DNA from: Pelagibius sp. Alg239-R121
Lineage (GTDB): Bacteria > Pseudomonadota > Alphaproteobacteria > Kiloniellales > Kiloniellaceae
Assembly: GCF_947331435.1 (NCBI RefSeq)
Contig: NZ_CAMZOF010000003.1
Span: 496,001-560,000, forward strand
Length of the DNA: 64,000 bases
Direction of reading: 5' to 3'
The position numbers and the translations under genes were made by a program. The notes beneath the pieces were generated by a model. It did no database searches. It was given only the letters and a program-made list of their open reading frames with translations, and had not been told where the DNA came from. Below are positions 1 through 64,000 of the stretch, one piece after another. Positions within the stretch are counted from its first letter, which is position 1; every line of letters starts with the position of its first letter.

Positions 1-89
1 TTCTTGCTGTGACCCTGGCGTCCGTGAACATCTTTGGCGGCTTCATCGTCACGCAGCGCATGCTGCAGATGTTCAAGAAGAAGAAATAA
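1..89 (+). CDS. pntAB: NAD(P) transhydrogenase subunit alpha part 2, C-terminal end (partial)
   Basis: Only the last 28 codons are present, read from base 3 to the TAA at 87-89. The peptide is a hydrophobic helix with a Gly-Gly kink, then QRMLQMF and a basic KKKK tail. This is the typical end of the short membrane subunit (alpha-2) of the three-polypeptide proton-translocating transhydrogenase. It lies 13 bases upstream of pntB in the same direction, which supports the call. The 5' part lies outside the window. Identification rests on the tail pattern and the neighbour, so it is confident but indirect. Confidence 0.85.
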   Translation, partial: LAVTLASVNIFGGFIVTQRMLQMFKKKK

Positions 90-102
90 GGGGCGATCGT
101 AA

Positions 103-1500
103 ATGTCACCAGATCTCGCAGCACTGCTGTATCTCGTCGCCTCAATCTGCTTCATCATGGCTCTGCGCGGTTTGTCGCATCCTGAAACCAGTCGGAGCGG
201 CAACCTCTTCGGCATGGTCGGTATGGCCATTGCTATCATCACAACATTGTCAATGCCGGGTGTCGTCAGTTACGGCCTGATCATTGCCGGGATCCTTGTG
301 GGCGGCGCCATCGGTACCGTGATCGCACTCAAGATCAACATGACTGCGTTGCCCCAGCTCGTGGCGGCTTTCCACTCGCTGGTTGGTCTTGCCGCCGTCT
401 TCGTTGCGGTGGCGGCTTTCTACAAACCGCAAGCCTACGGCATCGGAACGCCCGGCGATATCCAGGTCGCCAGTCTGATCGAGATGTCGCTCGGTGTCGC
501 TATTGGTGCCATCACCTTTACCGGTTCGCTGGTGGCGTTCGGCAAGCTGCAGGCGCTCATCAGTGGTAAGCCGCTGGTCTTTGCGTTTCAGCATCATCTG
601 AATGCCGCGATCGGTATTGCGATTGTCGTGCTGATCGTGGTGCTTTGCGTGGATCAGTCGAACGCGGTCTTCTGGCTGATTATCATCCTTGCGCTGCTGG
701 TTGGCTTCCTGCTGATCCTGCCGATCGGTGGGGCGGATATGCCCGTGGTCATCTCCATGCTCAACTCCTACTCGGGTTGGGCGGCTTGCGGCATCGGCTT
801 CACGCTGAGCAACAACCTGTTGATTGTGACCGGTGCGCTGGTGGGCTCTTCGGGTGCGATCTTGTCCTACATCATGTGTAAAGGCATGAACCGCTCTATC
901 TTCAACGTGATCCTGGGCGGTTTCGGAACCGACGGCGGCGCCGTGGCGGGTGGTGCTGGTGGTGATGACGACCGCGTCGCCAAGTCAGGTTCCGCGGAGG
1001 ATGCGGCCTTCATGATGCAGAATTCCGGCTCGGTGATCATCGTTCCTGGTTATGGCATGGCCGTGGCGCAGGCCCAGCATGCACTGCGGGAAATGGCCGA
1101 TATTCTCAAAGGCGGTGGCGTGGACGTGAAGTACGCTATCCATCCGGTGGCCGGCCGCATGCCCGGACACATGAACGTGTTGCTGGCCGAAGCCAACGTG
1201 CCTTACGATGAGGTGCTGGAGATGGAAGAGATTAACCGCGATTTCAAATCGACCGATATCGTCTTCGTGATCGGCGCCAACGACATTACCAACCCTGCCG
1301 CCAAGACGGACCCGGCCTCGCCGATTTACGGCATGCCGATCTTGGAGGTCGATCAGGCCAAGACCGTGCTTTTCATCAAGCGTTCCATGGCCACCGGTTA
1401 TGCCGGCGTCCAGAACGAGCTCTTCTTCCGGGACAACACCATGATGCTGTTCGGTGATGCGAAGAAGATGTGCGAGGACATCGTCAAGGGTATGGAGTAG
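103..1500 (+). CDS. pntB: NAD(P) transhydrogenase subunit beta
   Basis: This inner-membrane subunit couples proton inflow to hydride transfer from NADH to NADP+, feeding NADPH pools. The 465-residue product has about nine hydrophobic segments in the first 260 residues, including an FHSLVG helix with the His near residue 91 that is conserved in the proton path, and the NSYSGWA segment near 221. The C-terminal NADP(H)-binding domain (dIII) carries VPGYGMAVAQ near 314 and GRMPGHMNVLLAEA. Length matches the family. The start ATG lies 13 bases after the alpha-2 stop, as in the three-gene pnt operon of Rhodospirillum-like bacteria. The operon ends at a hairpin terminator just downstream. Confidence 0.97.
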   Translation: MSPDLAALLYLVASICFIMALRGLSHPETSRSGNLFGMVGMAIAIITTLSMPGVVSYGLIIAGILVGGAIGTVIALKINMTALPQLVAAFHSLVGLAAVFVAVAAFYKPQAYGIGTPGDIQVASLIEMSLGVAIGAITFTGSLVAFGKLQALISGKPLVFAFQHHLNAAIGIAIVVLIVVLCVDQSNAVFWLIIILALLVGFLLILPIGGADMPVVISMLNSYSGWAACGIGFTLSNNLLIVTGALVGSSGAILSYIMCKGMNRSIFNVILGGFGTDGGAVAGGAGGDDDRVAKSGSAEDAAFMMQNSGSVIIVPGYGMAVAQAQHALREMADILKGGGVDVKYAIHPVAGRMPGHMNVLLAEANVPYDEVLEMEEINRDFKSTDIVFVIGANDITNPAAKTDPASPIYGMPILEVDQAKTVLFIKRSMATGYAGVQNELFFRDNTMMLFGDAKKMCEDIVKGME

Positions 1501-1535
1501 GGTGCGCTCTTAGGAGAGTACGCTTTCTTGAACAG

Positions 1536-1568
1536 AAAACGGCGGGGCCAAGGCTCCGCCGTTTTTTA
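1536..1568 (+). terminator. Rho-independent terminator after pntB
   Basis: The arms AACGGCGG and CCGCCGTT form a GC-rich hairpin followed by six T residues at 1562-1567. The A run before the left arm means it could also act on the opposite strand, ending the convergent desaturase transcript. Confidence 0.85.
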
Positions 1569-1627
1569 TCTCTAGCCTTCAATGGCTATATTGCAGGAAC
1601 CGGATAGGAATAGTGTTGGCCTGCGCC

Positions 1628-2530
1628 TCAAGGTGCTGCCGTGGATTCGAAAAGATCGTCTCTCTCAACAATCGGTCTGGGCTGCCCGATGTCTTTGGCC
1701 AAGCCAGCGCGTCGGAGGATCCGAATAACCTGCCAGGCCGGATCGGTTTGACCGGGATCCAAGCCGATCCGGGCTGATTCTGGAAAGGCGTGATGATTAT
1801 TGTGCCAACACTCACCGTGAGACAGGACACCGAGCAGTGGCAGATTGGATGCTTGTACAGCGGCGTTTTTGACCCGCCATCGGCCGGGGCCGGGGTTGTG
1901 GCAGAAATATGTGATTGTCCAGTGCCCGACCGTGCTGACGGCCACCCGGACGCAGACACCCCAAATCACCCATGAGGGCCCGCCAGCAGTATAGAGAGGC
2001 ACCACCATCACAAGCTGATGCAGCCGCCAGGTTCGGTCCATAAAACGACACCAGGGGTCGGCGGCAAGTTGTGGCTCAATTATCAATCGGGGCGGATGTT
2101 CGAATTCGAAACGATAGAAAAGCTGCCAAGTCAGGTCCCGCCAAAACCCGCGCCTGTGTGAGAAAAAGTCGTGGCAATCGCTTTGTCGCTGCGCCCAGTC
2201 ACGAAGGTCATGGATTTTCACAATGCCGAACGGACCTGCAACACCAACCAGTAAGCCTGCGTAAATCAAGCTTCGCTCGAGCCACTTCGGGCAGGAGAAT
2301 GTGCGGTGGATCATCATCCGGTGCATGCCGACGCTGTGGCCGACAAGCATGGTCAAGTAGGTCAGCACCAGGAAGACGAGGAACGCGCTCCATGAAAAAT
2401 ACAATGGAGCCAGGACCAGTCCTAAGGAGAGCATTCCGCCGGTCCAAAGAGTCTTGGCCCAGTCCAGAACAATACTGCCTTCAACCGGCGAGGCATTCCT
2501 GCCATCGATCCGCTGGACGGGTTTCATCAT
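1628..2530 (-). CDS. Fatty acid desaturase family protein (acyl-CoA desaturase-like)
   Basis: Probable membrane di-iron desaturase that introduces a double bond into acyl chains. The 300-residue product has hydrophobic segments near 30-60, 88-103 and 172-200. It shows the expected histidine clusters: HRMMIH at 70-75, HDLRDWAQRQ at 107-116 followed by His120 and His125, and HGECWHNNHHAFP at 238-250. The last box is the most diagnostic. The second box deviates from the classic HxxHH but is like that of bacterial stearoyl-CoA-desaturase relatives. Two ATG codons (2530 and 2527) are possible starts. The gene stands alone, convergent with pntB. The exact substrate and double-bond position cannot be read from the sequence. 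Confidence 0.85.
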   Translation of the reverse strand: MMKPVQRIDGRNASPVEGSIVLDWAKTLWTGGMLSLGLVLAPLYFSWSAFLVFLVLTYLTMLVGHSVGMHRMMIHRTFSCPKWLERSLIYAGLLVGVAGPFGIVKIHDLRDWAQRQSDCHDFFSHRRGFWRDLTWQLFYRFEFEHPPRLIIEPQLAADPWCRFMDRTWRLHQLVMVVPLYTAGGPSWVIWGVCVRVAVSTVGHWTITYFCHNPGPGRWRVKNAAVQASNLPLLGVLSHGECWHNNHHAFPESARIGLDPGQTDPAWQVIRILRRAGLAKDIGQPRPIVERDDLFESTAAP

Positions 2531-2644
2531 GGCAACGCGATAAGCCTCGTTTCCACCCAGTGACCAGGGGTTAACGGCGGCACAGTCTCTGCGGGCGAAT
2601 TCCGGTCCATGCTTCTATGGTTGCCTGAATCCAGGCACAAGAAA

Positions 2645-2677
2645 AGGGCCGCTGAAAGGCTTCCCGCCTACGGCCCT
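2645..2677 (-). terminator. Possible terminator after rpsU
   Basis: Read on the minus strand, AGGGCCG and CGGCCCT pair around a 19-base loop and run straight into TTTTC. This suits the 3' end of the rpsU transcript. The long loop keeps confidence moderate. Confidence 0.5.
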
Positions 2678-2750
2678 CATTCTTGTCGATCATGATCGTC
2701 TTTCAGGCGCATCTAAGAATAGACAACGCCCGCAGGACTTCAAATCTGGG

Positions 2751-2954
2751 CTAGAAACCCTCGCGTTCGATCCGCTTACGAAGCAGCTTCCGGTGACGGC
2801 GAACCGCCTCTGCGCGCTCCCGCTTCTTACGGGCCGATGGCTTCTCGAAGTTGCGGCGCAGCTTCATCTCACGGAAAACACCCTCGCGCTGCAGCTTCTT
2901 TTTCAGCGCGCGTAGGGCCTGATCAACGTTATTATCGCGAACGTGTACTTGCAC
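2751..2954 (-). CDS. rpsU: 30S ribosomal protein S21
   Basis: Small basic ribosomal protein that helps the 30S subunit engage mRNA. The 67-residue product begins [14 protein letters not shown], continues with [16 protein letters not shown], and ends in an Arg/Lys-rich helix, all typical of alphaproteobacterial S21. The reading frame is open for a further 30 codons upstream, but the family starts at the GTG at 2954. An AAAGGAG ribosome binding site lies 11 bases before that GTG. An ATG just after this site is out of frame and opens only a ten-codon mini-ORF. Expected to be a single-gene transcript. Confidence 0.95.
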
Positions 2955-3213
2955 GGGCGACCATGCTCCTTTCACTGCGATGGGTTCTCTGACCCATCGG
3001 CTCATCCTAACTGTCATGTCAGGGTTAAGAACAAACCATCCCACTCGCTATGGCGATACCGTAGCGTGGTGTGGAGGGTGGTATCATACGAAAAAGGCCA
3101 TGTGAAGGGCGATTTGCAAGATTCTGACGCTTTTTGCCGCAGCTGGCTAAAAAAAGCTGCCTGGGCCTGTTACCTGGCTTTACCGCCACTCCGGTCGCGG
3201 CCATATTGCCTCT

Positions 3214-3801
3214 ATGGCCTTATTGAAGATAGCCCGTATGGGGCATCCCGTATTGAAACAGCGTGCAGAAGAGGTTTCGGACCCGACTGCTCCTGAAATC
3301 CGCCATTTGGTTGCCGATATGATCGAAACCATGCAGGACGCTAATGGTACCGGATTGGCCGCACCGCAGGTGCACATACCACTTCGGGTGGTGGTTTTTT
3401 ACGTTAATGCCGCCCGCGCCGCGCGGGAAGACGCCGGCGATGAATTGGATTCCCAGGAATCCGACGACGACTCCGGTGAAAGCGGTGTGCCGCTGACGGT
3501 CTTGATCAATCCGGAGCTGGAATTTCTAACGGAGGAGCAGTCGATCGGCTGGGAGGGTTGCCTCTCCGTGCCTGGTCTCGCGGGGCAGGTGCCGCGCTGG
3601 ACTGCCCTGCGTTACAGTGCCTTTGACCTTGAAGGGCGACGCTTTGAGCGAACGGCCAGAGGCTTTCATGCACGGGTTGTTCAGCATGAGTGCGATCATT
3701 TGGATGGTGTCCTCTATCCGCAACGTATGATCGACCTCTCGACTTTGACCTTCACGAGCGAGATCGGGGCCGCTAACGAGCCCGTTGAGAACCAGTCTTG
3801 A
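3214..3801 (+). CDS. def: Peptide deformylase
   Basis: Removes the formyl group from the N-terminal methionine of new proteins in the cytosol. All three metal-site motifs are present: GTGLAAPQ at 45-52, EGCLS at 114-118 (Cys116) and HECDH at 158-162. The 195-residue length is slightly long because of an acidic, Asp/Ser/Glu-rich insertion at about 73-91 between the first two motifs. There is no methionyl-tRNA formyltransferase gene (fmt) beside it, unlike the usual def-fmt pair, so this may be a second, stand-alone deformylase. No strong ribosome binding site precedes the ATG at 3214. COQ9 follows 76 bases downstream. Confidence 0.93.
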   Translation: MALLKIARMGHPVLKQRAEEVSDPTAPEIRHLVADMIETMQDANGTGLAAPQVHIPLRVVVFYVNAARAAREDAGDELDSQESDDDSGESGVPLTVLINPELEFLTEEQSIGWEGCLSVPGLAGQVPRWTALRYSAFDLEGRRFERTARGFHARVVQHECDHLDGVLYPQRMIDLSTLTFTSEIGAANEPVENQS

Positions 3802-3877
3802 GTATTCATTCGGGGCAGGTGCCGATGCAGCTTGCTCGCGATTTTCTGAATTTTGGCGGTTTAAAAGGACCTGAGCG

Positions 3878-4591
3878 ATGACCACGGATAAAGCGCAGCT
3901 CGACCTGTTGGAAGCGGCATTGCCGCATATCGCGTTTGATGGCTGGAGCGTCAAGGCGATACAGACGGGCGCTCGGGATCTGAATATGGACTCGATCGAT
4001 GCTCAGAATCTTTTTCCCGGGGGTGTTGCTGAGCTGGTTGAGAGGTTCAGCTCCCACATCGATCACCTCATGATGGTTGAGTTGGAGAAGCAGGAGTTGG
4101 GCGCCATGAAGGTGCGTGAACGCATTGCCACCGCTGTCCGATTCCGCTTGGAATTGCTTGAACCGCATCGAGAAGCCATCAACCGAGGCTTGACGTATCT
4201 GGCGATGCCGCAAAATGCGCAGCTCGGGCTCACCTGCCTTTACCGCACCGTCGATGCCATGTGGTTTGCTGCGGGAGATCGCGCGACCGATTATAATTTT
4301 TACAGCAAGCGGCTGTTGCTCGCCGGGGTCTATTCTTCGACCCTGCTATATTGGCTGAATGATCGATCTGAGGGGCACAGCGAGACCTGGGCGTTTCTTG
4401 ATCGGCGAATCGGTGAAGTTCTGAAAGTCGGCGGACGTTTCGGAAAGACCATGAGTGGTGTTCTAAGTCTGCCGGAAAAGCTGCTCGAACGCGGCAAGCG
4501 CTTTGGCCAGGGTGGCGGCCTGAAGGCGCGGGGATTTAGCGCCCGTGGGTTTGGCTCCCGTGGGTTTGGCCCCGGCTTCAGGAAACGGTAG
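3878..4591 (+). CDS. COQ9 family ubiquinone biosynthesis protein
   Basis: COQ9 proteins bind lipids and support ubiquinone synthesis, in eukaryotes by assisting the COQ7 hydroxylase. The 237-residue product has the TetR-like helical fold signature of the family: an N-terminal segment LLEAALPHIAFDGWS, then LTCLYRTVDAMWFAAGDRATDYNFYSKR and LLAGVYSSTLLYWL. The GDxxTDxNFYSKR block is the COQ9 hallmark. The last 25 residues are an unusual basic tail with four RGF-type repeats (KARGF, SARGF, GSRGF, GPGF), possibly binding RNA, phospholipid or membrane. It follows def and converges on purK. Confidence 0.9.
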   Translation: MTTDKAQLDLLEAALPHIAFDGWSVKAIQTGARDLNMDSIDAQNLFPGGVAELVERFSSHIDHLMMVELEKQELGAMKVRERIATAVRFRLELLEPHREAINRGLTYLAMPQNAQLGLTCLYRTVDAMWFAAGDRATDYNFYSKRLLLAGVYSSTLLYWLNDRSEGHSETWAFLDRRIGEVLKVGGRFGKTMSGVLSLPEKLLERGKRFGQGGGLKARGFSARGFGSRGFGPGFRKR

Positions 4592-4640
4592 AGAGCAGAT
4601 CGCACCAGCGACTGTTACCGCCAAATAGAACAATCGCGCG

Positions 4641-5741
4641 CTAAATCTTCGGCGACAGTCTGTTTACGTGTCCCATTTTGCGCCCGGGACGTGCTTCGGC
4701 TTTGCCGTAGAGATGCAGTTTGGCGCCAGGTTCCGTCAGGATCGACTGCCAGGCATCCACATCGTCTCCGATCAGGTTTTTCATCACCGCATTGCTATGG
4801 CGATCGGGCGAACCTAAAGACAGGCCCGCGACGGCGCGCATAAATTGCTCGAACTGTGAGGTGATGCAGGCATCCATGGTCCAATGCCCTGAGTTATGCG
4901 GCCGGGGCGCCATTTCGTTGACCAGGATGTGGTCGTCGGAAGTGACGAACATTTCGATCGCAAGCAGCCCCTGCAGATCCATCTCCTCGGCGAGCCGGCG
5001 TGCGATAACTTCCGCACGATCGGCTAACTCGGCAGTGATCCGGGCCGGCGCGTGGGTCTGATCCAATATATGGTTCTTGTGGTGATTTTCGACGGGAACG
5101 TAGCATTCACTGGATCCGTCGCCGTTGCGCGCAATGATGACTGAGATTTCCATCCGGAAGTCGACAAAACCCTCGACGATCGCTGCCGCCGTCTCCTTGC
5201 CGCCTGACATCGCGTTCCAGGCGGTTTCGATATCGTCACCATAGGAAATAAACACCTGACCCTTGCCGTCGTAGCCGAACTCTGCGGTTTTCAGAATACA
5301 GGGAAGCCCAAAGTCGCGCGTAACCCGTGCCAGGGAATCGGCATTGGTGGCCTCGGCATAGCGGGTCGTGGGCACTGCGATCGAGTTGCAGAAATCCTTT
5401 TCCCGCAAACGGTTCTGGCAGATGCGCAGGACATTAGGGCCGGGTCGGACAGGGATCCGTTTGACGAGGAATTCGGCTGTTGCCGCAGGGACGTTTTCGA
5501 ATTCGTAGGTAACCGCGTCGATCGCAGCGGCGAATTTTTCCAGCGCCTGCCAGTCGTCGTAGGCTGCGACTGTGTTCAGCGACGTTACCTGCGATGCCGG
5601 TCCATCCACCTCCGGGCTGTAAACGTGGACTTTGTAGCCTAACGACGCTGCTGCCAAGGCCGCCATCCGGCCGAGCTGGCCACCGCCGAGCATGCCGATC
5701 GTTGAACCGGGCGGAAGGGGAAGGCTCTGGCTATCGCTCAT
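4641..5741 (-). CDS. purK: N5-carboxyaminoimidazole ribonucleotide synthase
   Basis: ATP-grasp enzyme of purine synthesis that carboxylates AIR to N5-CAIR. The 366-residue product opens with IGMLGGGQLGRM, the nucleotide-binding loop of PurK. It continues with CILKTAEFGYDGKGQ and ends the catalytic domain with the metal-binding NEMAPRPHNSGH. A TTG twelve codons upstream (5777) would extend the frame. I chose the ATG at 5741 because family members start just before the GGGQLGRM loop. It follows purE by 43 bases on the same strand, so the two form the standard purEK unit in which PurE converts N5-CAIR to CAIR. Confidence 0.96.
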   Translation of the reverse strand: MSDSQSLPLPPGSTIGMLGGGQLGRMAALAAASLGYKVHVYSPEVDGPASQVTSLNTVAAYDDWQALEKFAAAIDAVTYEFENVPAATAEFLVKRIPVRPGPNVLRICQNRLREKDFCNSIAVPTTRYAEATNADSLARVTRDFGLPCILKTAEFGYDGKGQVFISYGDDIETAWNAMSGGKETAAAIVEGFVDFRMEISVIIARNGDGSSECYVPVENHHKNHILDQTHAPARITAELADRAEVIARRLAEEMDLQGLLAIEMFVTSDDHILVNEMAPRPHNSGHWTMDACITSQFEQFMRAVAGLSLGSPDRHSNAVMKNLIGDDVDAWQSILTEPGAKLHLYGKAEARPGRKMGHVNRLSPKI

Positions 5742-5784
5742 GTTCGCTGCTCGACCTGTTGTCGCCGTTAATCGCAATCAGACT

Positions 5785-6285
5785 CTAGGCATTGTCGCTG
5801 GGGCTGTTGGCCACCGCATCACTCTGGCGCTGGCGCCAGGCATCCAGCGCGTCGGCGGTCTCGGCATTCCCGAGTGCAAGGATGGAAGCGGCCAGCAATC
5901 CGGCGTTTGTGGCGCCCGCTTTACCGATCGCGAGAGTTCCCACCGGAATTCCACCGGGCATCTGAACGATCGAAAGCAGGCTGTCCTGGCCGCTTAGTGC
6001 TTTGCTTTCGACTGGTACGCCGAGAACGGGCAGTGGCGTCATGGAGGCAACCATACCCGGAAGATGAGCCGCACCGCCGGCGCCCGCGATGATGACCTTC
6101 AACCCTCGCTCGCGAGCGGTGCGGGCATAATCCATCATTCGCAAAGGGGTCCGGTGGGCCGAAACAATCCGCTTTTCATAGGGAACGCCAAGGGTCTCGA
6201 GTACCTCAGCGGCATGCCTCATCGTCGGCCAGTCAGATTGACTGCCCATAATAATGCCAACCTGCACATCGTCGTTCGAAACCAT
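5785..6285 (-). CDS. purE: N5-carboxyaminoimidazole ribonucleotide mutase
   Basis: Moves the carboxyl group of N5-CAIR to C4, the step after PurK in purine synthesis. The 166-residue protein has the family's [10 protein letters not shown] start at 10-19, SAHRTP at 43-48, and the [12 protein letters not shown] loop near 67-78, matching bacterial class I PurE. Length is normal. It is the promoter-proximal gene of purEK. About 260 bases of AT-richer DNA upstream separate it from the divergent diguanylate cyclase gene and should contain both promoters. Confidence 0.97.
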
Positions 6286-6546
6286 TCGCCTACCAACTAA
6301 AGCTGCCCAAAAGAGGCCGCATTATCATGACAAGGTCACGCCGAAGCAAGTGAAGTCAGGCAATGTAAGAATGAGAGACGCACTGTGGCGTTTTCCTTCA
6401 TGACATCTGGGTGAAATTAGTTACTCAAATCGCAGATATCTGTGTTTTTTTTGAGGGTTTACCGATCAGTATTAACTTTCGTGATAGATTGATTGTGTAA
6501 TGACAGAGTGCGGGCGCCGATCCGGCCGCTTAGACAAAAGGCGACT

Positions 6547-7293
6547 ATGAAAGTCAGAAACAATACCTCGTCCTCATTTGTGCCGGGTGCATCCGTCGCA
6601 ACGGGTGCCGGTCCGGTCACGAAGGCTGAAGCGGTGACGCCGGCCCGCCGCGCGTCGGATCAGCCGATCGATGTGACGACGATCATGGGTATTCCGGAAT
6701 CGGAATTGACGCCCAAGGTCAAGGCTGCGTTTGAAAAACTGCTCGCCGAAGTCGTCAATATGCGCCAGGAATTGGAGCGGGCTCAAAAGCGGATCGGTTA
6801 TTTGGAAGAGCTGGCGGATCAGGACAGCCTCGCGCCGGTCCTCAACCGGCGGGCGTTCGTGCGCGAGCTCAGCCGGATGATGTCCTTTGCCGAACGCTAC
6901 GGATCTCCCGGCAGCGTCTTGTTCTTTGACGTCAACGGTATGAAGCAGGTCAACGATACCCATGGCCATGGCGCTGGCGATGCAGCCCTGAAGCATATCG
7001 CCTCGACCCTGCTTGCCAATGTCAGATCATCCGATGTGGTCGGGCGCCTCGGCGGCGATGAATTTGGCGTGGTTCTCGCGCAGGCAAGTACAGAGATAGC
7101 CGTGGAAAAGGCGTCTCAGCTCTCAACCGACGTTCAGGCAGAGCCTGTTGTTTGGGAAGGTCAGCAGCTCGATGTCTCGGTTTCCTATGGCGTTCATACC
7201 TTCGCGGGCGAAGAACAGGTCGACGAGGCTCTCAATGCTGCAGACAAGGCAATGTACGAACAGAAACGCAATTCTGCCGCGAGAAAGCAATAG
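6547..7293 (+). CDS. GGDEF-domain diguanylate cyclase
   Basis: Predicted to make cyclic di-GMP from two GTP. The 248-residue protein has a low-complexity N-terminus, a short helical coiled-coil stretch (about 62-92) and one GGDEF domain. The active loop RLGGDEF is intact (GGDEF at 169-173) and the substrate-site FFDVNGMKQVNDTHGH is present. An RxxD inhibitory site (RSSD, 160-163) lies five residues before GGDEF, so product feedback is likely. There is no membrane, PAS or response-regulator input domain, so the signal is unknown. The ATG at 6547 follows AAAGGCG and is preferred over an in-frame TTG at 6493. Confidence 0.9.
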   Translation: MKVRNNTSSSFVPGASVATGAGPVTKAEAVTPARRASDQPIDVTTIMGIPESELTPKVKAAFEKLLAEVVNMRQELERAQKRIGYLEELADQDSLAPVLNRRAFVRELSRMMSFAERYGSPGSVLFFDVNGMKQVNDTHGHGAGDAALKHIASTLLANVRSSDVVGRLGGDEFGVVLAQASTEIAVEKASQLSTDVQAEPVVWEGQQLDVSVSYGVHTFAGEEQVDEALNAADKAMYEQKRNSAARKQ

Positions 7294-7565
7294 CTCCGCA
7301 GTCCGGGAACAGCCTGAAATCAGATTGGTTTTCAGTTAATCACGAAGCGACCTGACCCGGCCGCTCTAATTTATGTGGTTGGAGTAGGTTCACCGGGACG
7401 GCAGATCACCAGGAGAGATTCCATCTAACCCGGATCCGCTCTAGAGGGTGGTGCACGCTCTGAAGGAGGTCTTGTCCGGCTTTCCGCTGCCGATCTGTTG
7501 ATCTAACGCCCTGTGGTTCCTGGCCGCCTTGTTTGCTTTGACGGCTTTCTCCGGATGCTGGACTG

Positions 7566-7772
7566 TTAGGCGATGATATCTGGAAGCAGCTCGCTCTCAA
7601 GTTTCAGAATCAGGTCCTTAAGCATCAGCTTACGCTTTTTCATGCGCTGAAGCTGAAGCTGATCAAAGGGCACCTGATCGTGGATTCTTGCGATGACATC
7701 GTCGAGGTCGCGATGTTCTTCCAGAAGCCGCGTGAGTTGCTGCCTCATTTTCTCTCGATCAGTCTCTTCCAT
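7566..7772 (-). CDS. YdcH/DUF465 family small protein
   Basis: A 68-residue, fully helical protein: MEETDREKMRQQL, LLEEHRDLDDVIARI, then a basic MKKRKLMLKDLILKLE helix and a hydrophobic end. This two-helix pattern with the H-x-x-L-D and KKxKLxLKD elements is that of the DUF465 (YdcH) family. Its members are abundant in alphaproteobacteria and of unclear function. The frame is open 23 codons further upstream, but the ATG at 7772 matches the family length. A second family member lies at 10412. The 270 bases between it and the cyclase gene show nothing recognisable. Confidence 0.8.
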   Translation of the reverse strand: MEETDREKMRQQLTRLLEEHRDLDDVIARIHDQVPFDQLQLQRMKKRKLMLKDLILKLESELLPDIIA

Positions 7773-7973
7773 GAGTGTCACGAATAGTGAAGTCCCAACC
7801 ATAGTAACCCGGAATCGGGCCTTGCGACCACAGCATACCACAAGAATTCATCCGAATTTGCATCGAACTTCGGTCTTTCCTGCCCGATTTGCATAGTGTT
7901 GTTTGCGTCTGCGCCGCTTTTACGCGAGAATCGCACTGCTAAGCTGTTGAAATAGCCAGAGTCATCGGGTGCG

Positions 7974-9053
7974 ATGAAGCGAATAGCAGTTCTTACGAGC
8001 GGTGGAGATTGCGCAGGTCTTAATGCCGTGGTCCGGGCCGTAACGCAACGGGCGATTACGGGCTATGGTTGGGAGGTCTTCGGCGTCCGTCAGGGGACGG
8101 CCGGCCTTTTGGCTCGGCCCATCGATGCAGAGCCTTTGCATATAAGCCGGTTCGAGGGTGATCTTTTGCGGCGCGGCGGCACCTTCCTTGGTACCACCAA
8201 CAGCGGTAACCCCTTCGATTATCCCACGAACGATGGCCGCAGGGTCGACCGGTCCGAGGAGATCATAGCTGCCTATCGGGAGTTGGAGCTGGATGCCCTG
8301 ATCGGAATCGGGGGTGACGGCAGTATGGATATTCTCCGCAGGTTGGCTCAACAGGGTGGATTGAACCTGGTTGGAATTCCCAAGACCATCGATAACGACC
8401 TCGGTCACACGGAACTCTCCGTCGGTTACGATACGGCCGTGGGAGTCGCGACCGATGCGCTCGATCACCTGCAGCCGACCGCCGCCAGTCACTCACGGGT
8501 GATGGTGCTGGAGGTGATGGGGCGGGATGCCGGGCATATTGCGCTGAGTTCCGGGATTGCCGGCGGGGCGGACGTGATCCTTATTCCCGAAATCGAATAC
8601 CGGATCGATAGCGTCTCGCGCAAGATTGCGGCGTTGCGGGATCATGGACGCAATTTTGCGCTGGTCGTAGTTGCTGAGGCTGTGACCACGGAAAGTGGTG
8701 AACCGGTCACGCAAAGGCAATCCGGGGGCAGCGTAAACTACGGCGGAATTGGGCACTACATCGCCGAACGCATAGCCGATGTCACCGGTGCCGAGACACG
8801 GGTAACCGTCTTGGGGCATGTCCAGCGCGGCGGCGCACCGACGCCGACGGATCGTCTGATGGGAACCGCCTTTGGTGTTCATGCCGTCGATTTGATTGCT
8901 GAAGGAAAATTCGACCACATGGTGGCCTGGTCCAACCGCCAGGTGACTGCGATCCCGATTGCAGATGCGATCGCTGGCTATAACGCCGTTGATCCGAACG
9001 GCAGTCTGGTAACGACAGCCAGGGGGGTGGGAATCTGTTTTGGCGATGACTAG
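7974..9053 (+). CDS. 6-phosphofructokinase (ATP- or PPi-dependent)
   Basis: Phosphorylates fructose 6-phosphate to the 1,6-bisphosphate. The 359-residue protein begins IAVLTSGGDCAGLNAV and has GIGGDGSMD at 111-119, IPKTIDND at 135-142, MGRDAGHIAL, and LGHVQRGG near the C-terminus, all PFKA-family motifs. Two residues decide the phosphoryl donor. The Gly of GGDG (116) matches ATP enzymes, while the Lys of PKTIDND (137) is seen in PPi enzymes and in some ATP enzymes of the mixed group. I lean to ATP use but cannot settle it. The next gene overlaps its 3' end by 8 bases, so they are co-transcribed. Confidence 0.92.
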   Translation: MKRIAVLTSGGDCAGLNAVVRAVTQRAITGYGWEVFGVRQGTAGLLARPIDAEPLHISRFEGDLLRRGGTFLGTTNSGNPFDYPTNDGRRVDRSEEIIAAYRELELDALIGIGGDGSMDILRRLAQQGGLNLVGIPKTIDNDLGHTELSVGYDTAVGVATDALDHLQPTAASHSRVMVLEVMGRDAGHIALSSGIAGGADVILIPEIEYRIDSVSRKIAALRDHGRNFALVVVAEAVTTESGEPVTQRQSGGSVNYGGIGHYIAERIADVTGAETRVTVLGHVQRGGAPTPTDRLMGTAFGVHAVDLIAEGKFDHMVAWSNRQVTAIPIADAIAGYNAVDPNGSLVTTARGVGICFGDD

Positions 9054-9669
9054 TACGAAAAAGAAAGCAGCAGAAGCCGAATCCGGCGACGCTCAAGTCC
9101 CGCAGTCCAAATCTGAAACCAAGAACGGCAAGGCGAAGCGCGCTTCGAAGCAGCCGGTAAATCCCTTCTGGGACTTCTCGCTTGCCGTCTATGAACGCGC
9201 CGGCACGGCCCCAGCTTGCCTCGCACTGCAGGATTCCAAGAACCTCGATGTAAATCTGTTGCTGTTCTGTTGCTGGGCAGGATCTTTGGGTCACGCATTG
9301 AAACCTGCGGAAATTGCTTCCCTGACAAAGGCCGTGAAACCTTGGCAGGCGGATGTTGTCTCCCCACTGAGGGCGTTGCGCCGGCAATTACATTCCGGAG
9401 GCGATTACGAGGGCTCGAGTGCGGCGTTGTTGGGAAAGATCAAAGACGCGGAACTGGAGGCAGAGGCGGTTCAGCAGCAAATGCTGTTCGAAGTTTTGCC
9501 GCTGGAGACTGGAGAGGCTTCTGCAAAAATCGCGGCTGAAAACCTCAAGACCTATGCCAAGCTGGTCAAAGTGGAATGCGATTCGGCGGTTACTGCCGAC
9601 TTGGCCGCTGTTCTGCGCGGAGCTTTCCCATTGCTGGCGCCTTTGGAAGCGGTCTGGACCTTAATATAG
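9046..9669 (+). CDS. TIGR02444 family protein of unknown function
   Basis: A 207-residue soluble protein. After a basic, disordered N-terminus (KKKAAEAE, KNGKAKRASKQP) comes NPFWDFSLAVYER, then CLALQDSKNLDVNLLLFCCWAG. These are the signature of the TIGR02444/DUF2390 family, whose role is unknown. The rest is helical and Ala/Glu-rich. Translation probably starts at the ATG at 9046, inside the last codons of phosphofructokinase. An in-frame TTG two codons earlier is possible. The overlap implies translational coupling. It converges on ubiX, with 12 bases between the two stops. Confidence 0.75.
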   Translation: MTSTKKKAAEAESGDAQVPQSKSETKNGKAKRASKQPVNPFWDFSLAVYERAGTAPACLALQDSKNLDVNLLLFCCWAGSLGHALKPAEIASLTKAVKPWQADVVSPLRALRRQLHSGGDYEGSSAALLGKIKDAELEAEAVQQQMLFEVLPLETGEASAKIAAENLKTYAKLVKVECDSAVTADLAAVLRGAFPLLAPLEAVWTLI

Positions 9670-9681
9670 TAGGACGGGGTG

Positions 9682-10302
9682 TTAAGCCCGCTTGCTGCGC
9701 TTGGGTGCGCGCATTACGGCTTCGCCGTCGGGCGCATCTTCACCCCAGCGTTTGATCTTGCCGCTATCGATCCCAAAAAGGTCCAGAACCCGTCCGATCG
9801 AATGCTCTACGATGTCGTCGACGCTCTGCGGGTTGGTGTAAAAGGCCGGGACGGGCGGTGCTATAACGGCCCCCATCTCCGAGAGGGCCACCAGATTTCT
9901 CAAATGCCCGGTGTGCAACGGCGTTTCACGCAGCATAAGGACCAGGCGGCGGCGTTCCTTCAGGGCGACATCGGCAGCACGGGTCAGCAGACTCGACGTA
10001 ACACCGCTGGCAATTTCAGACATTGAGCGGATCGAGCAGGGGGCGATCACCATGCCCAGGGTTTTAAATGAACCACTGGAAATGGATGCTCCGATGTCGG
10101 CGACCGGATGGCAGACGTCGGCAAGCGCCTGTACTTGCGCGACCTTTAGTTCGGTTTCATAAGCCAGTGTTATTTCGGCTGATTTGCTCATGATAAGATG
10201 AGTTTCGACAGGCAGCGATTTCAGGCATTCCAGCAGCCGGATGCCGTAGATGACGCCGCTGGCGCCGCTGATCCCGACGATAAGCCGGTCTGGATGCGTC
10301 AT
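9682..10302 (-). CDS. ubiX: Flavin prenyltransferase UbiX
   Basis: Makes prenylated FMN, the cofactor of the UbiD decarboxylase in ubiquinone synthesis. The 206-residue protein starts with LIVGISGASGVIYG, the FMN-binding loop of the family. It has APCSIRSMSEIASG and the RRRLVLMLRETPLHTGHLRN segment that binds dimethylallyl phosphate. Length and motifs fit UbiX well. The C-terminus carries an extra basic tail (MRAPKRSKRA). No ubiD is adjacent. Confidence 0.95.
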   Translation of the reverse strand: MTHPDRLIVGISGASGVIYGIRLLECLKSLPVETHLIMSKSAEITLAYETELKVAQVQALADVCHPVADIGASISSGSFKTLGMVIAPCSIRSMSEIASGVTSSLLTRAADVALKERRRLVLMLRETPLHTGHLRNLVALSEMGAVIAPPVPAFYTNPQSVDDIVEHSIGRVLDLFGIDSGKIKRWGEDAPDGEAVMRAPKRSKRA

Positions 10303-10411
10303 TTGGTCACTCGATTCTGCCTCTTTATCACGCCGAATTCGCCCTTGCGGCTTTGCATTCTCGCTCAGGGAGGTTTAGCATATCTGTAACACTTTGATTA
10401 GGAGGTCACGT

Positions 10412-10585
10412 ATGCCAGCAACCGAACGGATTGTATCTCTTCAAGGCAAGCATGCTTCTCTAGACCGGGAAATAGACGAGGAAAACCAAAGACCTCATCC
10501 CGATGACACCCGCCTCCACGAACTTAAACGCGAAAAGCTCAGGATCAAGGACCAAATCACGGAAATGATGGGTAGTCCCCACTAA
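10412..10585 (+). CDS. YdcH/DUF465 family small protein
   Basis: A 57-residue charged helical protein: RIVSLQGKHASLDREI, then ENQRPHPDDTRLHELKREKLRIKDQI. The H-x-x-LD-x-EI and LK-x-x-KL-x-IKD-x-I elements are typical of DUF465. Start choice is clear because AGGAGGT lies 7-8 bases before the ATG at 10412. An in-frame upstream codon at 10394 lacks such a site. It is oriented away from ubiX. Function is unknown in the family. Confidence 0.82.
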   Translation: MPATERIVSLQGKHASLDREIDEENQRPHPDDTRLHELKREKLRIKDQITEMMGSPH

Positions 10586-11082
10586 TTCCGAATCGCCCGA
10601 AGCTTCGGCGCCTGAAGATATGTGCAGGACAGTCACATATCGTTTGGAAACCCTGAAACTGACGGCCGCTTAAGAGCCAGAAATCAAATTGTCATGGGCG
10701 TTTGGACCTGGTTGACAGGTCGAAGGCGTAGTGCGGCTTGTCGGGCGGTAAGATATTGAAAGAATTGAAGCAACGCTGGCATTGTCGCGATGTTGCAAGC
10801 GGTCCGATTCCGGGCCGCTTTTTGTTGGTCAACTGAGGGGATTGGTCGTTGGCGATTGGACGACTCCGCGTCGTCTCCAAGCTATTGCTTCAGGCGTTGT
10901 GGGTTTGCAAGCCTGCCCGAATTGCCGCATTCTTTATCGGTCCCGTCAGCTTGATCCAAGTCATGGGTGTAAAGAAATTCAGTCGGTAAAACCTGTGGTT
11001 TCTGGTTGTTGATGCGAGCCGTCGAAGCTCGTGCCGGCCAGGGGCGCGGGCCGGCTGACAAAAAGGAATAAGGGGAGACGCC
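10586..11082. other. Non-coding interval between ydcH-like gene and prpE-like gene
   Basis: About 500 bases with no convincing coding frame. It holds a strong plus-strand terminator at 10798-10823 and, nearer 11060-11078, the AAGGGGAGA ribosome binding site of the next gene. The prpE promoter should lie between. The stretch 10600-10797 could be the 3' untranslated region of the small gene or a separate RNA. I see no definite structure in it. Confidence 0.6.
10798..10823 (+). terminator. Rho-independent terminator
   Basis: AGCGGTCCG pairs with CGGGCCGCT (one G-T pair) around the tetraloop ATTC, followed by five T residues. It lies more than 200 bases beyond the preceding small gene, so it ends either a long 3' UTR or a separate short RNA. 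Confidence 0.85.
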
Positions 11083-12978
11083 ATGGGGCGCTACAAAGAC
11101 GCACACGATAGCTCGCTTGCCGATCCTCGTGCCTTCTGGGCCGAAGCGGCCAAGGGCATTGACTGGGATCAGCCCTGGGATACGCTTTTCGATGACAGCA
11201 ACCCGCCATTTTACAGATGGTTCCAGGGTGGCCAGCTGAATACCTGTTATAACGCGCTCGACCGGCATGTTGAATCAGGGCGGGCCGATCAGTTGGCTTT
11301 GATCTACGACAGCCCGGTCACCGACAGCGTCAAGCGCTACAGCTTCCGCGAGTTACGGGATGCGACTGCGCTCTTTGCCGGCGTTTTGGCCGCGCAGGGC
11401 GTGGGCAAGGGGGATCGTGTAATCCTTTATATGCCGATGGTGCCGGAAGCTCTGATCGCGATGCTCGCCTGTGCGCGCATCGGTGCTGTGCATTCGGTTG
11501 TGTTTGGAGGCTTTGCGTCGAGTGAACTCGCAACCCGGATCGATGATTCAAAGCCGAAGGCGATGGTCTCGGCATCCTGTGGCATCGAAGTCAACCGGGT
11601 GATCGAATACAAGCCCTTGCTTGACGCCGCGCTCGATATGGCCGCCCACAAGCCTGACAGTTGTATCGTGCTTCAGCGCCCGCAGGCAACGGCGTCGATG
11701 ACCGCCGGCCGCGATGTGGATTGGCGGGAAGCGGAAGCCACTGCCCAGCCCCATGGCTGTGTTTCGGTCGCGGCGACCGACCCGCTTTACATCCTCTACA
11801 CCTCGGGAACCACGGGGCAGCCGAAGGGAATCGTTCGCGACAATGGCGGACATGCGGTTGCGCTGAACTGGAGCATGAAGAACATCTATGATGTGGAGCC
11901 GGGTGAAGTCTATTGGGCTGCTTCCGACGTGGGCTGGGTCGTCGGCCATTCCTACATTGTCTATGCGCCTCTTCTGGCCGGCTGCACGACCCTGCTCTAT
12001 GAAGGCAAGCCTGTCGGCACACCGGATGCCGGCGCGTTCTGGCGGGTGATCTCAGAACATCAGGTTTCGGCCATGTTCACGGCTCCCACGGCTTTTCGTG
12101 CGATCCGTCAACAGGATCCGGAAGGCGAGTACATTGGAAAATACGATCTCTCGAAATTTCGCACCCTGTATCTGGCGGGTGAACGCTGTGACCCGGATAC
12201 ACTGAGCTGGGCACAGCAAAAACTCAAAGTTCCGGTGATCGATCATTGGTGGCAGACCGAAACCGGCTGGGCCATTGCCGCCAACTGCATGGGGATCGAA
12301 GAATTGCCGGTTAAGGCCGGTTCGCCGACCTGCGCGGTGCCCGGGTGGGATGTCAGCGTCTTGAATAGTGAAGGTAATCCCGTCGAGCCGGGAACCATCG
12401 GGTCGATCGTCTGTAAGCTGCCCCTGCCTCCGGGCACTCTGCTGACGATCTGGAATGCCGATCACCGCTATCAGGAATCCTATCTGCAGGAGTTCCCCGG
12501 TTACTACGAAACCGGCGATGCGGGGATGATCGATGAAGACGGTTATATCCACGTCATGGCGCGGACAGACGATATCATCAACGTGGCCGGTCATCGCCTG
12601 TCGACCGGAGCGATGGAAGAGGTTCTTGCCGCACACCCCGACGTTGCGGAATGTGCGGTGATCGGCGTTGCGGACTCCCTGAAGGGACAGCTTCCGGTGG
12701 GCTTCATGGTTCTTAAGGCCGGCGTTGATCGTGCTAACGACGAGATCGCAAAGGACGTCGTCTCCATGGTGCGCGACCGGATTGGTCCGGTGGCCGCATT
12801 CAAATTGGCAACGGTCGTGCAACGCTTGCCGAAGACCCGCTCGGGCAAGATACTGCGCGCCACCATGCGAAAGATCGCCGACGGGGAAAGCTTCAAGACT
12901 CCCGCGACCATCGACGATCCTGCAATTATCGACGAAATCACCGAATCGCTCAGCGGACTCGGTTATCCAAAGGGTTAG
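11083..12978 (+). CDS. prpE: Propionyl-CoA synthetase (PrpE-type acyl-CoA synthetase)
   Basis: Activates propionate (or a similar short acid) to its CoA ester through an acyl-adenylate. The 631-residue protein has the AMP-binding loop YTSGTTGQPKG, the DVGWVVGHSYIVY block typical of PrpE/Acs enzymes, HWWQTETGW, the hinge region YETGDAG, and the catalytic lysine in PKTRSGKILRA near the C-terminus. The N-terminus (FWAEAAKGIDWDQPWDTLFD) is the family's cap domain and fits PrpE better than Acs. AAGGGGAGA precedes the ATG. An SDR gene follows after only 4 bases, so they form an operon. Substrate preference between propionate and related acids is inferred. Confidence 0.88.
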   Translation: MGRYKDAHDSSLADPRAFWAEAAKGIDWDQPWDTLFDDSNPPFYRWFQGGQLNTCYNALDRHVESGRADQLALIYDSPVTDSVKRYSFRELRDATALFAGVLAAQGVGKGDRVILYMPMVPEALIAMLACARIGAVHSVVFGGFASSELATRIDDSKPKAMVSASCGIEVNRVIEYKPLLDAALDMAAHKPDSCIVLQRPQATASMTAGRDVDWREAEATAQPHGCVSVAATDPLYILYTSGTTGQPKGIVRDNGGHAVALNWSMKNIYDVEPGEVYWAASDVGWVVGHSYIVYAPLLAGCTTLLYEGKPVGTPDAGAFWRVISEHQVSAMFTAPTAFRAIRQQDPEGEYIGKYDLSKFRTLYLAGERCDPDTLSWAQQKLKVPVIDHWWQTETGWAIAANCMGIEELPVKAGSPTCAVPGWDVSVLNSEGNPVEPGTIGSIVCKLPLPPGTLLTIWNADHRYQESYLQEFPGYYETGDAGMIDEDGYIHVMARTDDIINVAGHRLSTGAMEEVLAAHPDVAECAVIGVADSLKGQLPVGFMVLKAGVDRANDEIAKDVVSMVRDRIGPVAAFKLATVVQRLPKTRSGKILRATMRKIADGESFKTPATIDDPAIIDEITESLSGLGYPKG

Positions 12979-12982
12979 AGTA

Positions 12983-13759
12983 ATGCGTTTAAAGGACAAG
13001 GTGGCGATCGTAACCGGTGCCGCAGGGGGGATCGGCTTGGCCTGTGCCCAGCGTCTTGCGTCGGAAGGCGCTAAGGTCGTGCTTTCCGATGTCGCGGTCG
13101 AACAAGGAGAGCGCGCGGCCGAGTCCATTCAGGAAACCGGGGCGGATGCACTTTTCATTGCCTGTGACGTCGGAGACAAGGGGCAGGTCGATGCGTTGAT
13201 CGCCGGCACTGTCGCTGCCTTCGGCAGGCTCGACTGTGTTGTCGCCAACGCCGGGATCGTTCATGCCTGTGACTTCCTGGATCTGGAAGAGGCAGACTTC
13301 GACCGGGTCCTGCGGGTGAATTTGAAGGGCGTCTTCCTGACCGGGCAGGCCGCGGCGCGTCAGATGGTCGCGCAGGGTGGCGGCGGCACCATCATCAATA
13401 TGTCGTCGGTCAATGCGGTGATGGCGATCCCGAGCATCACGCCCTATGTGGTCGCCAAGGGCGGCGTAAACCAATTGACCAAGACCATGTCGATTTCGCT
13501 CGCCGACAAGGGGATCCGCGTCAATGGTATCGGTCCCGGTTCGATCATGACCGACGTGCTGAAGAAGGTCGCCAACGACAAATCTGCCATGGACAAAATC
13601 ATGATGCGCACGCCTCTGGGCCGGGTCGGAGAGCCGGATGAAATTGCCAAAGTAGCGGTCTTTCTGGCCAGCGACGATTCCAGCTATATCACAGGGCAGA
13701 CCATCTATCCTGACGGCGGCCGCATGGCTTTAAACTACACCATGCCCGTGCCGGAATAG
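12983..13759 (+). CDS. SDR-family oxidoreductase
   Basis: NAD(P)-dependent short-chain dehydrogenase of 258 residues. It has the cofactor loop TGAAGGIG at 11-18, NAG at 89-91, active-site Ser141/142 and the YVVAK catalytic motif (Tyr155, Lys159). The C-terminus has SYITGQTIYPDGG, common in classical SDRs. The ATG at 12983 begins MRLKDKVAIVTG. The same frame is open much further upstream, but that part overlaps prpE. It is coupled to prpE, which suggests a role in hydroxyacyl or short-acid metabolism. The substrate cannot be read from the sequence. Confidence 0.88.
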   Translation: MRLKDKVAIVTGAAGGIGLACAQRLASEGAKVVLSDVAVEQGERAAESIQETGADALFIACDVGDKGQVDALIAGTVAAFGRLDCVVANAGIVHACDFLDLEEADFDRVLRVNLKGVFLTGQAAARQMVAQGGGGTIINMSSVNAVMAIPSITPYVVAKGGVNQLTKTMSISLADKGIRVNGIGPGSIMTDVLKKVANDKSAMDKIMMRTPLGRVGEPDEIAKVAVFLASDDSSYITGQTIYPDGGRMALNYTMPVPE

Positions 13760-13761
13760 AT

Positions 13762-14493
13762 CTAGATGGCGGCCTCTCCATCCAGAATTTCACGCTGGAT
13801 GGAGAGAAAGAGTTCCAGTGCATCCAGATTTACGTAATCGATACCGAACTCGATCATCTTGCGGAAATCGGCGGGATCCTTACCCTCGTAGTAGACCATG
13901 ATCTCCATGCCGAGATCATGGGTGCGATCAACGAGGTCCTGCGACAGCGCGCTGATCTGGGTCTCATAGATCGAGGCATAATGGTCGTTCTGCGCCACTG
14001 CGGGATCGTCCGTAACGGACCAATTTACCATCTTACGCATTTCAGGTGCGGCTCTGTGCATGCCGTCGCGCATTTTGGAGTCGAAGGAAAAGGTAAAGCT
14101 CTGTGCCATGGTGCCGGTGCGTTTCAGCACCTCTACCACGGCCTCGCAGTCGGCATGTTTGATCTCGACGTAAAAGCCCGCACGGTGTCTGAAGGCACTG
14201 AGAAAATGGTCCAGGCGCGGCACTTCTTCGCCGGCAAATTCCAGATCGAAGCTGATGCCGGCATCGAGCGCGTCGACTTCCAAAGCGGTCAACTCGGCGA
14301 TGGGGCCGAAGGCATCGGTGGTCCGGTCTATCAGCTTGTCGTGCATCACGTAGAGCACGCCGTCTGCGCTTTGGCGGACATCGAACTCGATGATATCGCC
14401 GCCGAGCGCAAGCGCGGCCTGCGCGGCGGCAAAGGTATTTTCTGGTGCGACTTTACTAGCGCCGCGATGGCAGACGGTTTTAACCGGTTTCAT
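13762..14493 (-). CDS. Glycerophosphodiester phosphodiesterase
   Basis: Hydrolyses glycerophosphodiesters to glycerol 3-phosphate and an alcohol. The 243-residue product has the complete GDPD active-site pattern: CHRGASKVAPENT at 8-20, the IEFDV metal ligands near 36, and VMHDKLIDRTTD with the second catalytic His near 50. Later come YVEIK and a final DYVNLDALE strand. No signal peptide is visible, so it is a cytosolic form like UgpQ. It is convergent with the SDR gene, 2 bases apart. No glycerol 3-phosphate transporter is adjacent. Confidence 0.93.
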   Translation of the reverse strand: MKPVKTVCHRGASKVAPENTFAAAQAALALGGDIIEFDVRQSADGVLYVMHDKLIDRTTDAFGPIAELTALEVDALDAGISFDLEFAGEEVPRLDHFLSAFRHRAGFYVEIKHADCEAVVEVLKRTGTMAQSFTFSFDSKMRDGMHRAAPEMRKMVNWSVTDDPAVAQNDHYASIYETQISALSQDLVDRTHDLGMEIMVYYEGKDPADFRKMIEFGIDYVNLDALELFLSIQREILDGEAAI

Positions 14494-14671
14494 AGATCAG
14501 GCCGCGACCTGTTTCAGCATGGAATTGCGGATCAAGCCATACGAGATGTTTGCAGGTCCAACAATGTCTATGTGCTTCGAAGTGCATCTTTCTTTGGATT
14601 CAATATTGCATGAATCCGGCATGCTCGGCATTTGTCTTGTCGCACAGATCGGGCGCGTTTGGCCGAGTGGA

Positions 14672-15409
14672 TCAGAGGACCAAAGAGCGGGTTGCCGTAT
14701 CCTTATTGTCCAAGAGACAATTATCTATACTTTGTTCTAGCGAGCGTCTGCAATCCGGGCAATAGGTACTATGTTTAGCGCCAAGAGCATTGTATTGGTC
14801 AGTTACTGAATTTGCTTTCCTCAATAGGTCGTCTTCATCTCTCGGCTCATAATTTAACACTTCATACATGAACGCCGTTTGCGCTTCCTCAAGTTTTGAA
14901 TCAAATGACTCCCGCATTTCAGCTTCAAGGGCGTCGAATTTCGGTACCCCATCCGCCATCGTCCGAAATTTACCTGCTAGATTGCGAGTCATATCGCCGG
15001 GAAAACCAGTGACTTTGACTTCTATGCGTCCGTCTGACTGGCTAAAGAGCTCGGTTGCCAACAACTCGTTGAACGGGTTGCTTGATAATGCAGATTTGCA
15101 GGCAAGCAACTTGATGTTATCGATCGATTTCTTAATACCGTGATCAATTAGATAGCCTGCCAATTTGTCGGCTTTATATAGCCCGACCGTGCGTCCATCC
15201 CCATGTCCGGCGATGTACAGTGTTTCGCCATCGGACATATTGGCGAGGTCGGTTTTTTGTCTGCCCTTATCCCATCCGATCCAGCAGATACGTTGTCGAG
15301 GGGAGGGCCAGTGCTTTTTCCGGTAGGCGACTGTCTGATGACGCGTCCATAGAACGTGTACATTCATGTATGTTGCGTAGTCGATGCCATTTTCAACGAT
15401 GAGAATCAC
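14672..15409 (-). CDS. Orphan protein with clan CD (caspase/C80-like) cysteine-peptidase features
   Basis: A 245-residue protein not recognised as a named family. After the start come VLWTRHQTV and ICWIGWDKG. The core is LYIAGHGDG (His69), then a 35-residue interval to IKLLACKSA (Cys104). A hydrophobic strand ending in GHG and another ending in xCxS is the arrangement of the His-Cys dyad in clan CD peptidases such as caspases and the C80 toxin protease domain. The C-terminal third is charged and helical, with CPDC near 217. The GTG at 15409 has GGAGG 7 bases upstream, so I chose it over longer forms. Base composition is AT-richer than its neighbours, and it stands alone. Function is inferred only. 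Confidence 0.55.
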   Translation of the reverse strand: MILIVENGIDYATYMNVHVLWTRHQTVAYRKKHWPSPRQRICWIGWDKGRQKTDLANMSDGETLYIAGHGDGRTVGLYKADKLAGYLIDHGIKKSIDNIKLLACKSALSSNPFNELLATELFSQSDGRIEVKVTGFPGDMTRNLAGKFRTMADGVPKFDALEAEMRESFDSKLEEAQTAFMYEVLNYEPRDEDDLLRKANSVTDQYNALGAKHSTYCPDCRRSLEQSIDNCLLDNKDTATRSLVL

Positions 15410-15550
15410 GATCCATCCTCCCGATTCCTGTGAGAATTGACAAACCGGTGTAATTTTACGTGGGTGTGCACGCGAAACGAGATGATAGCGTGTTCTTGCA
15501 ATGCAGAATAGTTTGTTCACGTGAAAGGGTTTCGGGAAACGATTTGCCAT

Positions 15551-15588
15551 AAAAAAACACTCCAGTCAGAAAACCGACCGGAGTGTTT
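15551..15588 (-). terminator. Strong terminator after DUF1013 gene
   Basis: On the minus strand a hairpin with arms AACACTCC and GGAGTGTT, extended by partly paired GGTCGG/CTGACT, leads into a run of seven T. It cleanly separates the DUF1013 gene from the orphan peptidase-like gene downstream. Confidence 0.9.
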
Positions 15589-15634
15589 GTTGAAAGCTGA
15601 CATTCTGATTGTAGCTACAGCGCTTTGTTAAGCC

Positions 15635-16243
15635 TCAGTCGTTGCTGAGTCCGAAACCGGCCAGCGGGGAAGGGGCCTCTTCCTCGAACTGGGGTTCCGG
15701 AATGGCGATGCCGGCACGTTCGGCGGCTTTTCGGGCTTTTTCCACTGCCGAGTTCAGATCGATCTGGCCGCAGAGGCCGAGCAACACGGGATCGCGGGGG
15801 CGGATATTGGCCATGTTCCAGTGCGAGCGGTCACGGATCGACTGAATGGTGGTCTTGGTGGTCCCGATTAGTTTGGAAATCTGGGAATCCTTGAGTTCCG
15901 GGTGATGGCGCAGCACCCAGGCAATCCCGTCGGGTTTGTCGTGGCGCTTGGCGACCGGAGTGTAGCGCGGACCTTTTGTGCGTTTCGAAGGTTGCGGCAG
16001 GTCGAGCTTCAAGAGTTTCAGCCGGGCTGAGGGATCGGCCTGACAGCGGTCGATTTCGGCCTGGGTGAGCTGGCTGTTGGCGATCGGATCGATGCCCTGG
16101 ATGCCAACCGCAACCTCATCGTCGGCAATACCCTGTACTTCAAGCGGGTGCAAACCGCAGAATTCTGCGATTTGATCGAAACCCAGGGAAGTGTTCTCGA
16201 CCAACCAGACGGCGGTCGCTTTCGGCATAAGTGGTTGAGACAT
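15635..16243 (-). CDS. DUF1013 family protein
   Basis: A 202-residue alphaproteobacterial protein. It begins MSQPLMPKATAVWLVENTSLGFDQIAEFCGLH. The middle part KRHDKPDGIAWVLRHHPELKD is followed by SQISKLIGTTKTTIQSIRDRSHWN. The last segment reads like a helix-turn-helix (SQISKLIGTTKTTIQSI), so DNA or RNA-polymerase binding is plausible. The ATG at 16243 has GAGGAG about 7 bases upstream. The frame is open for 60 further codons but that part is unlike the family. A strong terminator follows the gene. Confidence 0.88.
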   Translation of the reverse strand: MSQPLMPKATAVWLVENTSLGFDQIAEFCGLHPLEVQGIADDEVAVGIQGIDPIANSQLTQAEIDRCQADPSARLKLLKLDLPQPSKRTKGPRYTPVAKRHDKPDGIAWVLRHHPELKDSQISKLIGTTKTTIQSIRDRSHWNMANIRPRDPVLLGLCGQIDLNSAVEKARKAAERAGIAIPEPQFEEEAPSPLAGFGLSND

Positions 16244-16516
16244 CTTTGCTCCTCGTCTGCCCGGGTCCCGGTCCTCGTGGACTGTCGACAGGGGCTGCGC
16301 TTGTTTCAGTCGTCCGCCATCGCGCCACAAACGCGGCTGCGTGCGGATCGGAAGCTGTGGGATACCCTGATTATAAGCCGCCGCCAAGCGGGAAAAAGAC
16401 TTTATGGCGCAGGCATCACACAAATTTTTGACGAAGAGGGTGTTTCCAGAGCAATCCTCGGGCCTGGAGTGCAGATTGAGCAGTCTTTGCGCCCATCTCT
16501 CATCCTCAGCCTGAAA

Positions 16517-17518
16517 TCAGACCGTCAGCACGATTTTCCCGATATGAGTGCTGGACTCCATCAGACTGTGGGCCTGGCTGGCGTCCCTAAGGGCAAAGGT
16601 CTTGTGGATAACCGGTGCGATTTTGCCCGCTTCGATCAAGGGCCAAACGGTCTTTTGGAGGTTGCCGGCGATCTCGGCTTTGAAAGCGACCGGCCGGGGA
16701 CGGAGTGTGGATCCCGAGATCGTGATGCGCTTGAGCATAACAGGTGCGAGATTAACCTCAGCCTTGGAGCCGCCAAGAAAGGCGATGTAGCAGAGACGGC
16801 CGTCAGGCGCCAAAGCAGAGATATTCCGCTGTACGTAGCTGCCTCCGACCATATCGAGCACGACGTTGACGCCCTTACCACCGGTCAGGTCCTTGGCGAT
16901 CTGAACAAAATCTTCATCCCGATAGTTGATGGCCCGCTCAGCACCCAATTCTACGCAGGCCTGACACTTTTCGGCCGATCCCGCGGTCGTAAGGACCCGT
17001 GCACCGAGCGCGGACGCCAACTGAATTGCCGTTGTGCCGATCCCGGAGGAACCGCCATGAACCAGAAGGCTTTCACCAGGTTGCAGGCCACCCCGGTCGA
17101 AGACATTGGTCCAGACCGTAAAAAAGGTTTCCGGCAGCGCCGCAGCCTGAACGACGCTCAATCCCTTGGGGATGGGCAGGCACTGCGGTGCGGGCGCAAC
17201 GCAGTATTCTGCGTAGCCGCCGCCCGCGACCAGCGCAGTTATCTCATCTCCCACCTCGAGTCCGTCTACGTCTGCACCGAGGGTGGCGATCCGGCCAGCA
17301 ACCTCCAGACCTGGAATGTCGGAAGCACCCGGTGGTGGCGGATAGCCGCCCGTGCGTTGAAGAAGATCAGGACGATTGATGCCGGCGGCTGCGACTTCAA
17401 TCAACACTTCGCCTGGGCCGGGCGAGGGGACCGGGCGTTCGCAGGGCACGAGGACCTCAGGGCCGCCGGGTTCGCTGATTTCAATTGCCGTCATGGTGGA
17501 AGGAAGAGAGCCGGTCAT
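16517..17518 (-). CDS. NAD(P)H quinone oxidoreductase (zinc-type MDR family, PIG3-like)
   Basis: Reduces quinones or activated alkenes with NADPH. The 333-residue protein has the MDR fold: the N-terminal GroES-like part with AAAGINRPDLLQRTGGYPPPPGASDI near 44-69, then the Rossmann loop LLVHGGSSGIGTTAIQLA near 150-167. It ends with RPVAFKAEI and SSTHIGKIVLTV. The NRPDLLQRxGxYPPPPGASD block is diagnostic of the PIG3/QOR group. The catalytic-zinc cysteine of alcohol dehydrogenases is absent. GAGGA lies 6 bases before the ATG at 17518. A second ATG eight codons in is an alternative. Confidence 0.9.
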   Translation of the reverse strand: MTGSLPSTMTAIEISEPGGPEVLVPCERPVPSPGPGEVLIEVAAAGINRPDLLQRTGGYPPPPGASDIPGLEVAGRIATLGADVDGLEVGDEITALVAGGGYAEYCVAPAPQCLPIPKGLSVVQAAALPETFFTVWTNVFDRGGLQPGESLLVHGGSSGIGTTAIQLASALGARVLTTAGSAEKCQACVELGAERAINYRDEDFVQIAKDLTGGKGVNVVLDMVGGSYVQRNISALAPDGRLCYIAFLGGSKAEVNLAPVMLKRITISGSTLRPRPVAFKAEIAGNLQKTVWPLIEAGKIAPVIHKTFALRDASQAHSLMESSTHIGKIVLTV

Positions 17519-17694
17519 TTAAGTCCTCGTTGTGCTGCAGGGCCTAGGACGGTGTTCCTAGAAAATTCTGAGAGAGCGCCAGTCTATGAAGAATTGCTGC
17601 TGAAAATTTCATACGAAGGTGACAGACGCTAGACTGCGTGGCTATTTAGTCGCAGCCTGTGGTGTAAGGCAAGAGATCACCGGGAGATGACTAT

Positions 17695-17877
17695 ATGGAA
17701 CTGGAAGACCTGGAACCAAGGAAGAAAAAGCCCAAACTCAAGGACCTCACATTGATGGGGTTGGAGGAACTCGCTGAATATCGCGAATCGCTGGAAGCGG
17801 AAATCGCACGGGTGGACGCTGAAGTTGCCGGAAAGAAGAGCCATCGCTCTGCAATCGATTCGCTTTTTAAGAGTTAG
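17695..17877 (+). CDS. DUF1192 family small protein
   Basis: A 60-residue protein starting MELEDLEPRKKKPKLKDLTLMGLEELAEY, then RESLEAEIARVDAEVAGKKSHRSAIDSLFKS. The pattern of an acidic start, a basic KKKPK patch, an L-x-x-M-x-x-EEL helix and AEI-x-R-x-x-AEI-x-x-K is that of DUF1192, an alphaproteobacterial family of unknown role. A terminator-free gap of about 130 bases separates it from the AEC carrier gene. Confidence 0.85.
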   Translation: MELEDLEPRKKKPKLKDLTLMGLEELAEYRESLEAEIARVDAEVAGKKSHRSAIDSLFKS

Positions 17878-18005
17878 GCCTGACGCCACCAATTGGGTTC
17901 GGTTTTTTTGAGCTCCGGTTTTCTCCAAGTTTATCCTGCTGTGCATGCATTGCGCAGCAGCACTCCTCAGTTCGTTGATCCCCTACAGGAACAGATACAG
18001 AATTA

Positions 18006-18938
18006 ATGGAAACGGCGATCAACATCGTTCTGCCTGTCTTTGGTCTGGTTCTTTGCGGATATCTAGGCGGGCGCAGTCGTTTTATGTCGGAAGAGGCCGT
18101 CAAAGGTCTGACGACTTTTGTGTTTTACCTCGCTATTCCGGCTTTGCTGTTCCGGACAATGGCCAAGGGCGGGCCACCGACCGGTTTCGATTTCTCGATC
18201 GTTGCAGCATACTTTACCGGCCTCGCCGCCAACTTTGCGCTCGCGTGGCTGTTTTCCAGACGGGTTTTTTCGGCAAATAGCGACGAGGCCGCGATCATGG
18301 GAATGGGCGCGATCTTCTCCAACACGGTACTGCTTGGATTGCCTCTGGTATACGGCGCGTTCGGGGAAGAGGGACTATTGGCTCTGACCCTGATTGTCGC
18401 TTTCCACTCACCGATCATCATGCCGCTGGTCTCTCTGATCGTCGAACTCGGCCGCGGTTCAGCGTCTTCATTGTGGCTGAAACTGAAGCTGGTTTTCTTC
18501 GCGATCTTTAAAAATCCGGTGATTGTGGCGCTGCTGGCGGGGGAGCTTTATGGCGCAAGCGGCCTTCCGTTACCGGCGACAGTGGACCGCTTCACAGAAC
18601 TGCTGAGTGGTGCAGCCGCACCTTGCGCTCTCTTTGCGCTGGGGGCTTCGCTTGTGGGGTACCGGCTTGGCGGCGACTTAAAGCAGTGCTCTGCGCTTGT
18701 GATTTTCAAGCTCGTTGTCCATCCGGTGATCACGGCTTTGCTGGTCTTATTTGTGTTTGATCTACAGCCGGTCTGGGCCGCTGTCGCCATAGTCACGGCA
18801 GCGCTACCGGTCGGGGTGAACGTCTTCATCATGGCCGAGCACTACGATATCTATAAGGCGCGGGCTGCGTCGGCCATTCTGATATCGACCGGTCTTTCGG
18901 TCCTGTCGGTCTCTGTTCTTCTGGCCTACTTCGCATAA
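18006..18938 (+). CDS. AEC family transporter (auxin efflux carrier-like)
   Basis: Inner-membrane carrier of 310 residues with about ten hydrophobic helices in the 5+5 arrangement of the AEC/BART superfamily. It starts with NIVLPVFGLVLCGYLGGR. Typical AEC segments follow, including IPALLFRTMAKG, FSNTVLLGLPLVYGAFG and AALPVGVNVFIMAEHY. Relatives export malonate, other dicarboxylates or indole acids. No regulator or metabolic partner lies beside it, so the substrate is open. Confidence 0.9.
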   Translation: METAINIVLPVFGLVLCGYLGGRSRFMSEEAVKGLTTFVFYLAIPALLFRTMAKGGPPTGFDFSIVAAYFTGLAANFALAWLFSRRVFSANSDEAAIMGMGAIFSNTVLLGLPLVYGAFGEEGLLALTLIVAFHSPIIMPLVSLIVELGRGSASSLWLKLKLVFFAIFKNPVIVALLAGELYGASGLPLPATVDRFTELLSGAAAPCALFALGASLVGYRLGGDLKQCSALVIFKLVVHPVITALLVLFVFDLQPVWAAVAIVTAALPVGVNVFIMAEHYDIYKARAASAILISTGLSVLSVSVLLAYFA

Positions 18939-19043
18939 AGCCAACCTTGTTTTGGGCTTCGTAGAAGCCCGGAGGAGGCAGAAGCCGGTGTTTCAGAAGC
19001 GACGTCTGCAACCGGCGTGCGGAAAAAAGAAAAAATGAATCAA

Positions 19044-19072
19044 TTGAAATTCATACGCGTGTTAACTATTTT
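19044..19072 (+). promoter_or_regulatory. Promoter candidate for small RNA 1
   Basis: TTGAAA and TATTTT are separated by exactly 17 bases. This lies about 7 bases before the first base of the predicted structured RNA. Confidence 0.55.
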
Positions 19073-19078
19073 TTAGTA

Positions 19079-19206
19079 CAAGGCGGTTATTTTCTGCATG
19101 ACGGTTCGAGGGGATCTCATGTTCTCTCACCGTTGTTCGGAAGTTTTCCGTTCCTTGTAATGCCTCCCTGTAAACTTGCCGCCGGCTTGTCCGGCGGTTT
19201 TCTTTT
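19079..19206 (+). ncRNA. Candidate structured small RNA 1
   Basis: About 128 bases between a promoter-like site and a terminator. TACAAGG (19077-19083) pairs with CCTTGTA (19153-19159). Inside are two further hairpins: ACGGT/ACCGT with a G-rich inner stem, and CGGAA/TTCCG with a three-base loop. This gives a three-way-junction shape. I do not recognise the family. Function is unknown. Confidence 0.5.
19179..19206 (+). terminator. Rho-independent terminator of small RNA 1
   Basis: CCGCCGG and CCGGCGG form a perfect 7-bp GC stem with a five-base loop, followed by TTTTCTTTT. Confidence 0.92.
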
Positions 19207-19254
19207 GTAACTCGGATTAGTTGAACTCCATTAATTTTATGGAGTTATGTTCCG

Positions 19255-19283
19255 TTGTTAACTCAATACATTCGTTGTTAATA
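19255..19283 (+). promoter_or_regulatory. Promoter candidate for small RNA 2
   Basis: TTGTTA and TTAATA with a 17-base spacer, in an AT-rich stretch just before the second structured segment. Confidence 0.45.
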
Positions 19284-19289
19284 AATCCG

Positions 19290-19405
19290 CCCTTGACCGG
19301 CACATTCGGCCTGCTTAGTGTTCGTGCCAAGGCAAGTTGACAGGGTATGGCATAATAAGACGAGGGCCACGATCCAACATAAGGATCGAAGGCCCTCTCT
19401 TTTTT
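19290..19405 (+). ncRNA. Candidate structured small RNA 2
   Basis: About 115 bases ending in a terminator. It contains a stem CTTG..GGCAC paired with GTGCC..CAAG (roughly 19292-19336). No ORF with a ribosome binding site fits. A minus-strand frame of 92 codons runs through it and through the terminator and is most likely spurious. Confidence 0.45.
19362..19405 (+). terminator. Rho-independent terminator of small RNA 2
   Basis: GAGGGCC/GGCCCTC and an inner CGATCC/GGATCG make a long stem, with a seven-base loop and a T-rich tract (TCTTTTTT) directly after it. Confidence 0.93.
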
Positions 19406-19568
19406 CCGGACATTGCTTTTTCTTACGACATTGGATTGATTAGCGTTGAGAACACGTTGAAATCTCGTGTAGTCTTCGTTGGAAATTGACTCCACAACAA
19501 AAGAAAATGCAGGATCCCCGGGGTCTTAGTGTATTACAAAGTCCGGGTGTAATTGTGCGGGGCGATCG

Positions 19569-20864
19569 ATGGTTGATGCCAAGTTTCTAAAGTTCGACAC
19601 CTTGTCGCTGCATGCCGGCCAGCAGCCCGATCCTGTGACGGGCGCCCGTGCGGTTCCAATTTATCAGACGTCCTCCTTCGTGTTCCAGGATACCGAGCAT
19701 GCGGCGTCGCTGTTTAACCTGGAACGCGCCGGCCACATCTATAGCCGGATTTCGAATCCGACCGTTTCTGTTCTGGAAGAACGTGTAGCAGCGTTGGAAG
19801 GTGGCGTCGGGGCGGTGGCGACGGCCTCAGGACAGGCCGCGTTGCACCTGGCGATCATCACCTTAATGGGACAGGGCGGACACATCGTGGCCTCTTCGTC
19901 GCTTTACGGCGGCTCGGTCAATATGTTCGTGCACAGCCTGCCGCGGTTTGGCATCACCGCCAGCTTCGTCAATCCGCGCGATGTAGACGGCATTCGCGCC
20001 GCCATTACCGAAGAGACGCGGTTGGTTTACGCCGAGACATTGGGTAATCCCGGATTGGAGGTTCTGGACATCGAAGCAGTGGCGCAGGTGGCACATGATG
20101 CCGGACTGCCACTGATGATCGATAACACCTTCGCCTCGCCTTACCTTTGCCGGCCGATCGAATACGGTGCCGACATTGTCATGCATTCGCTGACCAAGTG
20201 GCTTGGCGGGCACGGTCTTGCTTTGGGGGGTATCGTGGTTGATGGCGGAGGGTTCGACTGGACGGAAAGCGGAAAGTTCCCGACCTTGAGCGAACCTTAT
20301 GCTGGATATCACGGAATTAATTTTGCCGAGGAATACGGTCCGACGGCCTTTTCCATGCGCGCGCGCGCCGAGGGGTTGCGTGACTTTGGCGCGGTGCTCT
20401 CACCCCAAAACGCCTTCTATATCCTGCAGGGAATTGAAACTCTGCCGCTGCGTATGGAGCGACATGTTTCAAACACCAACAAGCTTGCAAGTTTTCTGGA
20501 AGCACACGAGGCGGTCAGCTGGGTAATTCATCCGAGTCTGGAAAGCCATCCGGATTTTGAGTTGGCGCAGACACGCTTGCCGAAAGGCGCAGGCTCAATC
20601 ATAAGCTTCGGTGTCAAGGGCGGCCGGGCTGCCGGCGCGCGCTTCATCGAAGGTTGTTCGCTGGCATCCCATCTGGCCAACGTCGGAGATGCCAAGACCC
20701 TGGTCATTCACCCGGCTTCGACCACCCATCAACAGATGACGGCTGAACAGCTGGAGGCCGCCGGCGTAGGTGAGGATATGGTGCGTCTGTCGGTCGGTCT
20801 GGAAGATCCGAGCGACATCATCGGCGATCTCAATCAGGCGCTGAGAGCGTCTCAGAAAGGCTAA
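19569..20864 (+). CDS. metY: O-acetylhomoserine sulfhydrylase
   Basis: PLP enzyme that makes homocysteine from O-acetylhomoserine and sulfide, on the direct-sulfhydrylation route to methionine. The 431-residue protein has LHAGQQPDPVTGARAVPIYQTSSF, YSRISNPT, the ASGQAA loop, and the PLP lysine in MHSLTKWLGGHG near residue 216. The length and the DPxTGARAVPIYQT block point to the MetY group rather than cystathionine gamma-synthase. The ATG at 19569 follows a GGGGCG site. A hydrolase gene follows after 60 bases on the same strand. Confidence 0.94.
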   Translation: MVDAKFLKFDTLSLHAGQQPDPVTGARAVPIYQTSSFVFQDTEHAASLFNLERAGHIYSRISNPTVSVLEERVAALEGGVGAVATASGQAALHLAIITLMGQGGHIVASSSLYGGSVNMFVHSLPRFGITASFVNPRDVDGIRAAITEETRLVYAETLGNPGLEVLDIEAVAQVAHDAGLPLMIDNTFASPYLCRPIEYGADIVMHSLTKWLGGHGLALGGIVVDGGGFDWTESGKFPTLSEPYAGYHGINFAEEYGPTAFSMRARAEGLRDFGAVLSPQNAFYILQGIETLPLRMERHVSNTNKLASFLEAHEAVSWVIHPSLESHPDFELAQTRLPKGAGSIISFGVKGGRAAGARFIEGCSLASHLANVGDAKTLVIHPASTTHQQMTAEQLEAAGVGEDMVRLSVGLEDPSDIIGDLNQALRASQKG

Positions 20865-20924
20865 CGCGGCAGACCGGAGACCGGTTGAACCGATCGCGCA
20901 GCAGGTGAAAAACGGGGCGTCTTT

Positions 20925-21713
20925 ATGAAAGTGACAGTCGACGGCAACAGCATCTTTGCGGCGACAGGAGGAAAGGAATTCGATCCCAACCTGCCGGCAG
21001 TCGTCTTCGTGCATGGTGCTGGTATGGACCGCACGGTCTGGTCTCTGCAGTCACGGTATTTCGCCCATCACGGCCATTCAGTTCTGGCGGTTGACCTGCC
21101 TGGCCATGGCCTGTCCGACGGTGCGCCCCTCGAATCCATCGAAGCCATTGCGGATTGGCTGGCTGTGCTGCTCGACGCAGTGGGGGTCGAGAAAGCCGCC
21201 GTGGCCGGTCATTCCATGGGGGCAATTTCGGCACTGGAATTCGCCGCGCGGCAGCCGGGACGAGCAAAGGCACTTGCCCTGTTGGGTGTTGCAGCCAGCA
21301 TGCCGGTGCATCCGGCTCTTCTGAAAGCCGCGCAGGCAAACGATCATCTGGCGGTCGATTTGGTCACCTCCTGGGCGCACGGCGACACCGGACATCTCGG
21401 CGGCAATATGACCCCCGGCCTTTGGATGCTGGGCGGCGGTGCCCGGCTGCTGGAGCGTGCTTCGCCCGGGGTCCTGCATAATGATCTCGCCGCCTGCAGC
21501 GCCTATGAAGGAGGGCAGGCAGCCGCAGAGAGAGTCGCTTGCGAAACCCTGTTGGTGTTGGGGAGCGACGACAAGATGACCCCCTTCAAGGCAGGCACGG
21601 CCTTGGCGTCCATGATTTCTGCAGCACAGGTTGCGCGGATCGAGGGGTCCGGCCACATGATGATGCTGGAAAAGCCCGATGATACACTGGCTGCGCTGAA
21701 AGCCTTTCTCTAA
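20925..21713 (+). CDS. Alpha/beta hydrolase
   Basis: Serine hydrolase of 262 residues. The fold signature is clear: [13 protein letters not shown] (oxyanion loop, 28-40), the nucleophile elbow GHSMG with Ser97, an acid in [10 protein letters not shown], and the catalytic His in [11 protein letters not shown] near the end. There is no signal peptide, so it acts in the cytosol. It overlaps the following thioesterase gene by one base (TAATG), so the two are translationally coupled and probably act on related ester or thioester substrates. The substrate is unknown. Confidence 0.9.
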
Positions 21714-22162
21714 TGACGCAGTCGTCTGTTGAAACGCGCGCCGACTATCCGCATTTCCTTCAGATCCCGACCCGCTGGATGGATAACGATATCTACGGGC
21801 ATGTGAACAACGTCGTCTACTATGCCTACTTCGACACCGTCATTAACACCTATCTGATCGAACGGGGCGGGCTCGATATCCACAACGGTGGCGTGATCGG
21901 CGTCTGCGCTGAATCCTCCTGCCGGTACAGGGCGTCGTTCGTCTTTCCCGATGTGATCGAGGCGGGCCTGCGTGTCGCCAAACTCGGCGGGCGCAGTGTC
22001 ACCTACGAGATCGGACTGTTTAAGCAAGGCGCTGATATTGCGCCGAGTGATCAGGCTGCCGCCGAGGGGCGGTTCGTGCATGTTTTCGTCGACCGCGGCA
22101 GCATGAAGCCGGTTGCGATTCCGGAGCCCCTGCGGGCAGCGCTCAAAGCTCTGGAACGGTGA
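21713..22162 (+). CDS. Acyl-CoA thioesterase (4-hydroxybenzoyl-CoA thioesterase type)
   Basis: Hot-dog-fold thioesterase of 149 residues. The diagnostic block is [22 protein letters not shown] (about 21-42), with the catalytic Asp and the GHVNN turn. A long helix and strands such as [17 protein letters not shown] follow. It hydrolyses acyl-CoA esters in the cytosol. It is coupled to the alpha/beta hydrolase before it. The interval after it becomes AT-rich, marking the boundary of the accessory cassette. Confidence 0.9.
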
Positions 22163-22480
22163 TCTTACTTGATGGGGCAGCAAATTTTTTGCCCACCTGT
22201 CAGAGAACTTTCATAAAAACCGTATTTTTATCAATGTGTTCACCTCTGAATTCAGGTTGACGTTCGGTTAATTTTAAAATATACGTTTACAAACAATAAA
22301 ACATACGTATACTTATAAATAGATTTGAAATTGATTGCTTGGCGTTCTGCTCAGGCAATTCGGCGTCCGTACAAAACCACCAGAACCTGGCGCACGAGGC
22401 TGCCAGAACCTGTTGGAACCCACTGCACCTGTTGCAACAGCTTCGGGGCCTTGAGCCACCGTGAGCGAAGGAGACGCAAA
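22163..22480. other. AT-rich regulatory interval before the repeat-protein cassette
   Basis: About 320 bases, clearly AT-rich in 22190-22330. It holds a hairpin right after the thioesterase (GGGCA/TGCCC), a promoter candidate at 22257, an inverted repeat ATACGT/ACGTAT at about 22281-22311, and a leader of some 190 bases with two direct copies of CCAGAACCTG (near 22380 and 22403). No gene fits. Confidence 0.65.
22257..22285 (+). promoter_or_regulatory. Promoter candidate of the three-gene cassette
   Basis: TTGACG and TATACG are separated by 17 bases in an AT-rich stretch. The ATACGT...ACGTAT inverted repeat starts at the -10 element and could be an operator. Confidence 0.55.
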
Positions 22481-23548
22481 ATGCCTATCTCGATTAACAG
22501 CGACACTGGAAATATCTTTGCGGGCGGCGACGGCTCCGACGGCGATCTGGTTCTGCGCGCCAATAGCGGACAAGACCGCATTCGCCTCGATGCCGGTGGC
22601 GGCAATGCCTGGCTGGGTGGCAATGGTGCCGATGGCGATCTTGTGATGTTCCGCGCCTCCGGTAACAACACCTCGACGGCCGAAGCCTCGATCCATATCG
22701 ACGGCAATGGCGGGAACATCTTTGCAGGTGGTGACGGATCAGATGGTGATTTGGTCTTGCGCAGTACCACGGGCCAGAACCGCATCCGTCTCGATGCCGG
22801 TGGCGGAAATGCCTGGCTGGGTGGGAATGGTGCTGACGGTGATCTCGTGATGTTTCGTGCCTCGGGCAATAATACGTCCACAGCAAGTGCCTCGATCCAT
22901 GTCGATGGCAATGGCGCCAATATTTTTGCTGGCGGGCAGGGGGCTGATGGCGATCTGGTTCTTCGCAGCACCACAGGGCAAAACCGCATCCGGCTCGATG
23001 CCGGTGGCGGCAATGCCTGGTTGGGCGGCAATGGTGCCGACGGTGACCTTGTGCTGTTTCCATCGAGTGGCGACAACGAGACACTCGCACAGGCGACCAT
23101 TCATTTGAATGGCGACAGCGGGGATATCATTCTTCAGAACGCGGACTGTGCCGAGGACTTCGAGGTTGAGGATTCAGCCGATGTCGAGCCGGGCACGGTC
23201 ATGATCATCGGCGATGAACTCAAGTTGCGCAGGAGTGATCAGGCTTACGATAAGAGGGTAGCAGGCGTCGTCGCCGGTGCTGGTGAGTATCGACCCGGTA
23301 TCGTGCTTGGCCGTCGTAAAGGCCTGATCAACCAACTGCCGCTGGCTCTTGTTGGACGCATCTTCTGCAAGGTGGACGCGGAGCGGAACCCGATCGGGGT
23401 TGGTGATCTGCTGACCTCATCGCCGACGCCCGGACATGCCATGAAGGCGCAAGATCAGATGCGCGCATTCGGATCGGTGATCGGCAAGGCCCTGGGCAAC
23501 CTAAAGTCGGGTCAAGGGATGATCCCGGTTCTGGTTGCTCTGCAGTAA
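22481..23548 (+). CDS. Tandem-repeat protein with tail-fibre-like C-terminal domain
   Basis: A 355-residue Gly/Asp/Asn-rich protein with no signal peptide. Residues about 10-213 are three copies of a 68-residue unit. Each unit has two sub-repeats: a GNIFAGGDGSDGDLVLR type and a GNAWLGGNGADGDLVMF type joined by GQNRIRLDAGG. The pattern suggests a stacked beta (solenoid-like) or trimeric fibre. The C-terminal part (AEDFEVEDSADVEPGTVMII, YDKRVAGVVAGAG, VGDLLTSSPTPGHAMKA, AFGSVIGKAL) resembles domains at the end of phage-fibre-like and actinobacterial or cyanobacterial repeat proteins. AAGGAG lies 7 bases before the ATG. It is the first gene of a three-gene cassette. Function unknown. Confidence 0.75.
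   Translation: MPISINSDTGNIFAGGDGSDGDLVLRANSGQDRIRLDAGGGNAWLGGNGADGDLVMFRASGNNTSTAEASIHIDGNGGNIFAGGDGSDGDLVLRSTTGQNRIRLDAGGGNAWLGGNGADGDLVMFRASGNNTSTASASIHVDGNGANIFAGGQGADGDLVLRSTTGQNRIRLDAGGGNAWLGGNGADGDLVLFPSSGDNETLAQATIHLNGDSGDIILQNADCAEDFEVEDSADVEPGTVMIIGDELKLRRSDQAYDKRVAGVVAGAGEYRPGIVLGRRKGLINQLPLALVGRIFCKVDAERNPIGVGDLLTSSPTPGHAMKAQDQMRAFGSVIGKALGNLKSGQGMIPVLVALQ
22509..23120 (+). repeat. Three tandem 204-bp coding repeats
   Basis: Near-identical units begin at about 22509, 22713 and 22917, each 204 bp (68 codons), inside the repeat protein. Copies differ mostly at third codon positions, so they are under protein-level selection rather than freshly duplicated. Unequal crossing-over could change copy number. 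Confidence 0.85.
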
Positions 23549-23573
23549 TCGCTGCTGATCGGGAGAAACGACG

Positions 23574-24278
23574 ATGGCTACGCTAAGTGTAAAGTCGATC
23601 GCGTCGTCCTGTTTGGGGCGGAACCCGCCTCTCTCACTCAAGCGCGATGTGTTTGGTGTCTATGGCACCAACAATCAAACCCGCTCTTTGAAGGCACAGC
23701 TCGACCGGATTCAGAACAAACCTTTCCTGCGGCTTGCCCTGGTGACAGTTCGGCCTACCGGCTCGACAGCCGGACAGTACAACAATCTGCAGCGCGACAT
23801 GGATGCTGCAAACGAAGTCTGGCTGAGCGATTGCGACGCCTGGATCTATGTCGTCGGCAGCATCACCGAGACCACCAATATTCTGGGCGGCAACGGGGTG
23901 TTGGATCAACCCACCTGCCCACTGGGTGTTCAAGGCAGTCCAACCTCGGAAGAGGACGATCTTTTTGACCTCGGTCGCAATCTCGGGGCGGATGTGGTTG
24001 GCTACTATACGGCAGGATCGACCAATGGCGGGCTTGCCGGCTGCTCCTCCTATCCGGCCGGGCGGCGCGGTTTCTGGGTCCGTTTCGGCTCTTCCGCCTG
24101 GGTGCTGGCTCATGAGCTCACCCATGTTATCGGATTGAATGCACATGTCAGCACGGGCAATGCGAGCAATAGCGACAATCTGATGTGGCCGAACACGGGC
24201 TGGTCCAACCTGCCGCCGGATCTCAATGCGTCGCAATGCGACGAGATACTGGATGATCCCAGTATCGAAAGCTGTTGA
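23574..24278 (+). CDS. Metzincin-like zinc metalloprotease without signal peptide
   Basis: A 234-residue protein. Near the C-terminus is AHELTHVIGLNAH: His180, Glu181, His184, Gly187 and a third His at 191. SDNLMWP follows with Met204, a likely Met-turn. This is the metzincin layout, except that the third His is eleven residues after the first instead of ten. The N-terminal half (LRLALVTVRP, DMDAANEVW, AWIYVVGSIT) fits the strands and helix that precede a metzincin site. Cysteines at 13, 87, 115, 157 and near the C-terminus could form disulfides. No leader or transmembrane segment is seen. It lies 25 bases after the repeat protein and 14 before the HEAT gene. Confidence 0.72.
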   Translation: MATLSVKSIASSCLGRNPPLSLKRDVFGVYGTNNQTRSLKAQLDRIQNKPFLRLALVTVRPTGSTAGQYNNLQRDMDAANEVWLSDCDAWIYVVGSITETTNILGGNGVLDQPTCPLGVQGSPTSEEDDLFDLGRNLGADVVGYYTAGSTNGGLAGCSSYPAGRRGFWVRFGSSAWVLAHELTHVIGLNAHVSTGNASNSDNLMWPNTGWSNLPPDLNASQCDEILDDPSIESC

Positions 24279-24292
24279 AAGCGAGGTAAACC

Positions 24293-24763
24293 ATGGCAAC
24301 GCTTTCCGATGAACTGGCGCTACAACTCGAATCCGAATGCGGCCACACCTACGAAGAAATCGTCGCACGCAAGTCGGTCGAAGACTACCGCCAGCTAAGA
24401 TCTGTCGTTCAGGACGACAAGGAAGATATCAAGCGCCGTCAGTCGGCGATCCATCTTCTCGGTCGATTTGGCAAGAATGAAGTCGTACCGGATATCGTCG
24501 CCGCCATACCCAGGCTCGACGAGCGCGGTCTGATTGGCGCGGTTGATGCTCTGGGTCAGTTGGGCGGGAAAGAAGCGCTGAAAGCGCTGAAGCGGCAGGC
24601 AAAAAGTAAGTCGGCCGATGTACGCCGCTTTGCCGTCTCGGCCCTGGACCGGATCGGCACCAAGGAAGCCCTTACTGAAATTACAAAGATTGCGCGCGCC
24701 GATGAAAGCGGATTTGTCCGTACGAAGGCGCGAAGATTGTTGAAACGCCGCGCGGAGAAATAG
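24293..24763 (+). CDS. HEAT-repeat protein
   Basis: A 156-residue helical protein with about four HEAT (PBS-lyase-like) repeats: KRRQSAIHLLGRFGKNEVVPDIVAAI, GLIGAVDALGQLGGKEALKAL, DVRRFAVSALDRIGTKEALTEI, and FVRTKARRLLKRR. The A-x-x-ALG-x-x-G-x-x-EA pattern is clear. Such repeats form protein-binding scaffolds. The protein starts MATLS, like the metalloprotease before it. As the last gene of the cassette it ends at a strong terminator. A role as adaptor or immunity/chaperone protein for the first two products is only a guess. Confidence 0.82.
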   Translation: MATLSDELALQLESECGHTYEEIVARKSVEDYRQLRSVVQDDKEDIKRRQSAIHLLGRFGKNEVVPDIVAAIPRLDERGLIGAVDALGQLGGKEALKALKRQAKSKSADVRRFAVSALDRIGTKEALTEITKIARADESGFVRTKARRLLKRRAEK

Positions 24764-24803
24764 GGACGCCCCGCGCAGGCAAGGAACCTCCCCTGTCGAC
24801 TTA

Positions 24804-24840
24804 AGCCGGACGGAATTACTTCCGCCCGGCTCCTTTTTTT
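24804..24840 (+). terminator. Terminator of the three-gene cassette
   Basis: AGCCGG-CGGAA pairs with TTCCG-CCGGCT around TTAC, followed by CC and seven T. Confidence 0.92.
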
Positions 24841-24924
24841 CGATCGCAATTTACATCATACAGTTAGAGGACGATTCACGTTCTTGACCGTTTCCGTTAA
24901 GAACGAACCCACTCCAAAAGGTGC

Positions 24925-25392
24925 TTACGCAGCCTGGTCTTCAATCACCTTGGCAGCCTTCGATGCCTTGGCCTCGATTTTGATGCTGCGCGGCTTCATG
25001 GCTTCGGGAACTTCGCGGGCCAACTCGATATGCAGGAGACCGTTTTCGAGGGCAGCGCCGGCAATTCGGATGTGGTCGGCGAGCTCGAAGCTCCGCTGGA
25101 AACTGCGGTTCGCGATTCCTTGATGCAGAAACTTCGCTTCCTTGCCAGTGGCTTTGTCCTTTTTGCCCGAGATGACCAGTGAATTCTCGGTCACGGTGAT
25201 GTCGAGCTCTTCCTCGGCAAAACCGGCGACAGCCATGGAAATCCGATAGGAGTCTTCGTCAATCTTTTCGATGTTGTAGGGCGGATAGCTTGGCGCGGAT
25301 TCGTCGACACGGGCAGCCGAATCCAAAAGATTCATCATCCGGTCAAAACCGACGGTCGCGCGATAAAGGGGGGAAAGATCGTAACTACGCAT
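24925..25392 (-). CDS. Hsp20 family small heat-shock protein
   Basis: ATP-independent chaperone that holds unfolding proteins. The 155-residue product starts MRSYDLSPLYRATVGFDRM, the IbpA-type N-terminus. The alpha-crystallin domain follows: YRISMAVAGFAEEELDITV, LVISGKKD, FLHQGIANRSFQRSFELADHI and the GLLHIELAREVPE strand. GGAGGA lies about 7 bases before the ATG at 25392, whereas an ATG two codons earlier is too close to it. The 5' untranslated region has a ROSE-like hairpin over the ribosome binding site, and a sigma-32-like promoter precedes it, so heat induction is likely at both transcription and translation. Confidence 0.95.
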   Translation of the reverse strand: MRSYDLSPLYRATVGFDRMMNLLDSAARVDESAPSYPPYNIEKIDEDSYRISMAVAGFAEEELDITVTENSLVISGKKDKATGKEAKFLHQGIANRSFQRSFELADHIRIAGAALENGLLHIELAREVPEAMKPRSIKIEAKASKAAKVIEDQAA

Positions 25393-25394
25393 TG

Positions 25395-25419
25395 CCATAT
25401 CCTCCGATGAGCAACATGG
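25395..25419 (-). promoter_or_regulatory. ROSE-like RNA thermometer hairpin
   Basis: On the minus strand, CCAT...ATGG closes a stem in which GTTGCTC faces the ribosome binding site GGAGGAT. The TTGCT element opposite GGAGG, with an internal G-G mismatch, is the hallmark of ROSE elements in alphaproteobacterial Hsp20 leaders. The stem masks the ribosome binding site at low temperature. Confidence 0.65.
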
Positions 25420-25507
25420 TTGATATTCCGGGCCCACCACCATGGTCTGACCCGACGTTTGCCGCCTTCTGCAACCCTCTCTGAGGCATTGCCTGGCGAC
25501 AGTTTAG

Positions 25508-25536
25508 ATATAGTTTGGCGGAAAATTGGCTTCAAG
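25508..25536 (-). promoter_or_regulatory. Sigma-32-like heat-shock promoter of the Hsp20 gene
   Basis: On the minus strand CTTGAA and CTATAT are 17 bases apart, like the alphaproteobacterial heat-shock consensus. It would give a leader of about 110 bases that includes the ROSE-like hairpin. Confidence 0.6.
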
Positions 25537-25728
25537 AGGGGGGCATTATTTTTTCGGCCCTAAGCATTGTTTCCAGCTAAACTATTGATAATAAATACAA
25601 CGAAGGCGAATCTGTTAATCATTGAGACCAACCAATTGTTAAGGCGGTAGTTGGTAGACTCTCTGCTTCTGTGGCCGTTTGTTCGGTCGTTCGTTTATAA
25701 TCGGTTTTAGGCCGAAACCTGGGTAGCT
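25537..25728. other. AT-rich divergent intergenic part
   Basis: With the Hsp20 leader this makes a gene-free stretch of about 335 bases. This half is AT-rich and should hold the rcdA promoter. I see no gene or clear structure in it. Confidence 0.5.
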
Positions 25729-26142
25729 TTGATTTTGAATACGTCGGCGGCACCTGTAGCGTTTTTTGACTCGACCTACGATGAGGCGATGACCCTCATG
25801 CGGGAGTCGCGCGACTACCTGACGCATCATGACCGCGCTGAACGTGCCAAGATGACGCCGGAAGCTCAGCTCTGGGCGAGCTGTGAAACCATGAGGCTTA
25901 CGGCGCGTTTAACCCAGATCATGGCCTGGCTCCTGATCCAGAAAGCCGTTCATGCCGGCGAGATCTCGCGGATCGACGCGGCTGCCGCTGAACACCGGCT
26001 GTCAGGGCAGGATGTCTGTGATACGACCGGCTGTGTTGAGGAAGTGATCCTGCAGCCCAAGCTGATGGAGCTGCTTGATCGCAGCCACCGGCTGTATCAG
26101 CGTGTCGCCCGGCTGGATTCGATGCTGGATGGTGTCGCTTAG
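25729..26142 (+). CDS. rcdA: DUF1465/RcdA family protein (regulator of CtrA degradation)
   Basis: In Caulobacter, RcdA is an adaptor that brings CtrA to ClpXP at the G1-S transition. The 137-residue helical protein shows the family pattern: FFDSTYDEAMTLMRESRDYLTH, AQLWASCETMRLTARLTQIMAWLLIQKAVHAGEIS, and a C-terminal LMELLDRSHRLYQRVARLDSML. The start is uncertain. The conserved N-terminal FFxxTYDEA block lies before the first ATG, so translation must begin at a TTG (25729 or 25735). Identification rests on motif memory of DUF1465. Family membership is firm, but conservation of the CtrA role is inferred. Confidence 0.83.
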   Translation: MILNTSAAPVAFFDSTYDEAMTLMRESRDYLTHHDRAERAKMTPEAQLWASCETMRLTARLTQIMAWLLIQKAVHAGEISRIDAAAAEHRLSGQDVCDTTGCVEEVILQPKLMELLDRSHRLYQRVARLDSMLDGVA

Positions 26143-26240
26143 GCCAGAGCGCGATTCACGCTGCCTACCCGTTCAGATAAGAACAATCGGACTCGCGTCG
26201 CTGATACTGCTGCTCTCGTCAGTCTTTTCACTTAGTCTTT

Positions 26241-26280
26241 GAAAAAGAAACGCAAATGGGCCCCTGAAGAGGAGCCCATT
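26241..26280 (-). terminator. Terminator after rpmE
   Basis: On the minus strand AATGGGC and GCCCATT form a stem with extra inner pairing (TCC/GGG), followed by TGCGTTTCTTTTT. Confidence 0.75.
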
Positions 26281-26357
26281 GGTTCGGCAGTTGCCCTGAA
26301 ACGACGATTTATCGCCGTTCGGAGTACTTCGTCCAAAAGCGTACGAAGGCCGGAGCC

Positions 26358-26579
26358 TTATTTGAGGCCGAGGCCTGCGAAACGCTTGTTGAACTTTGCG
26401 ACCTGGCCACCGGAATCGACCAGACGATGCTCGCCGGTCCAGGCCGGGTGCGTCTTGGGGTCGATGTCGAGGCGCAGCGTGTCGCCTTCTTTACCGTAGG
26501 TCGAGCGCGTCTTGAACTCGGTACCATCGGTCATGTGAATGGTGATCTCGTGGTACTCGGGGTGGATGTCTTGTTTCAT
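26358..26579 (-). CDS. rpmE: 50S ribosomal protein L31
   Basis: Ribosomal protein of the large subunit's central protuberance. The 73-residue product begins [29 protein letters not shown] and ends [26 protein letters not shown], both typical of L31. The zinc-binding cysteines of the C+ form are absent, as is usual in alphaproteobacteria. The ATG at 26579 has an AGGA site upstream. The frame extends 18 codons further but that part is unlike L31. Confidence 0.95.
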
Positions 26580-26863
26580 CGTCCTGATCCTCTTGAAGGC
26601 CGCGTATATAACCGAGCTATAACCTCGACGCAAGCCCCCGAAGGCCCCAATTCACGACTTTCCGGTAAAAGTCATCCCTGGCCGGAACATGAGTTGCGAA
26701 ATGTGGCGCGCCGATGCGCTGCAAGCATGGTTTTCAATGGCTCAGAACGCGGTTGAAAGACGTTTTGGCCCGATATGGTTAACATCCTCTATACATCACG
26801 AAGTTCGTGCATCGAAACCCCTCCGGGTTGACGGAGCACGGCGATGCGTTGGCGACAAAAGTG

Positions 26864-27871
26864 TCAGTTCAAGGCCACGCGACCTTCGATGGGATAAGCG
26901 GGGTCGTTATAGCCGGGAGTCGAAGCATGCCCGGTCACGACAAGATCGTTGATCAGGGCTTCGTCCTCCGCCGTGAACTGGTAGGTAAGGGCGCCGAAGT
27001 TCTCCTGCCATTGCTCGAGCGTTCGCGGACCGGCGACAGCGCCGGTAATCATCTGGTTGTTGAAGAGCCAGGCGAGGGCGAACTGACCGGCCGTGATGCC
27101 GCGGGCTTCGGCGTGCTGTTTTATCTTCTGTGCGAGAACGAGGGATTCACGGCGCCATTCGGTTTGCATGATCCGCGTGTCCTGGGCGCCTGCACGGGTT
27201 TCGGTCGAGGGTGCCGCATCGGGATCGTACTTGCCGGTCAGGATGCCACGAGCCAGCGGGCTGTAGGGGAACACCCCGAGGCCATAGTGATTACAGGCCG
27301 GCAAATGTTCGATTTCGACGGTGCGATTGAGGGCATTATAGAGCGGCTGGCTGACCACCGGACGCGGGATGCCGAAGCTGTCGCAGAGTCGGCAAATCTC
27401 GGCGACCCGCCAGCTGCGATAATTACTGACACCGAAATAACGGGTCTTTCCCTGGGCGATGAGATCGCCGATCGCGCCAACCGTCTCTTCAAGCGGCGTA
27501 TCGAGATCCTCCTTGTGGAGATAGAAGATGTCGACGTAATCGGAGCCGAGGCGTGTGAGGCTGTCTTCCAACGCCTGAATCAGCCAACGCCGGCTGACCC
27601 CCTGGCGGTTGGGGCCTTCGCCTAACTTGTTGCCCGCTTTGGTCGCAAGGATCCACCAATCCCGGTCGCCGGCGATAGCACGCCCCAGGATGCGCTCAGA
27701 CTCACCATTGTTGTAGACGTCGGCCGTATCGATGAAATTGATCCCCTGGTCACGGCCGAAGGCGATGATATCCCGCGATCCGGCTTCGTCACTGCGGCCG
27801 CCGAACATCATGGTGCCCAGGCAAAGTTTTGTCACTTTCAGGCCACTACGACCAAGGTTCCGGTATTCCAT
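26864..27871 (-). CDS. Aldo/keto reductase
   Basis: NADPH-dependent oxidoreductase of 335 residues with a TIM-barrel fold. It starts MEYRNLGRSGLKVTKLCLGTMMFG. The catalytic tetrad is visible as Asp and Tyr in FIDTADVYNNGESE, Lys in ILATKAGN, and His in DIFYLHKED. GVSNYRSWRVAEI and FPYSPLARGILTGKY follow, as in the Tas/YghZ-like group that reduces aldehydes such as methylglyoxal. I chose the ATG at 27871. The longer frame upstream has no family similarity. No functional partner is adjacent. Confidence 0.92.
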   Translation of the reverse strand: MEYRNLGRSGLKVTKLCLGTMMFGGRSDEAGSRDIIAFGRDQGINFIDTADVYNNGESERILGRAIAGDRDWWILATKAGNKLGEGPNRQGVSRRWLIQALEDSLTRLGSDYVDIFYLHKEDLDTPLEETVGAIGDLIAQGKTRYFGVSNYRSWRVAEICRLCDSFGIPRPVVSQPLYNALNRTVEIEHLPACNHYGLGVFPYSPLARGILTGKYDPDAAPSTETRAGAQDTRIMQTEWRRESLVLAQKIKQHAEARGITAGQFALAWLFNNQMITGAVAGPRTLEQWQENFGALTYQFTAEDEALINDLVVTGHASTPGYNDPAYPIEGRVALN

Positions 27872-28030
27872 ATCCGCCAAATTTTCCTGTCTTTCAACCG
27901 GGGCAGGGACCCCGGTTCCAATTGACGAGCTTGTCACAGGAGGACGCTTGACCGCAATGTGGAGAGGCGCACAAACGGGCGCGGAAACCACCGCTTCTCA
28001 ATTCGGCAAGCGCTCCGACGGCCGCTCGAA

Positions 28031-28693
28031 TCAGGCGGGTTGGGATTGGAGTGTTTCCGCGCGGGCCTGGCGGATAATCTGCAGGGACGACCAAAGGAAA
28101 AGCCCGGCCATGATCCCGGCGACGATCAGGTCCGGCCAAGCACTGCTGCTTGCCCAAACGCCGCTGGCGGCCAGCATCACGGCGATGTTGCCGATGGCGT
28201 CATTGCGGCTGCAGAGCCAGACTGAGCGGACATTGGCATCTCCGTTGCGATACTTGAGGAGCAGGAGGACCGATGCGAGGTTTGCGAGCAGCGCAATAAA
28301 GCCGACTACACCCATCACTTCGGCCTGCGGCGTATTGGTCACGAGAACGTGATAAGCGGTCGAACTGAACACCCAGAGACCCATAATCGCCAGCGAAATA
28401 CCCTTGAACAGGGCTGCTTTGGCCCGGACGGCGAGGGGCATGCCGATCACCGCCAGACTGATGCCGTAAGTGGCGGTGTCACCCAGAAAGTCCAGCGCAT
28501 CCGCCTGCAGGGCCTGCGACCCCGCGGCAATGCCTGCCAGAATCTCGGCGATGAACATTGCGCCGTTGATCACGATCACTGCGATCAGTATCCGTTTGAA
28601 GGCCTTCGAAGCGCCATCAAACTTGGCGTCCTGTCCACAGCAACCTGCCACGGCCGTTACTCCTATTGCTTTGTCGGTCCACTTGATTTCCAT
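28031..28693 (-). CDS. CDF-like cation efflux protein
   Basis: A 220-residue inner-membrane protein with about six hydrophobic helices. Metal-site motifs are the first-half ADALDFLGD and the second-half SRNDAIGN, the equivalents of the two DxxxD pairs of cation diffusion facilitators. The cytoplasmic C-terminal domain of CzcD or FieF is missing, so this is a short form. Cys-Cys near residue 19 may bind metal. Its promoter carries a typical MerR-family operator and a MerR gene is divergent, so expulsion of Zn, Cd, Co, Pb or Hg is likely. The metal is undetermined. Confidence 0.85.
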   Translation of the reverse strand: MEIKWTDKAIGVTAVAGCCGQDAKFDGASKAFKRILIAVIVINGAMFIAEILAGIAAGSQALQADALDFLGDTATYGISLAVIGMPLAVRAKAALFKGISLAIMGLWVFSSTAYHVLVTNTPQAEVMGVVGFIALLANLASVLLLLKYRNGDANVRSVWLCSRNDAIGNIAVMLAASGVWASSSAWPDLIVAGIMAGLFLWSSLQIIRQARAETLQSQPA

Positions 28694-28702
28694 CAAGGCA
28701 TG

Positions 28703-28733
28703 AACCTAATGTCTCTAGTAACTATAGCTTCAA
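28703..28733 (-). promoter_or_regulatory. MerR-type promoter/operator for the CDF gene
   Basis: On the minus strand TTGAAG and TAGGTT are separated by 19 bases, the over-long spacer of MerR-activated promoters. The spacer contains the imperfect dyad CTATAG-TTA-CTAGAG (28713-28727), where the regulator would bind and untwist the DNA. Confidence 0.8.
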
Positions 28734-28740
28734 GAGAAAA

Positions 28741-29226
28741 ATGACCGTGGCCCAAAAAATTTTGGACGCAGAGAAAACCATGGGATCAGGCAAAAGCGTC
28801 GAAAGCTTCACTATTGGTCAACTATCGAGAGAAACCGGCTGTAAAGTGCCGACGATCCGCTACTACGAACAGATCGGTCTGCTGCCGGAGCCGGGGCGCT
28901 CGGCGGGCAACCAGCGCGTCTACGGGCAACAACATCTATCGCGACTGGCATTTATCCGACACAGCCGGGAGCTTGGGTTTTCGCAAGCTGAGATCCGGCA
29001 GCTGTTGGAGCTTTCCGATCATCCGGACCAACCCTGTGCGGAAATCAATGCGATCGCGCAAAAGCATCTGGATGAGGTGAACCACAGGATCAGCCGTCTT
29101 GAATCCTTGAAGGCGGAGCTTGAACGCATGGTCCATGCCTGCCAGGGCGGAAAGGTCGAAGACTGCAGGGTGATCGACACACTGGCGGACCATGCGCATG
29201 GCAACTGCTTAACGGCAGAACACTAG
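28741..29226 (+). CDS. MerR-family metal-responsive regulator
   Basis: Transcription activator of 161 residues. The N-terminal winged helix reads FTIGQLSRETGCKVPTIRYYEQIGLLPEPGRSAGNQRVY, the standard MerR signature. A long dimerisation helix follows (LDEVNHRISRLESLKAELERM). Metal-ligand candidates are Cys in DQPCAEIN, then HACQGGKVEDC and HAHGNC near the end, a layout like that of the CadR/PbrR/ZntR group. It is divergent from the CDF gene and should control it through the operator at 28703. Translation may start at 28741 or at the ATG at 28780. Neither has a strong ribosome binding site. Confidence 0.9.
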   Translation: MTVAQKILDAEKTMGSGKSVESFTIGQLSRETGCKVPTIRYYEQIGLLPEPGRSAGNQRVYGQQHLSRLAFIRHSRELGFSQAEIRQLLELSDHPDQPCAEINAIAQKHLDEVNHRISRLESLKAELERMVHACQGGKVEDCRVIDTLADHAHGNCLTAEH

Positions 29227-29409
29227 TTTGGTGGCACTGATGGTCTTGTCGAATGTAGTTTGCCGGACAACATGCCGCGCTGATGGCGCTTGACTTCGCG
29301 GCGGCGATTGCACAAGGGATAGCGCAGGTTTTGACGATAAATTGCCCCGGCCCACGGATCTGAACAGGCCCTGGCGGATAGACCCGTTTTTGAAAGAAGT
29401 ACAGATTAG

Positions 29410-31278
29410 ATGATGCGACCGCGCTCCTCGGGGCAAAGCAACGATAGCACTGGCGGCAAATCCAGCCAGGGCGATTCGACCAACTCGGGACGGCCCTCCA
29501 GCAAAGAGCTGTCGCATCTGGTCAGACTTTGGCAATTCGTGCGTCCTTACAAGCTCCAGGTTGCGGGGGCTCTTGTCGCACTGGTGGTTGCTGCGTCGAC
29601 GGTTCTTGGACTCGGCTTTGGCCTGCGTACCTTGGTCGATGATGGTTTTGCCAGTGAGAATGCAGATCTGCTGGACCAGGCGGTGATGGTCCTCCTGGGG
29701 GTCGTGGTGTTGCTGGCTGCGGCAAGTTACAGCCGTTTCTACCTTGTCTCCTGGATCGGCGAACGGGTCGTTGCGGATATCCGAAAAGCGGTCTTCAACC
29801 ACCTGGTTACGCTGTCGCCGGCGTATTTTGAGATCACGCGAACCGGCGAAGTTCTGTCACGCCTGACCACCGACACAACGTTGCTGCAGATGGTTGTGGG
29901 ATCTTCAGTGTCGGTTGCGCTGCGAAATTTCCTGTTGTTCGCGGGTGGATCGGTACTCCTGATCGTGACCAGCGCCAAGCTGACGGGCATGGTTTTCCTG
30001 GTTGTGCCGGTCGTGGTCTTACCGATCATCATCTACGGCCGCCGAGTAAGGCGGCTGAGCCGGGACAGTCAGGATAGGGTCGCCGATCTGGGATCCTATG
30101 CTGACGAGGCCCTGGGTGCGATCCGCACAGTTCAGGCCTTCGGTCATGAATCCATTGACCGCATGAAATTCGGCGGCCGGGCGGAAGAGGCATTTATAAC
30201 GGCAGTCTCGCGGATCCGTGCGCGGGCGATGCTGACGGCGGTCGTCATCGTGCTGGTTTTCGGCGCGGTCAGCGCTATCCTGTGGATCGGAGGGAGGGAT
30301 GTTCTCGCCGGACGAATCTCTCCCGGTGAACTCTCGGCATTTGTTTTTTACGCGATTGTTGTCGCCGGTTCCGTGGGTGCGATCAGCGAAGTGATTGGCG
30401 ACCTTCAGCGCGCTGCAGGCGCAACGGAACGCCTGTTCGACCTGCTGGCGACGAAAACCGATATCGCGCCGCCGGTCGTGGCGGAAACCTTGCCCGACCC
30501 CGCATTGGGTAACATCTCATTCGAGAAGGTTCTGTTCCACTATCCCGCACGCCCGGAAGACGCCGCGCTTCATGGACTGGAGCTCAAGGTCGACCCTGGA
30601 GAGAAAGTTGCGATCGTTGGTCCTTCGGGGGCCGGTAAGACGACGATTTTCCAGCTTCTGCTACGATTTTACGATCCGAAGAGCGGCCATATCAGGCTCG
30701 ATGGAGTGGAACTGACCAAGGCCGACCCGCTCGAGCTGCGCAATCGGATCGGGCTCGTGCCGCAGGAGCCGGTAATCTTCTCGGCAAATGCCTGGGAAAA
30801 CATCAGATATGGCCGACCAGATGCCAGCGACGAAGAGGTGCTTCAGGCAGCTGAAGCTGCTGCGGCAAAAGACTTCCTGGATCGACTCCCCGATGGCTTC
30901 GATACTTTCCTGGGTGAACGTGGTGTGCGCTTGTCGGGTGGTCAGCGGCAACGCCTCGCCATTGCCCGTGCCATTCTGCGCGATCCGGCTGTGCTGTTGT
31001 TGGACGAAGCCACAAGCGCTCTTGATGCCGAGAGCGAACGGGCCGTACAGCAGGCGCTCGAACGCCTCATGTCCGATCGTACCACGCTTGTGATCGCCCA
31101 TCGCCTGGCGACGGTGTTGAAAGCCGACCGGATCGTCGTGTTGGATGAGGGGCGTGTGGTGGCCAGCGGCACCCATGAGGAACTGATCCGCCAGGGTGGC
31201 CTCTACGCCCGTTTGGCCGAACTTCAGTTCGGCGAAGCAGAGATGTTCAACGACTTGAAGAGTTCCGCCGGATCCTGA
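29410..31278 (+). CDS. ABC exporter, fused permease and ATPase
   Basis: Half-transporter of 622 residues that would work as a dimer. A Ser/Asn-rich hydrophilic start precedes six membrane helices (about 50-330). The nucleotide-binding domain has Walker A GPSGAGKTT, Q-loop LVPQEPVIFSANAWENI, signature LSGGQRQRLAIARA, Walker B LLLDEATSALD and the switch His in VIAHRL. This is the type IV exporter (MsbA-like) layout. Lipid, LPS precursor, peptide or drug export are all possible. No accessory protein gene is adjacent. It converges with the MotB-like gene with 9 bases between. Confidence 0.93.
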   Translation: MMRPRSSGQSNDSTGGKSSQGDSTNSGRPSSKELSHLVRLWQFVRPYKLQVAGALVALVVAASTVLGLGFGLRTLVDDGFASENADLLDQAVMVLLGVVVLLAAASYSRFYLVSWIGERVVADIRKAVFNHLVTLSPAYFEITRTGEVLSRLTTDTTLLQMVVGSSVSVALRNFLLFAGGSVLLIVTSAKLTGMVFLVVPVVVLPIIIYGRRVRRLSRDSQDRVADLGSYADEALGAIRTVQAFGHESIDRMKFGGRAEEAFITAVSRIRARAMLTAVVIVLVFGAVSAILWIGGRDVLAGRISPGELSAFVFYAIVVAGSVGAISEVIGDLQRAAGATERLFDLLATKTDIAPPVVAETLPDPALGNISFEKVLFHYPARPEDAALHGLELKVDPGEKVAIVGPSGAGKTTIFQLLLRFYDPKSGHIRLDGVELTKADPLELRNRIGLVPQEPVIFSANAWENIRYGRPDASDEEVLQAAEAAAAKDFLDRLPDGFDTFLGERGVRLSGGQRQRLAIARAILRDPAVLLLDEATSALDAESERAVQQALERLMSDRTTLVIAHRLATVLKADRIVVLDEGRVVASGTHEELIRQGGLYARLAELQFGEAEMFNDLKSSAGS

Positions 31279-31287
31279 TCACAGCGA

Positions 31288-33012
31288 TTAGCGTTGGGTC
31301 AGTTTGAGTTCGATACGGCGGTTGCGGCGATAGGCGATTTCGTCGTTGCCTTCGTCGATCGGCTGGAACTCGCCGAAACCTGTGGCAGCCAGACGGTTGG
31401 CCGGAATGCCCTGGGCATTCAGGAATTTGACAACCGAGATCGCACGCGCCGTCGAAAGTTCCCAATTCGATGGAAAGGCAAAGGTGTTGATCGGGGCGCG
31501 GTCCGTATGCCCGTCGACCCGGAGCACCCAGTCGACCTCCGGCGGAATATTGCGGGAGATTTCACGCAGGGTTTTCGCAAGACTGGCCAGCTGACCTTTA
31601 CCCGCTTCTTCCAGCTCTGCCGCGCCACTGGAAAACAGTACCTCTGACTGAAAGACGAAGCGGTCTCCGACCACACGGACGTCCCGGCGGTTCCCAAGCA
31701 CTTCGCGTAACCGGCCGAAGAACTCCGACCGATAGCGGGCCAGTTCCTGAACCTTGCTGGCTAAGGCCACGTTGAGCCGGCTGCCCAAATCGGCAATCTG
31801 GACTTCCTGCTCAAGGTTCTTCGCTTCGGTGGCTTCCAGCGTGACGGCAATGCGGGCCAGCTGTTGGCGTAAGGCTGCAATCTGACGGTTCAAAAGAACG
31901 ACTTCGGCCTGCGCCTTTTCGGTCAATTCTTCTTGTGCTGCGACGGTTTCTTCGGTCGAAGCCAAACCGGCGGTCAGTTCGTCGCGCATCTGCTGCAGCA
32001 ACGCGAGCTCCGCAAGTTGAGTCTCAATCGTTTCGCGGTCGGCTTCGATGGTGGTGTAGGCGTCTTCCAGCTGGGTTTTTGCCAGTGCGGCTTCTTCCTC
32101 GCGCAGGCGTTTCAACAAAGCCAGTTCAGCCAGCTGAGCTTCGATCTTTTCTTTGTCAGCCTCGATGGATTTAAAGGCATCTTCCAGCTCTGCCGCTTTG
32201 CTTGCCAAGGCAGCTGCGGCCTTGGCTTCTTCCTCTTCCCGAAGTTTCTTAAGGGCAGCCAGTTCGGCCAGCTGAGTTTCGATCGTCTCCTTATCAGCCT
32301 CAATCGTGCTGTAGGCGGTTTTCAGTTCTTCAGCGCTGCGCGCAATTTCCTCGGCGCTCAGTCCCAGTCGTTTGACCAGATCTTCGTTCTGACCCTGGAG
32401 TTCAGCCTGTTGTTTTTCCAGGTCGCTTTGCTGGCTTTTGAGCTGCTGCTGTTCGTCCTGAAGTTTGCGTTGCTGTTCCAGAAGGGCGGCGGCCTCCGCT
32501 TCACGCTCCGACAGGGTTGTGGTCAGGCTGTCGCGCTGCTCGATCATTGCGGCAAGTTGATTGCTTAAACTGTCTTGCTTGACCTGCGCTTCGTCATAGT
32601 CGCGAGTCAAATCGGCAAGCTGGTTCTCCAAGCTGTCGCGTCGGGACACGGATTGTTCGAGCTGCGATGTCAGGCCGTCGCGTTCATCGTTTAATGCCGC
32701 CAGCTGGTTTTGCAATGTGTCGCGCGCGGCGAGGGATGAACTGAGTTGTGCCGAGAGATCTGACGATTGGGTGCGCAGGTCAGCGTTTTCCTGACGCTCG
32801 AGGGACAGGAGGTCGGCAAGCTGGCTGACCTCGCGCTCCAGTTTTTGCAACGCTGCGTCGCGGCCGCTCAGCGCAACACTGAGGAAGAATTGCGCGACCA
32901 TGAAGACCATTAGGACAAAGATGACCACCAACAAAAGGCTGGCCAGTCCGTCGACGAAGCCCGGCCAGATATTAACCGATCGTCGTGCGCCACCTCGGCC
33001 CATGGAATACAT
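31288..33012 (-). CDS. MotB/OmpA-like protein with a very long coiled coil
   Basis: A 574-residue inner-membrane protein. One transmembrane helix (about 18-46) contains Asp21 in GFVDGLASLLLVV, matching the proton-binding Asp of MotB. About 370 residues of Glu/Leu/Gln-rich coiled coil follow (55-425). Inside it are three tandem copies of a unit like AYTTIEADRETIETQLAELA. The C-terminal OmpA domain (LRVDGHTDRAPIN, LSTARAISVVKFL, RNRRIELKL) should bind peptidoglycan. It lies 11 bases after the MotA-like gene, so the two form a stator-like ion channel. Such non-flagellar pairs are common in alphaproteobacteria and poorly understood. Confidence 0.85.
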   Translation of the reverse strand: MYSMGRGGARRSVNIWPGFVDGLASLLLVVIFVLMVFMVAQFFLSVALSGRDAALQKLEREVSQLADLLSLERQENADLRTQSSDLSAQLSSSLAARDTLQNQLAALNDERDGLTSQLEQSVSRRDSLENQLADLTRDYDEAQVKQDSLSNQLAAMIEQRDSLTTTLSEREAEAAALLEQQRKLQDEQQQLKSQQSDLEKQQAELQGQNEDLVKRLGLSAEEIARSAEELKTAYSTIEADKETIETQLAELAALKKLREEEEAKAAAALASKAAELEDAFKSIEADKEKIEAQLAELALLKRLREEEAALAKTQLEDAYTTIEADRETIETQLAELALLQQMRDELTAGLASTEETVAAQEELTEKAQAEVVLLNRQIAALRQQLARIAVTLEATEAKNLEQEVQIADLGSRLNVALASKVQELARYRSEFFGRLREVLGNRRDVRVVGDRFVFQSEVLFSSGAAELEEAGKGQLASLAKTLREISRNIPPEVDWVLRVDGHTDRAPINTFAFPSNWELSTARAISVVKFLNAQGIPANRLAATGFGEFQPIDEGNDEIAYRRNRRIELKLTQR

Positions 33013-33023
33013 CTATAGGATCC

Positions 33024-34187
33024 CTACTCGCTTTCCTCGGCGATCGCGGCGATGGTGCGGGTCAGGAGGCGGATCTCTCCACGGATCTCCTGAATGGCAT
33101 TCTCGCGCCCGCTGGAAAGGTCGTTGGCTATGCGCTCCAGACGCAGATCGACGTTGCGCAAGTGTCCACGGGAGGCTTCGTCAAGCCCTGCTGATCCGGC
33201 GCCGCCTTCGTTTTCAGCGAGCTTCGACATGACTTGTTTAAGCTGCGACTGATTCTCCGCCATTTTCATCAAGACGCTCTGCTCGGCCCGCATCTGGTCT
33301 GTCAGTGTCGACATACGATCGGTGAGGCCTGCCAGGCCCTGGGTCATGGAGGAGCGATCTTCTTCGCCGCGCGAAATGGTCCTCTGTAATTGATCTAAGC
33401 TATCCGCCGTCTTTTCGAGCAAGGCCTGAATATAGGCGGGAACCGACTGGTCACCATCGCTTCCAATGCTGCCGGTTGAAAGCTTGGTCACGCCTGATAG
33501 CCATTCCTCGAGCTCGTTGAGGAAGCGGTTGTGGGCCTGTCCGGCCTGCAGTTCGAGGAAGCCGAGGACCAATGATCCTGCCAAGCCGAACAAAGAAGAA
33601 CTGAAGGCCGTACCCATGCCCGCCAAGGGGGTTGCCAGTCCGCTTTTAAGTTCCTCAAACAGAGAAGCCGGATCGTCGATTGCGCCGTTCAATCCGCCGA
33701 TGGTATCGGCAACGGCAGTGACTGTTTCAAGTAGACCCCAGAAGGTGCCGAGCAGGCCGAGGAAGATCAGCAGGCCAATCAGATAACGTGACAGCTCGTG
33801 CGATTCTTCGATGCGGCTGTGAATACCGTCCAGCAGTGTGCGCATGGACAGCGTTGAAAGCGAAAGCCGGCCGGCGCGGTCACCCAGCATATTGGCCATG
33901 GGGCCCAGCAGGCGTGGTGGGCGGTCTTCAGAGAGTGAGCCGGGAAAGACCAGTCCGCCTTTGCTTTCGCGCCGCAGGCGATCCAACCAGGCAACTTCCG
34001 GATTCAGGCGCCAAACCTGCAGAAAGATGTAGAGGATTCCCAAGACCAGCACAAAGAGGATCAGGCCGTTGAACAGCTCGTTCGCTTGAAAGGCGTCGAT
34101 TACTTTTTCTGCGAGGGCGAAGACCGCCAGTCCGACGAGCACTAGAAAAATGCTCATATGTATCAAATAACGCTTAGGCCGGTTCAT
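33024..34187 (-). CDS. MotA/TolQ/ExbB-like proton channel protein
   Basis: A 387-residue membrane protein. Helices lie near 9-28 and 43-60. Then comes the pair typical of the MotA/ExbB family: YLIGLLIFLGLLGTFWGLLETV (about 138-160) and AGMGTAFSSSLFGLAGSLVLGFLEL (about 193-220). The extended C-terminal part (LDQLQRTISRGEEDRSS to the end) is a predicted cytoplasmic coiled coil not present in flagellar MotA. It is first in the pair with the MotB/OmpA-like gene, and the two should assemble as a 5:2-type proton-driven complex. What it drives is unknown. Confidence 0.87.
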   Translation of the reverse strand: MNRPKRYLIHMSIFLVLVGLAVFALAEKVIDAFQANELFNGLILFVLVLGILYIFLQVWRLNPEVAWLDRLRRESKGGLVFPGSLSEDRPPRLLGPMANMLGDRAGRLSLSTLSMRTLLDGIHSRIEESHELSRYLIGLLIFLGLLGTFWGLLETVTAVADTIGGLNGAIDDPASLFEELKSGLATPLAGMGTAFSSSLFGLAGSLVLGFLELQAGQAHNRFLNELEEWLSGVTKLSTGSIGSDGDQSVPAYIQALLEKTADSLDQLQRTISRGEEDRSSMTQGLAGLTDRMSTLTDQMRAEQSVLMKMAENQSQLKQVMSKLAENEGGAGSAGLDEASRGHLRNVDLRLERIANDLSSGRENAIQEIRGEIRLLTRTIAAIAEESE

Positions 34188-34297
34188 AATCCGCTACAGT
34201 GCCTCGCGGCTTAGTCTAATGTGTACAGCCATACGCGGCTGCGATGAAACTCTTCCGCGTTTAGCCCAACGGCGAAATTCCGTCAACGTTACACGTT

Positions 34298-35701
34298 TTA
34301 CCTTTTGGCGGGAACGACATCTACGCGATCGGGTGATCCACTGGTTGTTTTGTTGCCTAACGCCCGAACCTGCATACGCGCGGGACGCACGCCTTTGCCG
34401 ATCAGATAGGCCCTTACGGCCATGGCGCGCGACAGGGATAACCGGCGCGCCTGAGTCGCATCAATATCCGCCTGGCCTGCGTAGGCGAACAGCTGCACTT
34501 CGCTCGCTTCATCGGCGAGCATAGCCTCTGCGACTGATTCCAGCGACGATTTCGCCTGACCACTTAAGGCCGCTTCGTTGGAGCCGAAGAGGACTTGAAC
34601 TTCGCTGACCTTTGCGCCCGTGTTGCCGCGCGAAGCGCTTTGGCTCGATGCTGATGCCTTGGAGCTGTCGTCGACAGCTGCTTTTGGAGCGGCGGCCTGT
34701 TGTTTGGGCTGCGCCGCCTGCGCACCGCTCGATGGAGTAACCGGCGGCGGTGGGGGCGGCGGTGTCAGGGCCGTGTTGGTGTCTTTGAGTTGAGACGCAT
34801 TCCCTGCAGATGTCGCGCTTGACGAATTGCCCAACGACGCCGTCTTGGGGGGCGATGTCTCCGCGAGTGCTTTGGGGACAAGCTTTGGCGGTGGCGGTGC
34901 GGCGGCGATCTTGGGGGCCGCAGGTGCTGCAGGCACAGCCTTTGCGGTTGCCGGAGTTTTCGGCGCTGGAGCTTTTGGAGCGGGTGCCTTTGGCACCGAT
35001 GCCTTAGCAGTGGGCGCGCTATTCTTTGGTGGCTGCGGAACCGCTGCGGCTTTCGCAACTTTCCGCTTCGCAGGTTTAGCCGCCGGCGCTTTTGGCTTTG
35101 CCGCCTGCTGAGAAATATTCGGCGGGAGGGGCACGAGCAGACGTGACTCGGCTTTTCCCCCGGACGTTCCGGCGGTCGTCGGGGCAACGGCGCTCGATGT
35201 CGTTTGCGTGGCGACACCGCCGGTGGTGCCACGCGGCAGCAAACGATTAGAGGAAAGGGCATTGCCGCCGCCAGATGCGGTGCTTGAATCGATAATGGTC
35301 ACGCGGCTTCGGGGAAACTGCGGTGGCGGGAACAGCAGGGTCGATGGCCGTGTCACATAATATTGCGAACCGTCGGCGTTGGTGCCCACGATGGTGGTGG
35401 CTGAGCCACCGACATTGTAACCGGGTTGACCTTGGTAGGCGCCTTGCCCGCCGTAAGGAAGCACCGGAACCCCTTGCTGTGTGATGCCGTCCAGCAATGC
35501 CTCATTCACGAAAACGCTGGATTCCGCTAAGGCAGTCACGCTCGCGCTGGAGAGGAGGGTCGCAAGGCCAAAGCACGCGATGCCTGATGCAAACCGTCGA
35601 CGGTCGGCAGCTAGAGGGAGTTTCGAGCCTGACAGTGCGCCGCCCGTCTTCACTGAAGACGGTGTCGTCACTGATCCGGTCCGGTACGTTTGTCGTGTCA
35701 T
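34298..35701 (-). CDS. OmpA-family protein with proline/alanine-rich linker
   Basis: A 467-residue exported protein. A late hydrophobic stretch (about 40-58) ending SVTALAESS looks like a signal peptide with an unusually long N-region. The middle (about 195-350) is a Pro/Ala/Lys-rich, wall-spanning linker with many KAPAPK and PPPPPP-type runs. The last 100 residues are an OmpA-like domain (VLFGSNEAALSG, LFAYAGQADIDATQARRLSLSRAMAVRAYLI), although the peptidoglycan-binding NxxLSxxRAxxV pattern is altered. It lies just upstream of the MotA-like gene on the same strand (110 bases), so it may anchor or sense the same complex. Not a known named gene. Confidence 0.75.
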   Translation of the reverse strand: MTRQTYRTGSVTTPSSVKTGGALSGSKLPLAADRRRFASGIACFGLATLLSSASVTALAESSVFVNEALLDGITQQGVPVLPYGGQGAYQGQPGYNVGGSATTIVGTNADGSQYYVTRPSTLLFPPPQFPRSRVTIIDSSTASGGGNALSSNRLLPRGTTGGVATQTTSSAVAPTTAGTSGGKAESRLLVPLPPNISQQAAKPKAPAAKPAKRKVAKAAAVPQPPKNSAPTAKASVPKAPAPKAPAPKTPATAKAVPAAPAAPKIAAAPPPPKLVPKALAETSPPKTASLGNSSSATSAGNASQLKDTNTALTPPPPPPPVTPSSGAQAAQPKQQAAAPKAAVDDSSKASASSQSASRGNTGAKVSEVQVLFGSNEAALSGQAKSSLESVAEAMLADEASEVQLFAYAGQADIDATQARRLSLSRAMAVRAYLIGKGVRPARMQVRALGNKTTSGSPDRVDVVPAKR

Positions 35702-35923
35702 TCGTTCCCCACCGAGAGATTCCCTATACGAATCCGGGCGCTAGCTTAAGCTCCTGCAGGCGCGGCGACAACTTCTTTAGGTAAAGCCGGATCCGCAACG
35801 GCGAATAGTCGCCTGACGAGAGTAATCTCTAACCAAGAGAGGATAATATCCTGTTAACCCTGTTATTGGCTTGAATGCTGGGCAAGGGAAATCCGGACCG
35901 ATCCCAATTCTGTCGCCAGCGAA

Positions 35924-36727
35924 CTATTTGTCCCTTGCTGAACGCAGAATTTTGACGAGCAAGGGGTGCAGGTCGACATTGGCTGCGAGGACGCCATCGC
36001 CATCGAACTTGAAGGGGTTACCCTTGATCGCACTGACCTGTCCACCGGCTTCACGCACCAACAAAATACCGGCGGCAATATCCCAGGGCGAAAGTTCCCG
36101 CTCCCAAAAACCATCGAAGCGGCCGGATGCCACATACGCCAGATCCAAGGCCGCCGAACCCCAGCGCCGTATCCCGGCGGTTACGGCAGTTACCGCTTCA
36201 ACTTCCTTGGCAAACATGGCGCGGTCGCCATGACCAAGGAAGGGGGCCCCCGTGCCGATCAAAGCGACGTCGAGGGAGGTGCGGCCCGAGACTCTGAGCC
36301 GGCGGTCGTTCAAAAAAGCTCCCGCCCCTTTTTCGGCCGTGAACATCTCGTCTTTGATCGGATCATAAACGACCGCCGCAACAATCTCACTGCGTTCTTC
36401 CAGTGCGATTGAGATCGAAAAATGAGGTAAGCCGTGCAGAAAATTGGATGTTCCGTCGAGCGGATCGACGATCCAGCGGCGACCGTCTTCGTCTGTGCCT
36501 TTGGTTTCGGCGGATTCTTCGGTCAAAAAACCGTATTCGGGCCGCGCGTTGCCCAGCTCTTCGCGCAGGGTCTGATCGGCTTTGAGGTCGGCCGTTGAAA
36601 CAAAGTCTGCAGGCCCTTTTTTCGAGACCTGCAGGTTTTCGACTTCGCCAAAATCGCGCTTCAGACCACGGGAGGCCTTAATAGCCGCACGGGTCATGAC
36701 GGTAATGATTGCAGAGCGAGTGGCCAT
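35924..36727 (-). CDS. suhB: Inositol monophosphatase family protein
   Basis: Mg-dependent phosphatase of 267 residues. It has the family metal site: LTEESAE near 68-74, IVDPLDGTSNFLHGLPHFSISIAL at about 86-109, and SPWDIAAGILLVREAGG near the C-terminus. This fits SuhB-type inositol-1-monophosphatases, some of which also bind RNA polymerase. An alternative is a related sugar-phosphate phosphatase. It is downstream of efp on the same strand with a gap of 66 bases, likely in one transcript. Confidence 0.92.
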   Translation of the reverse strand: MATRSAIITVMTRAAIKASRGLKRDFGEVENLQVSKKGPADFVSTADLKADQTLREELGNARPEYGFLTEESAETKGTDEDGRRWIVDPLDGTSNFLHGLPHFSISIALEERSEIVAAVVYDPIKDEMFTAEKGAGAFLNDRRLRVSGRTSLDVALIGTGAPFLGHGDRAMFAKEVEAVTAVTAGIRRWGSAALDLAYVASGRFDGFWERELSPWDIAAGILLVREAGGQVSAIKGNPFKFDGDGVLAANVDLHPLLVKILRSARDK

Positions 36728-36793
36728 TATGTGTGGTTCCCGGGTTGAGCGTCAGACGATGGTCTGTGACTTGCGGCGAGCGAAACTGGCGAA

Positions 36794-37360
36794 TTAGCCT
36801 TTGGCGCGTTCGACGTAACTGGAATCTGCCGTGTTAACGACCACGCGTGTGCCCGATTCGATATGCGGCGGAACCATGATCTTTACGCCGTTGTCCAGCT
36901 TGGCGGGTTTGTATGACGAAGACGCGGTCTGGCCCTTGACGACGGGGTCAGCCTCGGCAATCTCAGCAACGATCGTATCCGGCAACATGACCGAAATCGG
37001 TTCTTCTTCGTATGATTCGATCGTCACGGTCATACCGTCCTGAAGGAAAACAACAGGCTCACCGACAAGATCGCTGTGCAGCATGACCTGTTCATAGGAT
37101 TCGTTGTCCATGAACGTCAGCATCTCGCCGTCGGCGAACAGAAACTGGTAGTCCTTCTGATCGAGACGAACCCGGTCCACGTCCTCACTGGCGCGAAAAC
37201 GCTCATTCAGCTTGGTGCCGTCCCTAATATCCTTCAGTTCGACCTGCAGGTATGCACCGCCCTTTCCAGGCTGGGTATGCTGAATTTTTGTAGCGCGCCA
37301 GAGACGGTTTTTGTGCTCAATGACGTTTCCGGGGCGAATGGCGTTGCCATTAATTTTCAT
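36794..37360 (-). CDS. efp: Elongation factor P
   Basis: Rescues ribosomes stalled at polyproline stretches. The 188-residue protein has the three-domain EF-P layout. The tip lysine is in PGKGGAY (Lys33), then come [24 protein letters not shown] and the C-terminal [23 protein letters not shown]. No EpmA/EpmB-type modification genes are nearby. The window itself encodes polyproline proteins (the OmpA-family protein at 34298 and TolA) that could need EF-P. It begins the efp-suhB transcript. Confidence 0.96.
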
Positions 37361-37625
37361 GATCGTCCGTCCAATTTCTGGCCGATTTCAGGGCCGAGTT
37401 CCGAGTTAGATATGCGCCAGTCCAGACTGAGTTCAGCTGTTGGAAGTCGCTGTACGACCTCTATACCGCCGATCGGCGGGTCAGGAGCGGAAAGCAGTCT
37501 CGGGGCGAAAAGCGGGCGGAAGCTAGCAGGTCGTCTTCCCGCAGGCAATGGGATGCTGTTGATTGCAGCGCTCAGGCCTGAAAAGGCGCTTTTCCAGCTG
37601 GTTTTCGGACTCTAAGCTCCCTGTT

Positions 37626-38150
37626 ATGGAGAAGATTCTGGTCAGTGCCTGCCTGCTGGGTAAACCGGTTCGATACGATGGCAGCGACAAGACTGTCGCG
37701 AGCAGCATCTTGTCTCAATGGCAACGGGAGGGACGCGTTGTAGGGCTTTGTCCGGAAGTCGAGGCCGGACTTCCCGTTCCGCGCCCGCCAGCAGAAATCA
37801 TTGGTGGGCGCGGAGGTGATGCGGTGCACGACGGAACTGCAAAAATACTTGAGAACACGGGGAAAGACGTCACGCAGAGTTTTCTGGCAGGGGCGTGGAA
37901 AGCGCTTGAAACAGCCCGAAAGTGGCATTGCCGCTTCGCATTACTCACTGATGGGAGCCCCTCTTGTGGTTCCAGTTTTTTATATGACGGCAGTTTCACC
38001 GGCGCGAGAATACCTGGCGCCGGCGTGGTGGCGGCATTGCTGCTGAAGAACGGGGTGGAAGTCTTCAGCGAGCATCAGATTAGTATGCTGGCAGAACGGC
38101 TGGACGCGGACGAAACACCCTTTAGGACAGGCTGTCTGCGGCGTTTTTAA
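37626..38150 (+). CDS. DUF523 family protein
   Basis: A 174-residue protein starting EKILVSACLLGKPVRYDGSDK. It then shows GLCPEVEAGLPVPRPPAEI, a GAWKALETARKWH helix and LLTDGSPSCGSSFLYDGSFTG. The conserved cysteines in SACLLG, LCPE and SPSCG suggest a metal or iron-sulfur site. This is the DUF523 (YbbK-like) family, of unknown function. The in-frame extension before the ATG at 37626 lacks similarity. Its last 29 bases overlap the end of the convergent thiE-like gene. Confidence 0.85.
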   Translation: MEKILVSACLLGKPVRYDGSDKTVASSILSQWQREGRVVGLCPEVEAGLPVPRPPAEIIGGRGGDAVHDGTAKILENTGKDVTQSFLAGAWKALETARKWHCRFALLTDGSPSCGSSFLYDGSFTGARIPGAGVVAALLLKNGVEVFSEHQISMLAERLDADETPFRTGCLRRF

Positions 38151-38763
38151 GGATGTCGGAGGCAGCGCCGCCCTGCCAGAAATCATCGCCTAGGGCCACG
38201 AAATCAGCCCCCGCCTTGGCAAGGTTAGCGCAATCCTTCTCGTCTTTGGCATCCATTGCAATACAGGGCGTTTCGATCATCGCCTGCCACCATTCCAGAA
38301 CTGCTTCGAGCGTCGGTGCTGTTTCGTCGGTGACTTCCAAATTTTCGGCACCCTCGATACTCGGGCGTTTGAAGGCGACGTAATCCGCGCCGCGCTCTGC
38401 AGCTTCCATGGCCAGATGCCTGGAGAGGCCGCAATCGACACCGACGATGGCGTCGTCGCCCAGCAGTTTTCGGGCGCCCCCATAGGCTTTGGGATTTGAC
38501 AAATGCACGCCGTCGCAACCGGTTTCCTTTGCCAGACCGGCGTCTCCTTCCAACACCACTGCGACGCCCAAATCCTGCGCAATGGGGCACAGGCGTTCAA
38601 TGGACCGCCGAGTGGTTGTCTCGTCGGCATTTCCACGGGGTAGAAGGAGACAATCGAACGCGCCGCTGTTCAAAACATCGGCCAACAGGTTGGCGAAGGC
38701 GTCGATGGGGCGCTCCGGCGATCCCAGATCGGTCGGCGCGGTAAGGTAAAGGCGGCAAGTCAT
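38122..38763 (-). CDS. thiE: Thiamine phosphate synthase-like protein
   Basis: TIM-barrel protein of 213 residues resembling ThiE, which joins the thiazole and pyrimidine parts of thiamine. Recognisable pieces are LYLTAPTDLG at the start, VAVVLEGDAGLAKETGCDGVHLS (the DGVHLG-like motif), IVGVDCGLSRHLAMEAAERGADYVAF, and AGADFVALGDDFW. Several usual ThiE residues are replaced, including the start of the phosphate loop, so it may be a divergent paralog rather than the housekeeping enzyme. No other thi gene is adjacent apart from thiD at 61.5 kb. Confidence 0.7.
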   Translation of the reverse strand: MTCRLYLTAPTDLGSPERPIDAFANLLADVLNSGAFDCLLLPRGNADETTTRRSIERLCPIAQDLGVAVVLEGDAGLAKETGCDGVHLSNPKAYGGARKLLGDDAIVGVDCGLSRHLAMEAAERGADYVAFKRPSIEGAENLEVTDETAPTLEAVLEWWQAMIETPCIAMDAKDEKDCANLAKAGADFVALGDDFWQGGAASDILKNAADSLS

Positions 38764-38794
38764 GTGCTGCTAATAGAGGAGGGACGACGCGATT

Positions 38795-39217
38795 TCAATC
38801 GCTTCCGCCGTTTATCCACGCCAGACAGCTGACGCGGGCATCGGCCACGCCCAGGAGATCGAGCCCCTGAGGACGCTCCGTGATGATATTGGCGTCCAGC
38901 TGTTCAGCGATTTCTCGCAGTTTGGCCAGGGTTTCGGCGGACCCTGTGTAACAGATTTGTTTAACGCCATGCCGCAGTGCCGCCATGACGTATCCCGGCT
39001 TTTCCCCACAATCCAACAATGAAATCATCTCGAGTTCGCGTGCGCCTGGTACAGCGTCCAGGGCTTGCTCGATAAGAGAGGAAAACCACGCCGGTCCGCT
39101 CTGCATGCCAGCATCCGGTGCCGAAGCCAGTGTGACTGCGCGCGAGAGTTCGGTGGCTGCGCCAACAGCGGCACGGGCGTGTGCGAAGGAGTGCACGATG
39201 ATGACGGGGCGTTGCAT
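38795..39217 (-). CDS. Conserved hypothetical protein, Rossmann-like
   Basis: A 140-residue soluble protein I cannot name. It begins QRPVIIVHSFAHARAAVGAATELSRAVTLASAPDAG, then GPAWFSSLIEQALDAVPG, MISLLDCGEKPGYVMAALRHGVKQICYTG, and a final DLLGVADARVSCLAWI. Alternating strands and helices suggest a small alpha/beta fold. The ATG at 39217 is preferred over a TTG six codons earlier. It lies between gap and the thiE-like gene, on the same strand, 31 bases before thiE, so a joint transcript is likely. Confidence 0.65.
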   Translation of the reverse strand: MQRPVIIVHSFAHARAAVGAATELSRAVTLASAPDAGMQSGPAWFSSLIEQALDAVPGARELEMISLLDCGEKPGYVMAALRHGVKQICYTGSAETLAKLREIAEQLDANIITERPQGLDLLGVADARVSCLAWINGGSD

Positions 39218-39282
39218 GTCTGGATCATATCGCAATGATCTTTTGATGAAAGCGATCTGAACGTTCCCCCTGGTACAATGAA

Positions 39283-39313
39283 AAAAGCGGAACCTTCAGG
39301 CTCCGCTTTCTTG
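39283..39313 (-). terminator. Terminator after gap
   Basis: On the minus strand AAGCGGA and TCCGCTT pair around a ten-base loop, followed by TTTTTTC. Confidence 0.88.
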
Positions 39314-39338
39314 CATCGTCCGGAAAGGGTGGGGAGCT

Positions 39339-40346
39339 TTAGATCAGCTTACCCATTGCAATCGCGGTATCACTCATACGGTTGGAGAAGCCCCATTCGT
39401 TGTCGTACCAGGACATCACCCGCACGAACTTGCCGTCGATGACCTGGGTCTCGGCGAGATCGAAGGTCGAACTGGCGGGGTTATGGTTGAAATCGGTCGA
39501 GACCAGTGGCTTTTCGTTGACCGCGAGAACACCGGCCAGCTTGCCGGCTGCCGCGGAGGAAATGGCGGTATTGATCTCTTCGACCGAGGTCTCTTTGCCG
39601 GCGTTGAAGGTCAGGTCGATCAAGCTGACGTTCGGGGTCGGGACACGAACAGAGGTGCCGTCCAGCTTGCCTTTCAGTTCAGGCAGAACCAGACCCACGG
39701 CCCGGGCTGCACCAGTCGACGTCGGGATCATCGAAACCGAAGCCGCACGGGCACGGGCGAGATCCTTATGGAGCGTGTCGACTGTTCGCTGATCGCCGGT
39801 GAAGGAGTGGATCGTGGTCATGAAACCCTGCTCGATGCCGACGACTTCGTGCAGCACATAGGCCACAGGTGCGAGGCAATTGGTGGTGCAGGAGGCGTTC
39901 GAGACAACTGTATGCTCGCCGGTCAGCTGGTCGCTGTTGACGCCGTAAACGACTGTCAGGTCGGCATTGGTGCAAGGTGCCGAGACCAGGACCCGCTTGG
40001 CACCGGCATCGAGGTGTTTTGCAGCAGCATCGCGGCTTGCAAAGATGCCGGTGCACTCCATGACGACATCGACGCCGAGTTCACCCCAGGGAAGGGCGGC
40101 CGGATCGCGCTCGGACAGGACTTTAATTGATTTACCGTCGACGATGATGCTGTCGTCGCTGGCATCCACTTCACCGGGATAAATCCCGTGCACAGAATCA
40201 TACTTCAGCAGATGCGCATTGTCGGCAGGGGAGCCCAGGTCGTTGATCGCAACGAACTCCAGGTCACTGCGCTTCGATTCCATGGCGGCGCGAAACACCA
40301 GACGGCCGATCCGACCAAAACCGTTAATTGCTACCTTCAGTGCCAT
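39339..40346 (-). CDS. gap: Glyceraldehyde-3-phosphate dehydrogenase
   Basis: Glycolytic/gluconeogenic enzyme of 335 residues. It begins ALKVAINGFGRIGRLVFRAA, the NAD loop. The active site SNASCTTNCLAP (Cys near 152) is intact, and SSTFDLAETQVIDGKFVRVMSWYDNEWGFSNRM is typical of the C-terminus. The ATG at 40346 has AAGGGAAA 6 bases upstream. It follows tkt on the same strand with a 73-base gap and ends at its own terminator. A neighbouring pgk or fba gene, common in such clusters, is absent. Confidence 0.97.
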   Translation of the reverse strand: MALKVAINGFGRIGRLVFRAAMESKRSDLEFVAINDLGSPADNAHLLKYDSVHGIYPGEVDASDDSIIVDGKSIKVLSERDPAALPWGELGVDVVMECTGIFASRDAAAKHLDAGAKRVLVSAPCTNADLTVVYGVNSDQLTGEHTVVSNASCTTNCLAPVAYVLHEVVGIEQGFMTTIHSFTGDQRTVDTLHKDLARARAASVSMIPTSTGAARAVGLVLPELKGKLDGTSVRVPTPNVSLIDLTFNAGKETSVEEINTAISSAAAGKLAGVLAVNEKPLVSTDFNHNPASSTFDLAETQVIDGKFVRVMSWYDNEWGFSNRMSDTAIAMGKLI

Positions 40347-40419
40347 CGTAGATTTCCCTTTCAATTATCAATCGACGCCCGCATTCGAGCGACGCCGGAT
40401 ATCCATTAACGACGATGCT

Positions 40420-42435
40420 CTAGAGCCGCGCCTTGACATTTTCGACCACGGCTTCCGGCGTGATCTTGAAGTGAGCGAACAGATCCTTGGCCGGTGCCGA
40501 AGCACCGAAGCCCTGCATCCCGACGAAAGCGTCAAAGGGCCCGATCCAACGTTCCCAGCCGAAAGGCAGAGCGGCTTCGATGCCGACACGCAGGCTGCCA
40601 GGACCAAGTACTTCGTCACGGTAATGCTGACTCTGATCGGCGAAAAGCTCCCAGCAGGGGATCGACACAACGGCGCTCGAGATTCCCTCGGCAGTGAGCA
40701 TTTCCTGCGCCTTCAAGGCGATTTCGATTTCCGAACCAGAGGCGACCAGAGTGACCTGGCGCTCATCCTTTGCCTCCGAGAGGATATAGGCACCGTAGCC
40801 CGAGAGATTTTCGCTTACGTCCTTACGAACCGTCGGTAATCCCTGTCGAGTCAAGGCGATCACTGACGGCGATTCGCGGTTTTGAATGGCCAGTTCCCAA
40901 CATTCGGCCGTCTCTATCGCGTCCGCTGGACGGAAGACATTCAGGTTCGGAATAGCACGAAGAGCGGCGAGATGCTCGATTGGCTGATGGGTCGGGCCGT
41001 CTTCACCCAGACCGATGGAGTCATGGGTCATCACGTAGACCACGCCCTGTTTCATCAGCGCGGAAAGACGTATCGAAGGCCGGCAGTAGTCGGTGAATAC
41101 CAGGAAGGTCCCGCCGTAAGGAAGGACACCGCCGTGCAGGGCCATGCCGTTCATCGCGGCAGCCATGCCGTGCTCGCGGATGCCGTAGTAGAGGTAGCCG
41201 CCCGAGTAGTCGTCACGGGTGACCGGCTTCTGGCCGGCGGCCTTGGTGTTGTTCGATCCGGTAAGATCAGCGGAGCCGCCGATCAGTTCCGGAATGACCT
41301 CGGCGAGCACGTCGAGTGCTTTTTGTGATGAAACGCGGGTCGCCAGTTTCGGCTGCTCGTCTGCCAGTTTCTGTTTGTAAGTGGCGAAGCTGTTCCGCCA
41401 GTCTGCGGGGAGTTCACCGGCCACCCTTCGTTCGAATTCACTGCGGTCTGCGCTGTCGAGACCGGCAATCCGCTCATCCCAGGCCGACGAGGCTTCGGCG
41501 CCGGCGGCACCGGTGGCGCGCCAGGAGGCCATTACGTCGTCGGGGATTTCGAAGGCCGCGTGAGGCCATCCCAGCGCTTCACGTGTTGCAGCGATTTCAT
41601 CTTCGCCCAGGGGTGCACCGTGGGCGGAGTTCTTGCCGGCCTTGTTCGGCGAACCGTAGCCGATGGAGGTTTTGCAGGCGATCATCGAAGGCTTGTCGCT
41701 TGCTTTCGCGGCCTCGATCGCAGCCGCCACGGCTGCCGGATCGTGCCCGTCGACCGAACGGCAGTCCCAGCCGCAGGCTTCGAAGCGCTTAGCCTGATCA
41801 TCGGAAACCGAGAGGGAGGTCGGGCCGTCGATTGTGATGCTGTTGTCGTCGAAAAGCAGGATCAGCTTGCTCAAACCCAAATGTCCGGCGAGGGAGATGG
41901 CCTCGTGACTGATACCCTCCATCAGACAACCATCACCAGCTATGACATAGGTGTGATGGTCGACGGCCGCGTCGCCGAAACGCGCATTCAGCAGCCGCTC
42001 GGCCAGTGCCATTCCCACGGCATTGGCGAGCCCCTGACCCAAAGGTCCGGTTGTGGTTTCGATTCCGGGAGCGTGGCCCACTTCTGGATGACCGGCCGTC
42101 AGGCTGCCCAACTGGCGGAAATTCTTGAGTTGCTCCAGCGTCATCTCCGGATAACCGGTTAGGTGGAGAAGCGAATAGAGCAACATGGAGCCATGTCCCG
42201 CCGACAGCACGAAGCGATCCCGGTCGGGCCAGTCCGGCCGGGCCGGATCGAACTTCAAAAACTGCGTATAGAGGACCGTTGCGACATCGGCCATGCCCAT
42301 TGGCATGCCGGGATGGCCCGAATTGGCGCGCTGAACGGCGTCCATAGAGAGGGCGCGTATCGCGTTGGCCATGTCTTTGTGGCTGGCGGCGAGCTTGGGT
42401 TCCGAGCCCCTGGGGCCCGACTGCAAAGAGTCCAT
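40420..42435 (-). CDS. tkt: Transketolase
   Basis: Thiamine-diphosphate enzyme of the pentose phosphate (and Calvin) pathways, 671 residues. The ThDP motif is present as [14 protein letters not shown] with [14 protein letters not shown]. The N-terminus has [21 protein letters not shown], and the middle domain has [29 protein letters not shown]. All are hallmark sites. A GTG four codons earlier (42447) is possible. I chose the ATG at 42435 because GGTGG lies 8 bases upstream. It precedes gap, so carbon-interconverting steps are co-transcribed. Confidence 0.96.
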
Positions 42436-42787
42436 TAATGTATCCACCGTGATGGGGAAATGCCGTCTCCCAGCCTCCGGTGACCGGGTTTCGCGGCAAA
42501 TTTTCGCGCAACATGCCGTCGCGCCCCAGTCAGGTCAACCGGGATGTCACTCCCATTGGCGATTCCACGCAGAGCCGATGAAAAGAGATCAGCTCGCGGC
42601 AGATGAAGGAAAGCCTCCAAGCCTCCGGAATATCTTCAAAAACGTCATGGCCCTTTTGTGATATTGCGGTGTCTTCATGCCCGCTGGCGGTTGACCATTG
42701 TGATGTCGCGCGCATATGCTGCCGGGCATAGTTAATGAATCTTACCTCTCAGCAAGAATCGGCTGCATCAATACATATGACTCGCCA
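42436..42787. other. Divergent intergenic region between tkt and the zapA cluster
   Basis: About 350 bases without a credible gene. It contains the promoter candidate for the DUF4164-zapA pair at 42691. The tkt promoter should lie in the first 150 bases. I see no terminator or RNA structure. Confidence 0.5.
42691..42720 (+). promoter_or_regulatory. Promoter candidate for DUF4164-zapA
   Basis: TTGACC followed at 17-18 bases by ATATGC/TATGCT, about 70 bases before the first start codon. Confidence 0.5.
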
Positions 42788-43027
42788 ATGACCCGATTGA
42801 ATCAAGCCACCGAAAGACTAAAGTCGGCGCTCGACCGCCTTGATGCTGCTGTTGAAGGCCGCGTGCAGGCACGTTCGAACGGCGAAGGTGCGTCTGACGA
42901 CAGCGAGCTTCGCGCGGCCCTGAGCGCGGCGCGGGAGGAAAACGAGAACCTGCAGAGCCTCGCCGGCGAGGTTTCCAGCCGGTTGGATTCGACGATTGCA
43001 CGGCTCAAATCGGTGATGGAAGCGTAA
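42788..43027 (+). CDS. DUF4164-type small coiled-coil protein
   Basis: A 79-residue protein that is coiled coil over most of its length: TRLNQATERLKSALDRLDAAVEGR, then ELRAALSAAREENENLQSLAGEVSSRLDSTIARLKSVMEA. It sits 3 bases before zapA in the place where alphaproteobacteria carry a DUF4164 gene, and the heptad pattern fits. ZapA-linked small coiled-coil proteins may take part in Z-ring assembly, but that is inference. The ATG at 42788 starts the conserved part. Confidence 0.75.
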   Translation: MTRLNQATERLKSALDRLDAAVEGRVQARSNGEGASDDSELRAALSAAREENENLQSLAGEVSSRLDSTIARLKSVMEA

Positions 43028-43030
43028 GCC

Positions 43031-43417
43031 TTGGCACAGGTAAATCTTACAATTAACGGCCGTCATTACGATGTTGCGTGTGACGACGGGCAAGAAGAGC
43101 ATCTGATGAAACTCGCGGCTTTTGTCGATGACCGGGTTGCTCATCTGAAGCAAAGCGTTGGCAGTTTGAGCGAATCGCATCTCATGATGATGGCTTCGCT
43201 CGTGATCGCCGACGAACTTGATGAAGCTCTTATACAGTTGGAAGAAGTGCAGGATTCCGGTGCATCCGGCTCCGCCAACGCCGCTTCTCCAGCCAAGCCT
43301 TCGGATCATGAGGGCACGGCAAGCGGTCCGGATCCACTTGAGGAAAAAGCGGCAAATGCGCTCGAAGCCTGCGCCTCTCGACTGGAATCTATTGCGACCC
43401 GCCTCGAGGGGGCTTAA
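43031..43417 (+). CDS. zapA: Cell division protein ZapA
   Basis: Binds and bundles FtsZ filaments. The 128-residue protein starts with the ZapA beta-hairpin AQVNLTINGRHYDVACDDGQEEHLMKLAAFVDDRV. The long helix MMMASLVIADELDEALIQLEE follows, then a flexible Ser/Ala/Pro part and a final helix. Translation starts at TTG (43031), 3 bases after the preceding stop, so it is coupled to the DUF4164 gene. 6S RNA follows, as in many proteobacteria. Confidence 0.9.
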   Translation: MAQVNLTINGRHYDVACDDGQEEHLMKLAAFVDDRVAHLKQSVGSLSESHLMMMASLVIADELDEALIQLEEVQDSGASGSANAASPAKPSDHEGTASGPDPLEEKAANALEACASRLESIATRLEGA

Positions 43418-43420
43418 ATA
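43392..43420 (+). promoter_or_regulatory. Promoter candidate for 6S RNA
   Basis: TTGCGA and TAAATA with a 17-base spacer overlap the last codons of zapA. They place the RNA start near 43428. Confidence 0.5.
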
Positions 43421-43427
43421 GCAGCAC

Positions 43428-43562
43428 TGGACACTTAAGTTGAAGGTGCTGCGAGGTGCGTCAGGCTACTAGATCCCTGGGGCCAATACGAACCTCTAGG
43501 GAGCTGTCCCTGCTGGAGCCGTGGTTCCGGTATATGGCGCCCACCTGCATCGCAGGCCACAG
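43428..43562 (+). ncRNA. ssrS: 6S RNA
   Basis: 6S RNA mimics an open promoter and sequesters housekeeping RNA polymerase. The interval lies exactly between zapA and the 5-formyl-THF cyclo-ligase gene, the conserved place of ssrS. It folds as a long hairpin: CTGCG..GGTG near 43449 pairs with CACC..CGCAG near 43541-43555, and CTAGA pairs with TCTAG near the tip. The ends are approximate (about 10-20 bases). Confidence 0.75.
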
Positions 43563-43638
43563 AGGATGATTGTTGCCAACGGCCATCGCGGCACCTCTTC
43601 AATCACCGGTATATCTCCCGGAAAAGGCGCGAGACATC

Positions 43639-44229
43639 ATGTTCGATGCTGAGTCAGTCTCGCTGGACGAGCGGAAGCAGGCACTTCGGAAAGAAGCCAA
43701 GTTGCGTAGACGTGCGGCTTTTGACGCCGAACGGGACCTGCCGACCGCCTTGCGGGACCGGGTTTTGGCCACGCTTAACATTCCTGCGGGCACTGTTGTT
43801 TCAGGCTTTTGGCCACTTGCCGACGAATTGGACTTGCGTCCCCTGCTCCAGGCCCTGGATGCAGGTGGTTGCCAGATCGTGCTGCCGGCCATGACCGGAA
43901 AGGACCGTCCCCTTGTCTTTCGCGACTGGAAACCCGGTGATGAACTGGTTCCGGCCGGGTTTGGGACGCTGGAGCCGGCGCCGTCACGCGAGTCGAGGGC
44001 ACCCGATCTGTTGTTGGTCCCTTTGCTGGCTTTTGACCGGCAGGGGTATCGCCTGGGATACGGTGGCGGGTTTTACGACCGCTCTCTTGCCGAACTCCGC
44101 GCAGCCAAGAAAGTGACGGCCGTCGGTGTGGCGTTTTCGGCTCTTGAGGTCGATCTTGTGCCTAAAGATGCTAACGATCAGCAACTCGACTGGATCGTGA
44201 CCGAGCGCGAGGCAATTGAATTCGGATGA
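43639..44229 (+). CDS. 5-formyltetrahydrofolate cyclo-ligase
   Basis: Converts 5-formyl-THF to 5,10-methenyl-THF with ATP. The 196-residue form starts MFDAESVSLDERKQALRKEAKLRRRAAF, the basic helix typical of the family. LLLVPLLAFDRQGYRLGYGGGFYDRSLAEL then holds the substrate and ATP loop (RLGYGGGFYDR). A longer form from a TTG at 43570 is possible but would run into the 6S RNA region. AAGGCG lies 9 bases before the ATG at 43639. Position next to 6S RNA is conserved. The next gene follows after 16 bases. Confidence 0.93.
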   Translation: MFDAESVSLDERKQALRKEAKLRRRAAFDAERDLPTALRDRVLATLNIPAGTVVSGFWPLADELDLRPLLQALDAGGCQIVLPAMTGKDRPLVFRDWKPGDELVPAGFGTLEPAPSRESRAPDLLLVPLLAFDRQGYRLGYGGGFYDRSLAELRAAKKVTAVGVAFSALEVDLVPKDANDQQLDWIVTEREAIEFG

Positions 44230-44245
44230 TTAGGGCCTGTCGGCA

Positions 44246-45061
44246 ATGAGACTACTTTTTTGCGGAGATATCGTCGGCCGTCCCGGCCGGGACGCGCTCG
44301 AAGCCCATTTGCCCCGGGTGCGACGCGAGCTCGAACCTGACTTTATCGTTGTTAACGGCGAAAATGCAGCGAGTGGCTTCGGCATCACTGAAAAGATCTG
44401 TAACGGTCTTTTCGAGCTCGGTGTAGATGTGATCACGGGTGGCAATCATTCCTGGGATCAGCGTGAAATGCTGACCCACATCAATCGGGAGCCGCGCCTC
44501 TTGCGGCCGCAGAACTTTCCATCGGGCACGCCGGGCCGCGGCGCAGCGGTTTTCGAGGCGACACGCGGCCGTAAGGTCTTAGTCCTGAATGTAATGGCCC
44601 GTTTGTTCATGGATCCACTGGATGATCCGTTTGCCACGGTTCAGCGTGAACTGGAGCGCCAGCGGCTTGGCGCAACGGTTCATGCCGTCATTCTTGACTT
44701 TCATGGCGAGGCGACCAGCGAAAAGATGGCGATGGGTCACTTCGTGGACGGCAGGGTCAGTCTCTGCGTCGGCACCCACACTCATGTGCCCACTGCAGAT
44801 ACGATGATTTTACCGGGTGGAACGGCCTATCAGACCGACGCCGGAATGTGCGGCGATTATGATTCCGTTATCGGAATGGATAAAGCTGTTCCGCTTGCCC
44901 GCTTCACGCGCAAGCTGCCGACCGAACGGCTTTCCGTGGCGAGCGGCGAGGGGTCGCTCAGCGCAGTTCTGGTTGAAACGGATGATTCGAGCGGATTGGC
45001 TAAAAGGATCGAGCCGGTCCGCCTGGGCGGCCGGTTACCGGAAGCACTGCCAGCGCTTTGA
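44246..45061 (+). CDS. TIGR00282 (YmdB-like) metallophosphoesterase
   Basis: Dinuclear-metal phosphodiesterase of 271 residues. The metal ligands are in FCGDIVGRPGRDAL at the start, VVNGENAASGFGIT near 35, TGGNHSWDQ near 66, and LDFHGEATSEKMAMG with VGTHTHVPTAD. This is the YmdB/TIGR00282 family, whose Bacillus member hydrolyses 2',3'-cyclic nucleotides. It is close behind the cyclo-ligase gene, so they probably share a transcript. Confidence 0.93.
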   Translation: MRLLFCGDIVGRPGRDALEAHLPRVRRELEPDFIVVNGENAASGFGITEKICNGLFELGVDVITGGNHSWDQREMLTHINREPRLLRPQNFPSGTPGRGAAVFEATRGRKVLVLNVMARLFMDPLDDPFATVQRELERQRLGATVHAVILDFHGEATSEKMAMGHFVDGRVSLCVGTHTHVPTADTMILPGGTAYQTDAGMCGDYDSVIGMDKAVPLARFTRKLPTERLSVASGEGSLSAVLVETDDSSGLAKRIEPVRLGGRLPEALPAL

Positions 45062-45123
45062 TGCGGCTGAGTAAAGGAGCGGCTGGCGTAACGGGCTAAC
45101 CTCTCGGCCACTGGTGGGTTTGA

Positions 45124-45402
45124 TCAGCCTTTTGGCGCTTGAGCTAAAAAGCGTGCGACTTCCTTTTGGACCATCATTGTCTGTTCAGCTGTTTCTTCCG
45201 CGGTTGCCGCGGCTTCCTTCGCTGCTTCCAGGGCACTGTCTTCGGCGGCCCCGAGCATGGCATCGAAGGCTGAAAGACTGGACTGCTGAACGAAATCGTG
45301 AACCAACTCGGCTGCTTTCTCACTACGCCGGGCGAATTCCACTTTGTCTGTGTTGCCGTCGCTGACGACGCTCAACTCTGGAATATTTATTGACAACGCC
45401 AT
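45124..45402 (-). CDS. Small Ala/Glu-rich hypothetical protein
   Basis: A 92-residue acidic protein that I do not recognise. The middle and end (KVEFARRSEKAAELVHDFV, then DAMLGAAEDSALEAAKEAAATAEETAEQTMMVQKEVARFL) are almost certainly a long amphipathic helix, somewhat phasin-like. AAAGGG lies about 7-8 bases before the ATG at 45402. Codon use looks like real coding sequence, and nothing overlaps it on the other strand. It could still be a chance frame. Confidence 0.5.
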   Translation of the reverse strand: MALSINIPELSVVSDGNTDKVEFARRSEKAAELVHDFVQQSSLSAFDAMLGAAEDSALEAAKEAAATAEETAEQTMMVQKEVARFLAQAPKG

Positions 45403-45831
45403 TGTATGACCCTTTTCCCCATCCTGTCGGAGGCGCGCTTTACGGTGAAAAGCGCCTGAAAATCCGTACCTGAAAATCCGTCCTGCGAGTGTGTCGGAAA
45501 AGCGTTAAGCAGCCGTTAATCGGAGTTATCTGAGCGGCCCTTTGCCTGGTGGTCCTATTAAGCGCGGAATCCGCAGGTTTTCTTCGCCGCGTTGTGTAAA
45601 AAACGAGACCGGAATGAGGCCAATTCGGCGTCATTCGAGATAAAAACCCTGCAATTGGTTGTTCGGCGCGCGGATTGACTGCGAGAGGGCTTCAGATTGC
45701 GGCGAATACCTGCTAGAAGGCGCCCTATTGTCGCCATATTGCAGGAATAACTCTTGCGGTCGTTACCCCGCACTTCCACAAGATATGGCTGACATCTTCG
45801 TTATTTGCATCATCATTTAGGATTCGTGGTC
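45403..45831. other. Gene-free interval before yebC
   Basis: About 430 bases. The only clear structure is a short tandem duplication, CCTGAAAATCCGT twice at about 45455-45481. Small frames exist on both strands but none has a ribosome binding site or family similarity. The yebC promoter should lie in the AT-rich part near 45720-45820. Confidence 0.5.
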
Positions 45832-46581
45832 ATGGCGGGCCATTCCAAGTTCAAGAACATCATGCACCGTAAAGGTGCCCAGGATAAGAAGCGTGCGAAG
45901 GTCTTCGCGCGTTTGATTCGTGAAATTACGGTCGCGGCGAAGTCGGGCATGCCCGAGCCGGACAAGAACCCTCGGCTGCGTTCGGCGATCATTGCTGCAC
46001 GTGCGGCCAACATGCCCAAGGATAATGTTGATCGGGCGATCAAGCGCGTGGCGGCTGGCGAGGACGATTCGAGCTACGAGGAGATTCGTTACGAGGGCTA
46101 CGGCCCCGGCGGTGTTGCGCTGATCGTCGAAGCGATGACCGACAACAGGAACCGGACGGCTTCGGAAGTAAGAGCGGCCTTTAGCAAGTTCGGCGGCAGC
46201 CTCGGCGAAACCAACTCGGTTTCCTTTATGTTTGATCACGTGGGTTTGCTGCTTTACCCGGGGGAGACCGCCTCGGCCGACGAGATGTTCGAGACCGCGG
46301 TGGAAGCGGGCGCCAGCAATGTGGAATCCACCGAGGACGGTCACGAAGTTACCTGCGAACCGGATGATTTCTCAAGCGTGCGCGACAGCTTGATCGAGTC
46401 TTACGGCGATCCGGCGGAAGCCTATCTGGCCTGGAAACCTCAAACGGTAACTCCTCTCGATGAGGATAAGGCACAGACCATGCTGAAACTGCTGGATACT
46501 TTAGACGACAGCGATGACGTTCAGCGCGTATCTGCCAACTTCGAAGTTGCTGACGACGTTCTGGCACGTCTGACTGCATGA
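45832..46581 (+). CDS. yebC: YebC/PmpR family protein
   Basis: A 249-residue protein beginning [39 protein letters not shown], the family's invariant start. It continues with [59 protein letters not shown]. These proteins act as DNA-binding regulators or as translation factors at polyproline stalls. The frame opens nine codons earlier, but MAGHSKF is the true start. It precedes ruvC by 30 bases, the standard yebC-ruvCAB order. Confidence 0.97.
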
Positions 46582-46611
46582 TCGAGCGTTGAGGGAGGTC
46601 TGAACGAATTT

Positions 46612-47178
46612 ATGCGTGTCGTTGGACTTGATCCCGGATTGCGCCACATGGGGTGGGGTGTCATAGAGGCGGAGGGCCACAGCCTCCGCCATATTGCCAA
46701 TGGCGTGATAAAGTCGACCCAATCGAAGGACCTGGCGCAGCGTTTGGTGGAGCTGCATGACGGCCTTGTGCAGATTCTGACTGATTTCGAACCGCAGGAA
46801 GCGGCTGTCGAGGTCACGCTTGCCAATAAAAATCCCTCTTCGACCCTGAAGCTCGGAATGGCGCGGGGTATAGCGTTGGTGACCCCGGCACTGGCCGGTC
46901 TGACGGTGGGAGAGTATCTGCCCATGATCGTCAAGAAAGCAGTGGTCGGCACCGGTCACGCGACAAAAGATCAAGTTGGCATGATGGTCGGCCGCCTGCT
47001 GCCAGGCTGCGAAATTGTTTCCCCGGACTCGGCAGATGCCTTGGCTGTGGCAATCTGCCACTCTCATCAGGTTGCGACCCGTCGAAAGTGGTCGGCAGGC
47101 CGTGAAGATCCGCTTTCCGCGAAACCCGCAGTGCCGGCCTCAGGCCGAGCCTCCGATGTGATCGGACGTGCACGATGA
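46612..47178 (+). CDS. ruvC: Holliday junction endonuclease RuvC
   Basis: Cuts Holliday junctions at the end of recombination. The 188-residue protein begins [18 protein letters not shown], where the Asp of LDPG is catalytic. It has [23 protein letters not shown], carrying the second acid, and [15 protein letters not shown] near the end with the last catalytic acid. A basic tail follows. It overlaps ruvA by four bases (ATGA), so the ruv genes are translationally coupled. Confidence 0.97.
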
Positions 47179-47801
47179 TTGGTAAGTTGACCGGTCTGAT
47201 CGACAGCAGCGGCGATGATTGGGCGATGATCGATGTCGGCGGCGTCGGCTATGTCGTGTTCTGTTCCGGGCGCACCTTGTCCCGACTTCCTTTTGCAGGT
47301 GAAACCGCAAGTGTCCTGATCGAAACTCACGTGAGGGAAGACCATATTCATCTCTACGGCTTCATCGACCAGGGCGAGAGGGACTGGTATCGTTTGCTTG
47401 GAACGGTCCAGGGTGTTGGCGCCAAGATGGCGCTGTCCATTCTGTCCACCCTTGCGCCCGAGGACCTTCTCCAGGCGATCGCAGCACAGGACAAAACGGC
47501 GCTGACCCGGGCCAGCGGTGTCGGACCCAAAATTGCCGGACGGATTGTCGCTGAACTCAAGGACAAGGCAGGCGGTATTGCGCTCGGCAATCTGGCGGCG
47601 CAGGCCACCGGGGCGGCTTCACCTGCAGGTGCCGCAGCATCTGCCGGTGGGTTGTCCGAAGATGCAATCTCGGCACTGGTTAATCTGGGATACCGCAGGG
47701 CGGAAGCCTTTGGCGCGGTGGGCAAGGCCGTACATCAATTGGGCAAAGAAGCGCCGATTGAGGATCTGATTCGCATTGGGCTGCAGGAGCTGTCGTCATG
47801 A
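47175..47801 (+). CDS. ruvA: Holliday junction branch migration protein RuvA
   Basis: Tetrameric junction-binding subunit that loads the RuvB motor. The 208-residue product starts [31 protein letters not shown] (domain I). Domain II follows with tandem helix-hairpin-helix pieces ([32 protein letters not shown]), then a flexible Ala/Gly linker and the RuvB-binding domain III ([19 protein letters not shown]). Four-base overlaps with ruvC and ruvB show tight coupling. Confidence 0.97.
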
Positions 47802-48862
47802 CCGACGAACGGATCATAGCGCCGGACTTCGCCCAGGGCGATTCGCCAGAACAGAGTTTGCGTCCTTTGTCGCTGGCCGATTTTGTCGGGCAGAAAAAGC
47901 TGCGCTCCAATCTCAGCGTGTTCATCGAGGCCGCGCGTGGCCGTGGCGACGCCTTGGACCACGTCCTCTTCTTCGGTCCTCCAGGACTTGGAAAGACGAC
48001 CCTGTCACAGGTTGTTGCCAGGGAGATGGGGGTCGGCTTTCGTGCGACCTCCGGTCCGGTGATCGCCAAGGCCGGTGATTTGGCCGCCATTCTGACCAAT
48101 TTGCAGCCGCATGATGTTCTCTTCATCGACGAGATCCATCGCTTGTCGCCTGCCGTGGAAGAAATCCTCTACCCGGCGATGGAGGATTTTCAGCTCGATC
48201 TGATTATCGGCGAGGGACCGGCCGCTCGCTCGGTCCGCATCGATCTCCCGCCATTTACGCTGGTTGGAGCGACCACCCGATCGGGTTTGATCACAACCCC
48301 GCTGCGCGAGCGCTTCGGTATTCCCCTCCGTCTGCAGTTTTACGAGCCGGACGAACTGGAGCAGATCGTCTCGCGCGGGGCCGGTATTCTCGGCATTGAG
48401 ATGACACGTGACGGCGCATTGGAAGTCGCCAGGCGTTCTCGCGGCACGCCCCGTGTGGCTGGGCGCCTGCTGCGCCGTGTCCGGGATTTCGCGACAGTTG
48501 ACGGCGCCAGCTCGATCGATGCCAAAGCAGCCGATGCCGCCCTGCGCCGTCTCGATATTGACGAACGCGGCCTGGATTCCATGGACCGCAAATACCTACG
48601 CAACATCGCCGAGAACTATGGTGGAGGACCGGTGGGCGTGGAGACGATGGCAGCCGCCCTATCGGAACAGCGCGATGTTCTGGAGGACGTTATCGAGCCC
48701 TATCTGATCCAACAAGGCCTGCTTCAGCGGACTCCCCGGGGCCGCGTTCTGGCCTCTGCGGGCTACACTTACCTGGGGCTGGATGTTCCGGCAGCGCTCG
48801 CCGCGCAGCTCGATCTGTTGGTCACGAATGGTGTTTCGGATGACACGGAGGAACTGCCGTGA
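47798..48862 (+). CDS. ruvB: Holliday junction branch migration ATPase RuvB
   Basis: Hexameric AAA+ motor that drives branch migration with RuvA. The 354-residue protein has [20 protein letters not shown], Walker [11 protein letters not shown], Walker [12 protein letters not shown], sensor I VGATTRSG, and the arginine-finger region [12 protein letters not shown]-like ([13 protein letters not shown]). The C-terminal winged helix has [14 protein letters not shown]. Its last bases overlap the start of ybgC, which links the ruv and tol-pal clusters in one gene series. Confidence 0.98.
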
Positions 48863-49368
48863 TCGCATTGCAGGGCAAGGCAGCGGCCGTGGATCGGGCA
48901 CAGGTGGAGCCGCCGGGCGGATACATTCTGGGTGCTGAGTTCCGTCTGCCGATGCGTGTCTACTATGAAGACACCGATGCGGGCGGCATCGTATACCACG
49001 CGAACTATTTGAAATTCGCCGAACGGGCACGCACCGAAATGCTGCGGGTCGTCGGCGTTAACCAAACAAACATCCGTAAGGACTATGACCTTTTGTTCGC
49101 CGTGCGCAGTTGTACGGTCGAATACCTGCGGCCGGCGATGCTGGATGACGGCATTGAGGTTCGGACCCGCGTCACGCGGATCGGTGGTGCATCGGTCGAA
49201 ATCCTTCAAGACGTTTGGCGCGATGACGGATGTCTGGCGAAGCTGACTGTCAGGATTGCGTGCCTGAACAGTTCGGGGCAACGGCCGATGCGCATGCCGC
49301 AGGCTGTGCAGGCTGCTTTGAAACGATTTGAGTCTGAAACAATGGCAACCTCGGTTGGGGGAAGTTAA
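48859..49368 (+). CDS. ybgC: Tol-Pal-associated acyl-CoA thioesterase
   Basis: Hot-dog-fold thioesterase usually found first in tol-pal clusters and linked to phospholipid metabolism. The 169-residue protein has a 30-residue N-terminal extension, then [31 protein letters not shown], which contains the catalytic Asp and the [10 protein letters not shown] signature. Start is GTG at 48859, overlapping ruvB. Its stop overlaps the tolQ start by one base (TAATG). Confidence 0.95.
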
Positions 49369-50096
49369 TGGAAAACGAAACGGTGGAAGCGGTCGGATTA
49401 GCCGGTTCCGTTGCGCATGACCTGACGGTATGGGGACTGTTCCTGCAGGCCGACATCGTCGTGAAGATCGTTATGGTCCTGCTTCTTTTCGCCTCGGTCT
49501 GGTCCTGGGCGATAATTTTCGAAAAGATTCTGAAGATGCGCCGCCTGCGCAATCTGGCAGAGACATTCGAAGAAGCCTTCTGGTCAGGCGGCTCTCTCGA
49601 CGATCTTTACGACCGGATCGACAAACGCCCGCCCGATCCCATGTCTTCGCTCTTTGTCTCGGCGATGCGTGAGTGGCGCCGGTCGAGCTCAAAGGAAGGG
49701 GGGGTCAGCGATCAGAACCGGATCAGCCTGCAACAGCGTATCGAACGCGTGATGGATATTTCCCTGGGCCGCGAAATGGAGCGCCTGGAACGGCACATGA
49801 TCTTCCTGGCTTCCGTTGGTGCATCGGCACCCTTCATCGGGCTATTCGGTACGGTCTGGGGTATCATGAATGCCTTCACCTCAATCGCAGCCTCGAAAAA
49901 TACCAGCCTTGCTGTGGTGGCCCCGGGTATCGCCGAGGCCCTGTTCGCGACGGCGCTTGGCCTTGTCGCCGCTATTCCTGCTGTGATCGCCTATAACAAG
50001 ATCTCGACGGATCTCGGCCGATACGCAGGTCGCCTCGAAGCCTTTGCCGGTGAATTCGGCGCCATATTGTCGCGGCAACTTGAGGAGAAGACCTGA
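49368..50096 (+). CDS. tolQ: Tol-Pal system protein TolQ
   Basis: Inner-membrane proton-channel subunit that, with TolR, energises TolA for outer-membrane constriction at division. The 242-residue protein has three transmembrane helices: near 22-45, and the pair HMIFLASVGASAPFIGLFGTVWGIMNAFTSIAA and VAPGIAEALFATALGLVAAIPAVIAYN in the C-terminal half. These match the TolQ/ExbB family signature. It is coupled to ybgC and followed by tolR after 2 bases. Confidence 0.97.
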   Translation: MENETVEAVGLAGSVAHDLTVWGLFLQADIVVKIVMVLLLFASVWSWAIIFEKILKMRRLRNLAETFEEAFWSGGSLDDLYDRIDKRPPDPMSSLFVSAMREWRRSSSKEGGVSDQNRISLQQRIERVMDISLGREMERLERHMIFLASVGASAPFIGLFGTVWGIMNAFTSIAASKNTSLAVVAPGIAEALFATALGLVAAIPAVIAYNKISTDLGRYAGRLEAFAGEFGAILSRQLEEKT

Positions 50097-50098
50097 CC

Positions 50099-50608
50099 AT
50101 GGCCGGGCGCTTCCAAGGCTCAAGCCGTTCCGGCAGGGGCGGTAGGTGGCGGAGCAGCTATCAGCCGCTCAGCGACATCAACGTGACACCCTTCGTCGAC
50201 GTGATGCTGGTGCTGCTGATCGTCTTCATGGTGACAGCACCGCTGTTGACCGTAGGGGTGCCGGTTGACCTACCGAAAGCCAAGGCACAGACACTGTCCG
50301 ATCCGGACGAACCGCTGGTGGTCTCCGTCAACAATAAAGGGTTGCTCTTCGTCCAGGACACCGAGGTGGAGATCGATCGGCTGGTGCCGCGCCTGATCGC
50401 GATTACCGAGAATAAACCGGACACGCGGATTTTCGTCCGCGGCGATCGGAACATCAACTATGGCCGGGTGATGGAAGTCATGGCCACGGTGAATTCGGCA
50501 GGCTTTACGCGCGTTGCACTGATTGCCGAGTTGCCGAGCGGTGCTTCGCCCAGCGATGTGACGGGCGGTTCGGAGAGCGATTCTTCCAAAGCCTCTGAAA
50601 ACCGCTAG
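50099..50608 (+). CDS. tolR: Tol-Pal system protein TolR
   Basis: Partner of TolQ in the proton channel. The 169-residue protein has a Gly/Arg/Ser-rich cytoplasmic start. Its single transmembrane helix begins [27 protein letters not shown]-like ([17 protein letters not shown]), with the proton-binding Asp in TPFVDV. The periplasmic ExbD-type domain follows ([25 protein letters not shown]). It has a Ser-rich, acidic tail after the conserved domain. Confidence 0.96.
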
Positions 50609-50625
50609 GAGCATCGCGGCAGGGT

Positions 50626-51633
50626 ATGCGCAACGGGACCATCATATCGATCCTTTTCCACGTGGTGGTTATCGCCGCGTTGGCGTTGGGTCTGCCTACT
50701 TTTGTGTCGCCGCTGCCGCCGATCACCTCCGTGCCGGTTGAGCTGATCACACTCGCCGAGCTGGAGGCGGCAACGCCAGACCAGCCGGATCCAGAGCCGG
50801 AACCCGTAGCCGAAGAAGAGGCACCCGAGCCCGAGCCGGAAAAGGAAGAAACACCGCCGCCGCCGGATCCAAAACCGACACCGGCGCCAGAGCCGGAACC
50901 AGAGCCCGAGCCAGAGCCGGAACCAGAGCCCGAGCCGGAACCCGAACCTGAGCCGGAACCCGAACCTGAGCCGGAACCCGAACCTGAGCCGGAACCCGAG
51001 CCCGAGCCGGAACCAGAGCCCGAGCCGGAACCCGAACCTGAGCCGGAACCCGAGCCAGAGCCAGAGCCAGAGCCAGAACCCGAGCCCGAGCCTGAGAAAC
51101 AGGCAAAGCCGCTGCCGCCCAAGCCGAGGGCAAAGCCGAAGATTGCTGTGGCGAAGACCGAGAAGCCGAAAGAGGAAAAGCCCGAGGAACCGCCAGCCGA
51201 TGCGCTGACCTCTATCCTGCGCAATGTCGAGAAGCTGAAAAAACAACCGACGCAAAAGAAGCAGACGGCCACGGCACCCAATGTTGCCGAGCAGGCAAAA
51301 CCAAAGCAGCAGGTCAGCCGTATAGCTCAGGAGGGAATTGCGCGGGCCATCCGTCAGCAGATTCAACGCTGCTGGCGATTGGATCCGGGCGCTCAGCAGG
51401 CGGAAGATCTCGTCGTCGAGATACGTATCACGCTCCGGCGAGATGGCACTTTGGTCTCGGCCGAGGTGGTCGACGTCACGAGAATGTTTGGCGATGCTTA
51501 CTTCCGAAGCGCAGCGGAGAACGCGCGGCGTGCTATACAGGCTTGCAGTCCATACAAGTTGCCAGTGAACGAGTATGAAATTTGGCGTGTGATCAATCTG
51601 AAGTTCGATCCAAGAGAGATGTTTGGGACATGA
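50626..51633 (+). CDS. tolA: TolA-type cell envelope protein with long Glu-Pro repeat
   Basis: Links the TolQR motor in the inner membrane to TolB/Pal. The 335-residue protein has one membrane helix (about 5-28). A rod region follows that is mainly Glu-Pro dipeptides from about residue 85 to 157, then a Lys-rich part ([18 protein letters not shown]). The C-terminal TonB/TolA-like domain reads [33 protein letters not shown]. In enterobacteria the rod is an Ala/Lys helix; here it is an EP-rich extended rod. The gene overlaps tolB by four bases. Confidence 0.9.
50884..51095 (+). repeat. Hexanucleotide-scale Glu-Pro coding repeat in tolA
   Basis: About 35 successive Glu-Pro pairs encoded by alternating GAG/GAA and CCG/CCC/CCA/CCT codons. 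The DNA is repetitive at the 6-, 12- and 18-base scale and so likely variable in length between strains. The reverse strand gives a spurious Gly-Ser-type open frame. Confidence 0.9.
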
Positions 51634-52985
51634 TGAAGAACCGACTTTCCTCGATTCGCCTGTTCGCCTTAGTGGCAGGCGTTTTCGCTGTCACCGCGGT
51701 GACCATGCTGCAGATACAGCCCGCCAGGGCGCAGCTTAACGTTGATATCACGCAAGGCTTCGTAGAACCCTTGCCCATTGCGGTATCTGATTTTTACGGT
51801 GCCACGCCGGAAGAGCAGTTGATTGGTCACGACCTCGCCGAGGTCGTTGCAGCCGATTTGGAGCGCTCCGGTCTGTTTCGGCCAATCGACAAAGGGGCCT
51901 TTATTCAGGACCCTGCGGCATTGAGAAACGTACCGCGCTTCGGCGATTGGCGTGTCATCAACGCACAGGCCCTGGTCAGCGGCAGCGCGCAGCTGCAACA
52001 GGACGGCAGGCTGCGGGTGGAATTTCGTCTCTGGGACGTTTTCGGTGAAGGGCAGCTCACGGCCTTTGCCTATACCGTGCCACCCTCGATCTGGCGCCGC
52101 GTCGCACACATCATTGCCGACAACGTTTATAAGAGGTTAACGGGTGAAGAAGGTTATTTCGATTCCAGGATCGTTTACGTGGCGGAAAGCGGGCCTCAAA
52201 ACCGGCGTCAAAAACGGCTGGCGATCATGGACCAGGATGGATTCAATCATCAATTCCTGACCGACGGCAGCAACCTGGTTCTCACGCCGCGCTTCTCGCC
52301 AACTCTGCAGGAGATCACCTATCTCGCCTACGTAAAGCGGGTTCCGCGGGTTTATCTTTTGAACCTGAATACCGGACAGCAGGAAGTCCTGGGCGATTTC
52401 CCGGGTATGACGTTTGCGCCTCGTTTTTCCCCTGACGGCAACAACGTCGTGATGTCGCTCGCACAGCAAGGCAACACGGAAATTTACACGATGGACCTCC
52501 GCACGCGGCAGGTCACACGTTTAACACGGCACCCGTCCATCGATACTTCGCCGTCTTATTCACCGGATTCGCGACAAGTTGTTTTCAATTCCGATCGAGG
52601 GGGATCGCAACAACTTTACGTGATGAACGCCGATGGCTCCGGTGTGCAGCGGATCTCGTTCAACAAAGGCCGTTATGCCACGCCCGTGTGGTCGCCGCGC
52701 GGCGACCTGATCGCCTTCACCCGTATGAGCGGGGGGACCTTTTACATAGGCGTTATGCGGCCTGACGGCAGTGGAGAGCGTATGCTGGCCGAGGGTTTTC
52801 TGGTCGAAGGACCAACCTGGGCGCCAAACGGTCGTGTGCTGTCCTTTTACCGGCAGATGCCGGCGGACGCGCGGGGCAAACAGGATACGAAACTCTTTAC
52901 CATAGATTTGACCGGTTTCAACGAACGCGAGGTCACGACTCCGATCGATGGGTCCGACCCGGCGTGGTCCCCCTTGATTCAATAG
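51630..52985 (+). CDS. tolB: Tol-Pal system beta-propeller protein TolB
   Basis: Periplasmic protein that cycles between Pal and TolA. The 451-residue precursor has a signal peptide ([20 protein letters not shown]...) with a likely cleavage after PARA, giving QLNVDITQG. An N-terminal domain follows, then propeller blades with TolB signatures such as [53 protein letters not shown] and [15 protein letters not shown]. The ATG at 51630 overlaps the tolA stop, consistent with coupling. Confidence 0.97.
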
Positions 52986-53129
52986 GTTGTGGCCGGTATA
53001 TTCCACGAAACTTTACCGGTGCTTAACCGGTGCTGGGGGATGTATTCTTTCTAAGGGGGCCTCAATGAAGACCGGTAGCAGGCCTGACCTTGTCCAATGG
53101 ATTCCGGGGATGTCTCGAGAGGGCACAAT

Positions 53130-53648
53130 ATGCGTTTAAAGTTCCTCACTCTCATTGCGGCAGCTGCGCTGCTGAGTGCTTGTGCAAGCGACGATGAAAC
53201 TGCCGCAACAAGCGGTAACAGCGGTCAGGCAACTGCGCCGACGACGGAGGGTACTGCACCTGTGCAGTCGACTGCGATTGCAGGCCCGACTCCTGGAACC
53301 CAGGAACACCTGACCGTGAATGTCGGTGACCGGGTGTTCTTCGACACCGACAGAAGCGACCTTTCGGCAGACAGCCGTGAAGTCCTCGAGAAGGTTGCCG
53401 TCTGGATGAACAGCTATCCGGTTGCGACCGTGACTGTTGAAGGGCATGCGGACGAGCGCGGAACGCGCGAATACAACTTGGCTCTCGGTGAGCGCCGCGC
53501 AAATTCGGTAAGTGATTACCTGGTTGCGCTGGGCGTCAGCCCGAACCGCGTACAGACCGTCAGCTTCGGTAAGGAGCAGCCGGCCGTTCTCGGTTCGAAC
53601 GAGGAAGCCTGGGCTCAGAACCGCCGCGGCGTGTTCAAAGTCAACTAA
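53130..53648 (+). CDS. pal: Peptidoglycan-associated lipoprotein Pal
   Basis: Outer-membrane lipoprotein that ties the outer membrane to peptidoglycan. The 172-residue precursor has a lipoprotein signal (LTLIAAAALLSAC, lipidated Cys at about 20) and a Ser/Thr/Ala-rich linker. The OmpA domain carries VFFDTDRSDLSADSREVLEKVAVWM, VEGHADERGTREYNLALGERRANSV and AQNRRGVFKVN, with all expected peptidoglycan-binding residues. GAGAGGG lies just upstream of the ATG at 53130. The gap to tolB (144 bases) may hold a separate promoter. Confidence 0.97.
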   Translation: MRLKFLTLIAAAALLSACASDDETAATSGNSGQATAPTTEGTAPVQSTAIAGPTPGTQEHLTVNVGDRVFFDTDRSDLSADSREVLEKVAVWMNSYPVATVTVEGHADERGTREYNLALGERRANSVSDYLVALGVSPNRVQTVSFGKEQPAVLGSNEEAWAQNRRGVFKVN

Positions 53649-54114
53649 GTTTCGGTTTCATCCGACGCTGGTTTCGCCCGCCTCCGATTGTCAAATTTCG
53701 GGGGCGGGCGTTGCTGTTTCTGTGGATAGGTTCGCGGCCTGTTCCGGCAGCTCGCCATATTTCTGACATGAAATTTGGCTCTAAGTTGTTGAGCTTCCGG
53801 TTTGAAGTTCTCGATGCTTGCCGTGCATTTGACACCTGGGCCGGTAACGGCAGGATTTGGATGCGGCAAGACGAAAGCAGGCTGCGTTGCGTGAGACGCA
53901 GGAAAACTGTGCCGGAAAGAGGCCGTTCTTGAGCGGTGAATTCAAGAACGTGGTTCGGCGTCCAAGTTTTGAACTCGCTGGAAAAATCTGCGATCAATCG
54001 ACCTCATTGAACGCGGTTTGATCTGGCTTCAAGGAAATGTTGCCCGGTAATTTGGATCAAATCGTTTCGGAATGAATCGTTTTGCATCAAATGCGATTAG
54101 GGCGGATGAAGACT
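53649..54114. other. Gene-free interval between pal and cpoB
   Basis: About 465 bases with a terminator-like hairpin at the start (53675) and otherwise no convincing gene. Short frames on both strands lack ribosome binding sites. It splits the usual tight pal-cpoB arrangement and probably carries the cpoB promoter. Confidence 0.55.
53675..53710 (+). terminator. Terminator-like hairpin after pal
   Basis: CGCCCGCC..TCCGA and TCGGG..GGCGGGCG form a long GC-rich stem. The T tract is weak (TTGCTGTTT), so termination may be partial. Confidence 0.6.
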
Positions 54115-55203
54115 ATGAAAATGATCAACGACCCCTTATCAAGCGTTTACCGCAAATCGACTGCCTGGCGCCAATTGCAGCGAGCGGCCGGCATTTTGGT
54201 GCTGGCTGGCGCCTTCGCACTTGGTTCCGCAGTGTCACTTCCCGTGACCGTGAACGCACAGGAATCGCTCAATGCGCAGGTCGAACGCCTGCAGCGCGAA
54301 CTGTCCGCGTTACAGCGGCAGGTCTTCCGCGGTGAGGCGCCGGCAGCAGGCGCCGCCGCTGGAGTCGCCGGGGGTGATGTTTCAGGAACCCAGGCGGCGA
54401 GGATAGAGCTGCGCTTGTCCCAATTCGAATCGGAGTTGCGCTCCCTGACCGGACAGATCGAGCAGTTCGGGTATAAGATCAATAAGGTCGACAAGCGGCT
54501 CGACAGTCTTGTGGCAGATGTCGATCTTCGGCTCCAAAACCTTGAACAGCGTCTTGATGGCGGCGCGACTACTTCAGGTGCGTCTGGCGATGCGGGCGCA
54601 TCAAATTTTGCGGCTGCCGGCGCGGCGACGGCCGCATCCGGTGGCACGGCGGGTAGCACGGCGACGACGCAAGCCGGCGCGCCGGGTACTCTGGGAACGA
54701 TCAGCCAGGGAGACCTGCAAAAATTCCAGGGCCAGCAAGCTGGAAATGCCGGAGCCCAGGGGCAAGCGGCTGGAGCCTCTGCAAGCGGCACTGCGCAGAC
54801 GGCTGCTTTACCGACCGGTTCGCCACAGGAACAGTACAATTACGCCTTCAGCCTCTTGCGACAGGCGCAGTATGACGAGGCCGAACAGGCATTGCGTTCC
54901 TTCGTTGAACAGCACCCTGAAGATGCATTGGCCGGCAATGCCAAGTACTGGCTGGGTGAAACGCACTATGTGCGCGGTGATTATCAGCAGTCGGCAGTGA
55001 TCTTCGCTGAAGCCTACCAACAGTATCCAAATAACTCCAAAGCACCGGACAATCTTTTAAAGCTCGGGATGTCGTTGGGGGCTCTCGGCAATAGTGCCGA
55101 TGCCTGTGGTACCTTCGCAGAACTGATCAAGCGCTATCCCAAGGCCGCTGCCACTGTTCTGCGGCGGACTAAGCAAGAGCAACAGCGGTACTCCTGCTCT
55201 TAA
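54115..55203 (+). CDS. cpoB: Cell division coordinator CpoB (YbgF)
   Basis: Periplasmic protein that coordinates Tol-driven constriction with septal peptidoglycan synthesis. The 362-residue precursor has a hydrophobic signal region (GILVLAGAFALGSAVSLP) with probable cleavage after VNA. The N-terminal trimerising coiled coil follows (SLNAQVERLQRELSALQRQVF, IEQFGYKINKVDKRLDSLVADVDLRLQNLEQRL), then a long Ala/Gly/Thr/Gln-rich linker (about 165-240) and C-terminal TPR repeats (YNYAFSLLRQAQYDEAEQALRSFVEQHPED, ending in KRYPKAAATVLRR). Several ATG codons cluster at the start. The one at 54115 has AGGGCGG 9 bases upstream. Confidence 0.93.
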   Translation: MKMINDPLSSVYRKSTAWRQLQRAAGILVLAGAFALGSAVSLPVTVNAQESLNAQVERLQRELSALQRQVFRGEAPAAGAAAGVAGGDVSGTQAARIELRLSQFESELRSLTGQIEQFGYKINKVDKRLDSLVADVDLRLQNLEQRLDGGATTSGASGDAGASNFAAAGAATAASGGTAGSTATTQAGAPGTLGTISQGDLQKFQGQQAGNAGAQGQAAGASASGTAQTAALPTGSPQEQYNYAFSLLRQAQYDEAEQALRSFVEQHPEDALAGNAKYWLGETHYVRGDYQQSAVIFAEAYQQYPNNSKAPDNLLKLGMSLGALGNSADACGTFAELIKRYPKAAATVLRRTKQEQQRYSCS

Positions 55204-55326
55204 CGCTTATCGGGTGATCGAAGGAGCCCGCGGACCAGGACTGACAGCTGCCTGAGACAATACGTCTTTGACGAAGGGTCGTCGTGGTCAAGGTCGTGTG
55301 TAACCTGGAATCTTGGCAAGCGCTTG

Positions 55327-56655
55327 ATGGCATCTAAGATCAGCCCGATTACCAGTGAAGAGTTTGCGGCTCTGATGGCGCCGTTTGGACCCTTCGAGCG
55401 CCGCCCGGTTGTTGCCGTTGCGGTTTCCGGTGGCGCTGATTCCATGGGTGCGGCTGTGCTGGTTCATGACTGGGCCAACGCCCTGTCCGGGCGCGCCATA
55501 GCAGTCGTTGTCGATCATGGTCTGCGTCCCGAATCAAGTGATGAGGCGGCGCTGGTCCGGCGGCGCTTGTCGGAGATGGGGATCGAAAGTGTTGCCCTGT
55601 CATGGACCGGAGAGAAACCCAGTTCCAATCTACAGTCGGCTGCGCGGCAGGCCCGCTATCGTCTCCTCGCGGAGTACTGTGCTGAACAGGGAATCTTGAA
55701 TCTGGTTTTGGGCCATCACCAGGAGGATCAGGCCGAAACTTTCCTGATGCGCTTGTCGCGTGGCAGCGGGCTCTATGGTCTGGCGGCGATGACGCTGCTG
55801 CAGGAACAGCCCGATTATCGCGTGTTGCGCCCGCTTCTTACCCTTCCTAAGGCGCGTCTTGTACGGACACTTGAAATGCGCGGGATCGAGTGGGTTGAAG
55901 ACCCGAGCAACAGAAATCTGAAATACGAACGAACGCGCTTTCGCACTCTGTTGCCGGCCTTAGCGCCGGAAGGGCTGCCCGCGTCGAAGTTGGCAGAAAC
56001 CGCACAACGTCTTGGCGAGGCCCGCACGGGTGCCGAAGCGGCAGTCTCTAGGGCGCTGGCCCGGAGCGTATCGGTCCATCCTGCTGGTATCGCATTGGTC
56101 GATCCGGCGCCTTTGCAGGCGTTGCCGAAGGATATTGCTCTGCGCTGCCTGGCGAGAATACTCACCACCTTTTCCGGCGGCGATTATGGCCCCAGATTGG
56201 AGCGTCTGGACTCTCTTTACGGAAAAATCAGTGCCGGCCTGACCACCGGTGCAACATTGTCGGGCTGTCGTCTGCTGCCATGGCGCCAGAACCTGGTGAT
56301 ATGCCGTGAAAATCGGCATCTTGCGCCAGTTCTGCTCCAACCAGGCTGTTTGCTCCATTGGGACGGCCGTTTTGACGTCATCGTGAGCGTTAATTTTTCC
56401 ACGGTCTCAGGGGATTTGACAATTGGTCCGTTGGGGCGTGATGGATGGTCTGCAATTCGTAGGTCCGTTCAACCGGAAAACCTAGGTTTTCCGCCTCTTG
56501 CAGGCGATGCTGTCCCGGCGTTCTGGGACGACAAGGGGGTGGCTTCTGCACCCCACTTAGGATACTTTCGACAGGGTGTTCATCGCGCCCTGATTGAAAA
56601 GTGCCGTTTCCGGTCAAGAAATTCCCTTACCGGAGTCGCCTTTACGGTTGCTTAG
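55327..56655 (+). CDS. tilS: tRNA(Ile)-lysidine synthetase
   Basis: Modifies C34 of the CAU-anticodon tRNA-Ile to lysidine so that it reads AUA. The 442-residue protein has the PP-loop SGGADS at 34-39. It also has VDHGLRPESSDEAALV, LGHHQEDQAETFLMRLSRGSGLYGL, and RPLLTLPKARLVRTL with WVEDPSNRNLKYERTRFR, all conserved in TilS. The C-terminal part is more divergent. The ATG at 55327 is used. The codon just before is TTG. It precedes ftsH in the widespread tilS-ftsH order. Confidence 0.96.
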   Translation: MASKISPITSEEFAALMAPFGPFERRPVVAVAVSGGADSMGAAVLVHDWANALSGRAIAVVVDHGLRPESSDEAALVRRRLSEMGIESVALSWTGEKPSSNLQSAARQARYRLLAEYCAEQGILNLVLGHHQEDQAETFLMRLSRGSGLYGLAAMTLLQEQPDYRVLRPLLTLPKARLVRTLEMRGIEWVEDPSNRNLKYERTRFRTLLPALAPEGLPASKLAETAQRLGEARTGAEAAVSRALARSVSVHPAGIALVDPAPLQALPKDIALRCLARILTTFSGGDYGPRLERLDSLYGKISAGLTTGATLSGCRLLPWRQNLVICRENRHLAPVLLQPGCLLHWDGRFDVIVSVNFSTVSGDLTIGPLGRDGWSAIRRSVQPENLGFPPLAGDAVPAFWDDKGVASAPHLGYFRQGVHRALIEKCRFRSRNSLTGVAFTVA

Positions 56656-56743
56656 GCGAGGAAGCCTATTATCTTTTAGCTAAAGAGGGCGCTGAAAAGC
56701 TTCGCCCTATGCAACGAATTCGACCGAGTGGAAGGCACGCCCA

Positions 56744-58678
56744 GTGAATTTCAGCCGCAATGCAGCACTTTGGATAGTCATCGTGTTGCTCTTGATCATC
56801 TTGTTCAATGTGTTCCAGGGATCGCCGACCAGAGGTCCCCAGGAAACGCTCGCCTTTTCCGAGTTCGTCGATCGTGTTGATGCCGGTGAAGTGGTGGAAG
56901 TAAAAATCCAGGGCCAGCACATTACCGGGCAAACCCGCCAGGGCAGAAACTTCGAAACCTATGCGCCTGATGACCCCAGCCTGGTGGACCGTCTGCAAAA
57001 GGCGAATGTGCGCATTGATGCGGCACCCGAAGACGAAGCAAATCCGCTTTTGCAGATCCTGATCTCATGGTTCCCGATGCTGTTGCTGATCGGCGTCTGG
57101 ATCTTCTTCATGCGGCAGATGCAAGGCGGCAGCGGCAAGGCCATGGGCTTTGGCAAAAGTAAAGCGCGCTTGCTGACCGAAAAGCAGGGCCGGGTCACGT
57201 TTGACGATGTTGCCGGCATCGACGAAGCGAAAGTCGAGCTCGAAGAAGTCGTCGACTTTCTGCGCGACCCGCAAAAGTTCCAGCGCCTGGGCGGCAAAAT
57301 TCCGAAAGGCTGTCTCCTGGTCGGACCTCCCGGTACCGGTAAAACACTTCTGGCACGCGCCATTGCCGGCGAAGCCAATGTGCCCTTCTTTACCATCTCC
57401 GGTTCCGACTTCGTCGAGATGTTCGTTGGTGTCGGCGCCAGCCGCGTCCGCGATATGTTTGAGCAGGGCAAGAAGAATGCACCCTGTATCATCTTCATCG
57501 ACGAAATCGATGCTGTCGGACGTCATCGCGGCGCCGGTCTGGGTGGTGGTAACGATGAGCGCGAGCAAACCCTCAACCAGCTATTGGTCGAGATGGATGG
57601 CTTCGAAGCTAACGAAGGTGTGATCCTGATCGCGGCGACCAACCGTCCGGACGTGCTGGATCCTGCATTGCTGCGCCCTGGCCGTTTCGACCGTCAAGTC
57701 GTCGTGCCGAACCCAGATATTCTGGGCCGGGAAAAGATCCTTAAGGTCCATATGCGCAAGGTGCCATTGGCGCCCGACGTGGAGCCACGCACAATCGCGC
57801 GCGGGACACCGGGCTTCTCGGGTGCCGATCTCGCGAATCTGATCAACGAAGCCGCCTTGCTGGCGGCGCGCTCTGGAAAGCGCGTGGTCACGATGGACGA
57901 TTTCGAAAAAGCGCGGGACAAGGTCATGATGGGTGCTGAACGGCGCTCTATGGTCATGACCGAGGAAGAAAAAGAAATGACCGCCTATCACGAGGCGGGG
58001 CATGCCATCGTTGCCCTCAATGTTCCGGGTAATCATCCGGTTCACAAGGTGACGATTATTCCACGCGGCCGTGCGTTGGGTGTGACGATGTTCCTGCCGG
58101 AACGAGATCAACTGAGCTTTAAGTTCCGTGAAATGAAGGCACAGTTGGCAACTGCTTACGGCGGCCGGATCGCTGAAGAACTGATTTATGGCCTAGAGTA
58201 TGTTTCGTCAGGTGCCGCGAGTGATATTCAAGGCGCGACCAATCTTGCCAGGGCCATGGTCGCCGAGTGGGGGATGAGCGATAAGCTCGGTCGTCTCCGA
58301 TACGTCGACAATCAGGAAGAAGTGTTCCTCGGTCATTCGGTGGCGCGAAGCCAGACGATTTCCGGTGCGACTGCAAAGATGATCGACGAAGAAATCCGGC
58401 GTTTCATCGAAGAAGCGGAAGATAAGGCGCGGGCCGTATTGACCGAATACACGCAGGGCCTGCACGACGTTGCCAAAGCGCTGCTGGAATACGAGACCAT
58501 TACCGGCGACGAGGTCGAGGCAATTTTGCGCGGCGAATCGATCGATCGGGGTGACGAGGCTGACAGTGGATCGGCCACCGGCGGGCGTTCTTCGGTACCT
58601 TCGAGCGGCAAGCCGGCAAGTAATTCGGGCAAGGAAACGCCAGGCGGGTTCGAGCCGGAGCCTCAGCCGGGCAGTTAA
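56744..58678 (+). CDS. ftsH: ATP-dependent zinc metalloprotease FtsH
   Basis: Membrane-bound AAA+ protease that degrades damaged membrane proteins and regulators such as sigma-32 and LpxC. The 644-residue protein has two membrane helices (about 6-24 and 102-121) flanking a periplasmic domain. The AAA module has Walker A GPPGTGKT at 194-201, [11 protein letters not shown] and the [23 protein letters not shown]. The zinc site is HEAGH at 416-420. The tail is Ser/Gly/Pro-rich. Length and motifs are normal. Confidence 0.98.
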
Positions 58679-58710
58679 CCACCCGGCACTGGTTTCTACC
58701 ATTGCGTAAA

Positions 58711-58744
58711 GATACAAGCCCTGCCAAAACGGCGGGGCTTGTTG
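58711..58744 (+). terminator. Terminator-like hairpin after ftsH
   Basis: ACAAGCCC-GCC and GGC-GGGCTTGT form a stem with an AAAA-containing loop. The T tract is short (TTGCTT), so it may be leaky into folP. Confidence 0.6.
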
Positions 58745-58763
58745 CTTCCAGCTAGACGAGTCG

Positions 58764-59831
58764 ATGTCTCGAAAATTCTATCTACGCCCTCTGGCACCCT
58801 TTTCCCATTCTGACGGACATGGGGTCGCGAAGCCTCTCGCCGGATCAGGCCGTTTTTTCGATCGCTGCGAAGTGCTCCTACGTGAGGCCGAAGGCGACAG
58901 CGAATCGGAAAGCTTAACGCTTGAGCAATTGGCTGTTTGGCTTGCGGCCAATGAAGAAGGCGGCGGCAGACAACTCGAAACGGTTTTGGAACGCCTCACG
59001 GCAACCCGCTTACCTTTCGCAGGACTTCCCATGGATAGCCCTGCCGTCATGGGTATCGTTAATGTGACGCCCGACAGCTTTTCAGATGGCGGTGATCGTC
59101 TTGACGCCGGTAGGGCTATCGCCGACGGTCTGGCGATGTGGGAAGCCGGCGCAGCTATTCTTGATGTTGGTGGAGAATCGACCCGGCCGGGTGCAGAACC
59201 GGTTTCTGAGGCGGAAGAGATTGCACGTGTTGTTCCCGTTATCCAAGCTCTCAGCGATGCCGGGGCGCGGGTGTCCATCGATACGCGGCATGCAGCGGTA
59301 ATGCATGCGGGGATCGACGCTGGCGCTGCAATCGTAAATGATGTGACGGCGCTGGAAGGGGACCCGGATAGTTTATCCCTTGTGGCCGACGCTCGTATCC
59401 CTGTCATTTTGATGCACATGCAAGGCGATCCGCGCAGCATGCAGAAAAACCCTACTTATGCGGACGTAGCGCTGGATGTGTTCGACTATCTCGAACGGCG
59501 GGTTGAAAACTGCGTTGATGCCGGGATTCAGCGCGGCTCCATTGCCGTCGACGTCGGCATCGGCTTCGGCAAGAACCTCCAGCACAATCTCACTCTACTC
59601 GACCGGCTTACCCTCTTTCACGCCTTGGGATCGCCAATTCTCCTGGGACTCAGCCGGAAGAGTTTTATCGCCAGACTTTCGCGTGGCGAGGCGCCGAAGG
59701 ACCGGCTGTTCGGATCCCTTGCCGGAGTCGCGGCTGGCCTATCACGGGGCGTCCAGATTTTCCGAGTTCATGATGTTGCTGAGACTTTACAGATGATCGC
59801 AGTTTGGCGCGCTATCGAAGAATCGCCATAA
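58764..59831 (+). CDS. folP: Dihydropteroate synthase
   Basis: Condenses p-aminobenzoate with the pterin pyrophosphate in folate synthesis; the sulfonamide target. The 355-residue protein is longer than the usual 270-280 because of an N-terminal part of about 88 residues (ending RLPFAGLPMDSP) that occurs in several alphaproteobacterial homologs. The catalytic barrel starts at VMGIVNVTPDSFSDGGD, continues with ILDVGGESTRPGAEPVS, VSIDTRHAAV and NDVTALEG, and ends with ILLGLSRKSFI. It lies between ftsH and glmM, the conserved order. Confidence 0.95.
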   Translation: MSRKFYLRPLAPFSHSDGHGVAKPLAGSGRFFDRCEVLLREAEGDSESESLTLEQLAVWLAANEEGGGRQLETVLERLTATRLPFAGLPMDSPAVMGIVNVTPDSFSDGGDRLDAGRAIADGLAMWEAGAAILDVGGESTRPGAEPVSEAEEIARVVPVIQALSDAGARVSIDTRHAAVMHAGIDAGAAIVNDVTALEGDPDSLSLVADARIPVILMHMQGDPRSMQKNPTYADVALDVFDYLERRVENCVDAGIQRGSIAVDVGIGFGKNLQHNLTLLDRLTLFHALGSPILLGLSRKSFIARLSRGEAPKDRLFGSLAGVAAGLSRGVQIFRVHDVAETLQMIAVWRAIEESP

Positions 59832-60119
59832 ATTAAAGGGAATTTTAGTCGTACGCGGCTTAAAAACCTAGGTTCCGCCCTTGGAGTAGGGGCGTTCTCA
59901 GTGGGATTCACCGGGAACGAGAATCGCTGTCTTACTTGTTAAACTAGAAACAGATTTACGCTTACCCGTGTGCAAAGCGAAACGTTTGAGTTCCATGGTT
60001 TGCTGACGATTTGGATGTCGCTCCAGCGATATCCCGATTATCGAGGGAACCCTGATGCAGGACGGTTGAGTTCAGGAAGTGACAATGGTTATAAGATTAG
60101 TACGCAAATGGAAAATCGT

Positions 60120-61481
60120 ATGACACGAAGCTTATTTGGTACTGATGGAATTCGGGGAACGGCAAACGTCGAACCCATTACCGCTGAAACGGTTCTTGCC
60201 GTTGCGAAGGCGGCCGCTGCGCAGTTCCGGCGTGGCGATCACCGCCATGTAGTGGTGATCGGCAAGGATACCCGCCTCTCGGGCTATATGCTCGAGTTCG
60301 CTCTCACTGCCGGTTTCACCTCTATGGGGATGGAAGTGGTCTTGCTCGGCCCGCTGCCGACACCGGCCGTCGGAATGCTGACCCGGTCCATGCGTGCCGA
60401 TCTCGGCGTGATGATTTCGGCGTCGCACAATCCTTATCAGGACAATGGAATCAAGCTTTTCGGGCCCGACGGCTTTAAGCTTTCCGACGATGTGGAGCGC
60501 GCGATCGAAGCACGGGTTGCCGGCGGCGGCGGTACTGCCGCGCTGGCGCCCAGCGATAAACTGGGACGTACCCAACGGATGGAGGATGCGCTCGGCCGTT
60601 ATATCGAGTTCGTCAAGAATACCTTTCCGCGGCCCCTGCGCCTGGACGGTCTCAAGATCGTGGTCGATTGTGCCAATGGCGCGGCTTACCGTGTGGCCCC
60701 AAAGGTTCTCTACGAACTTGGCGCCGAGGTCATACCGATCGCCGTGACGCCGGATGGATTTAACATCAATCGTAATTGCGGCGCGACCGTCCCCAGCAAC
60801 ATGCAGGAAGCGGTGGTTGCTCACGGCGCACACCTCGGTATGGCGCTTGACGGTGACGCCGACCGCGTCATCCTGGCCGATGAACAGGGCCGTGTAGTTG
60901 ACGGTGATCAAGTGATGGCACTGGTTGCCCGCTCTTGGAACCAATCCGGTCTGCTCGACAAAAATGGCGTTGTGGCGACGGTTATGTCTAACCTCGGACT
61001 GGAACGATACCTGCAAACCATCGGGATCGATTTGATTCGCACGCCGGTAGGCGACCGTAATGTCGTCGAGCGTATGCGGAACGACGGCTACAACGTTGGC
61101 GGAGAACAGTCGGGGCATATCGTTCTCAGCCGCTATACGACAACGGGTGACGGTTTGATTGCGGGGCTTCAGGTTCTCGCGGCGCTGGTTCAGGACGGCC
61201 GGCCGGCGAGTGAAGTCCTGCAGGTGTTCGAGCCCTTGCCGCAGTTACTTCGCAATGTCCGGCTTCAGGTCGCCGGTAGCCTCGATCAGATCTTATCGTT
61301 GGATATGGTTCAGCAGGCGATCCAGAGCGGAGAACAGACTCTCGGAAACAGCGGACGCCTGTTGATTCGCAAGTCGGGGACCGAGCCTTTGATTCGCGTG
61401 ATGGCGGAAGGCGAAGACGAGTCGCTGATCGATAGGGTCGTTGGTGACATCGTTACGACCATTCAGGAAGCTGCCGCTTAA
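60120..61481 (+). CDS. glmM: Phosphoglucosamine mutase
   Basis: Converts glucosamine 6-phosphate to the 1-phosphate for cell-wall and LPS sugar synthesis. The 453-residue protein starts [21 protein letters not shown]. The phosphoserine is Ser102 in ISASHNP, the metal loop is GDADR, and the sugar-binding GGEQSGH is present. The C-terminal phosphate site is [12 protein letters not shown]. The frame is open 50 codons upstream, but FGTDGIRG sits at the family start with the ATG at 60120 (GGAAAA 5 bases before). A 288-base upstream gap should hold its promoter. Confidence 0.97.
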
Positions 61482-61522
61482 GTTGCAGCTAAAAAGGACA
61501 GTGAAGTGAGAGGGGACGTGTT

Positions 61523-62332
61523 GTGACGGCACGCGTACTGATCGTAGCCGGTTCAGACTCTGGCGGAGGGGCCGGGATCCAAGCCGATATAAAGACGGTG
61601 ACCGCACTTGGCGGGTTCGCCACGACGGCTATCACGGCATTGACCGCGCAGAATACGCGTGGCGTCGAGGGAGTTGTCGGTGTTGAGCCTGCGTTCATTC
61701 AGCAGCAAATGCGAGCCGTACTGGATGATATCGGCACTGACGTCATTAAGACCGGCATGCTTCACAACGCCGAAGTCATCGACGCCGTTTCGGATATCAT
61801 CGATGAACTGGATCCATCCATTCCGATCGTTGTTGATCCGGTCATGGTATCTCAGTCCGGCAGCAGTCTGCTCGATCCCGGTTCGGTTCAGACATTGACC
61901 CGGCGTTTGTCCTTGCGAGCGAGCGTCATGACACCGAATATCCCCGAGGCCGAGAAGCTTACCGGTATGACGATCCGCGATATCGACGGAATGTTGCAGG
62001 CGGCTGCGATGCTGCACACGATTGGCCCCAAGGCCGTTTTGCTTAAAGGCGGACACATGCAGGGGGGCGAAACCGTATCCGATATTCTGGCGAGCGAGGA
62101 GGGTATCGAAACCTTCGAAAGCCAGAGGATCGAGACGCCGCACGTTCATGGTACAGGCTGCACGCTGGCCTCGGCCATTGCCACCAGTCTGGCGCAAGGG
62201 ATGGGACTGAAGGATGCCGTGCTACGCGGGCGCGCTTACCTTCACGAAGCGATTCGGACCAACCCCGGTCTGGGCGGTGGACAAGGGCCCGTAAATCACG
62301 GCCACACCTTCGCGGGGTTCGAGGCGTCCTAA
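61523..62332 (+). CDS. thiD: Hydroxymethylpyrimidine (phosphate) kinase
   Basis: Phosphorylates HMP and HMP-phosphate in thiamine synthesis. The 269-residue protein begins ARVLIVAGSDSGGGAGIQADIKTVTALGGFATTAITALTAQNT, the ribokinase-family start of ThiD. It has DPVMVSQSGSSLL, TPNIPEAEKLTG, VLLKGGHMQGG and the anion-hole/catalytic HVHGTGCTLASAIATSLAQG. Start is GTG at 61523 with GAGGGG about 8 bases upstream. It follows glmM by 41 bases and is likely co-transcribed. Confidence 0.96.
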   Translation: MTARVLIVAGSDSGGGAGIQADIKTVTALGGFATTAITALTAQNTRGVEGVVGVEPAFIQQQMRAVLDDIGTDVIKTGMLHNAEVIDAVSDIIDELDPSIPIVVDPVMVSQSGSSLLDPGSVQTLTRRLSLRASVMTPNIPEAEKLTGMTIRDIDGMLQAAAMLHTIGPKAVLLKGGHMQGGETVSDILASEEGIETFESQRIETPHVHGTGCTLASAIATSLAQGMGLKDAVLRGRAYLHEAIRTNPGLGGGQGPVNHGHTFAGFEAS

Positions 62333-62350
62333 CATTCCCCGGGGATTGGT

Positions 62351-63748
62351 TTACACCACGGCCAAGTAAAAATCCGACGCCTCGCTGCGGAGGATTTGAC
62401 TTAGCGTTTCAAGGCCGCTTCTTAAAATTTTCTGATTCGCGGGCTGACCGAAACAGACTCGTACCGCGTGCGGTGTTTCCCGCCGTCCGACAGTAAAAGC
62501 CTCTGCTGACGTGACGGTTACGCCCCGCTTTGCGGCTGCAGCTGCGAAATCACTGGAGCGCCAAGGGTCCGGCAGATGCAGCCACATAAAGGTACTGTCA
62601 TCGGCGCAATCGATGTCCCAATCAGACAATACGTCTAAGGCAATGGCGCGGCGTTGACGTCCTTCACGTCGGCGGCTGGTAAGAATTTCTTCTGAAATAC
62701 CAGTTTCGATCCAACGCGCGGCGATCTCTGCCGTAAGGGGGGAAGCCATCCAGCAGGTCGCCCGTATGGCACTGGTCAGACGGTCGGTTGCCGACCGGGG
62801 GCCTGCGACATAACCGACCCTTAAGCCGGGTGCCACGGCTTTGGTCAGGCTGGTCACATAGTATCCGAGATCCGGTAACAGCGCAGCTATTGGTGTTGGC
62901 GGACTTTCCACGAAGCGGCCGAATACGTCATCTTCCACAACGGCAACCGCGAATCTAAGAGCAATTTCCGCGATGACGTCGCGCCTGGCTGCCGACATGG
63001 TCTTGGTGGTCGGGTTTTGACAGGTCGGCACACAGTAGAGCGCTTTGATGTCATTGTTGCGGCACACAGCTTCAAAGGCTTCAGGAATGATTCCTTCCGC
63101 ATCGAGAGGCAAGCCTTCTATGCGCAATCCGAGCACACGCGAGATTGCCTGAATACCGGGATAGGTCAAAGCCTCGGTGACAATCCGGTCACCGGGACGG
63201 GTGATTGCGGAGAGTGCAACCGTCATCCCATGATGTGCGCCTGCCGTCAGGACGACCCGCTCGGGATCCACGTTCGCCAGGCCGCTTTGTTCGATCCAGC
63301 GGACGCCGGCAATACGATGCCGCCACGAACCGCCCTGCGGCTGATAACCGAAGTTCGAGACGGTTTGCGGGTCGCGTGCCAGGCTGTTGAGGATCTCGGG
63401 TATGTATTGAGCTTCACATCCCGGGGGCGGGAAGGCGAAGTTCATGTGAACCGTATCTTCGTCGTCTTGCTCTTTGCTTGAGAGTACATGGTTCATCGCT
63501 GCCGTGGCGCCACGAACATAGGTGCCTCGACCGACTTCGCCGCTGGTCAATCCTCGCCGTTCGGCTTCCGCGTAGGCACGGCTGACTGTCCCGACTGTGA
63601 CGCCTAGACGCCATGCCAGATCCCGGTGCGTGGGTAGACGGTCACCGGCGTTGAGTTGTCCCGATGCAATGTCGTCGGACAAGGCGTCTGCGAGAGCGAG
63701 ATAGCGCGGGCCGCTCCGATCATCGATATCTGGTTGCCAATTTGTCAT
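62351..63748 (-). CDS. MocR-type transcriptional regulator (GntR HTH fused to aminotransferase-like domain)
   Basis: A 465-residue PLP-dependent regulator. The N-terminal winged helix of GntR type is YLALADALSDDIASGQLNAGDRLPTHRDLAWRLGVTVGTVSRAYAEAERRG (about 16-66). The fold-type-I aminotransferase domain follows, with VLTAGAHHGMTVAL, YCVPTCQNPTTKTMS, VVEDDVFGRF and the PLP lysine in YVTSLTKAVAPGLRVGYVAGP. The ATG at 63748 is the start. The longer frame upstream is intergenic. It is divergent from a DUF1127 gene, a pairing also seen as yjiR-yjiS in E. coli, so it probably controls that gene. The effector may be PLP or an amino compound. Confidence 0.92.
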   Translation of the reverse strand: MTNWQPDIDDRSGPRYLALADALSDDIASGQLNAGDRLPTHRDLAWRLGVTVGTVSRAYAEAERRGLTSGEVGRGTYVRGATAAMNHVLSSKEQDDEDTVHMNFAFPPPGCEAQYIPEILNSLARDPQTVSNFGYQPQGGSWRHRIAGVRWIEQSGLANVDPERVVLTAGAHHGMTVALSAITRPGDRIVTEALTYPGIQAISRVLGLRIEGLPLDAEGIIPEAFEAVCRNNDIKALYCVPTCQNPTTKTMSAARRDVIAEIALRFAVAVVEDDVFGRFVESPPTPIAALLPDLGYYVTSLTKAVAPGLRVGYVAGPRSATDRLTSAIRATCWMASPLTAEIAARWIETGISEEILTSRRREGRQRRAIALDVLSDWDIDCADDSTFMWLHLPDPWRSSDFAAAAAKRGVTVTSAEAFTVGRRETPHAVRVCFGQPANQKILRSGLETLSQILRSEASDFYLAVV

Positions 63749-63753
63749 GGTGA

Positions 63754-63803
63754 CAATAATTACATTGACTACGTTCGTATGCAATACATAAATACAATTA
63801 TTG
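63754..63803. promoter_or_regulatory. Operator-like inverted repeat and promoter between mocR-type gene and DUF1127 gene
   Basis: CAATAATT (63754-63761) and AATTATTG (63796-63803) are a perfect inverted pair flanking a promoter candidate TTGACT (63765-63770), 17 bases, ATAAAT (63788-63793) directed toward the DUF1127 gene. This layout suits control by the divergent regulator. Confidence 0.6.
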
Positions 63804-63839
63804 AATCGGGGAGGAAATTGTATCGATTCAAAGGAGAGA

Positions 63840-64000
63840 ATGATGAGTACAATATTACCACACTTTGGGCTCTCGCCCTTAACGTCAATGCCAAGAACTC
63901 TGTTTGCAGGGTCCTTTAAGACTGGCACAAACGGGCATGTTGGTTTGATCGAAACCTTTGTTCGGAGGGCAGTCCAGCGTAGACAGCTCCGAGCTCTGGA
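63840..64000 (+). CDS. DUF1127 family small protein (partial)
   Basis: Open from the ATG at 63840 to the window end (53 complete codons). AAAGGAGA lies directly upstream. The visible part ends ETFVRRAVQRRQLRALE, the basic helix that in DUF1127 (YjiS-like) proteins leads into a D-x-x-L-x-DIG motif, which would lie just outside the window. DUF1127 proteins are small, Arg-rich and in some species bind RNA. The call rests on this half motif plus the divergent MocR neighbour. Confidence 0.65.
   Translation, partial: MMSTILPHFGLSPLTSMPRTLFAGSFKTGTNGHVGLIETFVRRAVQRRQLRAL

Follow-up and report, generated by a model that had tools for sequence, protein, structure and literature searches.

Introduction

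The described systems closest to the locus analysed here are the RIX/MIX-type polymorphic T6SS effectors and adaptors, the cargo and tail fibres of eCIS, the Mep72-BamI pair, and the intramolecular chaperone domains of phage tail spikes and fibres. In the RIX/MIX type, a short common module is found on many unrelated enzyme domains, and adaptor, effector and immunity genes form a three-gene layout, RIX being N-terminal, T6SS-dependent and found in Vibrionaceae (PMC10435454). The eCIS combine phage-derived fibres, signal-less proteins and a patchy distribution (PMC8213781, PMC11297309, PMC12923769), are tied to larger genomes in five phyla and to environmental microbes (PMC8213781), and use described signals that are N-terminal and have no detected conserved sequence (PMC11297309). 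The metzincin Mep72 has a signal sequence and is co-encoded with BamI, a partly natively unfolded protein that may hold it inactive; the available text mentions no fibre (PMC4334185). In phage spikes and fibres, the chaperone domain (Peptidase_G2 or, separately, the S74/ICA type) stands C-terminal, behind a repeat shaft.

Here, we analysed a window of 64,000 nucleotides from Pelagibius sp. Alg239-R121 that holds a three-gene cassette for a fibre, a protease and a HEAT protein. The cassette shares with the RIX/MIX type the common module and the three-gene layout, whereas its module, a terminal tag, may stand at the N- or the C-terminus, goes together with a fibre gene and spans many phyla. It resembles eCIS in its phage-derived fibre, signal-less proteins and patchy distribution; unlike eCIS, the fibre is the linked structural part, the cassette lies outside the eCIS operon, and 25 of the 43 fibre-positive genomes lack the eCIS marker Pvc16_N. 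As in Mep72-BamI, a predicted metzincin has a co-encoded partner, but the protease is signal-less by eye and lies beside a fibre, and the partner is a HEAT protein. The fibre domain is placed like the phage chaperone domains, and some of its relatives match Peptidase_G2 weakly, but no member matches Peptidase_S74, no phage neighbours were recognised by eye, and its close relatives lie mostly in cellular contigs beside enzyme genes. None of the named systems tested fits, no description was found in the open PMC literature, and the cassette is apparently undescribed so far. We propose, with about even confidence, that the locus is a member of a horizontally mobile, polymorphic family of fibre-cargo cassettes, in which the tag would dock an enzyme on the fibre and the HEAT protein would serve the protease.

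Results

Three ORFs in 22481-24763 encode the repeat fibre, the protease and the HEAT protein (Table 1). A sequence-only reading had described a tightly spaced cassette with an AT-rich boundary, its own promoter, a terminator and products without signal peptides, and most of this was borne out: the fibre-protease and protease-HEAT gaps are 25 and 14 bases, exactly as claimed; G+C drops to 0.43-0.45 in 300-base windows over 22050-22499, against 0.55-0.66 within 1.5 kb on either side; a stable fold with a T run lies 3' of the cassette, despite being missed by a consensus scan whose sole match was elsewhere; and no Sec signal was seen by eye in any of the three proteins. The promoter claim stood in part: a high-scoring site is present, but such sites are not commoner than in shuffles (2 against a mean of 1.4). 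The cassette itself has an ordinary G+C content; beyond it, at 25350-25799, G+C dips a second time (0.44-0.48). Rfam returned nothing at gathering score over 22100-25000. An alternative fibre start, TTG at 22325, would give a longer ORF.

Table 1. Features of the cassette, in window coordinates.
Feature	Position	Strand	Basis
AT-rich boundary and leader	22163..22480	+	composition; consensus scan; Rfam
Promoter-like TTTACA-16-TATACT	22286-22313	+	consensus score 10/12
Fibre gene, 355 aa	22481..23548	+	ORF; ATG behind GAAGGAG-like site; repeats; homologs
Three beta-type repeats of fibre shaft, 68 aa, third shorter	22511..23101	+	lag 68, 81% identity
Conserved fibre C-terminal domain, about 150 aa	23090..23545	+	alignments A1, A2
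Metzincin-type protease (predicted), 234 aa, partner or cargo	23574..24278	+	profile 127 bits; PDB adamalysins
Protease N-terminal tag: SVKSIA, SLKRDV, SLKAQL at residues 5, 21, 38	23574..23717	+	profile and motif counts
Putative zinc-site motif HELTHVIGLNAH, residues 180-191	24111..24146	+	alignment A5
HEAT-repeat protein, 156 aa	24293..24763	+	Pfam HEAT_2; homologs confined to protease loci
Intrinsic terminator	24804..24840	+	fold of 24795-24850 -19.4 kcal/mol, z -3.2; 7-base T run

The first protein had been read as three beta-type repeats followed by a tail-fibre-like C-terminus, and both parts agree with our results. The self-repeat runs across its first 210 residues, and the C-terminal domain behind it is common to a large family: in one collection scan of genome contigs, at least 468 of 584 pattern stretches were relatives. 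The window's copy matched no Pfam family at E<=0.1, including Peptidase_G2 (IMC autocleavage domain), and no NCBIfam or PHROG family at E<=0.001; the PDB gave nothing meaningful for the fibre or its domain. Weak matches to phage-tail domains were found among the relatives: 20 of 78 members matched Peptidase_G2 at E<=0.1 (best 9.8e-5), and none of the 78 matched Peptidase_S74/ICA in Pfam at that threshold.

The second protein, proposed earlier as a zinc protease, is indeed predicted to be a metzincin: the HExxHxxG motif with a third ligand is found in HELTHVIGLNAH, and the Met-turn would be supplied by Met204 (24183-24185), invariant in the family (alignment A5). Its third His stands one residue later than in the classical metzincin spacing, and is absent from some family members (L026, L089). 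The single sequence gave no significant Pfam match, and a 21-row family profile led to adamalysin/reprolysin structures in the PDB (best E 1.5e-7). Because the family is divergent, 8-residue patterns of the window protease found no close relatives in viral or genome contigs, and profiles were needed. Within the order, a single-sequence protease search returned the genome of origin alone among 61; it missed the cassette of a family relative (G022), which was found with the fibre-domain profile, and absence by single-sequence search is therefore weak evidence. An apparent fibre-protease fusion (L095) was rejected, the two lying in different frames, 3 bases apart. The third protein matches HEAT_2 (PF13646; E 8.3e-20, 71.3 bits against a cut-off of 27.7), as anticipated, and is short compared with the 285-441 aa of 16 of the 23 HEAT frames.

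The arrangement recurs. Among 96 fibre loci (one a duplicate), profiles detected the protease in 29 at E<=1e-4, 8 of them outside the profile's training set, and HEAT homologs in 23, all among those 29 and 10 outside the training set; the 67 loci that lack the protease yielded no HEAT homolog. When the window proteins were kept out of their construction, the profiles scored 127 (protease) and 64 bits (HEAT) on them, in a search of these two query proteins only. Homologous genes in the same arrangement in unrelated genomes disfavour chance as its source. The co-occurrence and the pairing of HEAT with the protease, both foreseen by the sequence-only reading, were thus recovered, and sequence comparison returned neither scattered homologs nor ordinary metabolic functions.

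Fibre loci come from 17 phyla, many of them on MAG contigs, and the 78-row fibre-domain tree contains 43 phylum changes; by sequence, the cassette is apparently mobile and present in many bacterial phyla, and perhaps also in archaea. Close relatives of the fibre domain occur mostly in cellular contigs next to enzyme genes. At other loci, the products of the next gene include esterase, lipase, phosphatase and oxidase types, the partner classes being phosphoesterase, lipase, metallophosphoesterase, Exo_endo_phos and galactose-oxidase-like, and loci L027 and L047, whose fibre domains are sisters on the tree (support 99), have unrelated partners. From these comparisons, many partners can replace one another, the protease being one of them, and a good part of them carry a terminal tag in common.

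This tag is a short module in which the motif S-[hydrophobic]-[R/K] is repeated at one terminus of unrelated partners. At least two motifs at either terminus were counted in 41 of 71 partners, compared with 4 of the 267 distant ORFs from these loci, using a pattern written after these loci had been seen and widened from an earlier, narrower version that covered 100 N-terminal residues (27/70 partners against 2/404 background ORFs). Of the 31 partner families, 15 show the two-motif pattern, where background draws gave 0.7 families on average and 4 at most; 16 families and 30 of the 71 partners do not have it. A single motif is present in about 11% of background ORFs (44/404). The set of 71 omits 19 of 90 loci that had no qualifying downstream ORF, and includes some mis-called ORFs (as in L029, whose real partner is the protease). 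Furthermore, a profile from 23 protease N-termini (36 aa), run against 1049 targets including 442 distant and 442 reversed ORFs, placed seven C-termini of partners outside the training family at the top ranks. There is a large overlap of training and test loci. Across the 43 fibre-positive genomes (255 Mb), to which the genome-wide search was confined, all 24 tag matches at E<=0.006 lie 13-2473 bases from a fibre domain; 6 are not training rows, one (G490) being close to a training row. The best unlinked match (G492, E 0.0075) is barely weaker than the last linked ones. The search is insensitive: 9 of the 43 genomes gave no match, including G467, whose partner belongs to the training rows; in G022 the linked protease was missed and an unlinked match appeared at E 0.03.

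Regarding export, Pvc16_N was found in 18 of the 43 fibre-positive genomes, the window's included, and in 18 of 397 other genomes of its phylum, an association that is suggestive and also confounded, because eCIS are reported to be tied to larger genomes and environmental microbes (PMC8213781). The window genome has an eCIS cluster comprising sheath, tube, Pvc16_N, AAA, two eCIS_core and two Baseplate_J genes; this cluster, with the sole Pvc16_N match, is on another contig than the cassette. For the contractile export route suggested earlier, the association is at the genome level only, and none of the results points to the type I/VI route that the same reading also suggested. A tag-like match near this cluster (E 0.96) was a 47-aa frame and was dismissed.

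A search of 50,697 phage records returned nothing for the whole fibre, which speaks against a phage origin of the cassette. A phage copy of the fibre domain leads to 14 phage records, one annotated as baseplate wedge subunit and tail pin. IMG/VR yielded 7 loci: four close copies (L097-L100; 56-61%) in contigs classed as viral, with partners that are tagged or of known type, L097 being the same locus as L027, and three contigs with distant fibre-domain copies (29-36%). In some hosts, the cassette may therefore travel on prophages.

Discussion

The working principle of the cassette resembles that of polymorphic effector systems: by sequence, a constant module accompanies many unrelated enzyme domains, with exchange by transfer. 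In our proposal, gene 1 would encode a fibre, probably a trimer, whose repeat shaft varies and whose C-terminal domain, of phage-fibre type, is nearly constant, and gene 2 a protein, often an enzyme, in many cases with two or three S-[hydrophobic]-[R/K] elements at one end. The tag would dock the gene 2 product on the constant domain, so that unrelated enzymes could be exchanged on one carrier; that swapped partners often keep the same tag suggests a fibre carrying an enzyme. The HEAT protein might hold the protease inactive, or help its loading, until assembly, and the enzyme would be used outside the cell. A more specific version is tentative: the fibre would be free-standing and trimeric, the constant domain of each subunit offering an equivalent site, and enzymes would dock with up to three elements, one at each site. 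The resulting enzyme-on-a-fibre particle would be free of signal peptides and, by gene transfer, would have reached many bacterial phyla and perhaps archaea; a change of the downstream gene would change its load.

A rather unlikely alternative is that the tag is mainly a signal for export or loading by a machine that works independently of signal peptides (eCIS or another contractile system), and that the fibre is exported together with the enzyme as an adaptor or for targeting, similar to the RIX/MIX type. A crude scan found signal-like segments in none of 85 fibre ORFs and in 3 of 71 partners, compared with 52 of 267 background ORFs, and several signal-less partners belong to usually secreted enzyme classes, which, together with the Pvc16_N enrichment and the window genome's own eCIS cluster, favours such a signal. 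However, most fibre-positive genomes lack Pvc16_N; in the 18 that have it, the marker is on another contig than the fibre or, in two genomes, more than 1 Mb away; ORFs in the 60 kb around the window genome's eCIS had no meaningful tag or fibre-domain match; and in a few partners (L138, L063, L015), Tat- or Sec-like signals were seen by eye. The tag's occurrence at either end also contrasts with the described eCIS signals, which are N-terminal (PMC11297309), and the link of eCIS to genome size and habitat is a confounder.

We consider it improbable that the cassette is an intracellular conflict or defence device, in which the fibre would act as a decoy for phage tails or sense them, the protease would be toxic and the HEAT protein would inhibit it. 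The phage-tail relatives of the fibre domain and the confinement of HEAT to protease loci agree with such a device, as does the toxicity of a metzincin in E. coli, relieved by its neighbour BamI (PMC4334185). In PADLOC, the fibre matched PDC-S05 (E 1.7e-5) over 20 residues of Gly-rich repeat and the HEAT protein matched HEAT-type models (best E 9.3e-6), but in our judgement Gly-rich and HEAT repeats alone would give such matches. Lipase, phosphoesterase and galactose-oxidase-like partners would be odd for an intracellular sensor, and the lack of HEAT wherever the protease is missing also speaks against it. More improbable still, and already disfavoured, is that ordinary extracellular or surface enzymes lie beside a phage-derived adhesin by chance linkage or local duplication, and that the tag is a motif common at helix starts. 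The motif is short and low in information, and about 11% of background ORFs have a single copy, whereas the excess of paired motifs in both counts, the linkage of all 24 strong matches and the 17 phyla argue against it.

In brief, if the fibre-cargo proposal is true, the cassette would represent a new microbial way to carry and exchange enzymes, with one fibre design, many loads and a tag that can be transplanted. The conserved domain, with its 468 or more relatives and no good Pfam or NCBIfam match in the copies searched, would gain a role, and the proposal would explain why several usually secreted enzyme classes appear here without signal peptides; moreover, it would allow a simple binding test of tag and fibre.

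Genomic unit and distribution

The sequence-only reading had described the fibre, protease and HEAT genes as a self-contained cassette with its own candidate promoter and a terminator behind an AT-rich boundary. ORF analysis of the window bore out the three reading frames and their spacing, a good terminator ends the unit and, by composition, an AT-rich stretch precedes it; the promoter-like site upstream proved no better than chance, and the composition of the cassette itself is not unusual. The best start of the fibre gene is the ATG at 22481. Residues 1-210 of the fibre repeat with a period of 68 residues (81% identity), and a distinct conserved domain makes up its last 150 residues. By motif and family profile the second protein, which has six cysteines, is a metzincin; the third is a HEAT protein.

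Coordinates of the cassette genes and of features observed at related loci
Feature	Locus	Coordinates	Strand	Observation
Fibre gene	window	22481-23548
Metzincin-type protease gene	window	23574-24278
HEAT protein gene	window	24293-24763
Hsp20-like gene	window	24925-25443	-	Immediately downstream of cassette, opposite strand; by eye
Fibre-domain gene	L012, Streptomyces avidinii plasmid	5800-6435		Unannotated; protease and HEAT genes upstream, hence a different gene order
Partner	L008, Acaryochloris plasmid	6469-6762		Start tag-like; remaining frame short, unlike protease; apparently a decayed copy
Tandem fibre genes	L141 (= L035 locus)	4159-6374		Precede a single phosphoesterase partner
Distant domain copies	L143, genome G480	1895-4192, 4452-6467		Fused to ends of M6-like, papain-like secreted proteases; families by eye
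Partner	L138	1901-2626		Tat-like signal alongside tag-like elements; by eye
Partner	L063	8463-10052		Tat-like signal alongside tag-like elements; by eye
eCIS cluster	L144-L145, own genome	G000:C2:646919-674579		Sheath, tube, Pvc16_N, AAA ATPase, two eCIS_core, two Baseplate_J, DUF6519/beta-helix protein

With a ten-domain alignment as query, at least 468 relatives of the fibre domain were found among 584 pattern stretches of genome contigs, and the best 80 of these were retained; a fibre search matched 11 plasmid records, of which nine were examined in context, two Leptospira records being omitted. The set of 96 loci comprised 80 genome contigs, nine plasmids, the window, four IMG/VR loci (one, L097, duplicating L027) and two later genome loci. 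The protease profile (E<=1e-4) matched in 29 of the 96 loci, always on the strand of the fibre gene and downstream of it except in L012, and the HEAT profile in 23, all within those 29; since the profiles had been trained on 21 and 13 of these loci, eight protease and ten HEAT loci are new, and two protease matches are weak (L056, 1.9e-8; L053, 3.5e-5). Profiles built without the window proteins matched the window protease and HEAT protein with 127 and 64 bits. Two protease loci beyond the 23 (L012 and L054) have HEAT by Pfam, one above and one slightly below the cut-off, and L089, a member by the HEAT profile, has no HEAT match by Pfam. All three components, the third HEAT-like, also occur in G022, a genome of the window's own family.

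A set of 77 fibre loci spanned 17 phyla; for each of the two archaeal phyla among these there is a single MAG. Support for the fibre-domain tree is weak, with 3 of 75 branches starred; along it, phylum changes 43 times and the protease label 10 times vs 20.8 in shuffles. The cassette is rare, with at least 2 of 398 genomes in the window's phylum (its own, plus G255 with a distant copy) and at least 3 of 292 in that of L018, its own genome counted; these are lower bounds, because only some first-look candidates were scored in these large samples.

Exchangeable partners and the terminal tag

Outside the protease loci, the gene downstream of the fibre encodes other proteins. Pfam matches among 72 hand-picked partners included reprolysins, phosphoesterase, lipase class 3, metallophosphoesterase, Exo_endo_phos and galactose-oxidase/kelch; many had no Pfam family, and HEAT families were absent from this tally. 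A qualifying partner (the first downstream ORF, encoding 100 aa or more on the same strand after a gap of at most 120) was present in 71 of 90 loci, a few probably mis-called, and the 19 excluded included some with known partners (L057, L059, L095). Clustered by their cores, ends excluded, the 71 fell into 31 families. The loci L027 and L047 have sister fibre domains (support 99) and unrelated partners. The partners of L014, L082, L094 and L096 form one family, mostly of ~445 aa, with N-terminal TTIRG/SLRxNI-like elements, for which no Pfam name was seen.

Despite unlike cores, partner ends are often alike: the element S-[hydrophobic]-[R/K]-x-x-[hydrophobic] occurs there two or three times, and its copies in the window protease are SVKSIA (residue 5), SLKRDV (residue 21) and SLKAQL (residue 38). 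With a pattern defined after inspection of these loci, at least two elements occurred within the first 100 residues of 27/70 partners vs 2/404 distant ORFs (shuffled partners, mean 0.5); a somewhat broadened pattern, allowed at either terminus, gave at least two in 41/71 vs 4/267 and at least three in 18/71 vs 0/267. Because this pattern is post hoc, three further tests carry weight. A profile of 23 protease N-termini, searched against 1049 other sequences, ranked the C-termini of fibre-linked proteins in the top seven places (E 2e-7 to 0.03), ahead of the best distant or reversed ORF (E 0.33), five of the seven being mutually homologous and of a family itself partly of HExxH type. Moreover, across 43 fibre-positive genomes (~255 Mb), a module profile gave 24 matches at E<=0.006, six outside its training rows, each at a distance of 13-2473 bases from a fibre domain, and the first unlinked match had E 0.0075; this profile is insensitive, leaving nine of the 43 without a match at E<=1, including G467 despite its own training row, and missing the fibre-linked protease of G022. 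Lastly, among later-fetched loci read by eye, five (L098, L099, L100, L139, L140) had partners from families already seen, L138 had a type not met before, carrying TLRQLL and SLRQLL, and two were repeats (L137 of L041, L141 of L035); no tagged partner was seen beside the distant domains (L101-L103, L142, L143).

Relatives of the fibre domain and possible export

Neither Pfam (E<=0.1) nor NCBIfam or PHROG (each E<=0.001) yielded a match to the window's domain. Of 78 domain members, 20 matched Peptidase_G2 weakly (best 9.8e-5) and one matched a tail-fibre PHROG. Proteins on three IMG/VR contigs end in distant copies, one of which led to 14 phage records, 11 of them Pseudomonas phages. Close copies (56-61%) lie at L097-L100, on contigs of 4.9 to 76 kb classed as viral by IMG/VR, and G480 holds 11 distant copies and one close copy. 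Since tail fibres are ordered in trimers (PMC12923769) and an endosialidase-type chaperone domain, a different one, drives trimerisation (PMC3742443), we infer by analogy that the cassette fibre would be a trimer.

A crude scan found Sec signals in 0/85 fibres and 3/71 partners vs a background of 52/267; it was applied to the longest ORFs, in which the assigned start may lie too far upstream, and it overlooked a signal visible by eye in the L015 fibre. The window's own genome has an eCIS cluster on a separate contig from the cassette. The eCIS marker Pvc16_N was present in 18/43 fibre-positive genomes, of mixed phyla, vs 18/397 others, of the window's phylum alone (Fisher p 5e-11), and in 4/11 fibre-positive genomes taken as Pseudomonadota (p 0.0016), namely nine assigned, the window's own and G022, with Pseudomonadota assumed to be the window's phylum. 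Phylogeny and genome size are uncontrolled, and this genome-level association is therefore used as a lead only.

Proposed mechanism

The tag could be a general export signal or one half of a matched pair with the fibre. Strong tag matches were found only at fibre loci, in a search of limited sensitivity, which favours the matched pair. In the proposed mechanism, the fibre would be the carrier and the tag its docking element, through a proposed contact with the fibre domain; the downstream enzyme would be an exchangeable load, and the HEAT protein may hold or load the metzincin.
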